A DNA stretch of 64,000 nt from Micrococcaceae bacterium (GTDB lineage: Bacteria > Actinomycetota > Actinomycetes > Actinomycetales > Micrococcaceae). Below the pieces are notes generated by a model. The model made no database searches, was not told the DNA's origin, and saw only the letters and a program-made list of their open reading frames with translations. Location: positions 1-64,000 of the forward strand of contig JABXHI010000059.1 of assembly GCA_013393415.1 (NCBI GenBank). The letters are read 5' to 3'. The position numbers were made by a program, and so were the translations under genes. Positions 1-64,000 of the stretch are shown here, piece by piece; the first letter of the stretch is position 1, and each line of letters opens with the position of its first letter.

Positions 1-53
1 AGAGCAGCGGACTCATCCTCCTTTGGTCGCCGGTTCAAGTCCGGCACACCCTA
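1..53 (+). tRNA. tRNA-Met (CAT), 3' part; 5' end lies outside the window
   Basis: The last part of the D stem, the anticodon arm, the T arm (GCCGG-TTCAAGT-CCGGC) and the 3' acceptor strand ACACCCT plus discriminator A53 are visible; CCA is not encoded. With stem GCGGA at 7-11, the loop 12-18 reads CTCATCC, giving anticodon CAT at 14-16. Two things are odd: position 37 is C rather than the usual A, and the 3' anticodon strand TCCTT leaves one mismatched pair. Methionine is the best reading, but the missing 5' half prevents a full fold check. Confidence 0.65.
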
Positions 54-75
54 CGAACACGCTTCGGCATGACAG

Positions 76-119
76 CGCGGAACCGGTCAGATATTTGGTC
101 TGGCTGGTTCCGCGTTTTT
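76..119 (+). terminator. Rho-independent terminator after the tRNA
   Basis: CGCGGAACC (76-84) pairs perfectly with GGTTCCGCG (106-114), the stem continues inward with wobble pairs, and TTTTT follows at 115-119. It sits 22 bases after the tRNA end. Confidence 0.85.
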
Positions 120-576
120 CTCTGTCTGGGTGGAACTGTGGGTGGAATTAGCATGTCGGCTTTGAGCGTGCCGCCATGCAACATCTCTTCTTGTGAAACG
201 CTTGCGACTTGTGCTGCAGCGCCACGTTGTTATCTCCCTCACTAGTGCCTGCACCACTTCGACCACCGTCGATAACATTCAAACCTCGACACTTGACGTC
301 CCGATCTATCACGGTCGCTGAAGCGAAGTAGCTGTGCGGTAGTAAACGTCCATGAGATCGTACCGTCGGTAGCGCTTCCTCATCACCACGGTCGTATCTG
401 ACAGATACTACGTCTGTGCAAAGTTGTGAGGGGTTTTCATCCCTCGACACTTCAGGGTCACTCGGCGGTGAAACCGAATTCATCCAGAACCACGAGGGTG
501 GTATACGGCTGGTCGCCCTCGGGCCCAGTCACACTCTGTGACGTAAATACCGCACCTCTGGAGTTGAAAGGTTTTT
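120..576. other. Gene-poor stretch between the tRNA and the phosphoesterase gene
   Basis: Short overlapping reading frames occur here on both strands, but none has a ribosome binding site or a recognisable protein. Visible elements are a near-repeat of GGGTGGAA just after the terminator (129-147), a GTCAC-N5-GTGAC inverted repeat (528-542), and the ribosome binding site GAAAGG (566-571) of the next gene. No integrase or attachment-site duplication is visible. Confidence 0.5.
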
Positions 577-2961
577 GTGAGTACTCACGAACAGAAAAAA
601 CTATCCACCGCTACTAGATGGGCGCCGTTCCAACCTTGGAAAACCCGTACAGCTGCAGCCACCGGTGCTGCACTGGGTGCGGCAGTCATCGCCATCACGG
701 GGACTGCCGCCGCACCAGCATTCGCCGCTCCATCGGACCAGCAGGCGGCTGACGCCGACGCTGCGTGGGAGGAACAAGTCTTTCGAGGTAACGTTGATGT
801 TGTTCGCAGTGATGATGCTGCCCAAGATACGCTCGATGGGGCTGTCTTTGACGATCTGAACCAGAACTCTACTCAGGATGGGGGTGAGCCCGGCGTAGAA
901 GGTGTGACCGTGTCTAATGGGCGCGAGACGACCACCACTGACGCTGAAGGTCGATACGAACTGCCTGCCTATGACAACATGACGGTGTTCGTTACTCAAC
1001 CGTCCGGCTATCAGGTTCCGGTGGACGAGGACAATGTGGCACAGTTTCACTATCACCACCTGCCTGAAGGCTCCCCGGATTTGGACTACGGGGGCCTCGA
1101 GCCGACCGGACCACTACCGGACCAGGTCAACTTCCCGTTGGCCCAGGGTGCGGGCGCAGCGTCCTCGGCGCAGTCGTGTGTGCTGGGTGCCGACGTGCAG
1201 ACCTACAACACCGAGGAGGTCGAATACGCCCGGGCGGGAGTTTTTGCCGACCTGGCTACTCGCAACGACTACTCCAGCTGTGGTGCGCTGTTTTTGGGCG
1301 ATGTCGTCGGAGACGACCTCTCGCTATACCCCGACATTCGAGACCTGACCTCCATGCTCAACGGCCCGGCTCGCTTCCTTCCAGGTAACCACGACCTGGA
1401 CTTCGACCACCATGAGGGCGAACATGAATTCGACTCATACCGTGCGGCTCTCGGCCCGGAGTATTACTCTTACGACGTCGGCGACACCCACGTGGTGATG
1501 TTATCCAACATCCAATATCCTACCGAGGACGGCGGTTACGCCTACAGCCTTGATGAGGATCAGATGGCGTGGCTGCGCGAAGACATCGCCCAGGTACCGG
1601 AAGACAAGCTGATTGTGTTGGCTTCCCACGCTCCGCTGATCGAGTTCTACTACAGCGACTCGCATCGCATGGCCGACCTCAACGAGATATACGACCTTGT
1701 CTCGAGTCACGAGGTAGTAGCAGTCTCCGGTCACACGCATATGTCCGAGAACCTGCGCGAGGGAGACCTGGTGGACGGCTGGAGTGAGCTTGTCGGTGAG
1801 GAGGGGCTGCCCTTCACCCACTTGACCGTTTCTGCAGTTTCTGGGCAGTGGTACGAGGGTCGCCTCACCGACGAGGGATACCCCACTTCCATTCAGCGGG
1901 ACGGCACTCCTCCGGGCGTGCTCACTCTCGATATCGATGGCAACGAGGTCACCGAACGATTCTCTCGTACCGGCGACGATGGTTCCGATCAGATGGCGGT
2001 GGGTCTTGACACGCCGGCCTATCGGGACTGGTTCAATGAGAACCAAGACAACGTGGGCGAGGCCCAGGAGCTAGAGGCCCCGAACGTCGTGGCTCAGGAC
2101 GAGCTCGGGGAGACCTGGTTGACCACCAATTTCTGGATGGGCTCCACCGGATCCACTGTGGAGGTATCTATCGACGGTGGCGAGGATCTCCAGACCGCGC
2201 GCACTCAGCCGATGAACGGCGAGGAGGTCCGGGTCGGTGCGGAGTGGTCCGATCCGGTGGCCAACCTAGAGACCCTCGTTCACGGTGGTGCCGTGGCCGA
2301 CCGCACTTCTCACCTGTGGCGGTCGCCGTTACCAGAGGATTTAGAACCCGGTGCGCACACCGCAAAGGTCACTGCCACCGACGTGCACGGTCAGGTTTCC
2401 ACAGAGACGTACCAGTTCCAGGTCGCTGATGAGAACGGCAATGTTCCTGGTGCTGAGGGGGATATTGAGATTGAGGCCGATATTCCGGGATTGCCGGGCT
2501 CAGGTGACCCCGGCGATGAAGACCAGGGAAGCCTGGTGCTGTCGATTGACGAAGGAACAGTCGAGATGAATGAGCAGCGCAACGCAGGTGACCGATTCCG
2601 TACGTACGGCACACTGCCATCCGTGAATGTGACTGACACACGCATCCACGGTGACGGTTGGGCCGTTTCAGGTCAGTCCTCAGACCTGACTTCCGACGCG
2701 GCCACCATTGAAGCCAGCCGTCTGGGATGGAAGCCCCACGTGGAAGCTTCTAGCAACGGCGCAACCCCCGGTTCCGCCGTGGACTCCCAGATGTCCGGCG
2801 GTCAGGGCCTGGCTGCGCCACAGTCCTTAGGCTTAGCGGATGCTGAAACTCGTATGGGCACCACTGAGCTGAGCGCGGACATAGAGCTCGAGGTGCCGGT
2901 TGATACGATGGCAGGGACTTATGAAGGTGCCCTTGCCGTGTCCTTGTTTCCCGTGGACTGA
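577..2961 (+). CDS. Secreted calcineurin-like metallophosphoesterase with SdrD-B-like and WxL-like domains
   Basis: The 794-residue protein starts with GTG after GAAAGG at five bases. A Sec-type signal peptide with an Ala-rich core ends near AFAAP (about residue 50). Residues 87-135 resemble the SdrD B / CNA-B fold of surface proteins (FDDLNQNSTQDGGEPG). The calcineurin-like catalytic domain follows, with metal-binding motifs GDVVGD (about 241), GNHD (269), SHAP (348) and GHTH (384). The C-terminal 130 residues, ending GTYEGALAVSLFPVD, resemble cell-surface WxL domains; no LPXTG sorting motif is present. The likely role is a cell-wall-associated phosphodiesterase or phosphatase; substrate unknown. 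A 12-bp palindrome GTGAGTACTCAC covers the start codon (577-588). Confidence 0.8.
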   Translation: MSTHEQKKLSTATRWAPFQPWKTRTAAATGAALGAAVIAITGTAAAPAFAAPSDQQAADADAAWEEQVFRGNVDVVRSDDAAQDTLDGAVFDDLNQNSTQDGGEPGVEGVTVSNGRETTTTDAEGRYELPAYDNMTVFVTQPSGYQVPVDEDNVAQFHYHHLPEGSPDLDYGGLEPTGPLPDQVNFPLAQGAGAASSAQSCVLGADVQTYNTEEVEYARAGVFADLATRNDYSSCGALFLGDVVGDDLSLYPDIRDLTSMLNGPARFLPGNHDLDFDHHEGEHEFDSYRAALGPEYYSYDVGDTHVVMLSNIQYPTEDGGYAYSLDEDQMAWLREDIAQVPEDKLIVLASHAPLIEFYYSDSHRMADLNEIYDLVSSHEVVAVSGHTHMSENLREGDLVDGWSELVGEEGLPFTHLTVSAVSGQWYEGRLTDEGYPTSIQRDGTPPGVLTLDIDGNEVTERFSRTGDDGSDQMAVGLDTPAYRDWFNENQDNVGEAQELEAPNVVAQDELGETWLTTNFWMGSTGSTVEVSIDGGEDLQTARTQPMNGEEVRVGAEWSDPVANLETLVHGGAVADRTSHLWRSPLPEDLEPGAHTAKVTATDVHGQVSTETYQFQVADENGNVPGAEGDIEIEADIPGLPGSGDPGDEDQGSLVLSIDEGTVEMNEQRNAGDRFRTYGTLPSVNVTDTRIHGDGWAVSGQSSDLTSDAATIEASRLGWKPHVEASSNGATPGSAVDSQMSGGQGLAAPQSLGLADAETRMGTTELSADIELEVPVDTMAGTYEGALAVSLFPVD

Positions 2962-3291
2962 ACCACTCATTCGCGCCAATCGTCGGTGAGTGATACCCCG
3001 AGGGCCCGCGAACCTTTCGGATTCGTCACTACCGATGGGCAGACCATGGCTTAAGGTGATTCGGCGTGAGGGGCATGGTTTCGATATTCAATTGAAACCA
3101 TGCCCCGCGGTCGGTTCTGGAACTGCTCGGCGCGGTTTCTCGAAACGGGCCATATCGTTGCAAATGTAAGGATACGTCCTTGTGTTAGGCTAGTTTTTCG
3201 TTGCGTTGTCTGGCATATTCATGTCTCGTCCACGCAATTTTTATCCTCGACACGTATATCTGTTGCGGATAGTCTGTCCCAGGGAGTCTTG
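2962..3291. other. Intergenic region with hairpins before the glycosyltransferase
   Basis: An open frame runs through part of this gap in phase with the next gene (from 3100), but it lacks a ribosome binding site and is best read as leader. A CACTCA/TGAGTG repeat (2964-2992) may help end the phosphoesterase transcript. A small AAGGA-TACG-TCCTT hairpin lies near 3172, and TAGGCT (3186-3191) could be a -10 element for the glycosyltransferase, although no good -35 is seen. Confidence 0.45.
3070..3106. repeat. 13-bp perfect inverted repeat (hairpin)
   Basis: GGGGCATGGTTTC (3070-3082) and GAAACCATGCCCC (3094-3106) are perfect complements around an 11-base AT-rich loop. There is no T tract on either side, so it is either a factor-assisted terminator or a protein-binding site. 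Confidence 0.7.
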
Positions 3292-4410
3292 ATGCGGTTT
3301 TTCATGGATGGTCGGTATATCAGAACTGACTTTCATGATGGGATTTCGCGTTTCAGTCACCAACTCATCTATGCGGTGGCACAGCAGAGCGATCCCACGG
3401 TGATCATTCATGATCCAGCCCAGCGTGAATTGTTGCCCGACAACGTAGATGTTGTCGAGCTGCACGCACCGACTTCGGTCCTGGAGCCGATTTCGGCGCA
3501 CCGGCTAAACGCGTTTCAGCCAGACGTGGTCTTTTCTCCAATGCAGACGATCGGATCGACCGGACGAAAATTCGGTTTGATCCTGACACTGCACGATTTG
3601 ATCTACTACCAGCATCGGACTCCGCCGCGAGATTTACCGCAGTTCGTCCGCGGGCTCTGGTATCTCTATCACCTCACCTACATGCCCCAGCGAATGCTCC
3701 TCAACGGCGCAGACGCTGTCACCACGGTTTCTCAAACTTCGCAACGGCTCATCCGCAAACATCGGCTGACCACCCGGCCGGTTCACGTTGTCTCCAACGC
3801 GCCACCCCAAGTAGAGACGCCGCGCGATCCCGCTGGCCCTCGAAAGAAAACTCTGGTCTACATGGGCTCGTTTATGGATTATAAAAACGTCGAAACGCTA
3901 GTCAGCGCACTGCAGCACCTGCCGCAATACCGGCTGCACTTGTGCTCGCGAATCACCGACGCGCGGCGCCATGAACTACTTGAGATCGCTAAATGGCATC
4001 ACGTAGGGGAGGCCCAGCTCCAGTTTCATAACGGTATTGGGGACGCTGACTATCGTGAGCTACTTAGACAATCGACGGCTTTAGTCACCATGTCCCGTTC
4101 CGAAGGCTACGGTCTTCCCGTGGCGGAAGCCATGGCAGAAGGAACACCGGTTGTCATGTCGAATCTTGAAATTTTTGAAGAAATCGGTGGACTCGAGAAT
4201 CCCGGGGCAGCGTTCGTTGACATTACTTCCGCGCACTCGGCCCGCCAGTTAGCTGACCACGTCCGTGCGTTAGAGAACGACGAAGCCTTTATTCGTGCCT
4301 CAACGGGCGCAGTGCGACAGGCACATACCTTTCGATGGGAAGACTCTGCGGCGGCATTGCTGAAACTCGCGGAAGACATTCATCGCCGAAGAAGCCGCAA
4401 ATCACGCTAA
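3292..4410 (+). CDS. Glycosyltransferase, GT4 family (GT-B fold)
   Basis: The ATG at 3292 has AGGGAG five bases upstream, which decides it over longer in-frame starts. The 372-residue protein has no signal peptide. The N-terminal half carries LHDLIYY and TTVSQTSQRLI, typical of acceptor domains of mannosyl/rhamnosyl-type GT4 enzymes. The C-terminal half has YMGSFMDYKN (about 195) and the nucleotide-sugar signature SRSEGYGLPVAEAMAEG near residue 270, with the paired glutamates of the E-x7-E motif. It probably adds a sugar to a lipid or glycan at the cytoplasmic face; the sugar cannot be told from sequence. It ends with a four-base convergent overlap with the M23-like gene. Confidence 0.8.
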   Translation: MRFFMDGRYIRTDFHDGISRFSHQLIYAVAQQSDPTVIIHDPAQRELLPDNVDVVELHAPTSVLEPISAHRLNAFQPDVVFSPMQTIGSTGRKFGLILTLHDLIYYQHRTPPRDLPQFVRGLWYLYHLTYMPQRMLLNGADAVTTVSQTSQRLIRKHRLTTRPVHVVSNAPPQVETPRDPAGPRKKTLVYMGSFMDYKNVETLVSALQHLPQYRLHLCSRITDARRHELLEIAKWHHVGEAQLQFHNGIGDADYRELLRQSTALVTMSRSEGYGLPVAEAMAEGTPVVMSNLEIFEEIGGLENPGAAFVDITSAHSARQLADHVRALENDEAFIRASTGAVRQAHTFRWEDSAAALLKLAEDIHRRRSRKSR

Positions 4411-5024
4411 CCGGATGGGTCTGAGTGTACGGGCCATAGAATCGACGGGTCACTCCAGCCCAACAAAAATGCCGGATCAATATACAGATCTCGCACGGTA
4501 GCACCAACTTGCCACGCATCGGGCTTGCGCACTCCCCAATGCACACATTGGACATCGCAATGTGACGTTTCAGCGGGCAGTCTTCCGATTGTTTGGCCTG
4601 CTGCCACGGTGTCGCCCACAGCCAGTTCTGAGTCGACTGGTTCAAACGACGAGATCAAACCGTCTGGGTGCTCAATGGTGATGACAGGTCTGTCGACCAC
4701 CACGCCGACGAAGCTGACCTCGCCGCCTTCTGGGGCTAAAACCTGCGCATCGGCCGCCCGTATGTCGATGCCGCGATGCGCCGAGGACCATGGCATCTCG
4801 GGAGGAACGAAGGCATTCAGGACATCGATTTCGGTGGCTGCCTCGATGGGTGGTATCCAGTGGTCAGCGACGTGCGATGCGTCAGCATGGATAACGGTGG
4901 CATTTGCCATCGGCATCGGATTGAAAAACACGGCAATCACAAGAGCCTGGAGGATCAGCACAAACAGTGAAGTTGGGGTTCGCGGATTGGGCGGGGGAGC
5001 AGTCACCCCGTCGTTATGTTGCAT
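4407..5024 (-). CDS. M23-like (LytM) domain protein with an altered metal site
   Basis: The likely start is ATG at 5024; a longer frame upstream has no sign of coding. The 205-residue product has a hydrophobic segment (LFVLILQALVIAVFF) near residue 20 that acts as signal or anchor, then an M23 fold. HRGID supplies the H-x3-D zinc ligands and VGDTVAAGQTIGRL is the usual beta-strand turn. The terminal H-x-H motif reads CVHWGV, with the first histidine changed to Cys. Actinobacteria commonly carry an M23 gene just before rpsB, and variants with LHWG are known there, so it may be a weak endopeptidase or a binding or activator protein for peptidoglycan turnover. Confidence 0.72.
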   Translation of the reverse strand: MQHNDGVTAPPPNPRTPTSLFVLILQALVIAVFFNPMPMANATVIHADASHVADHWIPPIEAATEIDVLNAFVPPEMPWSSAHRGIDIRAADAQVLAPEGGEVSFVGVVVDRPVITIEHPDGLISSFEPVDSELAVGDTVAAGQTIGRLPAETSHCDVQCVHWGVRKPDAWQVGATVRDLYIDPAFLLGWSDPSILWPVHSDPSG

Positions 5025-5187
5025 GTCTCTAACCCTGTCAAACACATCAGTCTGGTGGCCCTGCTTGAGGTGAAATGTGGAAAATCGTGTGCTGACAGGT
5101 TGCCTGTGGAAAGCGCTGACTGGCGAGCCTTGAGAGTCAACGGAAAGTCGTAAAAAACAATACTGGTGTCGCAGTGAACTCACGTGT

Positions 5188-5220
5188 GCAAACGATCACA
5201 ACGCAGTAAAAATCGTTTGC
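5188..5220. repeat. 9-bp inverted repeat upstream of rpsB
   Basis: GCAAACGAT (5188-5196) and ATCGTTTGC (5212-5220) are perfect complements around 15 bases. It lies between the divergent M23-like and rpsB genes and could be an operator or a hairpin. Confidence 0.6.
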
Positions 5221-5400
5221 GCGATAAGGTATGCTGGTCAAAGCAATTGTGTGCCCACTTGTTGTGGCTACGTGATTGACTACGCGCGTGTGGAGTGCAA
5301 CTTTGTGTAGCAGTGGCGCCTTTCGGTCCAGAAGGTTCTGGTCAATGGTAGCTCCCGAGCCAATCGCTCTCACGCTAGGAAGCTGAGAAAATCAGCTGTT

Positions 5401-5406
5401 TATAAT
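5401..5406 (+). promoter_or_regulatory. Candidate -10 element for rpsB-tsf
   Basis: A consensus TATAAT lies 54 bases before the rpsB start. No convincing -35 hexamer is present 16-18 bases upstream, so this rests on the -10 and position alone. Confidence 0.4.
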
Positions 5407-5426
5407 AACCGATAACTAGAAGGTAG

Positions 5427-5440
5427 ATCCGCATGCGGAT
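5427..5440. promoter_or_regulatory. 14-bp perfect palindrome in the rpsB leader
   Basis: ATCCGCATGCGGAT is fully self-complementary and lies just upstream of the GAAGGAG ribosome binding site of rpsB, where it could fold in the mRNA leader or bind a dimeric protein. Confidence 0.55.
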
Positions 5441-5459
5441 GTACCTTGAAGGAGCGACC

Positions 5460-6341
5460 ATGTCAGTCGTAACTATGCGTGAAATGCTGGATTCTGGTGT
5501 CCACTTCGGTCACCAGACCCGTCGTTGGAACCCGAAAATGAAGCGCTTCATTTTCACTGAGCGCAACGGCATTTACATCATTGACCTGCAGCAGTCTTTG
5601 TCATTCATCGACCGTGCATACGAGTTCGTCAAAGAAACCGTTGCACACGGTGGAAATATTCTCTTCGTGGGTACCAAGAAGCAGGCACAAGAAGCAATCG
5701 CTGAGCAGGCCACTCGCGTTGGTATGCCGTATGTGAACCACCGCTGGTTGGGCGGTATGCTCACCAACTTCGCCACCGTTTCCAAACGTGTTGAGCGTAT
5801 GAAAGAACTCGAAGAAATTGACTACGACGATGTTGCTGGTTCCGGTCACACCAAAAAGGAACTGCTGTTGCTTCAGCGCGAGCTGACAAAGCTTCAGGCA
5901 AACCTGGGTGGTATCCGCAACATGACTCGCACACCATCCGCCGTGTGGGTCATCGACACCAAGAAGGAACACCTCGCGATCGACGAAGCCGTCAAGCTTG
6001 GCATTCCGGTTGTTGCGATCCTGGACACTAACGCTGATCCAGACGAGGTTACCTACCCAATCCCAGGTAACGACGACGCCATTCGTTCCGTCGCATTGCT
6101 CACCCGCGTGATCGCAGATGCCGTGGCTGATGGCCTCATGGCTCGCAACCAGGGCAAAGGTGGCTCCGGTGCGGCTGAAGAGCCAATGGCTGAATGGGAA
6201 CGTGAACTGTTGGAGTCCGGCCAGTCCGAAGACGCTACAGACCAGACCGCGGCACCAGTTGATGAAGAAACTGTAGAAACCGCAGAGCAGGTTGAAGCCT
6301 CACCAGAAGGTGACCAGCCTGTAGCCAAAGAAAACTACTAG
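5460..6341 (+). CDS. rpsB: 30S ribosomal protein S2
   Basis: The start ATG at 5460 has GAAGGAG at six bases; an upstream ATG in frame would add nine residues and lacks a site. The 293-residue protein begins [20 protein letters not shown], the standard S2 opening, and carries [11 protein letters not shown] and [13 protein letters not shown]. The C-terminus has an acidic, Glu-rich tail of about 60 residues, as in other actinobacterial S2 proteins. S2 joins the 30S subunit late, near S1. It is followed at 74 bases by tsf, the usual pair. Confidence 0.97.
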
Positions 6342-6415
6342 TCCACACAACCACGTTTCGTTTTAGATTCGCGGGCGATCCCCGCAACGAACTTCCAAGG
6401 AATGGGATATCTGTA

Positions 6416-7252
6416 ATGGCGAACTACACAGTAAAAGACATTCAGGCTCTGCGTGAGCGTACTGGCGCGGGCATGATGGACGTAAAAAAGGCGCTCGACG
6501 AAGCTGATGGCGACCTCGATAAGGCGATGGAAGTTATTCGCGTCAAAGGCCTGCAGGGTGCTTCCAAACGTGAAGGCCGCGCTGCCGTTGAAGGTCTGGT
6601 CGCAGCTACCGTCAAAGACGGCGTTGGCGTCATGATCGAAATCAACTCCGAAACTGACTTCGTTGCGAAATCAGATAAGTTCATTGAGTTGGGCAACACC
6701 GTGCTGGAGGTCGCAGTCTCTTCCGGTGCACAGAACGCTGAAGACCTGCTGGCCGCCGACTATAACGGCAACCCACTGAGCGAATACGTCAAAGAAGAAG
6801 GCGCACTGCTTGGCGAAAAGGTTGAGGTCCGTCGCCTGGCTCGTCTCGAAGGGGCCTTCGTTGACTCCTACCTGCACCGCACTTCTGCAGATCTGCCAGC
6901 ACAGGTTGGGGTACTGTTCGCAGTGGATGCAGACAAGGAACCAGCCCAGACCGCAGCACACGATGTTGCTGTTCACATCGCGGCCATGAGCCCGACCTAC
7001 CTCAGCCGTGAGGAAGTCCCAGAGGACACCGTAGCGGATGAACGCCGTATCGCTGAAGAAACTGCTCGTGCTGAAGGGAAACCAGAGCGCGCCATGCAAA
7101 ATATCATTGAAGGCCGCCTGACCGGTTACTTCAAAGATGTTGTACTCCTGGACCAGCCTTTCGCCAAGGACACGAAGACCACCGTTGGTGCTGTCCTGGA
7201 AGAAGCCGGTGCAAAGGCACTCTCGTTTGCACGCTTCCGTGTTGGGGCCTAA
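6416..7252 (+). CDS. tsf: Elongation factor Ts
   Basis: The 278-residue protein starts MANYTVKDIQALRERTGAGM, contains the UBA-like N-terminal domain with MMDVKKALDEADGD, and the core EINSETDFVAK motif near residue 77. EF-Ts exchanges GDP for GTP on EF-Tu. AAGGAA precedes the start. The gap from rpsB holds a small GCGGG/CCCGC hairpin (6371-6385) that may tune read-through. Confidence 0.97.
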   Translation: MANYTVKDIQALRERTGAGMMDVKKALDEADGDLDKAMEVIRVKGLQGASKREGRAAVEGLVAATVKDGVGVMIEINSETDFVAKSDKFIELGNTVLEVAVSSGAQNAEDLLAADYNGNPLSEYVKEEGALLGEKVEVRRLARLEGAFVDSYLHRTSADLPAQVGVLFAVDADKEPAQTAAHDVAVHIAAMSPTYLSREEVPEDTVADERRIAEETARAEGKPERAMQNIIEGRLTGYFKDVVLLDQPFAKDTKTTVGAVLEEAGAKALSFARFRVGA

Positions 7253-7320
7253 CACGCAAACCCGACACGTATGTGTCTGGTTGCCTAGGTAAGCTCAGCA
7301 TCGTTTAGACCAAACACAAA

Positions 7321-7363
7321 AAAAGGGGGTGATCACCACACACGGTGATCACCCCTTCTTTAT
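7321..7363 (+). terminator. Terminator after tsf
   Basis: GGGGTGATCACC (7326-7337) pairs perfectly with GGTGATCACCCC (7344-7355), with a six-base loop, an A run before and TTCTTT after. It separates rpsB-tsf from pyrH. Confidence 0.85.
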
Positions 7364-7399
7364 GCCCTCACGACCCACCAGCACAACAGGAGTATTGCA

Positions 7400-8176
7400 G
7401 TGTCAGACACTCCCGCCATCAACGTTCCAGGCGGACTACAAGACGGTCCAAGTAACTCAGAATTCGATGAAGTCAGCCGACGACGCGTATTGCTCAAACT
7501 TTCCGGAGAAGTCTTTGGTGGCGGCTCCATTGGTATAGATCCGGCGACAGTGCGATCTGTTGCACAACAGATCGCAGACGCTGCAGGACAAGTCGAAATT
7601 GCCATCGTCGTTGGCGGAGGAAACTTCTTCCGCGGTGCAGAGCTATCCATCAACGGCATGGATCGTCGTCGTGCAGACTATATGGGCATGCTTGGAACCG
7701 TGATGAATGCACTGGCGCTCCAAGACTTCCTGACCCAGGCCGGTGTCGATACGCGAGTACAATCCGCGATCCATATGTCCCAGGTAGCAGAACCATACAT
7801 TCCACAGCGGGCAATCCGGCACATGGAAAAAGACCGCGTGGTGATTTTCGGTGCAGGCACCGGACTGCCATACTTCTCTACCGATACCGTGGCAGCACAA
7901 CGGGCCCTCGAAATCCGTGCCGACCAAGTCCTCATGGCGAAATCTGGTGTGGACGGCGTGTACACATCGGATCCAAAAGTCGATGCTGCCGCCAAGAAAT
8001 TCGATCACCTCACCTACGACGAAGCCATCGTCAAAAACATTCGCGTCATGGACCTCACGGCAATGACGATGTGTAAAGACAACAATCTCGATATGTTGGT
8101 CTTTGGGATGGAAGGCGATGGCAACGTGACCCGTGCGCTACTTGGTGATTCGACCGGTACCGTCGTCACACCATAG
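7400..8176 (+). CDS. pyrH: UMP kinase
   Basis: The GTG start at 7400 follows CAGGAG at seven bases. The 258-residue amino acid kinase-fold protein has [15 protein letters not shown] (ATP/UMP site), [10 protein letters not shown], and [18 protein letters not shown]. It phosphorylates UMP to UDP in pyrimidine nucleotide synthesis and is usually a GTP-activated hexamer. The first 28 residues are an extension, as in many actinobacterial UMP kinases. It lies between tsf and frr in the conserved order. Confidence 0.96.
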
Positions 8177-8199
8177 GTACCGACCCCGGTACCTGTTTT
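8175..8199 (+). terminator. Hairpin terminator overlapping the pyrH stop
   Basis: AGGTACCG (8175-8182) and CGGTACCT (8187-8194) form a perfect stem with loop ACCC, followed by GTTTT. The stem begins inside the pyrH stop codon. A TAGACT hexamer directly after could be a -10 for frr. Confidence 0.7.
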
Positions 8200-8239
8200 A
8201 GACTGAGTGCACACCCCAGATGTTAAATAAGGAGAACCC

Positions 8240-8797
8240 GTGACCGCATCCGAATTATCAGACGCCAAAAAGGCGATGGAGCGTACTCTCGAAGCAACTC
8301 GTGAGGATTTCGCCGCTGTACGTACCGGCCGAGCAAACCCAGGCCTTTATGCAAAAGTCCTGGTTGACTACTACGGCAGCCCAACACCGCTGCAGCAGTT
8401 GGCAACGTTCTCCGTGCAAGATGCACGCACTATTTTGATCTCCCCATTCGATGTTAATGCGCTACGTGAAATCGAAGTTGCACTCTCCTCATCAGAGGTT
8501 GGTGCTAACCCATCGAACGATGGCAAAGTGATTCGCGTTGTGATGCCTGAGCTGACCAAAGAGCGTCGGCAAGAGTATGTCAAAATTATCAAGTCAAAAG
8601 CCGAAGATCACCGAGTCTCCGTTCGCAACAGCCGTCGTAGTGCAAAAGAAGCCATCGACAAAATGGTCGACGACGGTGACATCGGCAAAGATGAGGGACG
8701 CCGCGCAGAAAAAGACCTCGACGAACTGACGCGCAATTTCGTAGATCAAATCGACGAAATGGCGAAGAATAAAGAAGAAGAACTACTGGAGGTCTAG
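8240..8797 (+). CDS. frr: Ribosome recycling factor
   Basis: GTG at 8240 follows AAGGAG at six bases. The 185-residue product matches RRF length and carries VRTGRANPGL near residue 30, the hinge region YYGSPTPLQQLA, and the C-terminal helix QIDEMAKNKEEELLEV. RRF works with EF-G to split the ribosome after termination. Confidence 0.97.
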   Translation: MTASELSDAKKAMERTLEATREDFAAVRTGRANPGLYAKVLVDYYGSPTPLQQLATFSVQDARTILISPFDVNALREIEVALSSSEVGANPSNDGKVIRVVMPELTKERRQEYVKIIKSKAEDHRVSVRNSRRSAKEAIDKMVDDGDIGKDEGRRAEKDLDELTRNFVDQIDEMAKNKEEELLEV

Positions 8798-8803
8798 GCA
8801 GTT

Positions 8804-8809
8804 TAGCCT
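8804..8809 (+). promoter_or_regulatory. Candidate -10 for leaderless cdsA transcript
   Basis: TAGCCT is separated by eight bases from the cdsA ATG, which has no adjacent ribosome binding site. This matches the spacing seen at several other genes in the window; no -35 is evident. Confidence 0.35.
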
Positions 8810-8817
8810 AATCTTGC

Positions 8818-10002
8818 ATGTCCACATCAGACCCAAAATCCGAACAGTTTCCAGTTGTAACGCAACTGGAGGGTTTTCCCGACCCAGTGCGTGACCCCGA
8901 CACGGGGATGATCATGCCGCAAACCCGACGCGAACGTCGGGCGCTCGAGGCCGCCCAAGAAAAGATGCTTGCACGAAAAGCTGCACGCAAGAAACAGGAG
9001 CCACGTCCCGCCCCACCAGCGCAGGATCGTGCCGAGCATGAGGTAACTGAGGACTTGGATTTTGGGTCTGACCCGGCATCCGATATAGATCCCGAAGAAT
9101 CTACGGTATTGACCGTAACTCAAGTCGATGACCAAGACGTCATCACACCCGCGCCCAAGTCTGCACAAGAGGTCACACCGCCAGAATCAAAGGCGGGTAG
9201 AAACCTCCCAGCGGCCATTGTGGTGGGTGTTGTACTGCTGGCCGCCGCTGGTGTTGGCATTTTTCTGTACCCGATCATCATTGCCATCCTGATCGCGGTC
9301 CTCATCCCGCTGGGGATCTGGGAGCTGTCCCAGATTGCCAAAACAAAAAACCTCCATCTTGCATTGACCCCAGCTTGGGTGGCCGGTTTGGGTATTCCCG
9401 CAGCGGCCTGGTTTGGTGGCGTCGATGCGATGATTTTTGCTCTGTTCGGCGGCATCTTATTGACGGTCTTCTGGACGGCCGTCGGGGAACCTGATCGACC
9501 CGCTGCGTCCATGGCGACCACACTGTTAGCTATCCTCTGGTTGCCATTTTTCCTCTCGTTTGGAATCCCATTGCTCCATCAGCCCCAAGGGCACGTGCTG
9601 GTCGCAACGACGCTGGTAGCGATCGTGGCAAACGACACATTCGGCTATATTGTGGGAGCCACACTCGGCAAGCATCGCATGGCACCCAAGATTTCGCCCA
9701 AGAAATCGTGGGAAGGCTTCATCGGCTCTTTGTTGGGTGCCGTGCTGACATCTGTAGTGCTCACCCATTTCCTCTTGGAATATGACTGGTGGGTTGGAAT
9801 TATTATTGGCGTTGTCATCATGGTGGCCGCTACCGCAGGCGATTTCGCTGCCTCAATGGTTAAACGTGATTTTGGCGTCAAAGACATGGGTACTGTGCTG
9901 CCAGGCCACGGTGGTGTCATGGACAGACTAGACTCGATTGTATTTGCCGTCCCGGTCGGATACACCCTGTTTGTAGTAGTCTTGCCACTGATTTTGGGCT
10001 AA
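8818..10002 (+). CDS. cdsA: Phosphatidate cytidylyltransferase with long N-terminal extension
   Basis: The 394-residue protein makes CDP-diacylglycerol from phosphatidate and CTP, the branch point for membrane phospholipids; pgsA later in the window uses the product. The first 125 residues are hydrophilic and charged (RRERRALEAAQEKMLARKAARKKQ) with no known domain; multiple membrane helices follow. The C-terminus carries the family signature: KKSWEGFIGS, GDFAASMVKRDFGVKD and LPGHGGVMDRLDS. The start is uncertain: no ribosome binding site lies close to the ATG, and GGAGGTC inside the frr end is about 25 bases away. Confidence 0.92.
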   Translation: MSTSDPKSEQFPVVTQLEGFPDPVRDPDTGMIMPQTRRERRALEAAQEKMLARKAARKKQEPRPAPPAQDRAEHEVTEDLDFGSDPASDIDPEESTVLTVTQVDDQDVITPAPKSAQEVTPPESKAGRNLPAAIVVGVVLLAAAGVGIFLYPIIIAILIAVLIPLGIWELSQIAKTKNLHLALTPAWVAGLGIPAAAWFGGVDAMIFALFGGILLTVFWTAVGEPDRPAASMATTLLAILWLPFFLSFGIPLLHQPQGHVLVATTLVAIVANDTFGYIVGATLGKHRMAPKISPKKSWEGFIGSLLGAVLTSVVLTHFLLEYDWWVGIIIGVVIMVAATAGDFAASMVKRDFGVKDMGTVLPGHGGVMDRLDSIVFAVPVGYTLFVVVLPLILG

Positions 10003-10019
10003 GCGTCAAAGGAAGCACT

Positions 10020-10583
10020 GTGTCATCAAAAACCCAATCGACCTCGCCATTCAACATCGTCGCCAAACGTGATTACGGTTATCACGCAGGGCAAGTCGAT
10101 GAATTCATCACTGCGGCACGCCAAGCTTACGAAACAGACTCGGGCATCACCGCTGATATCGTTCAGGCCAAAACGTTTGATCTGGTCCGCGGAGGCTACC
10201 GTACCGACCAAGTAGATCAAGTCCTTGAGCGGCTCGAAGATGCACTGCGAAGAGCCGAACGAGACGACTACATCGCGACCCACGGCCAACAAACCTGGGA
10301 CTTAGAGCTGATCAGCCGACTCGAAGAACTCATGGGAAGACTCGAACGTCCTCGCGGAGAGAAATTCCGGCCGGCAGCAACGGGTGCTCCTGGCTATGAC
10401 GTCGACGACGTCGATGTGTGCCTGGCTCGGATCAACAGCCACCTCCAAGATGAAGACCACGTTCGGCTCAAAGATCTCCGCAACGTCACTTTCGACGCTG
10501 CCAAAGGACCTCATGGCTACGATGAAGCGCAAGTAGACGCGTTCTTGCAAGCGGTCGTCGAACTACTCGTCGTACTCGACTAG
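10020..10583 (+). CDS. Small protein with three DivIVA-type motifs
   Basis: GTG at 10020 follows AAAGGAAG. The 187-residue protein repeats a DivIVA N-domain pattern three times: AKRDYGYHAGQVDEFI (about 15), LVRGGYRTDQVDQVL (60) and GAPGYDVDDVDVCL (122), with a fourth weaker copy GPHGYDEAQVDAFL near the end. DivIVA N-domains bind curved membrane and dimerise; here there is no long coiled coil, so it is unlikely to be the polar growth protein Wag31 itself. It sits between cdsA and the Rip1 protease with 17- and 7-base gaps, suggesting one operon. Function unknown, perhaps linked to envelope site selection. Confidence 0.75.
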   Translation: MSSKTQSTSPFNIVAKRDYGYHAGQVDEFITAARQAYETDSGITADIVQAKTFDLVRGGYRTDQVDQVLERLEDALRRAERDDYIATHGQQTWDLELISRLEELMGRLERPRGEKFRPAATGAPGYDVDDVDVCLARINSHLQDEDHVRLKDLRNVTFDAAKGPHGYDEAQVDAFLQAVVELLVVLD

Positions 10584-10590
10584 GACCCGA

Positions 10591-11925
10591 ATGACCATTG
10601 TCCTTGCCCTAGTCGGCATCCTGATCATGGTGATCGCAATTGCCGTCTCCATTGCCCTGCACGAAATCGGGCACCTCCTCCCCGCCAAACTCTTCAATGT
10701 ACGTGTCACGCAGTACATGATCGGCTTCGGCAAAACCATTTGGTCAAAGCGCAAAGGTGAAACCGAATACGGCATCAAATCCATACCATTGGGCGGCTAT
10801 GTCTCAATGATCGGGATGCTCCCACCCAATAAGCCCGGCGAACAGCCCTCTAAATCCCGGCTGCGCTACTTTCAAACCATCGCTGCTCAAGCGCGTGACG
10901 ATGCCACCGCCGAGCTGACCACACACGATACGGGCCGTACGTTCATATCACTACCGGTATGGAAACGTATCATCATCATGCTGGCTGGACCCTTCATGAA
11001 CTTGCTGATCGCGCTGGTGATCACTGCTATTTTGGTCACATCCTTCGGTGTGGCCAACCCCACCACGACAGTCAACGACGTGTTCGAATGCATGACTGAA
11101 ACCACTGATGAGTCGGCACTAGACGCCGAGTGTGCTCAAGGCGATGAGCCATCGCCAGCCTGGGAAGCCGGTCTGCGTCCAGGCGACCACATCACCCATT
11201 TCAACAATGAAGAAGTCACAGACTGGGACGAGCTTTCCGGGGCGATCCAACAACGTGCCGACATAGAAACCAGCATCACGTATGTGCGTGACGGCGAATC
11301 TGTACAAACCACCATCACCCCTGTGCTGACCGAGCGCCCCGAACTTGACCGGTTCGATCAACCGGTCATCGGATCAAATGGGGAAGTCGTGACCGAGCCC
11401 GTCGGCTTCATTGGCATGTCGTCGCAGATCGTAAATCAACAACAACCGGTGACCGCCGCCTTTGGCGTGCTGGGCGAACAAATCTCGGGGACGTTCTCCG
11501 TCATCACAGTCCTTCCCGCCAAACTTTGGGATACGGCGAAAGTCTTGCTGACCGACGGCGAGCGTGATCCGACCGGACCAGTTTCTGTGGTTGGTGTGGG
11601 ACGGATTGCAGGAGAAGCTGCCGCACAGCAAGACATCCCGATTGCCGATCGAGGCGCTTTGCTATTGTCGCTTATCGCCGGTCTGAACGTTGCCCTGATG
11701 GTCTTCAACCTCATACCGCTGCTGCCCCTCGACGGCGGCCACGTGCTAGGTGGCTTGTGGGAGTCCATTCGACGCGGTTGGGCGAAACTCCGAGGTAAGC
11801 CAGATCCTGGACCATTTGACATCGCCAAGATGTTCCCACTCACCATCGTGGTGTTCGGTCTATTATTAACCATGGGAGTATTGTTGATCGTCGCTGACAT
11901 CATCAAACCTGTGACACTGTTTTAA
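10591..11925 (+). CDS. rip1: Site-2 intramembrane zinc metalloprotease (Rip1/RseP family)
   Basis: The 444-residue membrane protein has the zinc motif HEIGH in the first transmembrane helix (residue 25), SIPLGGYVSMIG just after, a PDZ domain around 185-245 (WEAGLRPGDHITHFN), and the second active-site motif NLIPLLPLDGGH near residue 373. The family cleaves membrane-bound anti-sigma factors after a first cut outside the membrane. Order cdsA-...-rip1-...-GNAT matches the M. tuberculosis Rv2869c region, but dxr before it and ispG after it are absent here. Confidence 0.93.
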   Translation: MTIVLALVGILIMVIAIAVSIALHEIGHLLPAKLFNVRVTQYMIGFGKTIWSKRKGETEYGIKSIPLGGYVSMIGMLPPNKPGEQPSKSRLRYFQTIAAQARDDATAELTTHDTGRTFISLPVWKRIIIMLAGPFMNLLIALVITAILVTSFGVANPTTTVNDVFECMTETTDESALDAECAQGDEPSPAWEAGLRPGDHITHFNNEEVTDWDELSGAIQQRADIETSITYVRDGESVQTTITPVLTERPELDRFDQPVIGSNGEVVTEPVGFIGMSSQIVNQQQPVTAAFGVLGEQISGTFSVITVLPAKLWDTAKVLLTDGERDPTGPVSVVGVGRIAGEAAAQQDIPIADRGALLLSLIAGLNVALMVFNLIPLLPLDGGHVLGGLWESIRRGWAKLRGKPDPGPFDIAKMFPLTIVVFGLLLTMGVLLIVADIIKPVTLF

Positions 11926-11939
11926 ACGAAGGGGTGACC

Positions 11940-12851
11940 TTGCGGCACTTGACCCGTACTCTGCGCTGGCTGTTGGATGCCGAAGACGCGGTGGCCTCCG
12001 CTACCCGCGACACTGTGCGCATCCTTGCCAACTCGGACACGGCCGCACTGAGTCAACTGATCGCCGACAAACCCGTCACCAACGCCTATGTACAATCCAT
12101 CCTGGACACCGGACGGCGCGCAGGGCCCATTGGTGGATTCGCCAGGGGCATTTTCTTGGGTATTTACGATCCGACGAACCCAGGCCAACTCGTGGCTGCC
12201 TGTTGGGCAGGCGCCAACATCGTACCGGTCACCAAGGATCCAGAACACGGGGCCTACTTCGGTCAAGCGCTGCTGGCCCTCGATGAGCGATTTGGTTCCA
12301 TATTTGGTCCCCAACCCGCAATCGAAGGGATCTGGAGCATCCTACAACACGGCCGCCAGACGGCACGCGATGTGCGGAAAAACCAGCCGTTTATGACCAT
12401 TGCGAATCAGGCAGCGGTGGCGCCGAATCCGAATGTACGACTCGCAACCGAAGCCGATTACCAACGGGTTCTTCCCGCATCGGTAGCCATGTTCACCGAA
12501 GAACTCGGCTACTCGCCACTGGCCGACGGCTCCAACGGGTATCGTTTGCGTGTGCGTCAACTCATCGCAAAAGGGCATACGATGCTCGAAACCGGCCAGC
12601 ACGGCGTCGTATTCAAAGCCGACTTTGGTATCGTCACCAGGCAGGCAGTCCAAATTCAAGGCGTCTGGATCGACCCGCAAACTCGTGGACAAGGGCACGC
12701 AGCAGCTGCGATGGCTGCCGTGGTCAACCACGCTTTGACCCTGGCACCGATCGTGTCGCTCTACGTCAACGATTTCAACATTCCAGCGATCAAAACCTAC
12801 CAACGCGTCGGCTTTGGTAGCGTTGATAGCTTCGCTACCGTACTATTTTAA
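11940..12851 (+). CDS. GNAT acetyltransferase with DUF4081 N-domain (Rv2867c-like)
   Basis: The start is probably TTG at 11940: GAAGGGG lies five bases before it, whereas the in-frame GTG at 11934 overlaps that site. The 303-residue protein has an N-terminal DUF4081-type region (about 1-130) and a C-terminal GNAT fold whose acetyl-CoA motif reads IDPQTRGQGHAAAAMAAVV, ending with YVNDFNIPAIKTYQRVGF. The substrate is unknown. In other actinobacteria the gene follows ispG; here it follows rip1 directly by 14 bases. Confidence 0.85.
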   Translation: MRHLTRTLRWLLDAEDAVASATRDTVRILANSDTAALSQLIADKPVTNAYVQSILDTGRRAGPIGGFARGIFLGIYDPTNPGQLVAACWAGANIVPVTKDPEHGAYFGQALLALDERFGSIFGPQPAIEGIWSILQHGRQTARDVRKNQPFMTIANQAAVAPNPNVRLATEADYQRVLPASVAMFTEELGYSPLADGSNGYRLRVRQLIAKGHTMLETGQHGVVFKADFGIVTRQAVQIQGVWIDPQTRGQGHAAAAMAAVVNHALTLAPIVSLYVNDFNIPAIKTYQRVGFGSVDSFATVLF

Positions 12852-12872
12852 TCACCATGGGAGGAAGGCAGC

Positions 12873-13691
12873 ATGCGCAGATCATTCGCTTGGGTTGCCG
12901 TTGGGGCACTGGTACTCACCGGGTGTGCCCAACCGCGCGAGCAGTCTTCTGTGGATGTCACCCCACCGCCTGAAGTCGAAATCCCGGCCCAAACCGTGTA
13001 TCACCAGGCTATGAACTCGGTGCTGGATGAAGAAGCCATCATCTCTACCGGTGTCCCCGCAATCGAAACGCTCAAGTCGGCTGCAGCAGAGCTCGAGCAG
13101 TTCTCACCAGAACCAACCGAATGCGCTGGCACCGTTGACTCGGAGTACTACACGACCAATGATGTCGCCGTTGGGTTTCTCTCACGTTCCGGGGAAAACA
13201 CGCATTCTGCTCAAACGGTCGTCGCCGCGGGATTTGACTCGGCCGAGGACGCAACGTCGTATTTCAACGCACGCACCTCGGCCTGGAACAACTGTCCATC
13301 CGTGGACCTGACCATTGATGACACCAATGTCTTGACGCTGCACTATTCTGCTGCTGCTTTCGCAGATGCTGAGGAACTCGATATCCCCGACAGCCTGACA
13401 GAAGCCGACCAAGATATGGTCTTGAACTCCACGGGCGAACTCTCCGGGGCATTCGAATCAGAAGATGTCCCGGTCCCGGACCCCGGGGCGCTGCCAGACT
13501 ACGTGATCTCACCCGATGAAGTGCCCGAACCAGAAGCGGACGTAGACAACATCGCCGTCACATCGTCAACTGTGATCGCTCGTTTCGACAACGAAGTCTT
13601 TTTAATCACCGTTGAACCCGGCAGTGACGCCGCCGACGCCGCGCAGACACTCACGGAAATCACCGACGCGGTACGGGAAGAAACTTCATGA
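12873..13691 (+). CDS. Lipoprotein with PknH-sensor-like domain, copy 1
   Basis: The 272-residue protein has a lipoprotein signal with lipobox LTGC (Cys18), a Pro-rich linker, and an extracytoplasmic domain resembling PknH-type sensors: two Cys residues (in TECAG and NNCPS) probably form a disulfide, and GFDSAEDATSYFNARTSAW is the characteristic helix. The C-terminus (ARFDNEVFLITVEPG) closely matches that of the next gene. ATGA at its stop codon couples it to that gene. The role is unknown; ligand binding outside the membrane is plausible. Confidence 0.75.
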   Translation: MRRSFAWVAVGALVLTGCAQPREQSSVDVTPPPEVEIPAQTVYHQAMNSVLDEEAIISTGVPAIETLKSAAAELEQFSPEPTECAGTVDSEYYTTNDVAVGFLSRSGENTHSAQTVVAAGFDSAEDATSYFNARTSAWNNCPSVDLTIDDTNVLTLHYSAAAFADAEELDIPDSLTEADQDMVLNSTGELSGAFESEDVPVPDPGALPDYVISPDEVPEPEADVDNIAVTSSTVIARFDNEVFLITVEPGSDAADAAQTLTEITDAVREETS

Positions 13692-14368
13692 CCCGCCGGT
13701 CACATATTGCACTGGCAGGCGCGCTCGCACTGCTCGTCTGCACTGCCTGTACCGACCAACCATCCCCGGTTGAACCGCCCTCGACAGTTGAGGCTACCAC
13801 CGAGGATGCAGAATCCGAGGCCCTCACCGATGAGGCTGCCATGACATCAGCCATCGCCCAGGTGCTCGAACATCCAGACCCAAACGCGCTGCTCACCGGT
13901 GATGAAGCAGTCGAGACCCTGACCGGTTTTATAGCATCAGACGAGCACAACACGAGCAGCGATGACGACCAACAGTGCTCAACGGTGACCCAGACGCAAC
14001 CCGAAACCGCAGCATTGGGATCCGTGACCGACGACTCCACAGCAACCGATGACGAGGAGAGCGGTGAGCCGACCGCACGAGATGACCTCGGTGCGTTTGG
14101 TTTCTCCTCAGACGAAGAAGCACAGGCCTTTACCGAAGAACTCCAATCCTTCATGAGCCAATGCTCGGCAGGGGAGGTCGCACTGGAAGCGTTGACGCAT
14201 CACACCGATGAAGCATTCGAAATTCAGGTCAACCCCGAAGACGAGACGGCCACGTCATTGGTAATCCTGCGCAATGACAACGCTGTGTTCTTGGTAGCCG
14301 CCACGCCACCAACCGACGTCGCCCTGGCATTGACACTTACCGATCAACTCGATGAGACGCTGCGGTAG
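13688..14368 (+). CDS. Lipoprotein with PknH-sensor-like domain, copy 2
   Basis: It starts in the ATGA overlap with copy 1. The 226-residue protein has a signal peptide with a non-standard lipobox CTAC (Cys21), an acidic Thr/Glu linker, then a shorter version of the same domain: QCSTVT and SQCSAG hold the paired Cys, [19 protein letters not shown] the helix, and [15 protein letters not shown] the last strand. The pair looks like a tandem duplication that has diverged. It is followed at 46 bases by proS. Confidence 0.72.
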
Positions 14369-14414
14369 AATACCTCGAGATACCCATAGAATTGTTGACG
14401 AATGGAGCCCCCGA

Positions 14415-16241
14415 GTGCCCTTGCGCATGTCCACCTTATTTCTTCGCACCCTGCGCGATGATCCGTCAGATGCTGAAGTCGCCAGCCACAAACTCTTAGT
14501 GCGGGCAGGATACATCCGTCGTGCTGCACCGGGCGGCTACACGTGGTTGCCGCTTGGCTTGCGTGTGAAGAACAAGGTCGAAAATATCGTTCGTGACGAA
14601 ATGAACGCAATTGGCGGCCAAGAAGTCCACTTCCCAGCGTTGCTTCCAAAGGAACCCTACGAGGCCACTGGCCGCTGGGACGACTATGGCGACGGTATCT
14701 TCCGGCTCCAAGATCGATCCGGTGCTGACTTTCTGCTCGCGCCGACCCACGAAGAGCTCTTTACCCTCCTGGTCAAAGACCACTATTCGTCCTATAAAGA
14801 TCTGCCAGTGTACCTGTACCAGATTCAAACGAAATACCGTGACGAAGCCCGTCCGCGGGCCGGGCTGCTGCGCGTCCGTGAATTCACCATGAAGGATTCC
14901 TACTCATTTACCGTCGACGAAGCCGGTCTCAACGAGGCCTATGACAAACATCGCGGCGCCTACTGGCGGATCTTTGAGCGGCTCGGTCTGCCGGTCGTAG
15001 CAGTCCAAGCGATGGCAGGCGCCATGGGCGGGTCACGCTCCGAAGAATTCCTACATCCTTCTGCAGCCGGTGAAGATACGTTCGTGGAATCTCCTGGCGG
15101 CTACCGAGCCAATGTGGAAGCCGTCGATACCGTGGTACCCGACGCGATTGACTATGCCGAGGCACCGGCAGCAGAGGTGAAAGATACCCCCGTGTCAACC
15201 ACCATTGCGGCCCTGGTCGATGTTGCCAACGAGCTCGCACCCAAGGCAGAGGGAAGCTGGCAGGCGGCGGAAACCCTAAAATGCGTGGTACTTACCGCGG
15301 TGCTGGGCGGTGACGAACGCCAAGTCTTCGTGGTTGCAGTACCCGGTGATCGTGACGTCGACGTCAAGCGTCTCGAAGCCTCTATTGCAGAAGCGCTTGA
15401 TGTAGCTGGTGAACCCGAGGTCGAACCCGCCACCGAGGCCGACATGGCAAAACATTCGGGTTTAGTGCCCGGTTACATTGGCCCAACACTGCTCCAGGAT
15501 GGCACGACGACACAGGTGCTGGGCACCGATTCCGACACCGGTATCCCATTCTTCGTAGATCCTCGTGTGGTGGCGGGATCCAGCTGGGTGACCGGAGCAA
15601 ATGTCGATCAGCAGCACGTGTTTGGGCTCGTCGCCGAACGTGACTTCACCTGGGACGGCGTCATCGAAGCCACGGCGGTTCGTGACGGTGATCCAGCCCC
15701 GGATGGTTCCGGACCTCTCGCGACCCGTCGCGGTATGGAAATGGGCCACATCTTCCAGCTTGGCCAAAAATACTCTGAGGCATTGGACCTGAAAGTCCTG
15801 GATGAAAACGGGAAACAGGTCGTGGTGACCATGGGCTCCTACGGTATCGGCGTGTCTCGCGCCGTCGCCGCGTTGGCCGAAGCCCACCATGACGAGCAGG
15901 GCCTCATTTGGCCAATGAACGTCGCACCTGCCCATGTTCATATTGTGGCCACGGGCAAAGACGATGAGATTTTCGAAACCGCAGAGGACTTCGCCACCCA
16001 GCTCGAAGCTGCGGGGATCGAAGTGCTCTATGACGATCGTCGCAAGGTCTCCGCCGGGGTGAAGTTTTCGGATGCTGAACTCATCGGTGTGCCACTGCAT
16101 GTGATTGTTGGACGGGGCCTTGCCAAGGGGACGTTAGAGCTCAAAGACCGTCAGGCCGGCACCCGTGAAGATATTCCGGTCGATGCGACGCTCGAACATG
16201 TAATCGAGCTGGTGCGGAATTATCAGAACGCTTCGCGCTAG
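14415..16241 (+). CDS. proS: Prolyl-tRNA synthetase (bacterial type)
   Basis: I place the start at GTG 14415 ([14 protein letters not shown]), with GGAG seven bases before it, in line with other actinobacterial ProRS; ATG at 14427 is the alternative. The 608-residue class II synthetase has motif 2 ([21 protein letters not shown]), the insertion/editing domain around residues 225-400, motif 3 ([16 protein letters not shown]), and a C-terminal anticodon-binding domain ([20 protein letters not shown]). It charges tRNA-Pro. Confidence 0.96.
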
Positions 16242-16251
16242 GTCCCAGTAC

Positions 16252-16941
16252 CTAGGACTCGAAGCTGAATGGGGACCGTCCTGGTTCCCATTCAGCTTCC
16301 CAGCGAATAATTTGCCACAGGCCAGCTAACGCGATGTCACGCTCATCGGCCGATTCAGCGAGTAGATAGAGCTGAGTCCACTCGTCAACGAGCTCATCTG
16401 AGATGCGAAGCATCTGTTGAATGTTGACCTCATCAGAGAACCGAACACCTTCTGCAAGATCAAACGTCACCGGCACGACCGGCTGACATTCCTCGAGAAA
16501 AAGCGTTTCTAATGCCACCGCAGCGTCATGTGCCTCGCCTTGTTGGGTTCGCCACTGCGATGCATCGGTCAGCCTGGCCCCACCCACAGTTGATAAATAG
16601 TCGACGCCGTGCAGCTGGACAAGAGCGTCTTCCAAAGACATTGCGAATCGACTGCCACATTCGAGCGGTTCAAAGGTTTCAACAGCCTCGGGAATAGACT
16701 CAATACTCGATGACGTTGTATCAGAAGCCGCAGAAATCCGGAGAGCCCGAACCAAATGGGTCGTGTGCTGGGATGCATTCAACTCACTATCGGCTGGCGT
16801 GACGCCATCACTACCGTTGAATATACTCGAACTCACCCACGTACCGAGGCCCACGAGCAGAGCTAATGTAGCGGCCACGATCACTCTGCGCCCAGTGCGC
16901 CGACCTGGTTGAACCGCTGGGCTCATCGAATCTTGTTCCAT
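16252..16941 (-). CDS. Membrane-anchored protein, possibly ferritin-like DUF4439
   Basis: The 229-residue product starts at ATG 16941 (GTG 16944 is possible), has one N-terminal membrane segment (RRVIVAATLALLVGLGTWV) and an extracytoplasmic part that looks helical. Position between proS and rimP, antisense to both, is where many Micrococcales have a DUF4439 ferritin-like protein, and the helix with RWEAEWEP at the end fits loosely. I do not see clear metal ligands, so the function is open. Confidence 0.6.
   Translation of the reverse strand: MEQDSMSPAVQPGRRTGRRVIVAATLALLVGLGTWVSSSIFNGSDGVTPADSELNASQHTTHLVRALRISAASDTTSSSIESIPEAVETFEPLECGSRFAMSLEDALVQLHGVDYLSTVGGARLTDASQWRTQQGEAHDAAVALETLFLEECQPVVPVTFDLAEGVRFSDEVNIQQMLRISDELVDEWTQLYLLAESADERDIALAGLWQIIRWEAEWEPGRSPFSFES
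16261..16299. terminator. Bidirectional hairpin between proS and the opposing gene
   Basis: GAAGCTGAATGGG (16261-16273) pairs perfectly with CCCATTCAGCTTC (16287-16299); four more pairs extend inward to a five-base loop. It starts 20 bases after the proS stop and lies inside the last codons of the opposing gene. There is no T tract. Confidence 0.6.
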
Positions 16942-17043
16942 CACATCTCAGTATTTTGTCACAGTTACCGTCAACACCGCCCAAACGTTCGCAGGGTTGG
17001 TACAACTGTTATATCAACACTACAAGGAGTACAGCACCGTATT

Positions 17044-17616
17044 ATGGCCAGTCGTCCTAGTTTCGCACAAAGCCTTCATGAGTCACAGCCGGCCGTATCC
17101 GAATTGGATCCGATAGAGCGAACCGAACTGCAAGCGCTCATTGGTGGGATTGTGGAAGGCCACGGATTGTGGTGTGAGGAAGTGCTCATCGAAGGCACAC
17201 CAGGTGACCGTGTAGTGTCGGTCGTCATCGATCGCCTTGAAGATCAAGACGACGTCATTATTGATGCCATAACCACTGTGACCCGAGACGTGTCCGAAGC
17301 ACTCGACGCCCAGGATGAGTGGATACCTGAGCTCAGACCAGACGATGCCTACACCCTCGAGGTCTCGACCCCGGGCACGGATCGTCCGCTTGTACGGCGC
17401 CATCACTGGCAGAAGAACCTTGGGCGTATCATCAACGTCGCCATTGATGGTGGCGAGCCGGTCGAGGCAAAAATCCACAGTGTTCACGATGACGGCGTCG
17501 AATTGACCCTCATCACACCCGGCGCAAAAAAGGGCATGCCAGTCAAATATTCCGAACCGGAACACTACGGATACGAGCAGCTGTCCAACGCGGTGGTTCA
17601 AGTTCAGCTAAAATAG
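17044..17616 (+). CDS. rimP: Ribosome maturation factor RimP
   Basis: The 190-residue protein shows VEGHGLWCEEVLIEGTPGDR at its N-terminal domain and the family motif YTLEVSTPGTDRPL near residue 105, then the SH3-like C-domain. RimP helps assemble the 30S head. The only in-frame ATG is at 17044, but the nearest AAGGAG is 16 bases upstream, so translation may start inefficiently. It heads the rimP-nusA-ylxR-infB group. Confidence 0.93.
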   Translation: MASRPSFAQSLHESQPAVSELDPIERTELQALIGGIVEGHGLWCEEVLIEGTPGDRVVSVVIDRLEDQDDVIIDAITTVTRDVSEALDAQDEWIPELRPDDAYTLEVSTPGTDRPLVRRHHWQKNLGRIINVAIDGGEPVEAKIHSVHDDGVELTLITPGAKKGMPVKYSEPEHYGYEQLSNAVVQVQLK

Positions 17617-17688
17617 CTGAGATACCCTAACGAGCGATAACTGAAAACACAACAGAATCACAAGTGAATGAACCCACGGAGGAACCTG

Positions 17689-18693
17689 GTGGATATCGAT
17701 ATTTCCCTGCTACGGATGCTTGAGACGGAACATGAGGTTCCGCTGGAACAACTCATCCCGACCATCGAACAAGCATTGTTGTTGGCATACCATAAATCTC
17801 CCGGGGCGATCCATAGATCCCGCGCCGAAATAGATACCAAAACCGGCAAAGTGACCATCTGGGCCACCGAGTTCGGTGAGGATGACGAACCGATAGGGGA
17901 GTTTGACGATACGCCGTCAGGCTTCGGACGGGTGGCAGCTTCAACCGCCCGACAGGTCATCGTCCAGCGGCTGCGTGACGCCGAAGACGATCAGGTCCTG
18001 GGCGAATTTCGTGATAAACAGGATCAGCTGATTTCCGGAGTCATTCAACAGGGCAGCAACCCCCATATGATTCAAGTTGATCTCGGCAGTGTCGAAGCTG
18101 TTCTTCCGCCAGCGGAACAAGTTCCCGGTGAAGATTATTCGCACGGCACGCGACTGCGTTCCTATGTCGTATCGGTGACTCGTGGCAATAAGGGCCCATC
18201 GGTTACGTTGTCGCGTTCACACCCCGGCTTAGTCCGCAAACTCTTTGAATTCGAAGTCCCAGAAATCGCCAATGGTCAGGTAGAAATTGCAGCTATTGCG
18301 CGCGAGGCAGGTCACCGTACCAAAATCGCAGTCAACGCCAAAGAATCCGGCATTAACGCCAAGGGCGCCTGTATCGGTGAAATGGGCACTCGGGTTCGTG
18401 CTGTGATGGCCGAGCTCAATGACGAAAAAATCGACATCGTGGACTTCTCTACAGATCCCACGAAGTTCATTTCTGCAGCACTGTCACCATCAAAAGTGGT
18501 CAAAGTCTATGACGTGGATGAAGCCACGCGTTCTGCCTCCGTTGTGGTGCCCGACTACCAGCTGTCGTTGGCGATTGGGAAAGAAGGGCAAAACGCCAGA
18601 CTTGCCGCCAAGCTGACTGGATGGCGTATCGACATCATGGGCGAGTCGGTGTATGAACAGCAGGTTGCGGCGAAAGCACCGGCTGAGGACTAA
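17689..18693 (+). CDS. nusA: Transcription termination/antitermination protein NusA
   Basis: GTG at 17689 has GGAGG six bases upstream; an ATG at 17668 lies before that site. The 334-residue product has the N-terminal RNA polymerase-binding domain ([18 protein letters not shown]), an S1 domain around residues 115-180, and two KH domains with [15 protein letters not shown] and [20 protein letters not shown]. It lacks the acidic repeats of E. coli NusA, as is usual in actinobacteria. It controls pausing and termination. Confidence 0.96.
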
Positions 18694-18767
18694 GTCCTTT
18701 GGCATCAATGAACCCATTTGCGTTAGACTAGTACGGGTTGACGAACGTGTGACAGATTTGGAGGCCC

Positions 18768-19082
18768 ATGGGCAACCATGAACCAGTGCGCTTATGCATT
18801 GGATGTCGCACACGCGAACAGACCAAAAATTTGGTACGCGTTGCGTTTGAGAAAACTCGCGATTCCCGATCGCTGGTGATTGATACACGACGCGTACTTC
18901 CGGGACGTGGTGCATGGTTGCATCATGATCCGGAATGCTTATCCACGGCACTGCGCAGGCGAGCATTTGCTCGAGCCTTTCGACATCACGTTGATACCGA
19001 AGAGCTCGCAGAAGTGCTCTCGAGCTGGCTGTCGGATAGCACCAACACATTGAACAATGATGAAAGCGGGTCAGAGAACTGA
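18768..19082 (+). CDS. ylxR: YlxR/RnpM family RNA-binding protein (DUF448)
   Basis: The 104-residue protein has the family motif VRLCIGCRTREQTKNLVRVA with its Cys pair, then LPGRGAWLHHDPECL. GGAGG lies before the ATG. YlxR proteins bind RNA and, in Bacillus, RNase P RNA; the gene almost always lies between nusA and infB. Confidence 0.93.
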   Translation: MGNHEPVRLCIGCRTREQTKNLVRVAFEKTRDSRSLVIDTRRVLPGRGAWLHHDPECLSTALRRRAFARAFRHHVDTEELAEVLSSWLSDSTNTLNNDESGSEN

Positions 19083-19117
19083 TGGATACCCGGTGAGCAC
19101 ACGATGAGTGCCCAACG

Positions 19118-19225
19118 ATGAATATCAAAGTCAGCTCACGACGCATGAGCCACCCTACGGTCGGTTTTGTGCGTATGACGACAGAGCATACATTTCGACC
19201 GGCCCGAATCGCGGTTGTGTACTAA
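19118..19225 (+). other. Possible 35-codon ORF in the ylxR-infB gap
   Basis: ATG 19118 to TAA 19225 encodes a short basic peptide (MNIKVSSRRMSHPTVGFVRM...) in the 180-base gap. It has no ribosome binding site and no match I recognise. The gap otherwise holds the palindrome ACTAATTAGT (19221-19230) 33 bases before infB, which may be part of an infB promoter. Confidence 0.2.
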
Positions 19226-19262
19226 TTAGTGCAGGCCACGATTCAGCCAGAACAGGAGAATC

Positions 19263-22076
19263 GTGGCGAAACTGCGCGTCCACGAAGTTGCCAAGCAACT
19301 TGGGATTACTTCCCGTGAGGCGCTGAACAAACTCGAAGAAATAGGCGAGTTTGTATCTTCAGCGTCTTCAACTATTGAACCACCCGTGGTAAAACGTCTG
19401 AGAGCTCAATTCCCAGACGATGCCCCGGCAGAAAAAGCAAAACCTGCCCCGAAAGCCGCTGCGAAGAAACCAGCGGCGAAACCACAGGCAAAGAAACCAG
19501 CTGCTCCAAAAGCGGAAGTATCAGAGGCTCAGCCTCAAAATGCCAAGCCAGCAGCGCCGAAACCAGGACCAAAGGCGAAACCAGTCGAGGCGGAAGCTCC
19601 AGTAGCTGAAACTCCTGCGCCTGAAGAACCCAAAGCTGAAGCCGCTGCGCCCGAAGTCGAAGAGGCTCCGAAGCCGGCCGCCAAGCCAGCTGCACCAAAG
19701 CCTGCCCCTAAACCAACAGCTCCCACACCTGGACCAAAACCTGCTCCAAAACCGGCTGCTCGTCCGGGCAATAACCCTTTCCAATCCAAGCAGGACACCA
19801 CGGCACCACGCCCTGGACCTCGCGGCGGATCCCCACGTCCTGGCAATAACCCGTTCGCTCCACAGCAGGGTATGCGCCAAGACCAGCGTGGGGGAGGCCC
19901 ACGCCCAGCCGGCGGTGGAGCACCAAAACCTGGTCCACGGAAAGGCGCACCAAAGCCTGGCGCAAAACCCGGTGCAAAGCCAGGCGCTAAACCAGGTGCG
20001 AAACCACAGCAGCCACGCGAGTCGGGTCCACGCCCAACACCAGCGATGATGCCCGACCAGATCCAGAAGCCAACACCTGCAGACGCAGGTCGCGGCGGGC
20101 CACGTCGTGGCGGAGGTGGCGGTCCACGCCGCGGCCCCGGACGCGGCTCAGCACAGGGTGCCTTCGGTCGCGGTCCACAAACCGGACGTCGTCGTTCAAA
20201 GAAACGTCAACGTCGCGAAGAGAACTCTCCACAAGCTCCGGTTATCGGTGGCGTGAAAGTCCCCAAGGGCGACGGCGAGACTGTTCTCCGCTTGCGCCGT
20301 GGTTCCTCGATTGCTGACCTCGCCGAGAAGATTAAGGCAGATCCGGCAGCGCTGGTGACTGTGCTGTTCCACCTTGGTGAAATGGCCACAGCAAACCAGT
20401 CACTGGATGAAGACACCTTTGAAGTCCTGGGTGCAGAGATCGGCTACAAAGTCGAAATCGTGTCCCCTGAAGATGAGGACCGTGAAATCCTTGGCGACTT
20501 CGACATCAACCTAGATGCCGAAGAAGACAAGGCAGACCTCGAGGCTCGTCCTGCCGTTATTACGGTGATGGGTCACGTTGACCACGGGAAGACACGTACA
20601 TTGGACGCGATTCGTTCAGCCCGCGTGCGTGAGTCGGAAGCCGGCGGCATTACCCAGCACATCGGTGCTTACCAAGTGGATGTCCAGCACGAAGGCAAGC
20701 CACGCAAGCTGACCTTCATTGACACTCCTGGTCACGAGGCGTTCACCGCGATGCGTGCTCGTGGCGCCAAAGTCACGGACATTGCCGTGCTCGTGGTTGC
20801 CGCCGATGACGGTGTCATGCCACAGACTATCGAAGCACTAAACCACGCCAAAGCGGCAGAAGTGCCGATTGTGGTGGCCATTAACAAGATCGATAAAGAA
20901 GGTGCCAACCCGGATCGAATCCGCGGCGAGCTCTCCGAATACGGTCTGGTACCAGAAGAGTACGGTGGCGACACCATGTTCGTGGAAATTTCTGCGTTGA
21001 ATAAGCTCAACGTCGACGGTCTGTTGGAGTCCATTCTGCTGACCGCAGACGCTGCGCTTGAACTGACAGCGAACCCGGAGCGTGGGGCACGCGGTGTGGC
21101 CATTGAAGCCAACCTTGACCGCGGTCGAGGCCCCGTCGCCACCGTGCTGGTGCAAACCGGTACCTTACGCGTTGGTGACAACGTCGTGGTCGGTGACGCA
21201 CACGGTCGTGTTCGTGCGATGTTCGACGAATACGGCGACTCCGTGAGCGAAGCACTACCGTCACGCCCCGTTCAGGTACTTGGCCTGTCGAACGTGCCAC
21301 GTGCCGGCGATGTTTTCTTGGTCACCGGTGACGACCGCACGGCCCGTCAGATTGCTGAACGACGCGAAACCGCGAAACGTAACGCAATGCTGGCACGCCG
21401 TCGTAAACGCATCACGCTCGAAGAGTTCGATCAAGCTGTTGCCGAAGGCAAACTGGATACGCTCAACCTCATCATCAAAGGTGACGCATCCGGTCCTGTC
21501 GAGGCGCTGGAAGACTCGCTCATGCAAATCGATGTTGGCGGCGAAGACGAAGTTCAGCTGCGTGTTATCCACCGCGGCGTCGGTGCGATCACCCAGAACG
21601 ACGTCAACCTGGCCACCGTTGATAACGCCATTATCATCGGTTTCAATGTGCGTCCTGCCGAACGCGTCAACGAGATCGCTGACGAAGAAGGCGTCGACAT
21701 GCGGTTCTACACCGTCATTTACGACGTCATCGATGACATTGAGCAAGCACTCAAGGGCATGCTGAAACCGGAATACGAAGAAGTCGTCCTTGGTCGCGCC
21801 GAGGTTCGCGAAATCTTCCGTTCCTCCAAGGTCGGCACGATTGCCGGTTCGATGGTTGCATCCGGTGTCATGCGCCGCAATGCGCAAGCCCGTCTGCTTC
21901 GTGACAACAGAGTTGTCAGCGACTCCGTGACGATTAGTTCGTTGCGTCGCTTCACCGACGATGTCAACGAAGTCCGCGAAGGCTTCGAATGCGGTATTGG
22001 ACTCGGTAAGTTCAATGACATCCGCCAAGGCGACATCATCGAAAACTACGAGATGCAAGAAAAACCTCGCGTTTAA
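19263..22076 (+). CDS. infB: Translation initiation factor IF-2
   Basis: GTG at 19263 follows AGGAG at five bases. The 937-residue protein starts with the IF2-N domain ([20 protein letters not shown]), then a long Ala/Pro/Lys/Gly-rich stretch to about residue 320 including consecutive KPGA units, a second IF2-N domain, and the G domain with GHVDHGKT (about 438), DTPGHEAF and NKID. Domains II, III and C2 end at the C-terminus. IF-2 places fMet-tRNA on the 30S subunit. The low-complexity region is typical of high-GC actinobacteria. Confidence 0.97.
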
Positions 22077-22085
22077 CTTGCACAC

Positions 22086-22113
22086 CCGCGGCGCCCGACA
22101 TCGGGCGCCGCGG
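22086..22113 (+). terminator. GC-rich hairpin between infB and rbfA
   Basis: CCGCGGCGCCCGA (22086-22098) and TCGGGCGCCGCGG (22101-22113) form a perfect 13-bp repeat with almost no loop. No T tract follows, so it may be a partial attenuator or an mRNA 3'-end barrier. Confidence 0.55.
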
Positions 22114-22136
22114 ACCCATTACCCAGGAGACCTTTC

Positions 22137-22550
22137 ATGGCAGATCACAACCGTGCAGCACGTCTGGCACAACGGATCAAAGTTATTCTTGCCGAAGCCC
22201 TACAAAAAACGGTCAAAGATGACCGCGTCGAAAACGTGACCATCACCGAAGCACGCGTCACCAACGACCTGCAGCAAGCCTCGGTCTACTACACCGTCTA
22301 CGGTGACGACGAGACCGTGGACGTGGCGCACCGGGCAATGGAAGAAAACCGCGGCCTGTTGCGCCGTGAAATGGGTCGTGGCCTGAATATTCGATTGGTC
22401 CCCACCCTGGAACTCATTCCGGATACAGTGCCAGAAAATGCCGCACAACTCGAAGAAGTACTGCGTGCAGCCAAAGCACGGGATGCTGAACTCGCCGCAC
22501 AGCGCGAATCAGCCTCCTACGCTGGCGACGAAGACCCATACAAGGAATAA
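22137..22550 (+). CDS. rbfA: Ribosome-binding factor A
   Basis: The 137-residue KH-type protein begins MADHNRAARLAQRIKVILAE and contains VTITEARVTNDLQQASVYYT, with the kinked-helix C-terminal part GRGLNIRLVPTLELIPD. RbfA binds the 30S subunit during late 16S rRNA processing. AGGAGA precedes the ATG, and truB follows after three bases. Confidence 0.95.
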   Translation: MADHNRAARLAQRIKVILAEALQKTVKDDRVENVTITEARVTNDLQQASVYYTVYGDDETVDVAHRAMEENRGLLRREMGRGLNIRLVPTLELIPDTVPENAAQLEEVLRAAKARDAELAAQRESASYAGDEDPYKE

Positions 22551-22553
22551 CAC

Positions 22554-23474
22554 ATGGCTGATGTTGCCTCGGGGCTGATACTGGTAGATAAACCTGCGGG
22601 CTGGACATCCCACGATGTGGTGTCGCGCACCCGCAAAATTGCCGGTACCCGAAAAGTCGGCCACGCAGGCACGCTGGACCCGATGGCCACCGGAATGTTG
22701 GTCATCGGGTTCAACAAAGCCACCCGCTTGCTCACCTATATCGTCGACACAACAAAAACGTACCGAGCCACCATCCGGCTGGGACACAACACCACCACCG
22801 ATGATGCCGACGGCGAGATCGTGCAAACCCGTTTCGCCAATGCCGTCACCACCGAAGATATTCAGCAGGCCGTGGCAGGCCTGACCGGTGCCATTCAACA
22901 AGTTCCCTCTGCAGTGTCGGCCATCAAAATCGATGGTAAACGTGCATATCAACGTGTCCGCGAGGGCGAAACCGTAGATATACCAGCACGCGAAGTCACC
23001 GTCAGTCGGTTCGAAATCGAAGACGTGAGACGCTCAAGCGACGGCAAAACCATCGATCTCGACGTGGAAGTCGAATGTACAGCTGGAACCTATATCCGCG
23101 CGCTGGCCCGTGACATGGGCGAGGAACTCGGTACAGGCGGTTATCTCACCGCGCTTCGAAGGAGTGCCGTCGGACCATATCACGTTGATGACGCAGTCAC
23201 ACTTGAACAGTTGGCCGAATCGTTTGACTATACCGACATCTCAGTGGCCGCAGCGAAACTGTTCACCACCCGGACCGTGAGTGAAACCGAAGCCACAGAC
23301 CTCATACACGGTCGACGAATCGCCGCGTCAGACACCGAAGCCCTACTCGCAGCGCAGCTGACAGATGGCACGGTCATCGCACTGATCGCCGATGCCGAAC
23401 GCGCCGGTACGATTCAAGCAAAACCAGAAATCGTGTTTGCCACGATGGAAGACATCACCGGAGCACACTCATGA
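22554..23474 (+). CDS. truB: tRNA pseudouridine(55) synthase
   Basis: The 306-residue protein has DKPAGWTSHDVVSRTR and KVGHAGTLDPMATGML, where the Asp is the catalytic residue, plus the VSAIKIDGKRAYQ and GTYIRALARDMGE motifs. It modifies U55 in the T loop of tRNAs. It shares ATGA with the following membrane protein gene. Confidence 0.96.
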   Translation: MADVASGLILVDKPAGWTSHDVVSRTRKIAGTRKVGHAGTLDPMATGMLVIGFNKATRLLTYIVDTTKTYRATIRLGHNTTTDDADGEIVQTRFANAVTTEDIQQAVAGLTGAIQQVPSAVSAIKIDGKRAYQRVREGETVDIPAREVTVSRFEIEDVRRSSDGKTIDLDVEVECTAGTYIRALARDMGEELGTGGYLTALRRSAVGPYHVDDAVTLEQLAESFDYTDISVAAAKLFTTRTVSETEATDLIHGRRIAASDTEALLAAQLTDGTVIALIADAERAGTIQAKPEIVFATMEDITGAHS

Positions 23475-23824
23475 TTCTTGACGGCTGGTTCTATACCGGA
23501 GCAGTCATTGGCATTCTGTCAGCGATCATTTGCATTCTTGCAACCATCATTCGTGACCACCCTGCTGACTCGTCAATCATTTCCCTGGGCGCAGTGGAGC
23601 TCTTTCTCGTGGTCTATGCGGTATACGCCCTGATTTCATCGGTACCACTCAACGGGCCCGGCTGGGAATTTTGGGGTTACATCATTACCGGATTGCTTCT
23701 GCCCCCGATCGCGTTCTTCTGGGGCATCACCGATAAAACACGCTGGTCCAATCTGGTGATGGCTGCCATTGGGCCCACCATTTTGGTCATGATTCACAGA
23801 TTGCAGGTGATCTGGCATGGCTGA
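23471..23824 (+). CDS. Small membrane protein, unknown function
   Basis: The 117-residue protein has three to four predicted membrane segments (VIGILSAIICILATII, FLVVYAVYALI, WGYIITGLLLPPIAFFWGI, MAAIGPTILVMI). It starts in an ATGA overlap with truB and overlaps the next gene by eight bases. The pair is translationally coupled and sits between truB and ribF, as seen in other Micrococcales. No function is known to me. Confidence 0.7.
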   Translation: MILDGWFYTGAVIGILSAIICILATIIRDHPADSSIISLGAVELFLVVYAVYALISSVPLNGPGWEFWGYIITGLLLPPIAFFWGITDKTRWSNLVMAAIGPTILVMIHRLQVIWHG

Positions 23825-24224
23825 AACCTCCGGCCGTACCAAAGGCATCGGACGCATCATCGTGATGGTCTATGCGATTCTCGCACTGGCTGCCTCATGG
23901 CGCTCAGGATTTCAGATTCTCTCCAAATTCGATGACTCCCCGGTAGCGTTCATCCTTTCCGGCATCGCCGGGCTCGTCTACATTGTGGCCACCATAGCCC
24001 TGGCAACGCCCGGTCGGCGTGCTTGGAAAGTTGCCGTCGTCTCGGTATGGTTCGAATTGATCGGGGTCCTCGTCGTGGGAGCGGCCTCACTGATCGCCCC
24101 TGAAGCGTTCCCCGAACCGACCGTGTGGTCTACATTTGGCATCGGATACGGGTTTATCCCACTGGTTTTGCCCATCATCGGGCTCTACTGGTTGTATAGG
24201 CACCGTCCGAAGCCGATACCCTAG
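23817..24224 (+). CDS. Small membrane protein, unknown function
   Basis: The 135-residue protein has four hydrophobic segments (IIVMVYAILALAASW, AFILSGIAGLVYIVATIAL, LIGVLVVGAASLI, GYGFIPLVLPIIGLYWL) and a basic C-terminus. It overlaps the previous gene by eight bases, and the two may act as partners. Confidence 0.7.
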   Translation: MAETSGRTKGIGRIIVMVYAILALAASWRSGFQILSKFDDSPVAFILSGIAGLVYIVATIALATPGRRAWKVAVVSVWFELIGVLVVGAASLIAPEAFPEPTVWSTFGIGYGFIPLVLPIIGLYWLYRHRPKPIP

Positions 24225-24257
24225 ACTCAACTGATCACGACACGGAGGAAGAACAAA

Positions 24258-25247
24258 GTGCACTACTGGGCAGGTACAGCTGCAGTACCGCATCCACCAG
24301 CGCCGTCTGTGGTTACGCTAGGAAACTTTGACGGCGTACACCGAGGTCACCGGGCCGTGCTCAAACTGGTTGTCGACACGGCGAAACAACACAACTTACA
24401 GTCCGTCGCGGTGACGTTCGACCCGCACCCCAGGCTGGTGCACCTGCCCGAAGAACCCCTCGTGCCGATTGTGTCGCTGCCACAAAAAGTCCGACTTCTC
24501 GAGACCTGCGACCTCGAGGCCACCCTGGTCATTCACTACACCCTGGACTTCGCGACGCAAACAGCACAGCAATTCGTAGAAAACGTGCTCGTGAAAAGTC
24601 TCAACGCACGCATCGTCGTCGTCGGTTCTGACACCCGTTTCGGCGCCGGAAATACCGGTGATATCAACACCCTGCGGCAGCTTGGCAAAGTCCACAATTT
24701 CGAGGTGGTCCAGGTCGATGACGTGGGTGAATCGGAACGGTGGTCATCAACGTGGGTCCGCAACACGCTAGAAGCCGGTAAAGTCGCCCAAGCCAGCAGA
24801 ATTTTGGGGCGCTACCACACGGTCGAAGGCGAAATTGTGCACGGACATGCGCGTGGTCGTGAATTAGGATTCCCAACCGCAAACTTTGCCACCGATTCAC
24901 AAGGGATGATCCCGGCTGATGGTGTCTACGCCGGATGGTTCACTGACGGCAAGAAGAACCAGCTACCCGCAGCGATATCCGTGGGCAGTAACCCGACCTT
25001 CAACGATGTAGTGCGCACCGTAGAAGCCCACGTATTTGACCGTCCCCAAGACGAAGCCCTCGACGAGTTCAATCTCTATGGTCAACAGTGTTCGGTGGCA
25101 TTCGTGGCACGGTTGCGCGGGATGAAAACTTTTACGGGAATCGATGATCTGATTGCCCAGATGGACACCGACGTCACAAAAGCCAGAGCGATACTCTCCG
25201 GCGAGGCCCCCGAAATCGATGCTCCTGATCCCAGGGGTAGCCGCTAA
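24258..25247 (+). CDS. ribF: Bifunctional riboflavin kinase / FAD synthetase
   Basis: GTG at 24258 follows GGAGGA. The 329-residue protein has the adenylyltransferase site TLGNFDGVHRGHRAVL near residue 20 and GSDTRFGAGNTGD near residue 120, and the kinase domain motif HARGRELGFPTANFA around residue 197. It makes FMN and then FAD from riboflavin. No FMN riboswitch is visible upstream. The stop is directly followed by the next ATG. Confidence 0.95.
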   Translation: MHYWAGTAAVPHPPAPSVVTLGNFDGVHRGHRAVLKLVVDTAKQHNLQSVAVTFDPHPRLVHLPEEPLVPIVSLPQKVRLLETCDLEATLVIHYTLDFATQTAQQFVENVLVKSLNARIVVVGSDTRFGAGNTGDINTLRQLGKVHNFEVVQVDDVGESERWSSTWVRNTLEAGKVAQASRILGRYHTVEGEIVHGHARGRELGFPTANFATDSQGMIPADGVYAGWFTDGKKNQLPAAISVGSNPTFNDVVRTVEAHVFDRPQDEALDEFNLYGQQCSVAFVARLRGMKTFTGIDDLIAQMDTDVTKARAILSGEAPEIDAPDPRGSR

Positions 25248-26027
25248 ATGCACACGCGTTCTACGGGACCCGTCACGCTCAGCCAGGACACCAGACATCG
25301 CTACGGTCAGGCCTTTGACACGGACCAAGCCGACCTCTACCACGGTGTACGCCCCGGATACCAGACCGAAATCGTCGAGTTCTTGACGGATGAAGCACCA
25401 GGGCTCGCGATTGATCTTGGTGCCGGCACCGGCAAATTTTCCGCAACCCTTCTCGCCAGTGGGTGGGACGTTGTAGCCGTGGATCCGGCCGCGAACATGC
25501 TCGCAGTCCTGGCCGACCAACACCCCGAAACCACGACGATCGTCTCGGCAGTAGAAGCTCTGGATACTGCGCCGTGGTCCCAGCGTGCAGATCTCGTGGT
25601 AGCGGCACAAGCATGGCACTGGATTGACACACCACAGGGGAGCCAGAAAGTCATCGAGCTCCTTTCCACGACTGGAGTATTTTGTGTCGTGCACCACCAA
25701 ATCGATACTTCGATTCCCTGGGTGTTGCGTCTGTGCAAGATCATGCATTCCGGAGATATTCATCCCATTGAACACCCGCCACACGTCAGTTCAGCATTCA
25801 CGAGACCGGTGGGACAATGGTGGCACTGGGAACAAGAACTTGGTGTTGAACAAGTCCACCAACTTATGATGACTCGTGCCTACTATCTGCGCACCACGGA
25901 GAAACAACGTCAACGCATGCATGACAATTTGCGCTGGTATTTACTCGAATATCTGGGCTACGCACAGTCGTCGACCATCCGTATTCCGTATGTGACTGCT
26001 GCCTGGCGTATGCAACGAGCGAGTTAG
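25248..26027 (+). CDS. Class I SAM-dependent methyltransferase
   Basis: The ATG at 25248 abuts the ribF stop codon. The 259-residue protein has motif I AIDLGAGTGKFSATLLASG near residue 48 and VVAVDPAANMLAVL, then AAQAWHWIDTPQG, a pattern of small-molecule methyltransferases of the UbiE/Methyltransf_11 type. The substrate is unknown. Confidence 0.82.
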   Translation: MHTRSTGPVTLSQDTRHRYGQAFDTDQADLYHGVRPGYQTEIVEFLTDEAPGLAIDLGAGTGKFSATLLASGWDVVAVDPAANMLAVLADQHPETTTIVSAVEALDTAPWSQRADLVVAAQAWHWIDTPQGSQKVIELLSTTGVFCVVHHQIDTSIPWVLRLCKIMHSGDIHPIEHPPHVSSAFTRPVGQWWHWEQELGVEQVHQLMMTRAYYLRTTEKQRQRMHDNLRWYLLEYLGYAQSSTIRIPYVTAAWRMQRAS

Positions 26028-26142
26028 GCGCCCCGCAGGGAAGGTGGTAAGCTTGGACGGTGGTGCACGCTGCGGTCCGCGGTGGCGTCGCCGGCCGATA
26101 CGTCGGTTTCTATGATCGCGGTACAACTCTCAAGGAGTTTTA

Positions 26143-26412
26143 ATGTCAATTTCCCGTGAAGTGAAACAGCAGATTATTGCCGAATACGCCACCCACGAGG
26201 GCGACACCGGCTCACCGGAAGTACAGGTCGCTGTACTGTCCCGTCGTATTTGGAATCTGACTCAGCACCTCAAAGGTCACCCACACGACCACCACACCCG
26301 CCGCGGCCTGATGGCTCTGGTTGGTCGCCGTCGTCGTATGTTGCAGTACCTCTACTCCGAAAACATTGAACGTTACCGTTCACTGATCGAACGTTTGGGT
26401 CTGCGCAAATAA
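26143..26412 (+). CDS. rpsO: 30S ribosomal protein S15
   Basis: The 89-residue protein has the S15 core: [36 protein letters not shown] and the ending [15 protein letters not shown] lies before the ATG, and TATGAT (26111-26116) upstream may be its -10. The rpsO-pnp order is widely conserved. Confidence 0.97.
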
Positions 26413-26431
26413 GGTGAGACGCTTTTTGGGG

Positions 26432-26464
26432 GGCGGCGCTCCGGGAAAATATCCGGACGCCGCC
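26432..26464 (+). terminator. Hairpin after rpsO
   Basis: GGCGGCG (26432-26438) pairs with CGCCGCC (26458-26464), with a further CCGG/CCGG pairing inside. The weak downstream T content suggests partial termination before pnp. Confidence 0.55.
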
Positions 26465-26489
26465 TTGAAATTTAACTAGACTAGTAACC

Positions 26490-26614
26490 GGTGCCAGAAC
26501 GGCACCAAAGATATTTGCATCAAGCCTGTTTCGTTTCCCGGTCCTCGACAGTGGCCTCCGGAGCAACAGTTGCGGAGGCTTCGATCGAAGACCGACCTGC
26601 GGGTTTGATGCAAA
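26490..26614 (+). promoter_or_regulatory. Structured pnp leader with three stems
   Basis: Three complementary sets nest here: GGTGCC/GGCACC (26490-26506); a long-range stem TTTGCATCAAGCC (26514-26526) with GGTTTGATGCAAA (26602-26614), one wobble pair; and within it GCCTCCG/CGGAGGC (26554-26579). The closing stem ends eight bases before the AAAGGAG of pnp. PNPase mRNA leaders in other bacteria are sites of RNase III cleavage and self-repression, so a similar role is inferred. Confidence 0.6.
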
Positions 26615-26632
26615 TTGTTTGAAAGGAGACCT

Positions 26633-28867
26633 ATGGAAGGTCCAGAAATTCAATTTGCAGAAGCCGTGATCGATAACGGCAAATACGGTACCCGTACCGT
26701 ACGATTCGAAACCGGACGCTTGGCCAAACAGGCCGCAGGCGCCTCAATGGTCAGCATTGACGAAGAAACGTCGATGCTCTCGGCCACGACCTTTGGCAAG
26801 AACCCGCGTGAAGGCTTTGACTTCTTCCCACTCACCGTAGATGTGGAAGAACGTCAGTATGCCGCGGGTAAGATCCCCGGTTCATTCTTCCGTCGTGAAG
26901 GCCGTCCACCTACGGATGCGATCCTGACCGCTCGCTTAATTGACCGCCCGCTACGTCCAGCGTTTGCCGACGGCATCCGCAACGAAGTCCAGGTCGTCGT
27001 CACCGTGACTTCAATTGCCCCAGATGAGCTGTACGACACCGTCGCGATCAACGCGGCCTCTATGTCCACTACCCTTTCGGGGATGGACTTCGCCGGCCCA
27101 ATCGGTGCCGTTCGCATCGCACTCATTGCCGATGAAAATGGTGACACTCAGTGGGTCGCTTTCCCGAAGCACTCCCAGCTGAAAAACGCTGTATTCAATA
27201 TGGCGGTAGCCGGTCGTGTATCCGATGACGACATCGCCGTGATGATGGTTGAAGCCGAGGCCACGAACGAAGCCTGGGAGCTGATCAACGACAAGAACGC
27301 TTCAGCACCAACCGAAGAAATCGTTGCCGAAGGTCTTGAAGCCGCCAAACCGTTCATCAAGGTGTTGTGCGAGACTCAGGCCGACCTTGCAGAGCGCGCA
27401 CAAAAAGAACCTGTTGAAATCCCACTGTTCGTGGCATACCAGCAGGATGCTTTTGACGCAGTAGAAGATTATGCCGGTGAACGTTTGACCGAAATCTTCT
27501 CGATTGGTGACAAACAAGAACGCGAAACCGCTTCCGATGAATACCATAAGGAAGTCGTCGAAGCACTTGCCGGCGAAGGCAAACCATTCGCAGATCGTCA
27601 AGACGAGATCGTCAAAGCTTATGGCGCCGTAACCCGTCACATTGTTCGCAAGCGTATTTTGACCGACCAGGTGCGTATTGACGGACGTGGTCTGACCGAC
27701 ATTCGTCAACTGACTGCAGAGGTTGAAGTACTGCCTCGCGTGCACGGATCAGCAATCTTTGAGCGCGGCGAGACTCAGATCATGGGTGTCACCACGCTCA
27801 ACATGTTGAAAATGGAACAGAACCTGGACTCCCTGAGCCCAGAAACTTCCAAACGCTACATGCACCACTACAACTTCCCGCCATACTCGGTGGGTGAAAC
27901 CGGTCGTGTTGGTTCGCCAAAACGCCGCGAAATTGGTCACGGTGCACTGGCAGAACGCGCCATCCTGCCGGTGCTCCCATCTCGTGAAGAGTTCCCATAC
28001 GCGATCCGTCAGGTCTCGGAAGCCCTTGGTTCCAACGGGTCCACATCGATGGGCTCGGTCTGTGCATCAACCTTGTCGCTCTACAACTCAGGTGTACCAC
28101 TGCGTGCATCGGTTGCAGGTATCGCGATGGGGCTGGTCTCGGACACCGTCGACAACGAGACTCGTTATGCTGCGTTGACCGACATTCTGGGTGCCGAAGA
28201 CGCCATGGGCGATATGGACTTCAAAGTTGCAGGCACCAAGGAATTCATCACAGCTATTCAGCTGGATACCAAACTTGACGGTATTCCAGCCGACGTGCTC
28301 GCTGCAGCCTTGACTCAAGCACGTGAAGCTCGCCTGCACATCCTATCGGTCATGGAATCCGTCATCGACGGAGCAGACGACATGAGCCCAACCGCTCCAC
28401 GTATCCTGTCGGTCCAAATCCCGGTTGACAAGATCGGTGAAGTCATCGGCCCCAAGGGCAAGATGATCAACCAGATCCAAGAAGACACCGGCGCAGACAT
28501 CAGCATCGAAGATGACGGTACCGTACTCATCGGTTCGGCCGAAGGTAAAGCAGCTGAAGAAGCACGCGATACCATCAACGCCATCGCCAACCCACAGGTC
28601 CCAGAAGTTGGTGAACGTTACCTCGGCACCGTCGTGAAGACCACCAGCTTCGGCGCGTTCATCTCCCTGACCCCGGGTAAAGACGGTCTGCTGCACATCT
28701 CCGAATTGCGCAAACTCAACGACGGTAAACGCGTTGACGAAGTCGACGACATCGTTGCAGTCGGCAGCAAACTCCAGGTAGAAATCACCAAGGTTGATGA
28801 CCGCGGCAAACTCTCCCTGGTCCCAGTTGTTGACGAGGACGCTGAAGACGAAGGCTCAGAAAGCTAA
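26633..28867 (+). CDS. pnp: Polyribonucleotide nucleotidyltransferase (PNPase)
   Basis: ATG 26633 has AAAGGAG four bases upstream. The 744-residue protein has two RNase PH domains ([40 protein letters not shown]), the KH domain ([19 protein letters not shown] near 605) and a C-terminal S1 domain ([18 protein letters not shown]). It degrades RNA 3' to 5' by phosphorolysis and can add tails, which is relevant in actinobacteria. RNase J is encoded 3.6 kb further on. Confidence 0.97.
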
Positions 28868-28886
28868 CTTCTCGCCTCAAAACTAC

Positions 28887-28923
28887 CTATGCCGGGTTGA
28901 ACTCAAGGTTCTGCCCGGCATAG
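28887..28923 (+). terminator. Hairpin terminator after pnp
   Basis: CTATGCCGGG (28887-28896) pairs perfectly with CCCGGCATAG (28914-28923), with GAAC/GTTC continuing inside. There is no T run. Confidence 0.65.
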
Positions 28924-28968
28924 GCCGTTAAGCCACTTATGGGGTAAACCCTCGGCCCCGATGTCTAC

Positions 28969-28974
28969 TAAGAT
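28969..28974 (+). promoter_or_regulatory. -10 element for leaderless dapB
   Basis: TAAGAT ends seven bases before the dapB ATG at 28982, the spacing expected if transcription starts at the A of the start codon. No ribosome binding site exists upstream of this ATG. Confidence 0.5.
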
Positions 28975-28981
28975 AAGACCC

Positions 28982-29758
28982 ATGTCATCTCAAGCAGCTT
29001 CTACAACAGAGCCCATCAAAGTTGCACTCGTGGGTGCAACGGGAAAAATGGGGCAACACGCCATTGACGCGATTCATGCCGCAGACGACATGGAACTGGT
29101 GGCACAACTTGCCTCCCAGAGTCCATTGGCAGACATCACTGAGGCTGGCGCGACACACGTCCTCGATCTGACGGTTCCAGATGTCTCCTCAGACATTGCA
29201 GAATTCGCCGTCGCCAACGGGCTACATACTGTCATCGGAACTTCGGGGTGGACCGAAAACAAACGTGAAGTCCTGCAACGCCAGCTCGCAGAACAACCAA
29301 ACGTCGGCGTATTGATCGCCCCAAATTTCTCGATCGGTTCTGTCCTGGCGACACGCTTTGCTGCCCAAGCAGCCCCGTACTTCGACTCGGTCGAGATTAT
29401 CGAAATGCACCACCCGAAAAAAGTGGATGCGCCGTCAGGAACAGCCGTTCGAACAGCCGAGATGATTGCTGAAGCCCGTCAACAGGTGGGTGTTGGACCA
29501 TTCCCGGATGCCACCGAACACGATCCAGATCACGCTCGTGGTGCCCAGATCGCTGGCATCAACGTGCATGCCGTGCGGCTCGCTGGATTGGAAGCGCACC
29601 AGGAAGTGCTCATGGGGACACCGGGTCAACAACTCGTCTTTCGCCATGACGCCTTCGACCGCTCGTCCTACATGCCCGGCGTGTTATTGGGCCTACGCAC
29701 CGTGGCATCACGACCTGGCTTATCCTACGGGCTCGACTCCTACCTAGACCTGGACTAA
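28982..29758 (+). CDS. dapB: 4-hydroxy-tetrahydrodipicolinate reductase
   Basis: The ATG at 28982 is preferred because of the -10 element just before it; an in-frame ATG at 28961 has no support. The 258-residue enzyme has the nucleotide-binding GATGKMGQ and the active-site EMHHPKKVDAPSGTA with its His/Lys residues. It reduces HTPA with NAD(P)H in the DAP/lysine pathway. dapA lies 1.7 kb downstream. Confidence 0.95.
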   Translation: MSSQAASTTEPIKVALVGATGKMGQHAIDAIHAADDMELVAQLASQSPLADITEAGATHVLDLTVPDVSSDIAEFAVANGLHTVIGTSGWTENKREVLQRQLAEQPNVGVLIAPNFSIGSVLATRFAAQAAPYFDSVEIIEMHHPKKVDAPSGTAVRTAEMIAEARQQVGVGPFPDATEHDPDHARGAQIAGINVHAVRLAGLEAHQEVLMGTPGQQLVFRHDAFDRSSYMPGVLLGLRTVASRPGLSYGLDSYLDLD

Positions 29759-29763
29759 CACGT

Positions 29764-30201
29764 ATGAAGAATAAGATTGCCGTTGCGCTGTTGACCGCCC
29801 TCACACTGCTCTTTGCGGTGTTAGCACTCTGGTCAGCAGTAGCGTTTATCGTCGCAGATAATTGGATCGCGAAGGTCCTTGGTGTCGCGGTGGTCGCCAT
29901 TGTGATCGTGGGAGTATGGGCCCTGGTACGCGAAATACGTTTCGGTGCCAATACAGAGAAGCTCGCGCAGATTCTCGACGTTGAAGGCAACTTGCCAGAA
30001 GACAATCTGCCCCGAGTGCGTGGTCGTATCGACCGCGCCGCTGCAGACGATGAATTTGAAACATACCGAGCCGAAACAACAGCTGATCCAGACAACTGGC
30101 GCAGCTGGTACCGTCTCGGCCTCTCCTACGACGCGGCAGGGGACCGCAAGCGAGCCAGAGCCGCCCTGCGCGACGCGATTACCATGTACCGCAGCGCCTA
30201 G
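29764..30201 (+). CDS. Membrane protein with a TPR-like C-terminal tail
   Basis: The 145-residue product has two membrane helices (VALLTALTLLFAVLALWSAVAF and VLGVAVVAIVIVGVWALV) and a soluble tail with a single TPR-like unit (NWRSWYRLGLSYDAAGDRKRARAALRDAI). It follows dapB by five bases without its own ribosome binding site, so it is probably co-translated. It overlaps the opposing gene by four bases at its stop. Confidence 0.7.
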   Translation: MKNKIAVALLTALTLLFAVLALWSAVAFIVADNWIAKVLGVAVVAIVIVGVWALVREIRFGANTEKLAQILDVEGNLPEDNLPRVRGRIDRAAADDEFETYRAETTADPDNWRSWYRLGLSYDAAGDRKRARAALRDAITMYRSA

Positions 30202-31469
30202 CGTTTGCTACCGAAACCGTTGGAGACGTTGCGCAGTAGCGACTCCAATGGGCCCCGGGTGCCTGCAAAGAACACAATCGTCCCGAGGGCAGCCACCGTA
30301 AGCCAATGGATGATCAGCATGGTCCACGCTTGCGACCACATCGGGTCATCCACCGCCATCGTCTGCGACCATTCAGTAGGCCACAGACCCGTAACGATTA
30401 CATGGACCACATAGGCGGTCAGTGCAACCATCCCAGTAGCCGTCAGCGGGAAAAGTACTCGACGCGCTAGCGTGACGCGCGTTATCACAAGAAACAGTCC
30501 AATGACCCCCAACGCTGCGCCTGCCGTGGAATAGACATCTAAAGGCGCCCCAGAATGCGGCACCGCCAAGCCGTACCACTGCGGTGCGCCCATAACCAGA
30601 TCAGTGTTGATTCCAGAACCGGTAGCAGCCACTGCTGACAGTTCGTGCAGACTAGTATTCGTGGCGTGAGCAATTCGGCCCGCAAACCCCTCGTCCGACA
30701 GGAACCATGAAGCGAGGCCGCGCGATGCCACATAGATCCCGGCGCCGGAAATGAGCAGCACCACACCGGTCTTGAGCTTGTTCAAATTCGCTCGCCCGAT
30801 GGCCATGCCCACGAGCACGTAACCCAGAAACGAGATCACAGGGTAGTACCCGGTAAAGAGGATGTCCCACACGGTCAGCAATGGTTGCTGAATAATGTCC
30901 AGAATGGTCGGAGACGTCCACAATCGCCACTGGTCCACATATGAGGCGGTGCCGCCGGCTTGGAGTTGCATGAACCGTGTGAGAATCCCGTGCAGGAACG
31001 GCGCGACCACGATCCAGCTGACCGCTGTGATGGTGAGAGCCCTTCGCGAAAGACTGATGAACCACATGGCCGCAAAGAACAACACGCCGTAGTGCACCAG
31101 GATGATCGCGACGTTGGATCCGGCAAAGCCCAGCAACACCCCAATGATGATCAAGATCAATGCGCGAATAGATAACTGTACTCTGGACGTGAACACGTTC
31201 GTTGTATTTTTGGTCAGTAATGAGAGTCCAACCCCCGCCAACACCACGAATAGTGCAGAAGACACCCCCGTGAGGCTGGCTCCGACCCACGTCGGAAAAA
31301 TATATCCGGCAGGATTCGACTGCATGAGTGGAAAAATATGGGTGGCGATCATCCCCAGGATCGCCACACCCCGCGCGGTATCCAACCCAGTAATGCGGCC
31401 GGGCGCATCAAGTCGACGCATATAAGCAACTTTCTCGCGTAATTTCGTCACCACAAATAGCATTTGCAT
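30198..31469 (-). CDS. Membrane protein related to DUF418/DUF1624 acyltransferase-like family
   Basis: The 423-residue frame encodes roughly ten membrane helices. It opens with RITGLDTARGVAILGMIATH, the family hallmark shared with heparan-glucosaminide acetyltransferase-like and YeiB-type proteins, and has FVVLAGVGLSLL and HYGVLFFAAMWFIS. The true start could be ATG 31421 (MRRLDAPG), which matches other members better. It may acylate surface sugars; this is not shown. In many actinobacteria thyX occupies the dapB-dapA interval; it is absent here. Confidence 0.72.
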   Translation of the reverse strand: MQMLFVVTKLREKVAYMRRLDAPGRITGLDTARGVAILGMIATHIFPLMQSNPAGYIFPTWVGASLTGVSSALFVVLAGVGLSLLTKNTTNVFTSRVQLSIRALILIIIGVLLGFAGSNVAIILVHYGVLFFAAMWFISLSRRALTITAVSWIVVAPFLHGILTRFMQLQAGGTASYVDQWRLWTSPTILDIIQQPLLTVWDILFTGYYPVISFLGYVLVGMAIGRANLNKLKTGVVLLISGAGIYVASRGLASWFLSDEGFAGRIAHATNTSLHELSAVAATGSGINTDLVMGAPQWYGLAVPHSGAPLDVYSTAGAALGVIGLFLVITRVTLARRVLFPLTATGMVALTAYVVHVIVTGLWPTEWSQTMAVDDPMWSQAWTMLIIHWLTVAALGTIVFFAGTRGPLESLLRNVSNGFGSKR

Positions 31470-31500
31470 GACCTAAGGTGTTTTCACCCATTCTCACAGG

Positions 31501-31506
31501 TAGGCT
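31501..31506 (+). promoter_or_regulatory. -10 element for leaderless dapA
   Basis: TAGGCT ends seven bases before the ATG at 31514. There is no ribosome binding site, and a -35 is not obvious. Confidence 0.5.
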
Positions 31507-31513
31507 TGAGACT

Positions 31514-32446
31514 ATGAGTCAGACATTCCCAACACCTTCTCATGGTGACGCTTCAATGACCGAACCTCCTTTTGGCACCATGATCCCTGCAATGGTGACC
31601 CCATTTAGTGACGACGGCGAACTCGACATCAACGCCGCACAGTCCTTGGCGAACCACCTGGTCGATAACGGAGCAGACGGTCTCGTTGTCACCGGTACTA
31701 CCGGCGAAACCTCTACGCTCACCGATGACGAAAACATCAAAGTATTCGAAGCAGTAGTGGAAGCAGTCGGTGGGCGTGCCAAGGTGCTTGGCGGAACCGG
31801 TATGAACGACACTGCTCACTCGGCGCACCTCTCCAAGCGGGCCGAAGCGGCCGGTGTCGACGGTCTGCTGCTCGTCACCCCGTATTATAATAAGCCGAAT
31901 CAAGCGGGGATTCAGGCTCACTTCGAATACATAGCCTCTGCAACTGACCTGCCGGTCATGCTCTATGACATCCCGGGTCGTTCTGTGATGTCCATTGAGC
32001 CTGACACGCTGGTTGCCCTCGCGAAGCATGCCAATATTGTTGCCCTCAAAGATGCAAAAGCCGACTACCAGTCCACGACGCTAGCGCTGGCGAACACCGA
32101 TCTGGCGGTCTATTCTGGCGACGACGGGTTAACGCTGCCGCTGATGGCTGCTGGAGCCGTCGGCGTGGTGTCGGTGTCTGGGCATGTGGCTCCCCGAACC
32201 TTCCGCGAGCTCGTCGATGCCGCCAATGCTGGTGACTTTGCTACGGCTCGGCAAAAACACTTTGCACTGGACCCGATCCAGCGTGCTGTGATGACCCACA
32301 TCCAGGGTGCGGTCGCAGCCAAAACTGTTCTGCAATGGCAAGGCGTCATTCCGTCTGCCCGTGTCCGGCTGCCCCTTGTGGCAGCGACCGACCACGAAGC
32401 AGCTGTCATCAAAGCTGACCTTGCCGACGGCGGTATCACGTTCTAA
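31514..32446 (+). CDS. dapA: 4-hydroxy-tetrahydrodipicolinate synthase
   Basis: The 310-residue TIM-barrel enzyme has GTMIPAMVTPFSDDGELD, VTGTTGETSTL, VTPYYNKP with the catalytic Tyr, and VALKDAKADY with the Schiff-base Lys. It condenses pyruvate with aspartate semialdehyde, the first committed step to DAP and lysine. The start at 31514 is chosen because the -10 sits seven bases before; the frame is open upstream to 31478. Confidence 0.95.
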   Translation: MSQTFPTPSHGDASMTEPPFGTMIPAMVTPFSDDGELDINAAQSLANHLVDNGADGLVVTGTTGETSTLTDDENIKVFEAVVEAVGGRAKVLGGTGMNDTAHSAHLSKRAEAAGVDGLLLVTPYYNKPNQAGIQAHFEYIASATDLPVMLYDIPGRSVMSIEPDTLVALAKHANIVALKDAKADYQSTTLALANTDLAVYSGDDGLTLPLMAAGAVGVVSVSGHVAPRTFRELVDAANAGDFATARQKHFALDPIQRAVMTHIQGAVAAKTVLQWQGVIPSARVRLPLVAATDHEAAVIKADLADGGITF

Positions 32447-32496
32447 CCGTCCGAACCCCTGACTCATACTGACTTTATCGGAGGAAACACGCGACC

Positions 32497-34185
32497 ATGA
32501 CCGAAACCCACGTTTTGCCCCATCCACCCAAGCTGCAAAACGGTACTTGCCGTATCGTGCCGTTGGGGGGCCTTGGCGACATTGGTCGCAACATGACGGT
32601 ATTCGAAATCAACGGCAAACTACTGATCGTTGATGCTGGAGTGCTCTTTCCAGAGGAAGTGCAACCGGGTGTAGATCTCATCCTGCCCGACTTCGACTTC
32701 ATCAAAGATCGACTCGATGATGTCGTCGCTATCGTGTTGACGCATGGTCACGAAGACCATATCGGTGCCGTGCCATATTTGCTGCGGCTGAACCCGGATA
32801 TCCCGCTGATAGGTTCACAGCTCACGCTCGCGCTGGTTGAGTCAAAACTTCAGCAACATCGGATTAAACCGCTCACACTGGAAGCGCAGGATGGTGGCCG
32901 CGAAAAACTCGGCCCCTTTGAGCTGGAATTCGTCGCGGTCAACCACTCCATCCCAGACTCCTTGGCCATCGCCATCCGCACTGAAGCCGGTACGATTTTG
33001 CACACCGGTGACTTTAAGATGGACCAGTTGCCCCTCGATGGCCGCATCACCGATCTGCGTTCCTTCGCTCGACTTGGTGAAGAAGGCGTCGACCTGTTTA
33101 TGACAGATTCGACCAACGCCGAGGTGCCAGGGTTTACCCCGACTGAAAAAGATATTGGCCCGGTGATCGAGAACTATATCGGTAAAGCACAACGCCGAGT
33201 CATTGTGGCATCATTCGCCTCCCACATTCACCGTGTCCAACAGGTACTGGATGCGGCCGTTAAACATGGCCGCAAGGTCGCATTCGTTGGACGCTCGATG
33301 GTCAATAACATGGGTATTGCAGCCAAACTTGGCTACCTCGATATGCCTGAGGACACTGTCATTGAACTGAAACACGTCAACGATTATGAAGACCACGAGG
33401 TCGTGTTGATGTCAACAGGCTCGCAGGGTGAACCCATGGCAGCGTTATCTCGGATGGCCAATGACGAACACCGTCAGATCACGATTCAGCATGATGATTT
33501 GGTCATCCTCGCCTCATCGATGATCCCCGGCAACGAAAATGCGATCACGCGCATCATCAACGGGTTGATGAAACTCGGTGCCAATGTGATCCACAAAGGC
33601 AATGCCCACGTCCACGTCTCCGGACACGCCTCCGAGGGCGAACTGTTGTACTGCTATAACATCGTCAAACCCAAGAATGTCATGCCCATCCACGGCGAAA
33701 CACGACACCTGATCGCCAACGGAAAAATTGCCCAAGCGACCGGCGTTACGGAAGAAAATGTCCTGATCACGGGGGACGGTGGAGTCATTGACCTCGTGGA
33801 CGGCGTGGCACGGCAGGTGGGCGAAATTTCGTCGCAATACGTCTACGTCGACGGTCGTTCCATCGGTGCAGTCACCGAGGATGATCTGAAAGATCGCCAG
33901 GTATTAGGTGAAGAAGGTTTCATCTCCTGTATCGCCGTCATCGATCGCGAAACGCGTGCGGTCGTCTCTGGCCCAGAAATCCACTCTCGTGGCGTCGCCG
34001 AGGACGACGGGGTGTTCGACGCGATCAAACCAAAGATTGTTAAAGTACTCGACGAAGCCGCAAAGTCTGGCAAAGAACACTCGAAACACCAGTTACAACA
34101 GATGATGCGTCGAACCCTTGGATCATGGGTTGCCCGGAAGCTGCGCCGGAGGTCGATGATCGTCCCGATCGTCATCGAGTCGTAA
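32497..34185 (+). CDS. rnj: Ribonuclease J
   Basis: GGAGGAAA precedes the ATG by nine bases. The 562-residue protein has the metallo-beta-lactamase motif HGHEDHIGAVPYL near residue 83, LHTGDFKMDQLP, and the beta-CASP domain with FVGRSMVNNMG and SGHASEGE. It acts as 5'-3' exonuclease and endonuclease in mRNA decay and rRNA maturation. The order dapA-rnj-ftsK is standard. Confidence 0.96.
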   Translation: MTETHVLPHPPKLQNGTCRIVPLGGLGDIGRNMTVFEINGKLLIVDAGVLFPEEVQPGVDLILPDFDFIKDRLDDVVAIVLTHGHEDHIGAVPYLLRLNPDIPLIGSQLTLALVESKLQQHRIKPLTLEAQDGGREKLGPFELEFVAVNHSIPDSLAIAIRTEAGTILHTGDFKMDQLPLDGRITDLRSFARLGEEGVDLFMTDSTNAEVPGFTPTEKDIGPVIENYIGKAQRRVIVASFASHIHRVQQVLDAAVKHGRKVAFVGRSMVNNMGIAAKLGYLDMPEDTVIELKHVNDYEDHEVVLMSTGSQGEPMAALSRMANDEHRQITIQHDDLVILASSMIPGNENAITRIINGLMKLGANVIHKGNAHVHVSGHASEGELLYCYNIVKPKNVMPIHGETRHLIANGKIAQATGVTEENVLITGDGGVIDLVDGVARQVGEISSQYVYVDGRSIGAVTEDDLKDRQVLGEEGFISCIAVIDRETRAVVSGPEIHSRGVAEDDGVFDAIKPKIVKVLDEAAKSGKEHSKHQLQQMMRRTLGSWVARKLRRRSMIVPIVIES

Positions 34186-34235
34186 ACTTTTAGGCCGAAA
34201 TTCCGTTGGATGCGACGTTGAGCCTGCAAAAGCGG

Positions 34236-34241
34236 TAGCCT
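34236..34241 (+). promoter_or_regulatory. -10 element for leaderless ftsK
   Basis: TAGCCT ends seven bases before the ftsK ATG. The G run between is too close to serve as a normal ribosome binding site. Confidence 0.45.
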
Positions 34242-34248
34242 AGGGGGT

Positions 34249-37167
34249 ATGGCGACACGTACTTCCCCTGACCGTTCGTCGAAGAATAAGTCAACTTCGA
34301 AATCGAAAAAGACGACTGCGACAACGGAAGAAACACCTTACAACGTTACTGAGACCACCCAACCGTGGGTGGTTCGGGCGATCACGCGATTTTGGTCCGC
34401 GATGGCCACCCCCTTCGGTGGTGCCGTGCGCAAAATGGGCCCCGACGTTGCCATACCGGCCCAACAGCGCCGTGATGGGACAGGCTTTTTCGTCCTCATT
34501 CTCGCGTTGGTCATTGCCTGGACCATGTGGTGGGCACCAGCCAGTGATCCCGCAGTAGGGTCATTCATATTCCATATTGTGGCCGGTACCTTCGGTTGGT
34601 TCTCCATCCTGCTCCCACTGGTCTTACTAATCATCGCCGTACGTTTCTTCCGGTTCCCACAAGCCGATAGTGCCAATGGTCGGATCTTTTTTGGCCTGGC
34701 GTTTGCTACTGTTGCCGGCTCCGGCATCAGCCAACTGGTCTTCGAGAATCCATCCATGGGTGCCACCATGGAAGAGAAACTTACCTCCGGCGGCGTGGTG
34801 GGTTACCTCGTAGTGGACCCCCTGGCAACGCTGGTGACACCGGTACCAGTATGGATCTTGATGATTGTCATCGCGTTCTTCTCGGTCTTGGTCATCACAG
34901 CCACGCCGGTGGGAAGAATTCCCTCACGTATCGTCGGTGCCTACCACTGGCTCACCGGACAAGATGCGGTCACCACGACATCAACCGAAGACACCGCGTA
35001 TGACGAGCCACAACGCACCCACGATGACCACGATCAGTCATACCTCTACGAACACGAACGTGCGCCCAAAGAGAAGAAACGTCCCGGATTTTTCGCCCGA
35101 CTCTTCGGTGCGAAGCCGACTGATGACGTGGACGCATCGGGGCAACCATTAGCCGGAGACGAAGCATACGCCTCCGCTGTTATTGATGACGGTAAACCCG
35201 CCGTTGAAATTTTGGACGAGTCCGATGAGGCGCCCAGCGCCGTCCCGCGGCCACAGACCAATCACGGGACCCAGGTTATGGACTTTGGCTCCTTATTCGA
35301 TGCTGAAGCTGAGGTGGAGGGCGACGAATCCGCCACCGAAGCATACGGTGATATTGCACAAGGTGCCACACCGGAATCGACCGAGCCCACGGTTCCAGCT
35401 GGTGTTCGCCGTCCAACCGCTGACGAACTCGCGTTGCAACAGGCTCGTGAGGATGCCGGCCTCGCCGAGCAGGCAGCTCAGGTACCTGCCGCTGAAGTCT
35501 CGAAACCGGTGGCCAATATGCCCCCGATTCCAGCGCGCTCCGAACAGTTAGAACTCGACGGTGATGTCACCTACACCCTGCCAACAATCGATATGCTGCC
35601 GCAGGGGCCACCGCCGAAAGAGCGCTCTGAGGTCAACGATCGGGTTGTCGCAGCGCTGAATACGGTCTTTGAACAATTCAAAGTGGAAGCCGAAGTCACC
35701 GGCTTCTCCCGTGGCCCAACGGTCACCCGCTACGAAGTCGAGGTCGCCCCGGGGACGAAGGTGGAAAAAGTCACCAACCTGGAGCGCAACATCGCTTACG
35801 CGGTCGCCTCAACTGATGTGCGCGTGCTGTCACCCATCCCGGGCAAATCGGCGATCGGCGTAGAGATTCCCAATACCGATAAAGAAATCGTGGCACTGGG
35901 TGACGTCATGCGGTCCAACGCAGCGCGCAAAACAGAACACCCCATGGTCATGGGAGTCGGTAAAGACGTTGAGGGCGGCTATGTGATGGCCAACTTGGCC
36001 AAAATGCCGCACTTGCTCGTCGCTGGTGCAACCGGTGCAGGTAAATCAGCGTTTGTGAACTCCATGATCACCTCAATTTTAATGCGGGCAACCCCCGACG
36101 ATGTCCGCATGGTGTTGGTCGACCCGAAACGTGTCGAGCTCACAGCCTATGAAGGCGTGCCACACTTGGTCACGCCAATCATTACCAACCCCAAAAAGGC
36201 ATCCGAAGTGCTGCAATGGGTCGTTGAAGAGATGGACACCCGCTATGACGACTTGGCCCACTTCGGGTTCAAACATATTGATGATTTCAATAATGCGGTG
36301 CGTGCCGGAAAAGTCGAGTTGCCACCTGATTCCAAACGCAAGCTGAAACCGTATCCATACCTGCTGGTGATCATCGACGAACTCGCAGATTTGATGATGG
36401 TCGCCCCACGAGACGTTGAAGATGCCGTCGTGAGAATCACCCAGCTTGCCCGTGCAGCCGGTATACACCTGGTGCTGGCAACACAGCGGCCATCCGTCGA
36501 TGTGGTCACCGGGCTCATTAAGGCCAATGTGCCCTCACGTTTGGCCTTTTCGACATCATCAGTGACCGACTCGCGAGTCGTGCTCGACCAGCCCGGTGCT
36601 GAGAAACTGTTGGGACAAGGTGACGCCCTGTTCTTGCCCATGGGGAAATCAAAGCCGATGCGTGTTCAGGGTGCCTGGGTCAACGAGTCAGAAATTCGAG
36701 ACGTCGTTGATCACGTGAAGTCCCAGATGCAGGTTCAATACCGTGACGATGTACTGCCGGAGAAACAGGCGAAAGTTATCGACGAGGACATTGGAGATGA
36801 CCTCGAAGACCTCCTCCAGGCCATCGAACTCGTGGTGACATCACAATTTGGCTCAACTTCAATGTTGCAGCGCAAATTGCGAGTCGGATTTGCTCGTGCA
36901 GGTCGTCTCATGGATCTCATGGAGTCCCGCGGTGTCGTTGGACCCTCAGAAGGATCAAAAGCTCGCGACGTCTTGGTGAAACCAGACGAGTTGGCAGACG
37001 TCATCGGCAATATTAAAGGCGATGACACCCCGTCGGCGGTCCCAGACCAAGTTGAACCCGCAGCAACACAAGCCTTCGATACACCGGTGGAGACTGACAC
37101 ACCGGACTACTATGACCCCAGCGACGACAGCGAATCCGAGGACGCATGGCAGCTCACGGGCAGGTAA
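34249..37167 (+). CDS. ftsK: DNA translocase FtsK/SpoIIIE
   Basis: The 972-residue protein has about four membrane helices in the first 200 residues, a long acidic linker to about 430, and the motor domain: [18 protein letters not shown] (Walker A, about 592), [15 protein letters not shown] (Walker B, about 705) and [12 protein letters not shown]. The C-terminal winged-helix gamma domain ([20 protein letters not shown]) reads the KOPS-type orienting sequences. It moves chromosome dimers at the septum. Its last 22 bases overlap pgsA. Confidence 0.96.
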
Positions 37168-37745
37168 GTGCATTCAATCTTCCAAATGTGCTCACCAGCG
37201 TTCGCATCCTGTTGGTCCCGTTCTTCGTTTGGGCTCTTTGGGAATCGGGTACATTCGGCGAAGATTCCATGCAGGCGCGCTGGGTAGCAGTCGCGATTTT
37301 TGCTGTGGCCATGTACACTGACAAGCTCGACGGCGATATCGCCAGAGCTCGAGGGCTGGTCACAAATTTTGGGAAAATCGCCGACCCCATCGCTGATAAG
37401 TTTCTTACCGGGGCCGCATGGATCACCATGTCCCTGCTCGAAGAAATTTGGTGGTGGATCACGATTGTGATCTTGCTGCGTGAGTGGGGGATAACTCTCA
37501 TGCGGTTGGTTATGTTGCGGTCCAAGGTCATGCCGGCGAGCCGCGGCGGGAAAATCAAGACCGTGCTGCAAACTGTCGGCATCCTCGCGTTGCTTCTGCC
37601 GCTTGCGGCGTTTGTTGGCACCTGGTGGCTCTGGTTCGGATGGGTCATTGTCTTCGCGGCCATGCTGGTGACATTAGTGACCGGTCTCGACTATGTCATT
37701 AAGGCCATCAGAGCACCCAGGGAAGACTCAGCCGTGGACAACTAG
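37146..37745 (+). CDS. pgsA: CDP-diacylglycerol--glycerol-3-phosphate 3-phosphatidyltransferase
   Basis: The 199-residue membrane protein has the complete CDP-alcohol phosphotransferase motif D-G-x2-A-R-x8-G-x3-D-x3-D, from DGDIAR to GKIADPIAD (about residues 61-83). Opening [17 protein letters not shown] and REWGITLMR are typical of PgsA. It makes phosphatidylglycerol phosphate from the product of CdsA. The ATG lies within the ftsK end. Confidence 0.93.
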
Positions 37746-37758
37746 ATAGGCAGGAACC

Positions 37759-38241
37759 ATGCACGACCTTACCGATTTCACAGAAATTGTTGGACAGTTA
37801 TCACACCAGAATCTTTCCATCGCCACGGCCGAATCGCTGACGGCTGGAATGTTGAGCTCAGCCATAGCCGACGTGCCGGGGGCATCGGCTGTATTCCACG
37901 GTGGGATCGTAGCCTATAACAACAACATCAAGCATCGACTGCTAGGTGTCTCTGTGGATACGTTGGCCTCTCGCGGGGCAGTTGACTCCGACACAGCAAA
38001 ACAAATGGCTCACGGTGCTCGTCAGCGGTTTCAAACTGATATCGGCATATCAACCACGGGGGTCGCCGGGCCAGACCCGTCGGAAGGCAAAGCGGTCGGC
38101 TTGACGTTCATCGCGCTGGCATCAGAGGAAAACACAACCGTGAAATTGCTGCGTTTCGATGGCAACCGAGACCACAATCGACGTGCCACGGTGGCAGCGT
38201 GCGTCCAGCTGATGGCAGAATGGCTTGCAGAGCAAAAATGA
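37759..38241 (+). CDS. pncC: Nicotinamide-nucleotide amidohydrolase PncC (CinA C-terminal domain)
   Basis: The 160-residue protein is a stand-alone CinA C-domain: IATAESLTAGMLSSAIADVPGAS, FHGGIVAYNNNIK, and GVAGPDPSEGKAVGL. It returns NMN to nicotinate mononucleotide. AGGAA is upstream. The position between pgsA and the ClgR-like regulator is conserved. Confidence 0.93.
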   Translation: MHDLTDFTEIVGQLSHQNLSIATAESLTAGMLSSAIADVPGASAVFHGGIVAYNNNIKHRLLGVSVDTLASRGAVDSDTAKQMAHGARQRFQTDIGISTTGVAGPDPSEGKAVGLTFIALASEENTTVKLLRFDGNRDHNRRATVAACVQLMAEWLAEQK

Positions 38242-38348
38242 TGCTGCCCACACAACAACGCTTCGTCAGCTAACAACAGCACAACTCGGTAGGGCAAATA
38301 GTGTCTTATATCACATATAGCTGGGTTTGGGAAGAAATTTAAAAGAAA

Positions 38349-38411
38349 TTGTTCCAATGGGGAACAAATTCGACAACACCCATGTTGTGTAATGGTAGAA
38401 GGTCTTAGAAT
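38349..38411 (+). promoter_or_regulatory. Promoter and operator-like repeats before the ClgR-like gene
   Basis: An inverted repeat TTGTTCC-N5-GGAACAA (38349-38367) is followed by ACAACA-N4-TGTTGT (38373-38388). The second arm of the latter fits a -35, and TAGAAT (38406-38411) lies 17 bases on as a -10. ClgR-type regulators usually control their own gene, so the first repeat is a likely self-operator. The 222-base gap holds no gene. Confidence 0.5.
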
Positions 38412-38463
38412 CTTGCGCCCGCCGGGCACAGATTCATATTGATACAGGAGATGGTGGTTAAAT

Positions 38464-38898
38464 ATGATGAGAGAACCAGTCGTTGTAAATGGTGTAACCC
38501 GTTGGCTGAAAGCTGGCGAATCCTTGAATCAGCAGAACGAAGCCAAGGAACCCACTGTTCCTGTCCTGCGCGAAGAAATTGGCTACGTCCTACGTGACGT
38601 CCGTCAGCGCCAGGGTCGCACTCTCCGCGAAGTGTCACATGATGCTCGTGTATCGCTGGGTTACCTCTCCGAAGTTGAACGCGGACAGAAGGAAGCATCA
38701 TCTGAGCTACTCAGTGCCATTACTGACGCACTTGATATTCCGCTTTCAGTCATGCTGCGTGAAGTCTCGGACCGTATCGCGGTCGAAGAAGCAGTCCAGA
38801 TTCCGGATACGATCCCGGCTGAACTCGCTCACCGATACGCGCAGCAACAACAGCAGGGACCCGGCTACAACCGTGGTGACCAACTCGCAAATCGCTAG
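38464..38898 (+). CDS. clgR: Xre-family regulator, ClgR-like
   Basis: The 144-residue protein has a helix-turn-helix of the Xre type around residues 38-95: [33 protein letters not shown]. ClgR activates clp protease and stress genes in actinobacteria, and sits between cinA/pncC and recA, as here. The N-terminal 35 residues ([16 protein letters not shown]) and Gln-rich C-terminus vary. The nearest AGGAG is 13 bases from the ATG, a wide gap. Confidence 0.85.
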
Positions 38899-38930
38899 AC
38901 TTTCGACGACACGTCGCGATTCTTGAAACA

Positions 38931-38969
38931 GGCCGCAAGCTCTTACAGTACGGTAAAGAGCTTGCGGCC
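38931..38969 (+). terminator. Hairpin terminator after clgR
   Basis: GGCCGCAAGCTCTT (38931-38944) and AAGAGCTTGCGGCC (38956-38969) form a perfect 14-bp stem with an 11-base loop, followed by a short T-containing stretch. Confidence 0.75.
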
Positions 38970-39006
38970 TTGATCTATGCCCACACCAACGCGAAGAGGT
39001 AACGAC

Positions 39007-39237
39007 ATGAGAGAATCGCAATTCTGGACCCTCATGGAAGACGAATTTGGTTCAGCAAACGCAGGGATCATCGCCAGTTCACTCGAACTGCCAGGACTGA
39101 AAGGTACTGCTCAAACGGCGCTGGCCACCGGCATAGCGCCGAGAGACGTCTGGGCAGCTGTGTGTGACCTCCACGAGATACCCACAGCGCGACGACTCGG
39201 CAGAGATATTGAACCCCGTGACACAGGTGCTGCGTAA
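39007..39237 (+). CDS. DUF3046 protein
   Basis: The start at 39007 has GAGG about six bases upstream; the frame is open ten codons earlier without a site. The 76-residue protein (MRESQFWTLMEDEFG, RDVWAAVCDLHEIP, RRLGRD) matches the DUF3046 family found next to recA throughout actinobacteria. Function unknown. Confidence 0.88.
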   Translation: MRESQFWTLMEDEFGSANAGIIASSLELPGLKGTAQTALATGIAPRDVWAAVCDLHEIPTARRLGRDIEPRDTGAA

Positions 39238-39289
39238 CACCTTCCGACACGCCGCCCAATGTTCGATATTCCCAGGTGAGTTTGTAGAA

Positions 39290-39298
39290 TTATCCACA
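39290..39298 (+). promoter_or_regulatory. DnaA box 1 upstream of recA
   Basis: Perfect TTATCCACA, the consensus DnaA-binding site. Confidence 0.65.
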
Positions 39299-39331
39299 GG
39301 TTGCCGCCTAGCTCTCTCTGCCGTATCTGGG

Positions 39332-39340
39332 TTATCCACA
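39332..39340 (+). promoter_or_regulatory. DnaA box 2 upstream of recA
   Basis: A second perfect TTATCCACA in the same direction, 42 bases after the first, about four helical turns. Confidence 0.65.
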
Positions 39341-39373
39341 ATTTGGATGAGTTGGCTTATCGTGTCCGCGAAG

Positions 39374-39391
39374 GTTCTTAGACTGTAGAAC
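39374..39391. promoter_or_regulatory. Inverted repeat and -10 at the recA promoter
   Basis: GTTCT-N8-AGAAC spans 39374-39391 and encloses TAGACT (39379-39384), a likely -10 for recA. The arms are oriented opposite to the usual actinobacterial LexA box (GAAC-N4-GTTC), which I do not find in this 205-base gap. Confidence 0.5.
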
Positions 39392-39442
39392 ATGGCAGCA
39401 AGCTAGTATGGCCTGCGATCGACAATTCAAGGAGTACACCGT

Positions 39443-40492
39443 ATGTCTTCAAATACCAACCGCGATAAGGCACTAGATGCAGCACTCGCTCAGATCGATA
39501 AGAGTTACGGCAAAGGCTCGATTATGCGCCTCGGCGATGATGTCCGGGCACCAATTGAAGTGATTCCTACGGGGTCAGTGGGCCTTGATATCGCGCTGGG
39601 TATTGGTGGTCTGCCGCGTGGTCGTGTAGTCGAAATTTACGGTCCGGAATCATCAGGTAAGACAACTGTTGCGCTCCATGCTGTTGCCGAAGCACAACGC
39701 CAAGGTGGCATTGCAGCATTTATTGACGCTGAACATGCTTTGGACCCGGAATACGCTAAGAAGCTGGGCGTTGATACGGATGCGCTGCTCGTATCACAGC
39801 CAGATACCGGTGAGCAGGCATTGGAAATCATGGACATGCTGATTGGTTCCGGTGCGCTAGACATCGTCGTGATTGACTCGGTCGCAGCCCTTGTGCCACG
39901 TGCCGAAATTGAAGGCGAAATGGGAGACTCCCACGTTGGTCTGCAAGCTCGTCTTATGTCCCAAGCGCTGCGAAAAATTACTGGCCGACTCTCACAGTCC
40001 AAGACCACCGCCATGTTTATCAACCAGCTACGCGAAAAAGTTGGCGTCTTCTTCGGGTCACCAGAGACGACCACCGGTGGTAAAGCTCTGAAATTCTATT
40101 CCTCTGTGCGTATCGATATTCGGCGTATCGAAACTTTGAAGGAAGCTGGCAACCCTGTTGGTAACCGCACACGGGCAAAGATCGTCAAGAACAAAATGGC
40201 CCCACCGTTCAAACAGGCTGAATTCGACATCCTGTACGGTGTTGGTATTTCTCGCGAAGGCAGTCTCCTCGATATGGGCGTCGAACACAACATTGTGAAG
40301 AAATCCGGTGCCTGGTACACCTACGATGGCGATCAACTTGGACAGGGCAAGGAAAACTCTCGACGCTTCTTGAAAGATAACCCGGATCTTGCCCTCGAGA
40401 TTGAAGAACGCATCAAATCCGCTATGGGTCTTCGGGCCGAAGCCGTAGAGGACGATGAAGAAGTCGAGTTGAAAGCTGTTAAAGACGGCTAA
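39443..40492 (+). CDS. recA: Recombinase RecA
   Basis: The 349-residue protein is of standard length, with no intein. It has [20 protein letters not shown], Walker [10 protein letters not shown] (about residue 69), [20 protein letters not shown], and loop 2 [21 protein letters not shown]. It carries out strand exchange in recombination repair and would trigger LexA cleavage if LexA is present. AAGGAG lies before the ATG. Confidence 0.98.
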
Positions 40493-40497
40493 GCCCC

Positions 40498-41034
40498 ATG
40501 CAGGAACAGGACGATGATAAGACCGATCTGCAGCAGCAGGCGCGAAATATCATATTGCGTCAGCTGGCTGCTGCGCCCAAAACTCGACATCAGTTAGCGG
40601 AAAAACTTCGCCAACGAGAGATCCCTGAGCAGGTCATTGAAGAAGTCTTAGATCGCTTCGAAGACGTTGAGTTGATCGACGATGCTTTGTTTGCTGAAAG
40701 TTGGGTTCGTTCGCGACATCGCTCAAAAGGGTTGGCCCGCCGCGCATTAAGCATGGAGCTGCGCCAACGCGGAGTTGACGACGAAAGCACCGAGATTGCC
40801 CTGGAACAGTTATCAGACGAAGACGAACGGGCCAAAGCACACGAGTTGGTGGTCCGAAAACTTACTCGGGCCACCGTCCCGTCATCAACAGATCCAGACG
40901 ACCGCAAACAACACGATAGAATGGTGCGACGCCTGGTAGGCATGTTGTCTAGAAAAGGCTACGCACCAGGTCTCGCGTTCAGTATCGTGACTGATGCTAT
41001 GAACGCACACGACCTTGATACCCTCGAAGAATGA
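40498..41034 (+). CDS. recX: Regulatory protein RecX
   Basis: The 178-residue helical protein has the triple three-helix repeats of Rec[47 protein letters not shown] and [21 protein letters not shown]. It limits RecA filament growth. It begins five bases after recA without its own clear ribosome binding site. Confidence 0.92.
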
Positions 41035-41041
41035 AAACACT

Positions 41042-42541
41042 GTGACTCAAGCTGCGATTGCACCCACCACACAACGCTCGTATGAGATTCGGACGTTCGG
41101 ATGCCAAATGAATGTCCACGATTCCGAGAGAATTTCTGGTCTCTTAGAAGAACGCGGATACACAGTGGCTGATGCTGAAGCCACACCCGATCTCGTGGTA
41201 TTCAATACCTGTGCAGTGCGTGAAAACGCCGCAAATAAACTCTATGGGCACCTCGGTAACCTCAAGGTCGTCAAGGATGAACATCCTGGGATGCAAATTG
41301 CTGTAGGTGGCTGCCTGGCCCAAAAAGATCAGGACAGTATCGTTGAGCGAGCTCCCTGGGTGGATGTTGTTTTTGGCACGCACAACATCGGATCACTCCC
41401 GGTGCTACTAGAACGTTCGCGTCACAATGAGTCTGCACAAGTCGAACTCTTGGAAGCATTGGAAACATTTCCTTCGACCTTGCCCACGAAAAGAGAGTCC
41501 AGCTACTCTGGTTGGGTTTCCATTTCGGTGGGTTGCAACAACACCTGTACGTTTTGTATCGTTCCATCCCTGCGTGGAAAAGAGAAAGATCGCAGGCCTG
41601 GAGACATTCTGTCCGAGGTACAGGCACTTGTGGACGACGGTGCCGTGGAAGTCACCTTGCTTGGTCAAAACGTGAACACCTACGGTGTGGAATTCCGTGA
41701 TCGTCAGGCTTTCTCGAAACTCCTGCGAGCCACAGGCGACATTGAAGGTCTGGAACGCGTTCGGTTTACGAGTCCGCACCCAGCATCATTTACCGAAGAT
41801 GTCATTGATGCAATGGCCGAAACTCCTAATGTTATGCCGCAGCTGCATATGCCCTTGCAATCGGGTTCAGACGCGATTTTGAAATCGATGCGTCGTTCGT
41901 ATCGTTCAAAGCGATTTCTCGGAATTTTAGATAAGGTTCGGGAACGCATCCCACATGCGGCCGTTACGACAGATATTATCGTGGGTTTCCCCGGCGAGAC
42001 CGAGGAAGATTTCCAACAGACGCTAGACGTCGTGGAGGCTTCCCGATTTTCTATGGCCTACACCTTCCAATATTCTCCACGCGAAGGAACGCCTGCTGCA
42101 GAAATGGGAGACCAAATTCCAAAAGAAGTCGTGCAAGAACGCTTCGAGCGCTTGGTCGCCCTACAAGATCGGATAGCCGCGGAAGAGTCTGCCAAACGCG
42201 TGGGCACCGAACAAGAAGTACTGGTCACCAACGATACCGGCGCACGAGGCGAGCAAACAGGACGTCTCACAGGACGGGCACCAGATAACCGTCTCGTGCA
42301 CTTTAGCCTCCCGCATGGCGTAGAAAGTCCGCGACCCGGTGATTTTGTGACGGTGCCGATCACCGAAGCGTACTCGTATCACCTCATTGCTGATCCGACC
42401 AGTGCAGACCAGTACTTCCTGCGCCGGTCGCGTGCTGGAGATGCCTGGGATCGTCGTCAAGCCGAATCGTGCGGTACCGGCCCGTCGGTACCAACAGCTG
42501 GTGTCAACCTCGGGCTGCCGAGCTTGCGTGTCGACGCATAA
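41042..42541 (+). CDS. miaB: tRNA-2-methylthio-N6-dimethylallyladenosine synthase
   Basis: The 499-residue protein starts at GTG 41042, seven bases after recX. The N-terminal Fe-S domain has Cys in [15 protein letters not shown] and GGCLAQ; the radical SAM site CNNTCTFC is near residue 168; and a TRAM domain follows. It adds the methylthio group to A37 of tRNAs reading UNN codons, after MiaA. The extra C-terminal 55 residues appear unstructured. Its last 14 bases overlap miaA. Confidence 0.95.
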
Positions 42542-43448
42542 TAGACCGCCAGTTGTGGCGCTTGTCGGAGCCACGGCAACAGGAAAATCTGATCTGGCCG
42601 TGGCCCTGGCGCAGGCAGTCGATGGTGAAATTATTAATGCTGATGCCATGCAGTTCTATCAAGGCATGGACATTGGTACGGCGAAAATCACTGAAGCCGA
42701 ACAGCAAGGTATTGTTCATCATCTGCTGGATATATACCCGCTGCATGTCGAGGCAACTGTCGCCGGGTTTCAAACGCAAGCTCGAAATACGATTACGGAT
42801 ATTCGAACCCGCGACAGAATACCGATTTTGGTCGGCGGATCTGGCCTGTACGTCCGAGCAGCGCTGGACACTTTAGAATTTCCGCCGACCAATACTGCGC
42901 TACGCCAACAACTCATCGGGGAAGTCGAGTTGTCAGGTATCGACCATCTGGTCAAGGAATTGCAAACAGTGGATCCCGATGCCGCCCACCGGCTCAGCGA
43001 TGAGCGACGAATCATTCGTGCAGTAGAAGTGCATCGACTCACGGGTCGACCCTTCAGCTCATTCATGCCGCAACGCGAATATCATCCGGATACCCAGCCG
43101 GTAGTTCAAATTGGGTTGAGTATTCCCCGTACGCTATTGCACGAGCGAGTCGAACAACGGGTTTATAAGATGTTCGACGCAGGGTGGGTCGAAGAAGTGA
43201 GTCGTCTGCAAGACGTCGGACTGGCCCAGGCCCCAACCGCTTCGAAGGCTATTGGGTACCGCCAAATGCTGGACTACTTGGCCGGTTCCATCACCAGAAA
43301 CGAAGCAATCGAATCTACAATAGTAGCCACGCGGCGATTTGCCCGTCGCCAAGAAACTTGGTTTAAAGCCGATCACCGAGTTCACTGGATTGATACACAA
43401 TCCGATGATCTCGTGGCAGATGCTTTAACCGTCATTGAATCACGCTAG
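42528..43448 (+). CDS. miaA: tRNA dimethylallyltransferase
   Basis: I choose GTG at 42528 ([14 protein letters not shown]); the frame is open 47 codons upstream inside miaB. The 306-residue enzyme has the P-loop [23 protein letters not shown], and [11 protein letters not shown], and later [12 protein letters not shown]. It transfers the dimethylallyl group to A37 of tRNA, the substrate of MiaB. It uses dimethylallyl diphosphate, so an isoprenoid route must exist elsewhere. Confidence 0.94.
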
Positions 43449-43451
43449 GGT
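43446..43451 (+). promoter_or_regulatory. Candidate -10 for a leaderless dapF-like transcript
   Basis: TAGGGT overlaps the miaA stop codon and ends six bases before the ATG at 43458; no ribosome binding site is present. Confidence 0.4.
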
Positions 43452-43457
43452 GCACTC

Positions 43458-44369
43458 ATGACCGCTAAACCACAGCCACTGCACGAGCAAGGCTTGCTTC
43501 GTCAAACTCTTGCTGGGACTCGGTTTGTTAAAATCGCGGGCCCGGTAGGGGACTGGATCGTGTTCTATGATGCCGCGGACGCAATCACGCTCACAGAAAA
43601 ACGCGTTATCGCTCTCTGCGACAGGGTGGGTGGCGTTGGAGCCAGGGGAGTCGTGCTGATAGCCCCGGCCCAAGACTCCTCGAGCGGGACCACCCCGCAA
43701 TCCCGTATCGAGGCGTGGCACGCTGACGGCGCACCAGCCCACAACATGACCGAGCCAGCACGTGCCGCGACCTGCGGCCTGGCTGTCTTGAATAAAATTT
43801 CGGTCGAGGAAACCAGCCATCACATCTTCGAATCCAACTTTGGGCCGATTACTACGGTCTATACACCTTCATATATTGGTGTCGACATTGGACAATGGGC
43901 GTTTACTGAACCGAATACGGCCGAAGCAGCAGGCTCAGACGTACTCGTGATGGCGGCAGGACTCACTGATCCACGACCGGGGCTAAGCGTGCACATCCAA
44001 ACCAACCATGTCACCATTGCCGTGGAATCAGTGCACGAGCTTGAAACCATCGATCTTGAGCAGCAACCTTCCCTTGAGCCACCCCCTACCATGCCAACCA
44101 GCACCAGTTTCGTCGTACCCCAAGATCCCCTGATGGACGAGCAAATGGGCCAGCTTCGACTGCGGAGCTACACAGAAAATCGGAACGATCACGATCTTGC
44201 ATCCGCCGCTGCCGCTGCGACCGTTGCATTTCAAACTTGGTCAGGGCTCAAGCAGCTAAAGATTTGGAATGTGGCAACCGAACACGGCGACATCGTCGTC
44301 CAGATGCACGAGAAACAGCGGCTGTCGACCTTCGCTAAGCTATCGACTGCATTCTTTGGCACACTCTAG
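43458..44369 (+). CDS. DapF-like protein lacking both catalytic cysteines
   Basis: The 303-residue protein occupies the dapF slot after miaA and follows the DapF fold along its length: LTEKRVIALCDRVGGVGARG (about 45-63), AAGLTDPRPGLSV (166-178) and FVVPQDPL (218-225) match actinobacterial DapF. But the first active-site motif, normally MCGNGxR, reads MTEPARA with Thr98 for the catalytic Cys, and the second, normally SCGTG, reads LASAA with Ala248. The substrate-binding ERGxxET is also lost. It should not racemise LL-DAP by the known mechanism. There is no frameshift, so it is probably an expressed protein with another role. Confidence 0.8.
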   Translation: MTAKPQPLHEQGLLRQTLAGTRFVKIAGPVGDWIVFYDAADAITLTEKRVIALCDRVGGVGARGVVLIAPAQDSSSGTTPQSRIEAWHADGAPAHNMTEPARAATCGLAVLNKISVEETSHHIFESNFGPITTVYTPSYIGVDIGQWAFTEPNTAEAAGSDVLVMAAGLTDPRPGLSVHIQTNHVTIAVESVHELETIDLEQQPSLEPPPTMPTSTSFVVPQDPLMDEQMGQLRLRSYTENRNDHDLASAAAAATVAFQTWSGLKQLKIWNVATEHGDIVVQMHEKQRLSTFAKLSTAFFGTL

Positions 44370-44983
44370 GCACGCTCGATATGCAAAATACGGAACCCTT
44401 TGTCCGTTGCCGGCCGCCGAACTGTGAATTCCCCAGGACTGTGCTCATCAAGCATCTTGGCAATCCAAGGCATCAGGGAATCGGCTCCAAGTTTCTTTGC
44501 CACCACCAACCAAGCGTGTCCACCATGATTAAGTACCGGCAACCAGCGTGACAAAATCTCATGCAGTGCTTGCTTGCCGATACGGATCGGTGGATTCGAC
44601 CAGATCACGTCAAAACGCGCATCCTCAGGCACTTCATCAGGATGTTGCACGGTGATGTTGTCCACGCCGAGACGCGCTGCATTGGAAGCTGTCAGACTCG
44701 CAGCACGTTCGTTGACTTCGATAGCCGTCACGCGAGCGTCCGGAGCGAGGAGCCCCATCGTCAGAGCGACGGGCCCCCACCCAGAACCGATATCTAAAAA
44801 CTCTCCGGCCGTAGGTGGATGGGGGACGTTGTCGAGCAGCACTGCCGTGCCGCGATCAAGGCCATCGGGCGAGAAAATGCTCCCGGCAGTTTCGACTTCG
44901 AAATCTTCTCCAGCCAGTTTCACCTCGACGACGCGTCGACGTGCTTGTCCGATGGGCGCAGCAGAAAAATAGTGATCGTTCAT
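44366..44983 (-). CDS. Class I methyltransferase, RsmC-like (MTS domain)
   Basis: The 205-residue protein has GEFLDIGSGWGPVALTMGL (SAM site, about 70) and the catalytic motif NPPIRIG near residue 130, the NPP-[FYI] motif of MTS-domain N-methyltransferases acting on guanine in rRNA. The start at 44983 is favoured by a TAGACT seven bases upstream; ATG 45025 is an alternative. It overlaps the DapF-like gene by four bases at the stops. Confidence 0.82.
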   Translation of the reverse strand: MNDHYFSAAPIGQARRRVVEVKLAGEDFEVETAGSIFSPDGLDRGTAVLLDNVPHPPTAGEFLDIGSGWGPVALTMGLLAPDARVTAIEVNERAASLTASNAARLGVDNITVQHPDEVPEDARFDVIWSNPPIRIGKQALHEILSRWLPVLNHGGHAWLVVAKKLGADSLMPWIAKMLDEHSPGEFTVRRPATDKGFRILHIERA

Positions 44984-44990
44984 CGTGCTT

Positions 44991-44996
44991 AGTCTA
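44991..44996 (-). promoter_or_regulatory. -10 element for the leaderless methyltransferase gene
   Basis: On the minus strand TAGACT ends seven bases before the ATG at 44983; no ribosome binding site is seen. The remainder of the 220-base gap to hflX shows only a weak TACAAT (45168-45173) for hflX. Confidence 0.45.
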
Positions 44997-45203
44997 ATAC
45001 GACCAAGGCCACCAATTGTTGCCATTCCGGGGTGCTGCGGTGAACGATCGCTGGAATACTACACCTCAAGATTGTGTTGTATTGCTTACAAGAGTGCACA
45101 AAACATCACGCGGGTCTCTCCACACTCGTGGCTGATCTCGAGTCGTGGAGCGTCACGTGTGAAAGACTACAATTAAGGAATAGAACCTCTGCACAAGGAG
45201 AAA

Positions 45204-46739
45204 ATGGTCACTCAACACGAACCCACTGATCCTCAAGTTGATCAGCAAGTCAAAAAGCTGATCGATCGGATCTTATCTGCCGAAGATGCGAAAGCTTCGC
45301 ACACCCAGGCGGACGATGAGTATGCGAAAAATGCTCAGGCGCTTGATGCCGGGGGATCGAATTACACTGAATTCGATGGTGATCAATTCGAATTGGCCCA
45401 GCGCCATGCCCTGCGGCGTGTGGCCGGATTATCCACCGAACTGGAGGATGTCACCGAGGTTGAATATCGTCAGCTTCGCTTGGAGAATGTTGTGTTGGCG
45501 GGGCTGTGGACCGAAGGCACAGTAACCGAAGCCGAGCACTCCCTGCGTGAATTGGCCGCACTTGCCAACACTGCCGGGTCGACTGTGCTCGACGGGATCA
45601 TCCAACGACGTCACGCGCCAGATCCGGCAACTTTTCTCGGTCGAGGCAAAGCAGAACAACTCGCTGACGTTGTGCGCGAGCATGGGGCAGATACGATCAT
45701 CGTTGACACCGAATTGGCGCCATCACAGCGTCGCGGGCTCGAAGATGTCTGCCGTGTTAAAGTCATTGACCGTACGGCACTGATCCTCGATATTTTTGCC
45801 CAACACGCTCAATCTAAAGAGGGTAAGGCTCAAGTCGAGCTAGCCCAGCTGGAATACCTGCTGCCACGACTGCGCGGTTGGGGCGAATCTATGTCTCGTC
45901 AGGCCGGCGGTCAGGCCGCAGGCGGTGCTGGGATCGGCTCGCGTGGCCCCGGTGAGACGAAGATTGAACTCGACCGTCGTCGAATCCGCGATCGGATGGC
46001 GAAACTTCGTCGCGAAATCAAAGGCATGAAAAATGCTCGCGAGACGAAGCGAGCTCGCCGACGTCGTAATCAGGTCCCGTCTGTAGCCATCGCGGGGTAT
46101 ACAAACGCTGGAAAGTCCTCGATCCTCAACCGTTTGACCAAAGCTGGCGTCATAGTAGAAAACGCTTTGTTTGCTACGTTGGACCCGACGGTCCGATCCG
46201 CTGAATCAATTGACGGTGTTGCGTATACGCTCACCGACACGGTCGGTTTCGTTCGGCAGCTTCCGACTCAGTTAGTTGAGGCATTTCGATCGACGCTGGA
46301 AGAAGTCGATGAAGCGGATCTGATTGTGCATGTTGTTGATGCCTCTCATCCAGAGCCTGAAGCTCAGATTATGGCTGTTCGACAGGTCTTCGCCGAGACA
46401 CAGATCGCAGACATTAGTGAACTCATGGTCTTCAACAAAGCAGATGCGGCAGACCCACTTGTGCTGGCGGGTTTGCAACGCAAATATCCGCAGGCGCTGA
46501 TTGTCTCGGCTGCATCGGGTGAAGGATTCGCACAGCTGGAGGCGGCAATCGCCCAGCGACTACCACGTCCCAGTGTGCACCTGGATTTGTTAGTGCCTTA
46601 TACCGACGGCGATGTCGTGCACCGACTACACTCGGATGACACTGAAATTTTGACGGAAACTTATGAACCAGAAGGTACTGCGATGACCGTGCTGGTCTAC
46701 CCCCAAGACAAGGACAATTACCTCAGCTATGTCCGGTAA
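45204..46739 (+). CDS. hflX: GTPase HflX
   Basis: AAGGAG lies before the ATG. The 511-residue protein has the HflX N-domain (GRGKAEQLADVVREHGADTIIVD), the linker with GAGIGSRGPGETKIELDRR, and the G domain with GYTNAGKSSILNRL (about 296) and LTDTVGFVRQLP. HflX splits stalled ribosomes after heat or antibiotic stress. Its end overlaps dinG by 11 bases. Confidence 0.95.
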   Translation: MVTQHEPTDPQVDQQVKKLIDRILSAEDAKASHTQADDEYAKNAQALDAGGSNYTEFDGDQFELAQRHALRRVAGLSTELEDVTEVEYRQLRLENVVLAGLWTEGTVTEAEHSLRELAALANTAGSTVLDGIIQRRHAPDPATFLGRGKAEQLADVVREHGADTIIVDTELAPSQRRGLEDVCRVKVIDRTALILDIFAQHAQSKEGKAQVELAQLEYLLPRLRGWGESMSRQAGGQAAGGAGIGSRGPGETKIELDRRRIRDRMAKLRREIKGMKNARETKRARRRRNQVPSVAIAGYTNAGKSSILNRLTKAGVIVENALFATLDPTVRSAESIDGVAYTLTDTVGFVRQLPTQLVEAFRSTLEEVDEADLIVHVVDASHPEPEAQIMAVRQVFAETQIADISELMVFNKADAADPLVLAGLQRKYPQALIVSAASGEGFAQLEAAIAQRLPRPSVHLDLLVPYTDGDVVHRLHSDDTEILTETYEPEGTAMTVLVYPQDKDNYLSYVR

Positions 46740-48771
46740 GCAACCGGTAGACACCAAAGCAGCCAGCCAAGCGCAAACGCAAGTGAGCGCCTGGTTGGCT
46801 GATGTCGTTGACGAACTCGGCGGTCAGTCTCGACCCGGTCAACAACAGATGGCCACCGAAGTCACTCAGGCCCTGGAGACTGGTACCCACCTCTTGGTTC
46901 AAGCGGGCACCGGGACCGGTAAATCCCTTGCATATTTGGTGCCGTCAGTGGACTATGCGCTCGGAAGTGATTCTCCGGTGGTCATCGCAACCGCAACACT
47001 TGCGCTACAAAGCCAAATCATCAATCGGGACCTACCCCGTCTCCTGGAGACGTTGAGCCCGGCACTGCCGCGAAGCGTCGATGTCGCGTTGCTCAAGGGC
47101 CGAGCAAACTATGTGTGCAAGTATAAGTTGAATGGTGCAGCAACTGAACCCGATGATGACAGTCTGCTTGGTTCGACAGATGTCACTGGTCAACCACTGT
47201 CACAACTGGGTGATGAAGTCATGCGCTTACGTTCCTGGGCTGAGGATACTGACACCGGAGACCGCGATGATCTCAAACCGGGTGTCACGGATGAGGCATG
47301 GCGGCAAGTATCCGTCTCAGCACGCGAATGTATTGGTGCGTCCAAATGCCCATTTGCCGATGAATGTTTTTCTGAGTTGGCGCGTGAGGCCGCGGGTGAG
47401 GCTGACATTGTTGTCACCAACCATGCTATGCTCGCGATCGCGGCGTTCGAGGACCTCAACATTATGCCTGACACCGATGTGATCGTGATTGACGAAGCGC
47501 ACGAACTCACCGACAGAGTCACTTCGGCGGTCACCACTCATTTGTCCGGTCCAATGATCCGTAGCGTGGCAAAGCAGGCGAGACAAGATGCCTCGGTTGT
47601 GGCCACAGATCTTACCGATGCTGCGGTGGCACTGGAAGCCGCATTCACCCCGGCCCCCACCGGTTGGTTTTCACAAGGACTCAACGAGCACCAGCTGACC
47701 GCGCTGGAAACTGTGCGGGAAGAAACACGGCACATGCTGAGTGACCTGAAAGAAACCGGCAGCGCAGACTCGGAGGACTCCGAACGACAGCTCACGAAAA
47801 ACCGTTTGACCGAGATTCTCGACACCGCCGAGCAACTGATTTCAGCGGGATCACAACCCCAGTCAGACACCGTCGTGTGGGCAACCCGGCCATCGCATTT
47901 TGAACCCGGCCAGGGCTGGGTCGAAGCAGACCCGCATGGAGCGCCGCTGCTCTATGCTGCACCATTGTCTATTGCAGGTAAATTCCGAGACAAACTGCTC
48001 AACGAGACCACAACCATCCTCACGTCAGCAACCCTGGCTGTTGGTGGCAAGTTTGACGCGATCACCGGCGATTTAGGATTCACCCTCAACGGGGGAACCA
48101 AGTACAAGACGCTTGATGTCGGTAGCCCCTTTGACTATCCGAAGCAGGGCATACTCTATGTCGCCGATGATCTGCCGAAGCCGGGACCACAGCCATCAAT
48201 GCAATCACATGATCGGCTCGAACAGCTGTTGAAAGCATCCAACGGGGGAGCGCTATGTCTGTTCTCCTCGCGTAGTGCGGCAAAAGCGGCAGCAGAAGAA
48301 ATGCGCTTACGTTTCGGCAAAGACCTGAACATCCTCGTTCAAGGCGAATCCACACTGTCTGGTCTCATCGATGAGTTCACCGACGACACCAGTGCGTGCC
48401 TTTTTGGGACGCTTACCTTGTGGCAAGGGGTCGATGTGCCAGGGGACGCGTTACGGCTGGTCACCATCGATCGCATTCCCTTCCCACGCCCAGATGACCC
48501 GTTGGCTTCGGCCCGGGCACGCTATATCAGTCAACGCGGCGGCAACGGTTTCATGTCCGTGTCGGCTTCTCACGCGGCAGTCCGGCTAGCCCAGGGCGCA
48601 GGCCGCTTGATACGTTCAACGTCCGACCGCGGGGTGGTCGCTGTGCTTGATTCGAGACTGGCCACTGCCGGTTATGGTGGATTCTTAAAAGCTTCTATGC
48701 CGGATTTCTGGGCCACGCGCTCGACCGAGCAGGTTTTAGGCAGTTTGCGGAGACTCTCTGCCAAGCTATAA
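46729..48771 (+). CDS. dinG: DinG/YoaA-type ATP-dependent helicase
   Basis: The 680-residue superfamily 2 helicase has QAGTGTGKSLAYLVPS (Walker A, about 57), a four-Cys iron-sulfur site formed by NYVCKYK, ARECIGASKC and ADECF, and the DEAH box VIDEAHEL. It unwinds 5'-3' duplexes such as R-loops and forks. In relatives lexA follows it; here the next gene is the LysM protein. Confidence 0.93.
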   Translation: MSGKQPVDTKAASQAQTQVSAWLADVVDELGGQSRPGQQQMATEVTQALETGTHLLVQAGTGTGKSLAYLVPSVDYALGSDSPVVIATATLALQSQIINRDLPRLLETLSPALPRSVDVALLKGRANYVCKYKLNGAATEPDDDSLLGSTDVTGQPLSQLGDEVMRLRSWAEDTDTGDRDDLKPGVTDEAWRQVSVSARECIGASKCPFADECFSELAREAAGEADIVVTNHAMLAIAAFEDLNIMPDTDVIVIDEAHELTDRVTSAVTTHLSGPMIRSVAKQARQDASVVATDLTDAAVALEAAFTPAPTGWFSQGLNEHQLTALETVREETRHMLSDLKETGSADSEDSERQLTKNRLTEILDTAEQLISAGSQPQSDTVVWATRPSHFEPGQGWVEADPHGAPLLYAAPLSIAGKFRDKLLNETTTILTSATLAVGGKFDAITGDLGFTLNGGTKYKTLDVGSPFDYPKQGILYVADDLPKPGPQPSMQSHDRLEQLLKASNGGALCLFSSRSAAKAAAEEMRLRFGKDLNILVQGESTLSGLIDEFTDDTSACLFGTLTLWQGVDVPGDALRLVTIDRIPFPRPDDPLASARARYISQRGGNGFMSVSASHAAVRLAQGAGRLIRSTSDRGVVAVLDSRLATAGYGGFLKASMPDFWATRSTEQVLGSLRRLSAKL

Positions 48772-48881
48772 AGCAGCTACCGGCCTCGTCGTTGTGCGTC
48801 TTCGGATCCTTATCCTGTCCTACCTGGTTGTTTCAATGAGTACATACGAAGTGTCACTCACAAAACGCCAGGAGGGTATCG

Positions 48882-49235
48882 ATGAGCACTATGACGAACA
48901 CGGGTTCGACCACCTCGACACTCACTTTGACCCGCAAAGGCCGCCGCACGATTCGAACACTCATCGTGATTGGGAGCCTCACAGTGGCCGGTGTGCTAAC
49001 GGTTGTCCTGTGGTTTGGACTGCCAGGATCTTCTGCGGTGGCCTCCGACGGTTCTGAGCCAGAGGTGTACCAACAAATCATTGTGCAACCCGGGGATACG
49101 CTGTGGGAAATTTCTAGCAGGTTATCCCACGACTCAGACCAAGCCGTCGTGTTGGAAAAAATCCTGGAATACAACAGCCTGGAAACTTCCCATCTAGAAG
49201 TCGGTCAACCGCTCTATGTGCCGGCCGTGGAATAG
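48882..49235 (+). CDS. LysM-domain membrane protein (lexA-neighbour type)
   Basis: The 117-residue protein has a basic N-terminus, one membrane helix (LIVIGSLTVAGVLTVVLWF) and a C-terminal LysM domain (IIVQPGDTLWEISSRLSHDSD... LEVGQPLYVPA). It resembles YneA-type cell-division suppressors encoded next to lexA and induced by DNA damage. AGGAGG precedes the ATG. No LexA-type box is visible in the 110 bases upstream. Confidence 0.8.
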   Translation: MSTMTNTGSTTSTLTLTRKGRRTIRTLIVIGSLTVAGVLTVVLWFGLPGSSAVASDGSEPEVYQQIIVQPGDTLWEISSRLSHDSDQAVVLEKILEYNSLETSHLEVGQPLYVPAVE

Positions 49236-49277
49236 TCGTCTGCTGTTCATCGGCGTCACTCGCGGCTCTCAGTGTAT

Positions 49278-49304
49278 CGTCACGGCTATGCTATAGCCGT
49301 GACG
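49278..49304 (+). promoter_or_regulatory. Palindrome over -10 and start codon of hisC
   Basis: CGTCACGGCTAT (49278-49289) and ATAGCCGTGACG (49293-49304) are perfect 12-bp arms around GCT. The centre contains TATGCT (49287-49292), a good -10, and the right arm includes the GTG start at 49299, six bases after it. A protein bound here would block both polymerase and start site, so I read it as an operator for the histidine operon. Confidence 0.6.
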
Positions 49305-50414
49305 AATCAGCATGAACACGCGAACACTACAGCCCTTGAAGCTCTGCCACTTCGAGACAATCTGCGCGGACAATCACCCTATGGTGCACCGCAGCTTGAA
49401 GTGCAGCACCTTCTCAACACCAACGAGAACACTCACCCGGTGCCGCAGCGTGTTGCCGACGCCATAGGCACTGCCGTCCACGAGGCTGCTTCTTCGCTGA
49501 ACCGGTATCCGGACCGTGAATTCACTGAACTGCGGCAACGTTTAGCGGCATATGTCGGCCACGGCCTGACACAAGACAATATCTGGGCTGCCAACGGATC
49601 CAACGAGGTACTGCAGCAAGTTCTGCAAGCATTTGGCGGACCTGGTCGCAGGGTCTTGAGCTTTCCGCCGACCTACTCGATGTATCCGTTGTTGGCGTCG
49701 GGAACGAATACCGAATACATCAGTGGTCTCCGGGGCACAGATTTCACGCTAACGCCTAACTCTGCGGCTCAACAGGTCAAAGAAACCCAGCCGGATATCG
49801 TCTTTCTATGCTCACCAAATAATCCCACCGGTACCGCACTTGGTCTGGATGTGGTGGAAGCCGTCTATGAAGCTGGTCAAGAATTCAACACCATGGTTGT
49901 CGTTGATGAAGCATACGAAGAGTTCTCCTTGGATGGCACCCAATCAGCGCTGACATTATTGCCGGGTCGCGAACGGCTTATCATTTCACGCACCATGTCC
50001 AAAGCATTTGCACTCGCCGGGGCCCGGCTTGGATACCTCGCGACATCACCTCAGGTAACGGATGCATTGCGGCTCGTACGGCTCCCGTATCATTTATCAG
50101 CGATTACACAAGCAGCAGCCAATGCAGCACTCAAACATGTTGACGTGCTGCTCGGGACCGTCGATGAAATCAAATCTCAACGTGACCGCATCGTCGATGA
50201 GCTCCAGCAGATGGGCCTGAGCCCGGCAGTGTCGGATTCAAACTTCGTGTTTTTTGGCTGGTTCGAGGACGCCCATGCAGTTTGGCAAGGTCTCTTAGAT
50301 CGCGGAGTGTTAATCCGCGACGTAGGTATACCACACCACCTTCGTGTCACTGCCGGTACCGCAGAAGAAACGACCGCCTTTCTCGTTGCGCTGCGGGAAG
50401 TAATCGCCGCCTAG
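49299..50414 (+). CDS. hisC: Histidinol-phosphate aminotransferase
   Basis: The GTG at 49299 is chosen because the -10 lies six bases upstream; a GTG at 49272 is in frame. The 371-residue PLP enzyme has NTNENTHPVPQ, AANGSNEVLQQVLQAFGGPG, CSPNNPTGTAL, and the Lys motif ISRTMSKAFALAGARLGYLA. It transaminates imidazole-acetol phosphate. It leads hisC-hisB-hisH-(small protein)-hisA. Confidence 0.95.
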   Translation: MTNQHEHANTTALEALPLRDNLRGQSPYGAPQLEVQHLLNTNENTHPVPQRVADAIGTAVHEAASSLNRYPDREFTELRQRLAAYVGHGLTQDNIWAANGSNEVLQQVLQAFGGPGRRVLSFPPTYSMYPLLASGTNTEYISGLRGTDFTLTPNSAAQQVKETQPDIVFLCSPNNPTGTALGLDVVEAVYEAGQEFNTMVVVDEAYEEFSLDGTQSALTLLPGRERLIISRTMSKAFALAGARLGYLATSPQVTDALRLVRLPYHLSAITQAAANAALKHVDVLLGTVDEIKSQRDRIVDELQQMGLSPAVSDSNFVFFGWFEDAHAVWQGLLDRGVLIRDVGIPHHLRVTAGTAEETTAFLVALREVIAA

Positions 50415-50494
50415 AATAGCCTGCAACTACCGCGTACGAATTAGACTATGAATTTGCATACCAAAACCGCCGAATAAGGAGCTTCCTGACCTCA

Positions 50495-51112
50495 ATGGCA
50501 GCTGAACTGATCTCTGGTCGTAAAGCCTCGATGACACGAACGACGTCAGAATCTGATGTCTATGTCGAGCTTGACCTCGATGGCACCGGCACATCGGACA
50601 TTTCCACCGGAGTGCCGTTCTACGACCACATGCTTGATGCTCTAACGCGGCATTCTCTGATGGATCTGACCGTTCAGGCAACCGGGGACACGCACATCGA
50701 TGTCCACCACACTGTCGAAGACGTCGCGATCACCCTGGGCGAGGTATTCAAAGTCGCCCTCGGAGATAAGCGCGGCATTCGCCGCTATGGTGAGTCAACC
50801 ATCCCGATGGATGAAGCGCTCGCCCGCGCCGTGGTTGACCTGTCTGGCCGCCCATACTTTGTGCACGAAGGTGAGTCCGAAGCTCAGATCTACCATCTGA
50901 TTGGCGGACATTTTACCGGTGCGCTCACCCGGCATGTTTTCGAGTCATTTACTTTCCACTCCGCAATAAACGTGCACGTCGACTTGCTGCGTGGACGCGA
51001 TCCACACCACATTGTCGAAGTGCAGTTCAAGGCTCTTGCCAGAGCCCTGCGTCAAGCCATCGAACAAGACCCCAGAGTAGAAGGTATCCCGTCCACGAAG
51101 GGTGCGCTGTAG
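50495..51112 (+). CDS. hisB: Imidazoleglycerol-phosphate dehydratase
   Basis: The 205-residue enzyme carries [16 protein letters not shown] and [12 protein letters not shown], and a matching second half ([33 protein letters not shown]), the manganese-binding His pattern. AAGGAG is 13 bases from the ATG; an in-frame CTG at 50486 is closer, so the start is unsure by three codons. Its TAG stop overlaps the hisH GTG by one base. Confidence 0.95.
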
Positions 51113-51750
51113 TGACCAAAGACAATCCAACCGTTGCCATTGCTGACTATGGCATCGGCAATCTGGGTTCTCTGGTTAATGCACTGCAACACCAGGGGGC
51201 ACGTGTCGTCGTGACTGCTGACGGCAAAGAACTCGTCGAAGCCGACGGGATGGTCCTACCAGGAAATGGTGCGTTTGCTGCGTGTAAAACGGCCATGGAA
51301 AACCTTAGTATCCCGCGCTGGGTGGGCCAGCGCGTGGCAGGTGGGCGTCCAGTCTTGGCGGTGTGTATAGGACACCAAATGTTATTTGAGGCATCGACAG
51401 AATTCGGCGCCCATGAAGGTATGGGCGAATGGCCAGGGACCGCAGAAAAATTGCGTTCTAAAACCGTGCCGCATCTGGGGTGGAGCGAAGTTCGTCCGGC
51501 CCACGACAGCCACCTGTTTGCAGGAATTGAAGACGAACGCTTTTATTTCGCCCACTCCTACGCCGTGCTGGATTGGAACTTCACGCAAGAAAATGAGTCG
51601 ATGTTCCCACCCCAAGTGTCTTGGGCAAGCTACGGTGGGGACTTCATAGCTGCAGTCGAGAACGGTCCGCTAACCGGCGTACAGTTTCACCCAGAACTCT
51701 CGGGTACTGCGGGTCTGACACTGCTCAACAACTGGTTAGGAACGTTATAG
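51112..51750 (+). CDS. hisH: Imidazole glycerol phosphate synthase glutaminase subunit
   Basis: The 212-residue class I amidotransferase has IADYGIGNLGSLVNAL, the oxyanion motif LPGNGAF, the nucleophile Cys in LAVCIGHQMLF, and the His/Glu pair near VQFHPEL. It passes ammonia to HisF. hisF is not in the window. Confidence 0.95.
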   Translation: MTKDNPTVAIADYGIGNLGSLVNALQHQGARVVVTADGKELVEADGMVLPGNGAFAACKTAMENLSIPRWVGQRVAGGRPVLAVCIGHQMLFEASTEFGAHEGMGEWPGTAEKLRSKTVPHLGWSEVRPAHDSHLFAGIEDERFYFAHSYAVLDWNFTQENESMFPPQVSWASYGGDFIAAVENGPLTGVQFHPELSGTAGLTLLNNWLGTL

Positions 51751-51915
51751 ATGCCTTGGTGGTCCACCCTGCTGCTGGCACTCGGCGGTATTTTACTTGG
51801 GGGTGCCTGGTCCCTGCATCGTCAAAAGGCGCCCATTTGGGTGCGAATTACCTTCGTGATCTTGGCTGCACTGGCAATTATCGCCGCATTCTTTACCGTC
51901 CCATGGGCTGACTAA
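51751..51915 (+). CDS. 54-residue two-helix membrane protein in the his operon
   Basis: The ATG at 51751 directly follows the hisH stop, and TAA ends at 51915, 14 bases before hisA. The product [20 protein letters not shown]... has two membrane helices with a short basic loop ([10 protein letters not shown]) between. Similar small proteins sit at this point in related Micrococcales. Its role is unknown. Confidence 0.65.
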
Positions 51916-51929
51916 CACACTGGAGAAAC

Positions 51930-52676
51930 ATGACCTCACCACTCGAACTTTTACCCGCCGTCGATGTACAGGACGGCCAAGCGGTCCGACTCGTACAAGG
52001 CGAATACGGCACTGCCACCAATTACGGTGACCCATTTGATGCGGCGATCGGTTGGCAACAGGCAGGGGCCGAATGGTTGCATCTCGTCGACCTCGACGCA
52101 GCCTTTGGTCACGGGAACAATCGCGACATTATCCGTCGGATTACCGAAGAACTCGGCATCAAAATTGAACTGTCAGGTGGGCTACGTGACGATGCATCCC
52201 TAGAGGAAGCCCTGTCGATGGGTGCGACCCGCGTGAACCTCGGCACCGCAGCACTCGAAAATCCTGAATGGACCGCAAGCGTCATTGACAAGTATGGCGA
52301 TAAAATCGCGGTGGGTCTTGACGTGCGGGGCCAAAAACTTGCAACCCGTGGATGGGTTGAAGAAGGCGGGAACCTGTGGGACGTGCTAGCGCAGCTGGAA
52401 GAAGCTGGCTGTGCCCGGTATGTAGTCACAGATATCACCAAAGATGGCACACTGACCGGCCCAAATACTGAGCTGCTCGGCCAGATTGCTGAACATACCG
52501 GCAAACCGGTTATAGCTTCGGGTGGTATTTCTACCCTCGAAGATATTGCAACGTTGGCAAGCATGGTTGACCGGGGCATTGAAGGTGCAATCATCGGTAA
52601 AGCACTCTATGCGGGACAATTCACGCTGCAGCAGGCACTGCATGTTGCAGCGGGAGCTTCGGTGAAAGACGTTTAG
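51930..52676 (+). CDS. priA: HisA / PriA isomerase
   Basis: The 248-residue TIM barrel opens [19 protein letters not shown], has [31 protein letters not shown] and [10 protein letters not shown]. It isomerises ProFAR in histidine synthesis. Actinobacterial members are often the dual-substrate PriA that also serves tryptophan synthesis; no trpF is in view, but the distinction cannot be proven here. Confidence 0.92.
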
Positions 52677-52683
52677 ATCCACG

Positions 52684-53607
52684 ATGCAGGAAAACCCCCA
52701 GCTGCCAGGCCACATTCAAGCAGCAATTGATCGCAACCTCTCCCGACAACACCGTGATGCCTTCGGGCGGCCAACAGACTCGGCGGGGACCGCCTGGGAA
52801 GGGCGCGATCTGTCCGGTACGGGCATCGATGGCTCATCGAACCCGCTGCACGCCTTCGACACGGATGACGGATTAGAAGATGAAGCATGGACAAAAGTTC
52901 GCCAGGATCTCATTGACGGCAATGCCGATGAAAAAGACGTGTTCAAAGTCTTAGAGAACATCAGGGTGTTTGCAGCAGTGGTCCCGACCGTTGCAGAAAC
53001 AACGTCCCATACCCACCACGACGAGCACGGCCATGCGCACACCATCGAATCTGATAAAGAATCCGATGTTGCGCTGGTATCGTTGAAATCCGCTGACGGA
53101 CGCGGGACGTTGCCCGTGTTTACGTCTATTCCCAAACTCACGGCTTGGCACAAAGATGCCCGTCCAGTGGCAGTATGGATGCCGCGTGCTTGTCTCAGTG
53201 CGGTCGATGAGGGCAACGAGCTCGTGGTGATCGACCCGGGCGCCCACGTCACCTATGTGGTGCGGCGGCCCGAAGTTTACGCCCTGGCACAACAAAAAGA
53301 CTGGACCCCCTCATATGAGGATGTCCAGATCGCCCGGGAGCTTTCCACGCTGACAGATCTCGTTCCGGGCCTTAAACAACTCGCGATGGCCCCGGGCCGT
53401 GGTGTGGCAACGCAAACATCCTACGGTACCGTGATTGCCGGTGGGGGAGCAGGACCAGAACTTGCCCTCGTCGCGACACCACATGATCCGACCGATGCGG
53501 TAGGCAATAAGCTCATGTTGTCGACACTGCAGTCTCTGATTGCCGATCAGGAACTGCTTGCGCACCGAGCCGATACGGTAGAAATCGTGCTCGGCGCCGC
53601 GAGCTAG
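52684..53607 (+). CDS. SseB-family protein with a His-rich insert
   Basis: The 307-residue protein has the SseB N-domain (VALVSLKSADGRGTLPVFTSIPKLTAW; ARPVAVWMPRACLSA) and C-domain. Between the first helix and strand lies HTHHDEHGHAHT (about residues 108-119), rich in His. It follows hisA by seven bases, as in relatives, where infC-rpmI-rplT usually comes next; here the gene order breaks off. Its function is unclear. Confidence 0.8.
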   Translation: MQENPQLPGHIQAAIDRNLSRQHRDAFGRPTDSAGTAWEGRDLSGTGIDGSSNPLHAFDTDDGLEDEAWTKVRQDLIDGNADEKDVFKVLENIRVFAAVVPTVAETTSHTHHDEHGHAHTIESDKESDVALVSLKSADGRGTLPVFTSIPKLTAWHKDARPVAVWMPRACLSAVDEGNELVVIDPGAHVTYVVRRPEVYALAQQKDWTPSYEDVQIARELSTLTDLVPGLKQLAMAPGRGVATQTSYGTVIAGGGAGPELALVATPHDPTDAVGNKLMLSTLQSLIADQELLAHRADTVEIVLGAAS

Positions 53608-54093
53608 TTACTCTTCGGTGACCTCGTCAAGGTTCGCTGCGACCTGGCCAAAAGTCTGGTGCACCATGGCCAACTGTTCGTCAGAGACCGCGTCGGTAAA
53701 CAGATTTTTCACACCCTTTGCGTGGATGACTGAAGCGCGACGAAACATCGTGCGACCTTCTGGTGTCAGCTCTGCCTGCCATGCACGGCCGTCTTGTGGG
53801 CATTTCACCTTTTTTACCAGCCCGCGTTCGGACAGCACTTTGACCTGATAGGTCAACCGCGACGGTGAAAAGACGATCGCGTCAGCAAGCTGACCCATCC
53901 GCATCTGACCCTCAGGCGCCTCGGACAGCAGGAGCAGCATGTTATATTCACTCAGCGTGAGACCCAAGCGCTGTTTGAGTCGTTTCTCTAAACGATCGAG
54001 TAACCGTGCGGTCGTTTCAAAATAGACGCGGAAGCCCGGGCCGAGTGGTTGCTGCAGCTGTTCAGGCGTCAAATCCGTTGAGGAGTTGGTCAA
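53608..54093 (-). CDS. MarR-family transcription regulator
   Basis: TTG at 54093 has a near-complete ribosome binding site (GGAGGTGAT) upstream. The 161-residue winged-helix protein has RLKQRLGLTLSEYNMLLLLSEAPEG, MGQLADAIVFSPSRLTYQVKVL and GLVKKVKCPQDGRAWQAELT. Its first 32 bases overlap the end of the FMN reductase gene, so the two are co-expressed. It probably binds the repeats near 56 kb. Confidence 0.9.
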   Translation of the reverse strand: MTNSSTDLTPEQLQQPLGPGFRVYFETTARLLDRLEKRLKQRLGLTLSEYNMLLLLSEAPEGQMRMGQLADAIVFSPSRLTYQVKVLSERGLVKKVKCPQDGRAWQAELTPEGRTMFRRASVIHAKGVKNLFTDAVSDEQLAMVHQTFGQVAANLDEVTEE

Positions 54094-54757
54094 AGGGAAT
54101 CACCTCCAATTCCTTTGGTTGGGGGCTCGCGCGTCGCGGACGCGCCTCAAGACGGGCAACTACATCCGCCAGGTCGTCACCCGCACGCTGGATACGACGA
54201 CTCAAATACGCCACATTCGAGTGGTGGTCATCGCCGACGGCGCCTCCCGCGGCACCCCAATCCTCAGTTGCAGCATAGACGCCGGTGGGCATCACCCGCA
54301 TCCGCAGATACGAGAAGAGCGGACGCATGGAATTATCAATGACTAAAGAATGGCGCGGACTACCGCCCGTCGAACCAAGTTGGATGGGCACGCCGGTGAG
54401 CGCCTCGTTGTCTACCAAATCCCAGAAGGATTTAAACAGACCCGAATAGGATGCTTTGAACACCGGAGACACCGTGATGATCCCGTCGGCTTGTTCAACC
54501 TCATTGATCATTTCGTTCAGCTGTTCGGAGCGGCTAAACGTGACCATCGAATCCGCGATGTCAGTTGCGACGTCACGCAGTTCAAAGTGGTGCATTTCGG
54601 GGCGAAAGCCCCGTGCCGACAACGTATCCGCTGTTGCCTCTCCCAACTGTTTTGCCAGCATGGAGGTTGAACTCGGGTCGCTCAATCCGGCAGCGATGAC
54701 CGCAATATGTCGGGTGTCCGGAGTAAACGGATCCGTCGCTTCGAATGCTGTTTCCAT
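54062..54757 (-). CDS. NADPH-dependent FMN reductase, CE1759-like
   Basis: The 231-residue flavodoxin-fold protein has AAGLSDPSSTSMLAKQL at the FMN phosphate loop, ITVSPVFKASYSGLFKSFWD, and LGSTGGSPRHSLVID. It matches the reductase partner of the CE1758/CE1759 luciferase-like duo of Corynebacterium and would supply reduced FMN to the adjacent monooxygenase. Confidence 0.85.
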   Translation of the reverse strand: METAFEATDPFTPDTRHIAVIAAGLSDPSSTSMLAKQLGEATADTLSARGFRPEMHHFELRDVATDIADSMVTFSRSEQLNEMINEVEQADGIITVSPVFKASYSGLFKSFWDLVDNEALTGVPIQLGSTGGSPRHSLVIDNSMRPLFSYLRMRVMPTGVYAATEDWGAAGGAVGDDHHSNVAYLSRRIQRAGDDLADVVARLEARPRRASPQPKELEVIPFDQLLNGFDA

Positions 54758-54809
54758 ATCAATCCTTCGTCATTGCCGATATGCCATCCTACTGGGTTGC
54801 AGCAGATTG

Positions 54810-55967
54810 TTACTTTTGGGCTTCCGTTGCCTCCTGGCGTTCCTGGTATGCCTGTGAGCCTTCGCCGCCACCGGCGATGGGAGCACGGCCCGCTGCCTGA
54901 CGTTCTTTCAGGAATTGATGGGTCGGTGCGTCTGGCACGTCATCTGGACGACCTTTCGCGAACTCTTTGCGTAGTGCGGGCAAGACCTTCTCGCCGAAGA
55001 GGTCGATCTGCTCCAAGACCGTCTTTGTCGGCAGACCAGCATGGTCGATCAAGAACATTTGACGCTGGTAGTCACCTACCCACTGTCGAAATTCCAGGGT
55101 GCGTTCGATAACTTGCTCCGGCGAGCCAACCGTCAGTGGCGTCATCTTTGTGAAGTCTTCCATTGATGGGCCGTGACCGTAGACCGGCGCGTTATCGAAA
55201 TACGGACGGAATTCGTCCCACGCGTCCTGGGATTTTTCGCGCATAAAGGTCTGCCCGCCCAGCGCAACATATGCCTGGTGGGCTTTGCCGTGGCCGTAGT
55301 ACTCGTAGCGCTGACGGTATAAGCGAACCATCTGGATAACGTGTTCTTTGTTCCAGAAAATATTGTTGTGGAAGAAACCGTCGCCGTAATATGCCGCCTG
55401 CTCGGCGATTTCCGGTGAGCGAATGGAACCATGCCACACAAACGGTGGGACGTCATCCAGGGGCCGAGGCGTCGAGGTGAACTGTTGCAATGCAGTACGA
55501 AAGCGCCCTTCCCAATCGACGTCGATCTCCCGCCACAGACGGTACAACAAGTTGTAGTTCTCTACTGCCAACGGGATGCCCTGCCGAATATCTTTGCCGA
55601 ACCATGGGTAGACCGGCCCGGTGTTGCCACGACCCATGGCCAAATCCATGCGACCATCAGCAAGGTGCTGTAGGTAGGCATAGTCTTCGGCCAACCGGAC
55701 CGGGTCCATGGTCGTGATCAGTGTCGTGGACGTCGACAGAATGAGATTTTGGGTTTGGGCTGCGAGGTACGATAGGAGCACCGGGGGGTTCCCGGGTGCG
55801 ACAAACGGCGGGTTGTGGTGCTGGCCGGTCGAAAATACTTCAAATCCAGCTTGTTCGGCATGCTTAGCAATTTTGACAGTGTCTTTGATGCGTTGATTTT
55901 CAGATGGTGCCTGTCCAGTATGGGGATCTGGTGTGATGTCACCAATCGTGAATATACCGAATTGCAT
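54810..55967 (-). CDS. Luciferase-like (LLM) flavin monooxygenase, CE1758-like
   Basis: The 385-residue protein has FSTGQHHNPPFVAPGNPPVLL, the family motif DLAMGRGNTGPVYPWFGKD, and the substrate-pocket region VWHGSIRSPEIAEQAAYYGDG. TAGGAG precedes the ATG. With the downstream FMN reductase it forms a two-component monooxygenase; the substrate is unknown. Confidence 0.88.
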   Translation of the reverse strand: MQFGIFTIGDITPDPHTGQAPSENQRIKDTVKIAKHAEQAGFEVFSTGQHHNPPFVAPGNPPVLLSYLAAQTQNLILSTSTTLITTMDPVRLAEDYAYLQHLADGRMDLAMGRGNTGPVYPWFGKDIRQGIPLAVENYNLLYRLWREIDVDWEGRFRTALQQFTSTPRPLDDVPPFVWHGSIRSPEIAEQAAYYGDGFFHNNIFWNKEHVIQMVRLYRQRYEYYGHGKAHQAYVALGGQTFMREKSQDAWDEFRPYFDNAPVYGHGPSMEDFTKMTPLTVGSPEQVIERTLEFRQWVGDYQRQMFLIDHAGLPTKTVLEQIDLFGEKVLPALRKEFAKGRPDDVPDAPTHQFLKERQAAGRAPIAGGGEGSQAYQERQEATEAQK

Positions 55968-55988
55968 GGATGCTCCTAAGGAAGACTG

Positions 55989-56001
55989 TTCAAAATCTGA
56001 A
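55989..56001. promoter_or_regulatory. Operator-like repeat 2 (downstream of -10)
   Basis: TTCA-AAATC-TGAA, sharing its half-sites with repeat 1. Confidence 0.55.
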
Positions 56002-56009
56002 GTACCCTT

Positions 56010-56038
56010 AGCGTAGCGTACAATGAAAAGTATTTCAA
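56010..56038 (-). promoter_or_regulatory. Promoter of the LLM/FMN reductase/marR operon
   Basis: On the minus strand TTGAAA (56038-56033) and TACGCT (56015-56010) are separated by exactly 17 bases, a good -35/-10 pair. Confidence 0.7.
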
Positions 56039-56048
56039 ATCTGAAATA
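56031..56048. promoter_or_regulatory. Operator-like repeat 1 (over the -35)
   Basis: TATTTCA-AATC-TGAAATA is a perfect inverted repeat that overlaps the -35 of the LLM promoter, as expected for a MarR operator. Confidence 0.65.
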
Positions 56049-56115
56049 TATTTGGTGGGTTTCTGCATTTCAGCGCCATTGCCAATGTTCTCCATCAGAA
56101 ATGGCCTTCACACAC

Positions 56116-56121
56116 TAAGCT
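56116..56121 (+). promoter_or_regulatory. -10 element for leaderless NUDIX gene
   Basis: TAAGCT ends seven bases before the ATG at 56129; no ribosome binding site is present. Confidence 0.45.
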
Positions 56122-56128
56122 AGATGCC

Positions 56129-56575
56129 ATGCAAACGACTATGCCCGAGCCCGTTGTTGTGGGCGCAGCCATTCTCGATGACGCGACTGACCCAACCCAC
56201 ATGTTGGTAGCGCGACGCAAAGCCCCAAAATCCCTGGCAGGGTATTGGGAGTTTCCCGGTGGCAAAGTGGAGCCCGATGAATCCCTGACAGACGGGCTGC
56301 TGCGCGAGATTCGTGAAGAATTGGGTGTGGATATTCAAATCCTCGACCTGATCGTGGCGCCCGAAGAGGCTGGCTGGCAACTCGATAATGGTATGCGAAT
56401 GCACGTCTACACCGCAGTCGTTACTTCCGGTGTGCCTCGACCGCTGATCGAACATGATCGTCTCGAGTGGGCGCAGCTCACAGCGGCAGCGATGCAATCG
56501 CTGGAATGGATCCCCGCAGATCTGCCCATTGTCGATGCAATACTGAAACAGCTCGGCGGTAGCTTAGCGCGATGA
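56129..56575 (+). CDS. NUDIX hydrolase, MutT-like (8-oxo-dGTP pyrophosphatase type)
   Basis: The 148-residue protein has GYWEFPGGKVEPDESLTDGL and REIREELG, the complete Nudix box G-x5-E-x7-REUxEExGU. Length and the WEFPGGK context match MutT-type nucleotide-pool cleaners. It ends with a 12-base convergent overlap with the CitE-type gene. Confidence 0.88.
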   Translation: MQTTMPEPVVVGAAILDDATDPTHMLVARRKAPKSLAGYWEFPGGKVEPDESLTDGLLREIREELGVDIQILDLIVAPEEAGWQLDNGMRMHVYTAVVTSGVPRPLIEHDRLEWAQLTAAAMQSLEWIPADLPIVDAILKQLGGSLAR

Positions 56576-57418
56576 TCGGGCGAGTTTCTGGGCACGTTCG
56601 ACCACGATCTTTGCGTGGGCAATGAGGGGCCCGTCGACCATTGAGCCGCGGAACTGAAATACACCCCCGTGATTGTCCACCTCGGTCAGCAGGGCCTGAG
56701 CGTAGTCGAGCTCTTGTGGTGTTGGTGTATAAGCCTCCCGGACAACAGCCACCTGGGCTGGATGAATACACGCTTTTGCACTCCAACCGGTTGCGACCGC
56801 ATCTTGTGCTTCAGCAACGAGCTGTTCTGTGGGCGACAAATCCGTATGGATCGTATCAATGCTCGCTTTACCAGCTGCTGCGGCAGCCAAGAGCACTTGG
56901 GCCCGGGCAAAGCGGGGGACATCACGATACGTGCCGTCGGAAAACCTCGATGATGAGCCGCCCGTGGATGCCATCAGGTCCTCAGAGCCCCACATTAACG
57001 CGGTTACTGCCGGGTGCTGAGCAATACGGGCAGCTTCAAGCACTCCGGCGGCTGTCTCACACAAGACGATGAGCCCAACGCCTTCGAGTGCCTTGGCAAC
57101 TTCATCCACGCCCTGATGACTTTCGACTTTGGGCACCATGACGTGTCGGACCGCTGTGTTGGATAACAGTGCGACGTCCTCCGTGAAGTCGTGGTCTTCG
57201 ACCGGATTGATACGTACGACAGTTCGGGCAGCCGAGGCGTCATCCATGGCTGCAAGGTGCTTGGCCAATGCCTCACGTGCGGCCGGACGATCCTGCACAG
57301 CAACGGCATCTTCTAGATCAATGATGATCGCATCGGATCGTTCGAGTGCTTTGGCATAACGTTCTGGACGATCAGCAGGTACAAACAGCAGTGCTGGTCC
57401 AAGATCGAAGGTGGTCAT
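56564..57418 (-). CDS. CitE-type CoA ester lyase (HpcH/HpaI family)
   Basis: The 284-residue TIM barrel has ALLFVPADRPERYAKALERSDAIIIDLEDAV with the metal Asp/Glu, MVPKVES, LCETAAGVL, and LMWGSEDLMA. It ends the operon, starting in an ATGA overlap with the MaoC gene. M. tuberculosis Rv2498c holds the same position and lyses beta-hydroxyacyl-CoA; by position this one probably acts on a leucine-derived CoA ester. Confidence 0.88.
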   Translation of the reverse strand: MTTFDLGPALLFVPADRPERYAKALERSDAIIIDLEDAVAVQDRPAAREALAKHLAAMDDASAARTVVRINPVEDHDFTEDVALLSNTAVRHVMVPKVESHQGVDEVAKALEGVGLIVLCETAAGVLEAARIAQHPAVTALMWGSEDLMASTGGSSSRFSDGTYRDVPRFARAQVLLAAAAAGKASIDTIHTDLSPTEQLVAEAQDAVATGWSAKACIHPAQVAVVREAYTPTPQELDYAQALLTEVDNHGGVFQFRGSMVDGPLIAHAKIVVERAQKLARSSR

Positions 57419-57915
57419 GCGGTGGCCTCTCGGTGTTTCGTTTCAGATTCCCAAAGCAAGGTGGAGCGGCTACATTCGGCCACGACGTCGCCGTGTTGGT
57501 TCCGGCCGATGTGGCGGAATGAGACGATGCCCTGGCCCGGCCGTGACGAGGAAAGGCGCTTATCGATAATCTCGGTTTCCGTGTACAACGTGTCACCGTG
57601 GTAGAGCGGTTTGGGAAACTTGACCGCCTCAAAACCAAGATTCGCCACGATGGTGCCTTGTGTCAGTTGAGCAACTGAGGCTCCAACAATCGTAGATAGC
57701 GTGAACATGGAATTGACCAGCGGTTGGCCAAACTCCTGCTGAGAGGACCAGTGTGCGTCCAAGTGCAAGGACTGCATGTTCATGGTCAGCGTCGTGAATC
57801 CGACGTTGTCGGACTCGGTCACGGTGCGGCCGGGCGCGTGCTGATAGATGGCTCCGACCTCGATTTCATCAAAGTACAGTCCGCGTTGCACAATGATTTT
57901 TGGGTTGTCTGGCAT
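57415..57915 (-). CDS. MaoC-family hydratase (Rv2499c-like)
   Basis: ATG 57915 has AGGAA before it, deciding it over a longer frame to 58017. The 166-residue hot-dog-fold protein has RTVTESDNVGFTTLTMNMQ and LHLDAHWSSQQEFGQPLVNSM. It probably hydrates an enoyl-CoA (methylglutaconyl-CoA in a leucine route). It lies seven bases after the dehydrogenase gene. Confidence 0.87.
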   Translation of the reverse strand: MPDNPKIIVQRGLYFDEIEVGAIYQHAPGRTVTESDNVGFTTLTMNMQSLHLDAHWSSQQEFGQPLVNSMFTLSTIVGASVAQLTQGTIVANLGFEAVKFPKPLYHGDTLYTETEIIDKRLSSSRPGQGIVSFRHIGRNQHGDVVAECSRSTLLWESETKHREATA

Positions 57916-57922
57916 ATCGTTC

Positions 57923-59062
57923 CTAGAGTCCAAGAGAGCGGGCGATGAGCATGAGTTGCACCTCGGTGGTGCCTTCGCCGATTTCCAGGATCTTGGAGTC
58001 CCGGTAGTGTCGGGCAACGAGCGTTTCGTTCATGAAACCATAGCCACCGAATACTTGGGTCGCGTCACGAGCATTGTCCATGGCCGCTTCTGAGGCGACC
58101 ATTTTGGCAATTGCGGCTTCGGTTTTGAACGGTTCACCCGCGATGAGTTTCTTTGCTGCGGTGTAATAGGCGGCTCGAGCGGAGTACGCCCGGGCCTGCA
58201 TGCGAGCAATCTTGAACGAGATTGCCTGGTTGTCGCCGATAGGACGACCAAAAGAATGTCGGGTCTTGGCATAAGCGACTGATTCATCGACACAGCCTTG
58301 GGCCGCTCCGGTGGCCACTGCAGCAATCGCTATCCGGCCTTCATCTAAGATGCCCAGAAAGTTCGCGTAACCACGGCCACGCTCACCGAGTAGATTTTCT
58401 TCTGGAACCTGCACGTCATTGAGCGTGAGCGGGTGGGTATCAGAAGCATTCCAACCGACCTTGTCATAGGCTGGTTCGGCGGTAAAACCAGGGGTGTCGG
58501 TCGGGACGATGATCGTCGAAATCTCGTCTTGGCCGGTCACAGCGGTCACGGTAACCATCGAGGTGATGTCGGTTCCGGAGTTGGTAATGAACTCTTTATT
58601 GCCGTTGATGGTCCAGGTGCCATTGTCCAAGGTCGCTTTGGTCTGGGTGCCACCGGCATCCGAACCTGCGCCAGGTTCAGTGAGTCCAAAGCCGGCGAGG
58701 TTTTTTGCTTCGGCCAGCGAGGGTAGCCATTGCTGTTTTTGTGCCTCGGTGCCGAATTTCAGCAAGGGCATCATGCCCAGCGATACGCCAGCTTCTAGTG
58801 TCATGGCAACCGACTGATCTACCTTGGCGAGTTCTTCCAGGGCGAGGCACAGGGTGAAGTAGTCGCCGCCTTGGCCACCATATTCTTCGGGGATAGGCAG
58901 ACCGAACAGTCCCATTTCGCCCATTTCGGCGATCACTTTATAAGGGAAGGTCTTTTCTTTGTCGTGTTGGGCTGAAACCGGAGCGACAACCTGCTGCGTG
59001 AATTCTCGAACACCTTCAACGAGCGCGAGTTGTTCTTCATCGAGTAAATGATCATGTGACAT
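57923..59062 (-). CDS. Acyl-CoA dehydrogenase (FadE19-like)
   Basis: The 379-residue flavoenzyme has FGLTEPGAGSDAGGTQTKA (FAD/substrate loop), the motif GYANFLGILDEGRIAIAA, and the family tail QVFGGYGFMNETLVARHYRD... EIGEGTTEVQ. In its operon it likely oxidises isovaleryl-CoA or a related short branched acyl-CoA to give the carboxylase substrate. Confidence 0.92.
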   Translation of the reverse strand: MSHDHLLDEEQLALVEGVREFTQQVVAPVSAQHDKEKTFPYKVIAEMGEMGLFGLPIPEEYGGQGGDYFTLCLALEELAKVDQSVAMTLEAGVSLGMMPLLKFGTEAQKQQWLPSLAEAKNLAGFGLTEPGAGSDAGGTQTKATLDNGTWTINGNKEFITNSGTDITSMVTVTAVTGQDEISTIIVPTDTPGFTAEPAYDKVGWNASDTHPLTLNDVQVPEENLLGERGRGYANFLGILDEGRIAIAAVATGAAQGCVDESVAYAKTRHSFGRPIGDNQAISFKIARMQARAYSARAAYYTAAKKLIAGEPFKTEAAIAKMVASEAAMDNARDATQVFGGYGFMNETLVARHYRDSKILEIGEGTTEVQLMLIARSLGL

Positions 59063-59089
59063 GGTGGAAAGCCTTTCGTCGTCGCAACG

Positions 59090-61090
59090 CTATGCGTCGT
59101 CGGCGTCATCGGCATCGTGGCCAGTGACTGTTAAAATGTTCTGGTCGAGTCGAACCTGTTGACCATCCTTGACGTGAATTGCCGCGGTGCCGTCCAGGGG
59201 TGCTTTGAGGTGGTGCTCCATCTTCATTGCTTCAATGGTCACGACCGGATCGCCGGCAGCTACCTCGCTACCGTCGTCGATATGCACTGCGGTCACCGTG
59301 CCCGGCAGCGGAGCCCGTACCTGTGGGTCCACGCCGCGTTCTTCGGATTCCATCGTGGCCAATATATCCAGTACCTGAGCTTTGTGATCCAGCACGAGGA
59401 CCACGCCGGTGAAATTATTGGACGCCAGCCATACTCGAGTGCCTTGTGATGTGGGTGCCTCGGCGGCCACCGTGACGGTTTCTACGCCAGAGGCATCACG
59501 GTAGACAAACTCGTTGACAGCGCCGGTTGGGAGGAGTTGGGTATTGGACTGCAGCACAACGTCGAATCGTGTCGGCTCGTCTGCCGGGTAGTCGACGCGA
59601 TAGGTGATCGGTGCGGACTCGGCTAGCCGGAAGCCGTCGTATTCCCACGCTGACGTCGGCGCTTGTACAATTTGATGGATAAACTGTGCCGCGATCTGAG
59701 CGTGTTTTTCGCTCGGGGTGTCAAATACCATGTCATTCAGACGGGCTTCCACCAGGGTGGTGTCCATCCTGCCGGCAACGACGTCATCGTCACGCAGCAG
59801 ATGTTGCAGATATTCCAGGTTGGTGTTGACTCCGAGCAGCACCATCTCATCCAGTGCCTGTTCTAAACGGGCCAATGCTTGGGCCCGATCGGTGCCGGTG
59901 GCGATGACCTTCGCCACCATCGGGTCAAATTCTGTACCAATGACCGCACCATCACGCAGGCCAGAATCGACGCGTACCCCAGAACCTGCCGGCTCAGCGA
60001 GATGCAAGACGGTACCTGTGGACGGCATAAAACCAGCCGCAGGCGTTTCTGCATAAACCCGGGCCTCAATCGAATGCCCGGTGAACGTGAGGTCTTCTTG
60101 TCGCAGTGCCAGGGGTTCACCGGCAGCAATGCGGATTTGTTCTTCGACTAGGTCGACCCCCGTGACTTCTTCGGTCACCGGATGCTCTACCTGGAGTCGA
60201 GTGTTCATTTCCATAAAGTAGAACTTGTCGGGCTCGGCGTCGGAGACCAAAAACTCGACGGTCCCAGCACCGACATAGTTCACGGACTTCGCCGTATCGA
60301 CTGCAGCTTGGCCGATGCGGGCACGGGTTTCTTCGGTCAACAGCACGGAGGGTGCTTCTTCAATAATTTTCTGATGACGGCGCTGCAGCGAGCATTCGCG
60401 TTCGCCGAGATGGATCACGTTGCCGTGGGTGTCTGCCAGCACCTGGACTTCGATGTGCCGCGGGGCTCGGACGAGCTGTTCGATCAGCAGTGTGTCATCA
60501 CCGAAAGCCGCCTTGGCCACGCGTCGGGCGGTTTCCAATTGCGACGCCAGCTCGTCGTGCGATTCCACCACGTGCATGCCCTTCCCGCCGCCACCGGCCG
60601 AAGGTTTGATCAACATGGGAAAGGCCATGTTCTTGGTGGCTTCTACCAGCTGTGCGTCGCTGAGCCCTGGTTCGGATACACCATCGACCATGGGCACTCC
60701 GGCGGTGGCCACATGATTTTTGGAGCGAATTTTGTCGCCCATGACATCTAGCGCGTGTTCATTGGGCCCAATGAACGTGACGCCAGCTTGCTGGCAAGCA
60801 CGGGCAAGGTCGACGTTTTCAGAGATGAAACCGTAGCCGGGGTGAATCGCTTGGGCGCCGGACTCAAGTGCTGCCTGGACGACCGCCTGAGGGTTCAAGT
60901 AGGAGTCCGCCGAGCTCGCGCCGAGTCGAATAGCCTGGTCGGCACACCGAACGTGGGCGGCGTCTTGATCCGCGTCTGAATAGATCGCCACAGACCGGAT
61001 GCCCAAGTTGTGCAAGGTTTTGGCGACACGAATCGCGATTTCACCGCGGTTTGCTATGAGTACTTTAGAAAAGAGTGGCACATCAATCAC
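59090..61090 (-). CDS. accA1: Acyl-CoA carboxylase alpha chain (biotin carboxylase + carrier)
   Basis: The 666-residue protein has the biotin carboxylase domain ([52 protein letters not shown]) and a C-terminal biotinyl domain with EAMKMEHHL, the Lys being the biotin site. GTG at 61090 overlaps the beta-subunit stop as GTGA; GTG 61081 would give the more usual start PLFSKVL. It pairs with the next gene as a 3-methylcrotonyl-CoA-type carboxylase. Confidence 0.93.
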
Positions 61091-62694
61091 ATCCGAAAAA
61101 GACCAAATTGGGGGTCAGCCAGTGGGGTACGGGCACAGACATCGAGCGCCATGGCGACGACTCGGCGGGTATCCTGCGGGTCAATAATGCCGTCATCCCA
61201 CAGACGCGCGGTCGAGTAGTAGGCAGAACCCTGCTCGTTGTACTGGTCCACAATGGGTTGTTTGAATTCGGCTTCTGCTTCCGGTGACCAGTCTTCGCCT
61301 GCAGCATCGTACTGGTCTCTTTTGACCGTTGCCAGCACGGCTGCGGCCTGGTCGGGTCCCATGACGGAGACACGCGCATTGGGCCACATAAACAAAAAAC
61401 GTGGGGAGTAGGCGCGACCACACATCGAGTAGTTGCCGGCTCCAAATGAGCCACCGATGACCACGGTAATTTTTGGGACACGGGTGGTCGAGACTGCGGT
61501 GACCATTTTGGCGCCGTTCTTGGCAATGCCGCCGGCTTCGTAATCCAGACCGACCATGAAACCGGAGATGTTTTGTAAAAACAGCAGTGGAATGCCACGC
61601 TGGTCGGCGAGCTCAATAAAATGAGCGCCTTTGAGCGAGGACTCGGAGAACAGGATTCCATTATTGGCAATGATGCCCACCGGGTGCCCATCAATACGTG
61701 CGAAACCGGTCACGAGCGTGGTGCCGTAGTTCTCCTTGAACTCGTGGAATGTGTCGGCATCGATGATGCGTGAGATGACTTCGCGGACATCAAATGACGT
61801 GTGCTGGTCCGTGGGGGTGACACCGCTTATGCCCGCCGGATCGTGAGCAGGTTCGCATGCGTCCAGCTTGCGCCAGATCCGAGATGGGGTCTCGGGCAGC
61901 GTCTCGACGATATTGCGGAGGATTTGCAGCGCGTGATCGTCGTTCTCAGCGATATGATCGGCAACCCCCGAAGTCGAGGTGTGAACCTCGGCGCCGCCGA
62001 GTTCCTCTGAGGTCACGACCTCACCCGTGGCGGCTTTCACCAGGGGCGGGCCGCCCAGAAAAATCGTACCCTGATTGCGCACCATCACCGATTCGTCACT
62101 CATGGCCGGGACGTATGCGCCACCGGCTGTTGACGAGCCAAAGACGGCCGCAATCTGTGGGATCCCACGGGAAGACAGTTGGGCTTGATTGTAGAAGATT
62201 CGACCGAAGTGGTCACGATCTGGGAACACTTCATCTTGTCTTGGGAGGAAAGCACCGCCGGAATCCACCAGATAGAGGCAGGGGAGCGCGTTGTCCATGG
62301 CGATCTCTTGCGCTCGCAGGTGCTTTTTGACCGTCATCGGATAATAGGTGCCGCCCTTGACCGTGGAGTCATTGCATACGATCATGACGTAACGGCCTTC
62401 AACTAATCCGATCCCAGCGATCAGACCGGCCGCCGGGGCATCATCGTCATACATGCCAAAGGCCGCCAGTGAGCCAACCTCCAAAAACGGAGAGCCCGGG
62501 TCGAGAACGCGACGTACGCGCTCACGTGGGAGGAGCCGACCGCGGTCGAGGTGACGTTGACGAGCGCGTTCCGAGCCACCTTTAGCCACCTCAGCCACGC
62601 GGTCGCGCAGTTGTTGGCGCAGGTGGTCGTGGTGGGTAAAGTTTGTTTGATATTGCTCGGAGTTGGCATCAACCTGTGTGATCAGCTGTTGCAT
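61087..62694 (-). CDS. accD1: Acyl-CoA carboxylase beta chain (carboxyltransferase, MccB-like)
   Basis: The 535-residue protein has [19 protein letters not shown] and [23 protein letters not shown], which are diagnostic of methylcrotonyl-CoA carboxylases, then the second half with [17 protein letters not shown] and [26 protein letters not shown] lies before the ATG. It leads the operon, divergent from tetR. Confidence 0.93.
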
Positions 62695-62724
62695 TATTCT
62701 CCTGAAAGAGTGGACGCAGCGAAA

Positions 62725-62752
62725 ATTTCAGTTTATGGTGACTAACTGAGAT
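62725..62752. promoter_or_regulatory. Candidate TetR operator between accD1 and tetR
   Basis: ATTTCAGTT (62725-62733) and AACTGAGAT (62744-62752) form an inverted repeat with one mismatch and a 10-base spacer in the 82-base divergent gap. Confidence 0.5.
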
Positions 62753-62776
62753 TCAGAATAGTGACGGAGATTGCAT

Positions 62777-63424
62777 TTGTCTAGTACCGAGATAAATTCA
62801 CAGAACGGCGGGGTCAAAACCCAACGCCAGTTGGAAAAAGAAAAACGCCGGGAGCAACTCTTGGCAGCCGCCGGACGGTTGTTTTCCGACCGGGGCTTCG
62901 CTTCCGTGTCCCTTGACGAAATTGGCGCGGAAGTTGGAGTGACCGGACAGGCGATTTACCGCCACTTTGAGTCCAAACAAGATATGCTCGGCGCCCTCAT
63001 TGGGCAGGCCAGCTCCCACCTATTGACTCGGGGTAAGGCGATCGAGGCGCAATATGACGACACCTTTTGTCGGTTAGAGCAGCTGGTTGCACTGCAAACT
63101 GATTTTGCGTTGACATCTCCAGATGTGATCCGCGTCCAGGATCGTGACCTGGCGGCTGTCGAGGAGACCACACAGCGCGAAATCCGGCGCACCCAGCGTG
63201 AATACATCGAAATTTGGGTTCGGACCATGCAAGCGGTGCATCCACAGGAATCCGATGATCAGCGATTAGTGCGCGCCCATGCGCTCTTTGGGCTCATCAA
63301 CTCAACGGGTCACTCCTTTAGGGGGTTGGCCAAACGAAAGCAGACCGGTAATTTTTTGTCATATCTCAAAAAAATGCTGCCCCAGATGGCGATCGACGCA
63401 ATCTATGCAGCGCCTACAGAATAG
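62777..63424 (+). CDS. TetR-family regulator
   Basis: TTG at 62777 has GGAGA six bases upstream; TTG at 62771 is too close to it. The 215-residue protein has the helix-turn-helix LLAAAGRLFSDRGFASVSLDEIGAEVGVTGQAIYRHFESK near residues 30-70. It probably represses the divergent carboxylase operon, as Rv2506-type regulators are placed in mycobacteria. Confidence 0.9.
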   Translation: MSSTEINSQNGGVKTQRQLEKEKRREQLLAAAGRLFSDRGFASVSLDEIGAEVGVTGQAIYRHFESKQDMLGALIGQASSHLLTRGKAIEAQYDDTFCRLEQLVALQTDFALTSPDVIRVQDRDLAAVEETTQREIRRTQREYIEIWVRTMQAVHPQESDDQRLVRAHALFGLINSTGHSFRGLAKRKQTGNFLSYLKKMLPQMAIDAIYAAPTE

Positions 63425-63505
63425 ATCGACCAGATATTATGGTGAGGTCGCTCACACTTTGTTAGATTGATGGTCGAATCACCTCCGTCGTCGAGGAAGC
63501 TGGTT

Positions 63506-64000
63506 ATGACAGAACAACTCACGTATTCCTATGCCGCAGGCCCCACGGACGTTGCCTTGATCGAAGATACGATTTCCGTCAATCTTGCGCAAACGGCCGC
63601 CAAGTACCCACAAAATATTGCGCTCATCGATGCAGCGTCGCAAAGACAGTGGACATACGAGCAGTTTTTTGCCGACGTCCGGAACCTTGCCACTGGCTTG
63701 CACCGGGCCGGCGTGGTAGCTGGCGAACGAGTGGGTATTTGGTCGTTGAACCGCTGGGAATGGACGATGGTTCAGTATGCGACTGCCGAGTTAGGTGCGA
63801 TCATGGTCAACATCAACCCCGCCTACCGTCAGCATGAGCTGAACTTCGTCTTAGAACAAGCGGGTATCACCACACTGATCTCCTCTGAAGAGGTACCGAC
63901 GGCCAACTACCCACGGATGATCCAACGTTTCCAAGAAGAATTCGGCTCGCTGGAACGCGTCATCATTATGAACTCTGCATCATGGGACGACGTGTTCGAC
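63506..64000 (+). CDS. Acyl-CoA synthetase (FadD35-like), 5' part; runs off the window
   Basis: ATG 63506 has AGGA upstream and the frame stays open for 165 codons to the window end. The visible part shows the AMP-dependent ligase N-domain: RQWTYEQFFADVRNLATGL, GVVAGERVGIWSLNRWEWTM and GAIMVNINPAYRQHELNFVLEQ. The P-loop and adenylate motifs lie beyond the edge. It likely activates a fatty or branched acid to feed the neighbouring operon. Confidence 0.88.
   Translation, partial: MTEQLTYSYAAGPTDVALIEDTISVNLAQTAAKYPQNIALIDAASQRQWTYEQFFADVRNLATGLHRAGVVAGERVGIWSLNRWEWTMVQYATAELGAIMVNINPAYRQHELNFVLEQAGITTLISSEEVPTANYPRMIQRFQEEFGSLERVIIMNSASWDDVFD

Follow-up and report, generated by a model that had tools for sequence, protein, structure and literature searches.

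A cysteine-less DapF homologue in the dapF slot of Yaniella: a probable pseudoenzyme beside a Ddh bypass

Why should a gene in the place of dapF persist when its product carries neither of the cysteines by which DAP epimerase works? The window (the whole 64,000-nucleotide stretch of DNA analysed, from the Yaniella genome G000) holds such a gene on the forward strand at positions 43458–44369, a 303-residue open reading frame that has orthologues in all nine Yaniella genomes and is termed pseudo-DapF here. Its ATG start at 43458 follows the TAG stop (43446–43448) of miaA (42555–43448, forward strand; assigned by TIGR00174 at 262.3 bits and by synteny, and used below as the yardstick for substitution rates and for a tree). 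Its end overlaps by four bases the 3′ end of a convergent methyltransferase gene (44366–45025, reverse strand), so no co-directional gene follows directly and polarity on the next gene is an unlikely reason for retention. The reading frame, its coordinates and its position in the dapF slot after miaA are as the initial annotation had described them.

Against the DapF model TIGR00652 the protein scores 28.8 bits (E = 7.6e-07, residues 22–287), not reaching the cut-off of 114.65, and against Pfam PF01678 (DAP_epimerase) it scores 18.5, below the cut-off of 34.7; a family scan matched DAP_epimerase and no PhzF model. A profile of the nine Yaniella copies aligned over 283 columns with one built from nine active DapFs (hhalign, 99.95%), and this alignment, together with the length, the segment order and the place after miaA, is what the protein shares with DapF (C. 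glutamicum 5H2G), from which it differs in its replaced cysteines and DAP ligands and in scoring far below the curated cut-offs. The predicted product is thereby confirmed as homologous to DapF over nearly its full length, and its gene as occupying the dapF slot. An AlphaFold2 model built from two sequences only (the window protein and its Yaniella halotolerans counterpart) had a mean pLDDT of 35.1, and the two-domain fold and dimer are putative, drawn from sequence. Codon adaptation was uninformative as a sign of expression, the antisense strand (CAI 0.678) equalling or exceeding the sense strand (0.673). A scan of positions 42300–45300 returned one promoter-like site, where 1.6 were expected, and five terminator-like ones, where 2.6 were expected; all five lie on the minus strand, and there is none on the plus strand at the end of the pseudo-DapF gene.

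In the profile alignment, Met97-Thr98-Glu99 (43746–43754, forward strand) stands at the first catalytic loop, which reads Cys-Gly-Asn in DapF, with Cys opposite Met97, Gly opposite Thr98 and Asn opposite Glu99. The second, Cys-Gly-Thr in DapF, corresponds to Leu247-Ala248-Ser249 (44196–44204, forward strand), with the cysteine column at Leu247. The loss of both cysteines, claimed in the initial annotation, is thus borne out, but their columns lie at Met97 and Leu247 and not, as proposed there, at Thr98 and Ala248. Further DAP ligands are replaced as well: when the ligands of C. glutamicum DapF, as named in the accessible part of PMC5296763, were mapped by alignment, N74, G84, N85, N159, N194, E212, R213, G222 and T223 were all found to be substituted in the window protein, the change at T223 being only to Ser. 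Across the genus the two cysteine columns hold Met or Leu (first) and Leu or Val (second) in 9/9 genomes, which rules out the sequencing error raised at the outset as a possible cause of the loss, and Glu99 is invariant in all nine and also present in the related genus g17. The sole cysteines of the window protein are C54 and C106; C106 was rejected as a substitute catalytic residue, since five of the nine genus members have F, S or Y in its column. Judged by its aligned active-site residues, the window protein cannot be a DAP epimerase that works by the known two-cysteine mechanism.

The substrate of DapF, LL-DAP, is reached through DapD and DapE, whereas Ddh converts tetrahydrodipicolinate directly to meso-DAP. 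The upstream steps common to both routes are intact in the window, as first reported: dapB (28961–29758, forward strand) scores 188.4 bits against TIGR00036 (cut-off 122) and dapA (31478–32446, forward strand) 285.4 bits against TIGR00674 (cut-off 206.15). The initial annotation had supposed that meso-DAP comes by another route, such as DAP dehydrogenase or a second dapF. The former gains support from a full-length ddh in G000 (G000:C27:99387–100331; TIGR01921, 412.6 bits, or 412.9 on the open reading frame, cut-off 180.6). The latter was rejected by whole-genome profile searches, in which PF01678 gave no match at E 0.001 and the lone DapF match in G000 lay below the cut-off.

Within the genus (g1, genomes G000–G008), every orthologue is cysteine-less and free of stops, the other eight being 56–67% identical to the window's copy (66% for the homologous locus of Yaniella halotolerans DSM 15476); the G007 orthologue is spread over two contigs. 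Gene order around pseudo-DapF is conserved in the Yaniella loci inspected. In the family, 279 of 295 genomes have a DapF over the cut-off, and the 16 that fail it are the nine Yaniella, four genomes of g12, one of g17, G145 and G163. A ddh over the cut-off occurs in 61 of the 295: 8/9 Yaniella (the exception, G007, is 71% complete), 4/4 g12, 1/1 g17 and 48 of 281 others, two of which (G141 and G243) carry the gene in broken or split form. The succinylase branch shows the reverse, with dapD over the cut-off in 0/14 genomes of Yaniella, g12 and g17 versus 13/13 others searched, and dapE in 0/14 versus 12/13 (the exception being G020). In G000 itself dapD gives no match, and dapE none above the cut-off. 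The absence of dapE rests on the curated cut-off, weaker dapE-type matches, taken for paralogues, being found in all 27 genomes searched. Since dapD is missing and no dapE exceeds the cut-off, LL-DAP is predicted not to be produced by the succinylase route in Yaniella, g12 and g17. The peptidoglycan type of Yaniella was not found in the open-licence literature, including the accessible part of PMC6113628. Two further genomes depart from the common gene sets: G145 (2 contigs, 97% complete) has dapD and dapE but neither a DapF match nor a ddh over the cut-off, which would reflect either a gap in the assembly or an epimerase of unknown type, and G020 has an intact DapF and dapD with no dapE over the cut-off, so that another desuccinylase may stand in its place.

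Genera g12 and g17 carry cysteine-less DapF homologues of their own between miaA and the methyltransferase gene; one copy from each was scanned, and no NCBIfam model matched at E 0.001. In a midpoint-rooted six-gene tree (2446 columns), g17 and Yaniella group together (UFBoot 100), and g12 groups with G018 (100), whose DapF is intact; by eye, the ddh neighbours appear common to Yaniella and g17 and different in g12. Tree groupings and ddh neighbourhoods thus point to two separate events of cysteine loss within the family, the one in Yaniella and g17 predating the split of those genera on this tree.

The loss extends beyond the family. In a survey of order genomes at least 90% complete, DapF exceeded the cut-off in 361 of 396; further searches covered 20 of the 27 genomes without any DapF match, two with weak matches and five more, and 151 genomes of family f3 were then searched for DapF, of which 71 matched. 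Inspection of 87 loci, including 66 of those 71 (all except G512, G521, G588, G603 and G765), added to the first 14 genomes G519 (family f13), members of g50 and g97, G556 and G693, giving 30 genomes in which one or both cysteines are lost; G681, whose frame is split and of which the alignment took one half, is not counted among them. The g97 genomes with loss are G476, G687, G705, G717, G726 and G737. In two of these, G687 (G687:C1:699121, L145) and G726 (G726:C1:18016, L141), an intact DapF is encoded away from miaA while the cysteine-less copy still lies beside it. The genus g50 is mixed, with DapF intact in G341, G445, G757, G732 and G768, the first cysteine alone lost in G743, the second alone in G457 and G750, and both in G564, G432, G764 and G312. 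The active site is half lost in G457 and G750 (L082, L118), where the first cysteine remains and Tyr takes the place of the second. What is left in G556 (L088/L153) is an open frame of 178 residues, the N-terminal portion of DapF followed by a short tail, without the stretch that would hold the second cysteine, and in g19 (G026, G406 and G503) ddh is present with no DapF match.

On a MiaA tree, 29 of 94 tips bear the loss and fall into 10 separate groups in three families, assuming that loss is irreversible. This is a single-gene tree of a chosen tip set, which includes six outgroup loci used in this tree only and 17 tips from outside the 87-locus inspection, all with both cysteine motifs present; ten loci without a usable miaA, G007 among them, are absent from it. 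Because support is weak at some nodes (0.44–0.93 around G519, 0.61 for the G764/G732 pair) and the tree rests on one gene from a chosen set, about ten independent losses is an estimate. Cysteine loss accompanies ddh in 19 of the 20 affected genomes searched for it, these being the 30 less G432, G687, G693, G705, G717, G726, G737, G743, G750 and G764.

Selection on the retained copies was measured as dN/dS by NG86 with bootstrap, in line with an early proposal to align the protein with its relatives and look for purifying selection. Four Yaniella pairs gave 0.088 (0.057–0.134; G001/G003), 0.104 (0.054–0.168; G004/G006, with dS of 2.1 near saturation), 0.125 (0.080–0.172; G002/G003) and 0.133 (0.092–0.191; G001/G002), with miaA at 0.06–0.12 in the same pairs. 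Bootstrapped values were 0.123, 0.147 and 0.200 in three g12 pairs and 0.148 and 0.216 in g97, and intact DapF pairs, for comparison, gave 0.080 and 0.158, with 0.117 and 0.205 in two more. Pairs of g50 with losses stood at 0.268, 0.318 and 0.460, the last (G743/G312, 0.46 versus 0.21 for miaA) looking relaxed. Where one member is intact, the values were 0.67 versus 0.25 for miaA (G693/G672), 0.45 versus 0.30 (G432/G768) and 0.44 versus 0.23 (G764/G732). Four pairs were set aside: G688/G706, G738/G759 and G494/G539 (0.85, 0.54 and 0.35), whose stop-to-stop frames run far beyond DapF, and G556/G702, in which dS is saturated.

Amino-acid identities among G001–G003 are alike for pseudo-DapF and MiaA (0.78–0.84 versus 0.77–0.82), a likeness limited to the closest Yaniella pairs, since deeper ones diverge further in pseudo-DapF (G000/G008, 0.57 versus 0.67; G005/G006, 0.58 versus 0.70; G004/G006, 0.69 versus 0.81). 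RecA, miaB, hflX and dinG are far more conserved in Yaniella than either gene. In a neutral simulation of substitutions only, with indels left out, 0.7% of frames stayed open at 0.25 substitutions per site and 0/400 at 0.5, where the mean was 8.0 stops. Given the low dN/dS and this rapid loss of frame, purifying selection acts on the copies of Yaniella, g12 and g97, and several g50 copies are less constrained; a neutral pseudogene in Yaniella is rejected on the same two grounds, the simulation being indel-free. The new role that the initial annotation had assigned to the protein is upheld as far as some role goes, by purifying selection; its newness is not, the parallel losses fitting an old non-catalytic role at least as well.

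The strongest rival account is slow erosion, in which a functionless relic loses its cysteines, then its domains and finally the gene, the open frame being a leftover. The stages seen in g50 (intact, one cysteine lost, both lost), the 178-residue remnant in G556 and the lack of any DapF match in g19 form such a series, and some lineages evolve faster than their miaA: in four of five g12 pairs, pseudo-DapF has dN/dS of 0.13–0.22 versus 0.04–0.07 for miaA (2–4 times). Against this stand the Yaniella ratios, whose upper limits (0.134–0.191) are low, the absence of internal stops from 14/14 copies of g1, g12 and g17, the speed with which a neutral frame is lost, and an age of the loss greater than that of the g1/g17 split by the tree. 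As a general account erosion is therefore unlikely. It is disfavoured for Yaniella, g12 and g97, fits G556 and g19, and may proceed stepwise in some younger lineages. As g19 has ddh and no DapF match, retention is not obligatory, and g19 may be where the same path ends.

The DapF-like fold class also has members without catalytic cysteines, PhzF among them, and PhzF carries out cysteine-free chemistry. By analogy, the pseudo-DapF pocket might have been repurposed for a different, cysteine-free reaction using Glu99, which is invariant in 9/9 Yaniella and kept in g17. Two of 17 aligned DapF-type sequences, a set that includes three active DapFs, weakly match PhzC-PhzF (best E 0.00047); the window protein itself hits DAP_epimerase and none of the PhzF models. 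An entropy scan bears on this reading. Active DapFs are most conserved, by 12-residue windows, in their catalytic stretches, the ERGVGET-SCGTG region first, followed by the RNGDG, GIGADG and MCGNG regions. In the Yaniella copies conservation peaks no longer in the catalytic loops but in ITTVYTPSYIGVDIGQW (residues 131–147; 43848–43898, forward strand), which is among the most conserved segments of the genus, and AAGSDVLVMAAGLTDPRPGLS (residues 157–177; 43926–43988, forward strand), which holds its most conserved 12-residue windows. The pocket itself is mixed: Gly31 and Glu99 are invariant and Met97 and Leu247 nearly so, whereas the columns of N74, N159, E212 and R213 are variable (entropy 1.8–2.7 versus a core mean of 0.94), that of N74 holding seven different residues in nine genomes, and the second cysteine column is Leu or Val. 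Random sets of positions are not significantly better conserved than the pocket positions taken together (p 0.26). The pattern as a whole leans away from a repurposed catalytic pocket, which we regard as improbable. A regulatory subunit of lysine metabolism, binding Ddh, DapA or LysA or sensing lysine or DAP, in the manner of the trypanosome prozyme, which reportedly acts in this way on its partner, would suit the co-occurrence of the loss with the Ddh route (19 of the 20 genomes searched), but is more improbable still, given that the amino-acid ligands of the pocket are lost, that 47 of the 48 other family genomes with ddh have it beside a DapF over the cut-off (G163 has no DapF match) and that g19 has ddh without DapF.

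The reading that we favour, with moderate confidence, is that the window gene encodes a DapF pseudoenzyme, orphaned by a Ddh bypass and retained for a non-catalytic, probably protein-binding role. Ddh would supply meso-DAP and render DapF catalysis dispensable; the DapD/DapE branch is missing (dapE by the curated cut-off), and the DapF homologue, its cysteines and substrate ligands gone, is kept in the same slot. Its retention after another enzyme had taken over its task suggests that the old protein is still useful in some other way, the most likely non-catalytic job being that folded pseudo-DapF binds another protein as a scaffold or activator. As this kind of loss, with the frame retained, has arisen about ten times, this second job is probably old in the order and not an invention of Yaniella.

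A precedent for such a role comes from E. coli, in which, according to the accessible part of PMC4227774, DapF C73A/C217A loses epimerase activity and still binds and stimulates the Nudix enzyme RppH, and overproduction of the cysteine-less mutant slightly accelerates the decay of some mRNAs. That a DapF polypeptide without both cysteines can act on another protein makes a non-catalytic role plausible here, with activation of a Nudix enzyme by DapF of this order as a candidate. In E. coli, the DapF/RppH pair has a growth phenotype under osmotic stress. The E. coli protein is an engineered mutant of an active enzyme (PMC4227774, same part), whereas the present one is natural, fixed in a genus and known from its sequence. 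Pseudoenzymes as a kind and a non-catalytic job of DapF are thus already known; a natural, fixed and recurrent cysteine-less DapF was not found described in the open-licence literature, judged by titles and the beginnings of abstracts.

For annotation, these proteins call for caution: cysteine-less copies do not reach the curated cut-off for DapF, and no NCBIfam model recognises the g12 and g17 copies scanned. DapF is usually seen as an enzyme of metabolism and a drug target. Because Ddh lineages repeatedly drop its catalysis and keep the protein, with clear purifying selection where sampling is better and in one genus even beside a second, intact DapF, we tentatively suggest, with less confidence than for the window gene itself, that DapF in this actinobacterial order may have an old non-catalytic function independent of DAP metabolism. 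With the chemistry dropped many times and the polypeptide kept, these lineages would provide a natural experiment that separates the catalytic from the non-catalytic function of DapF and makes the second directly testable.
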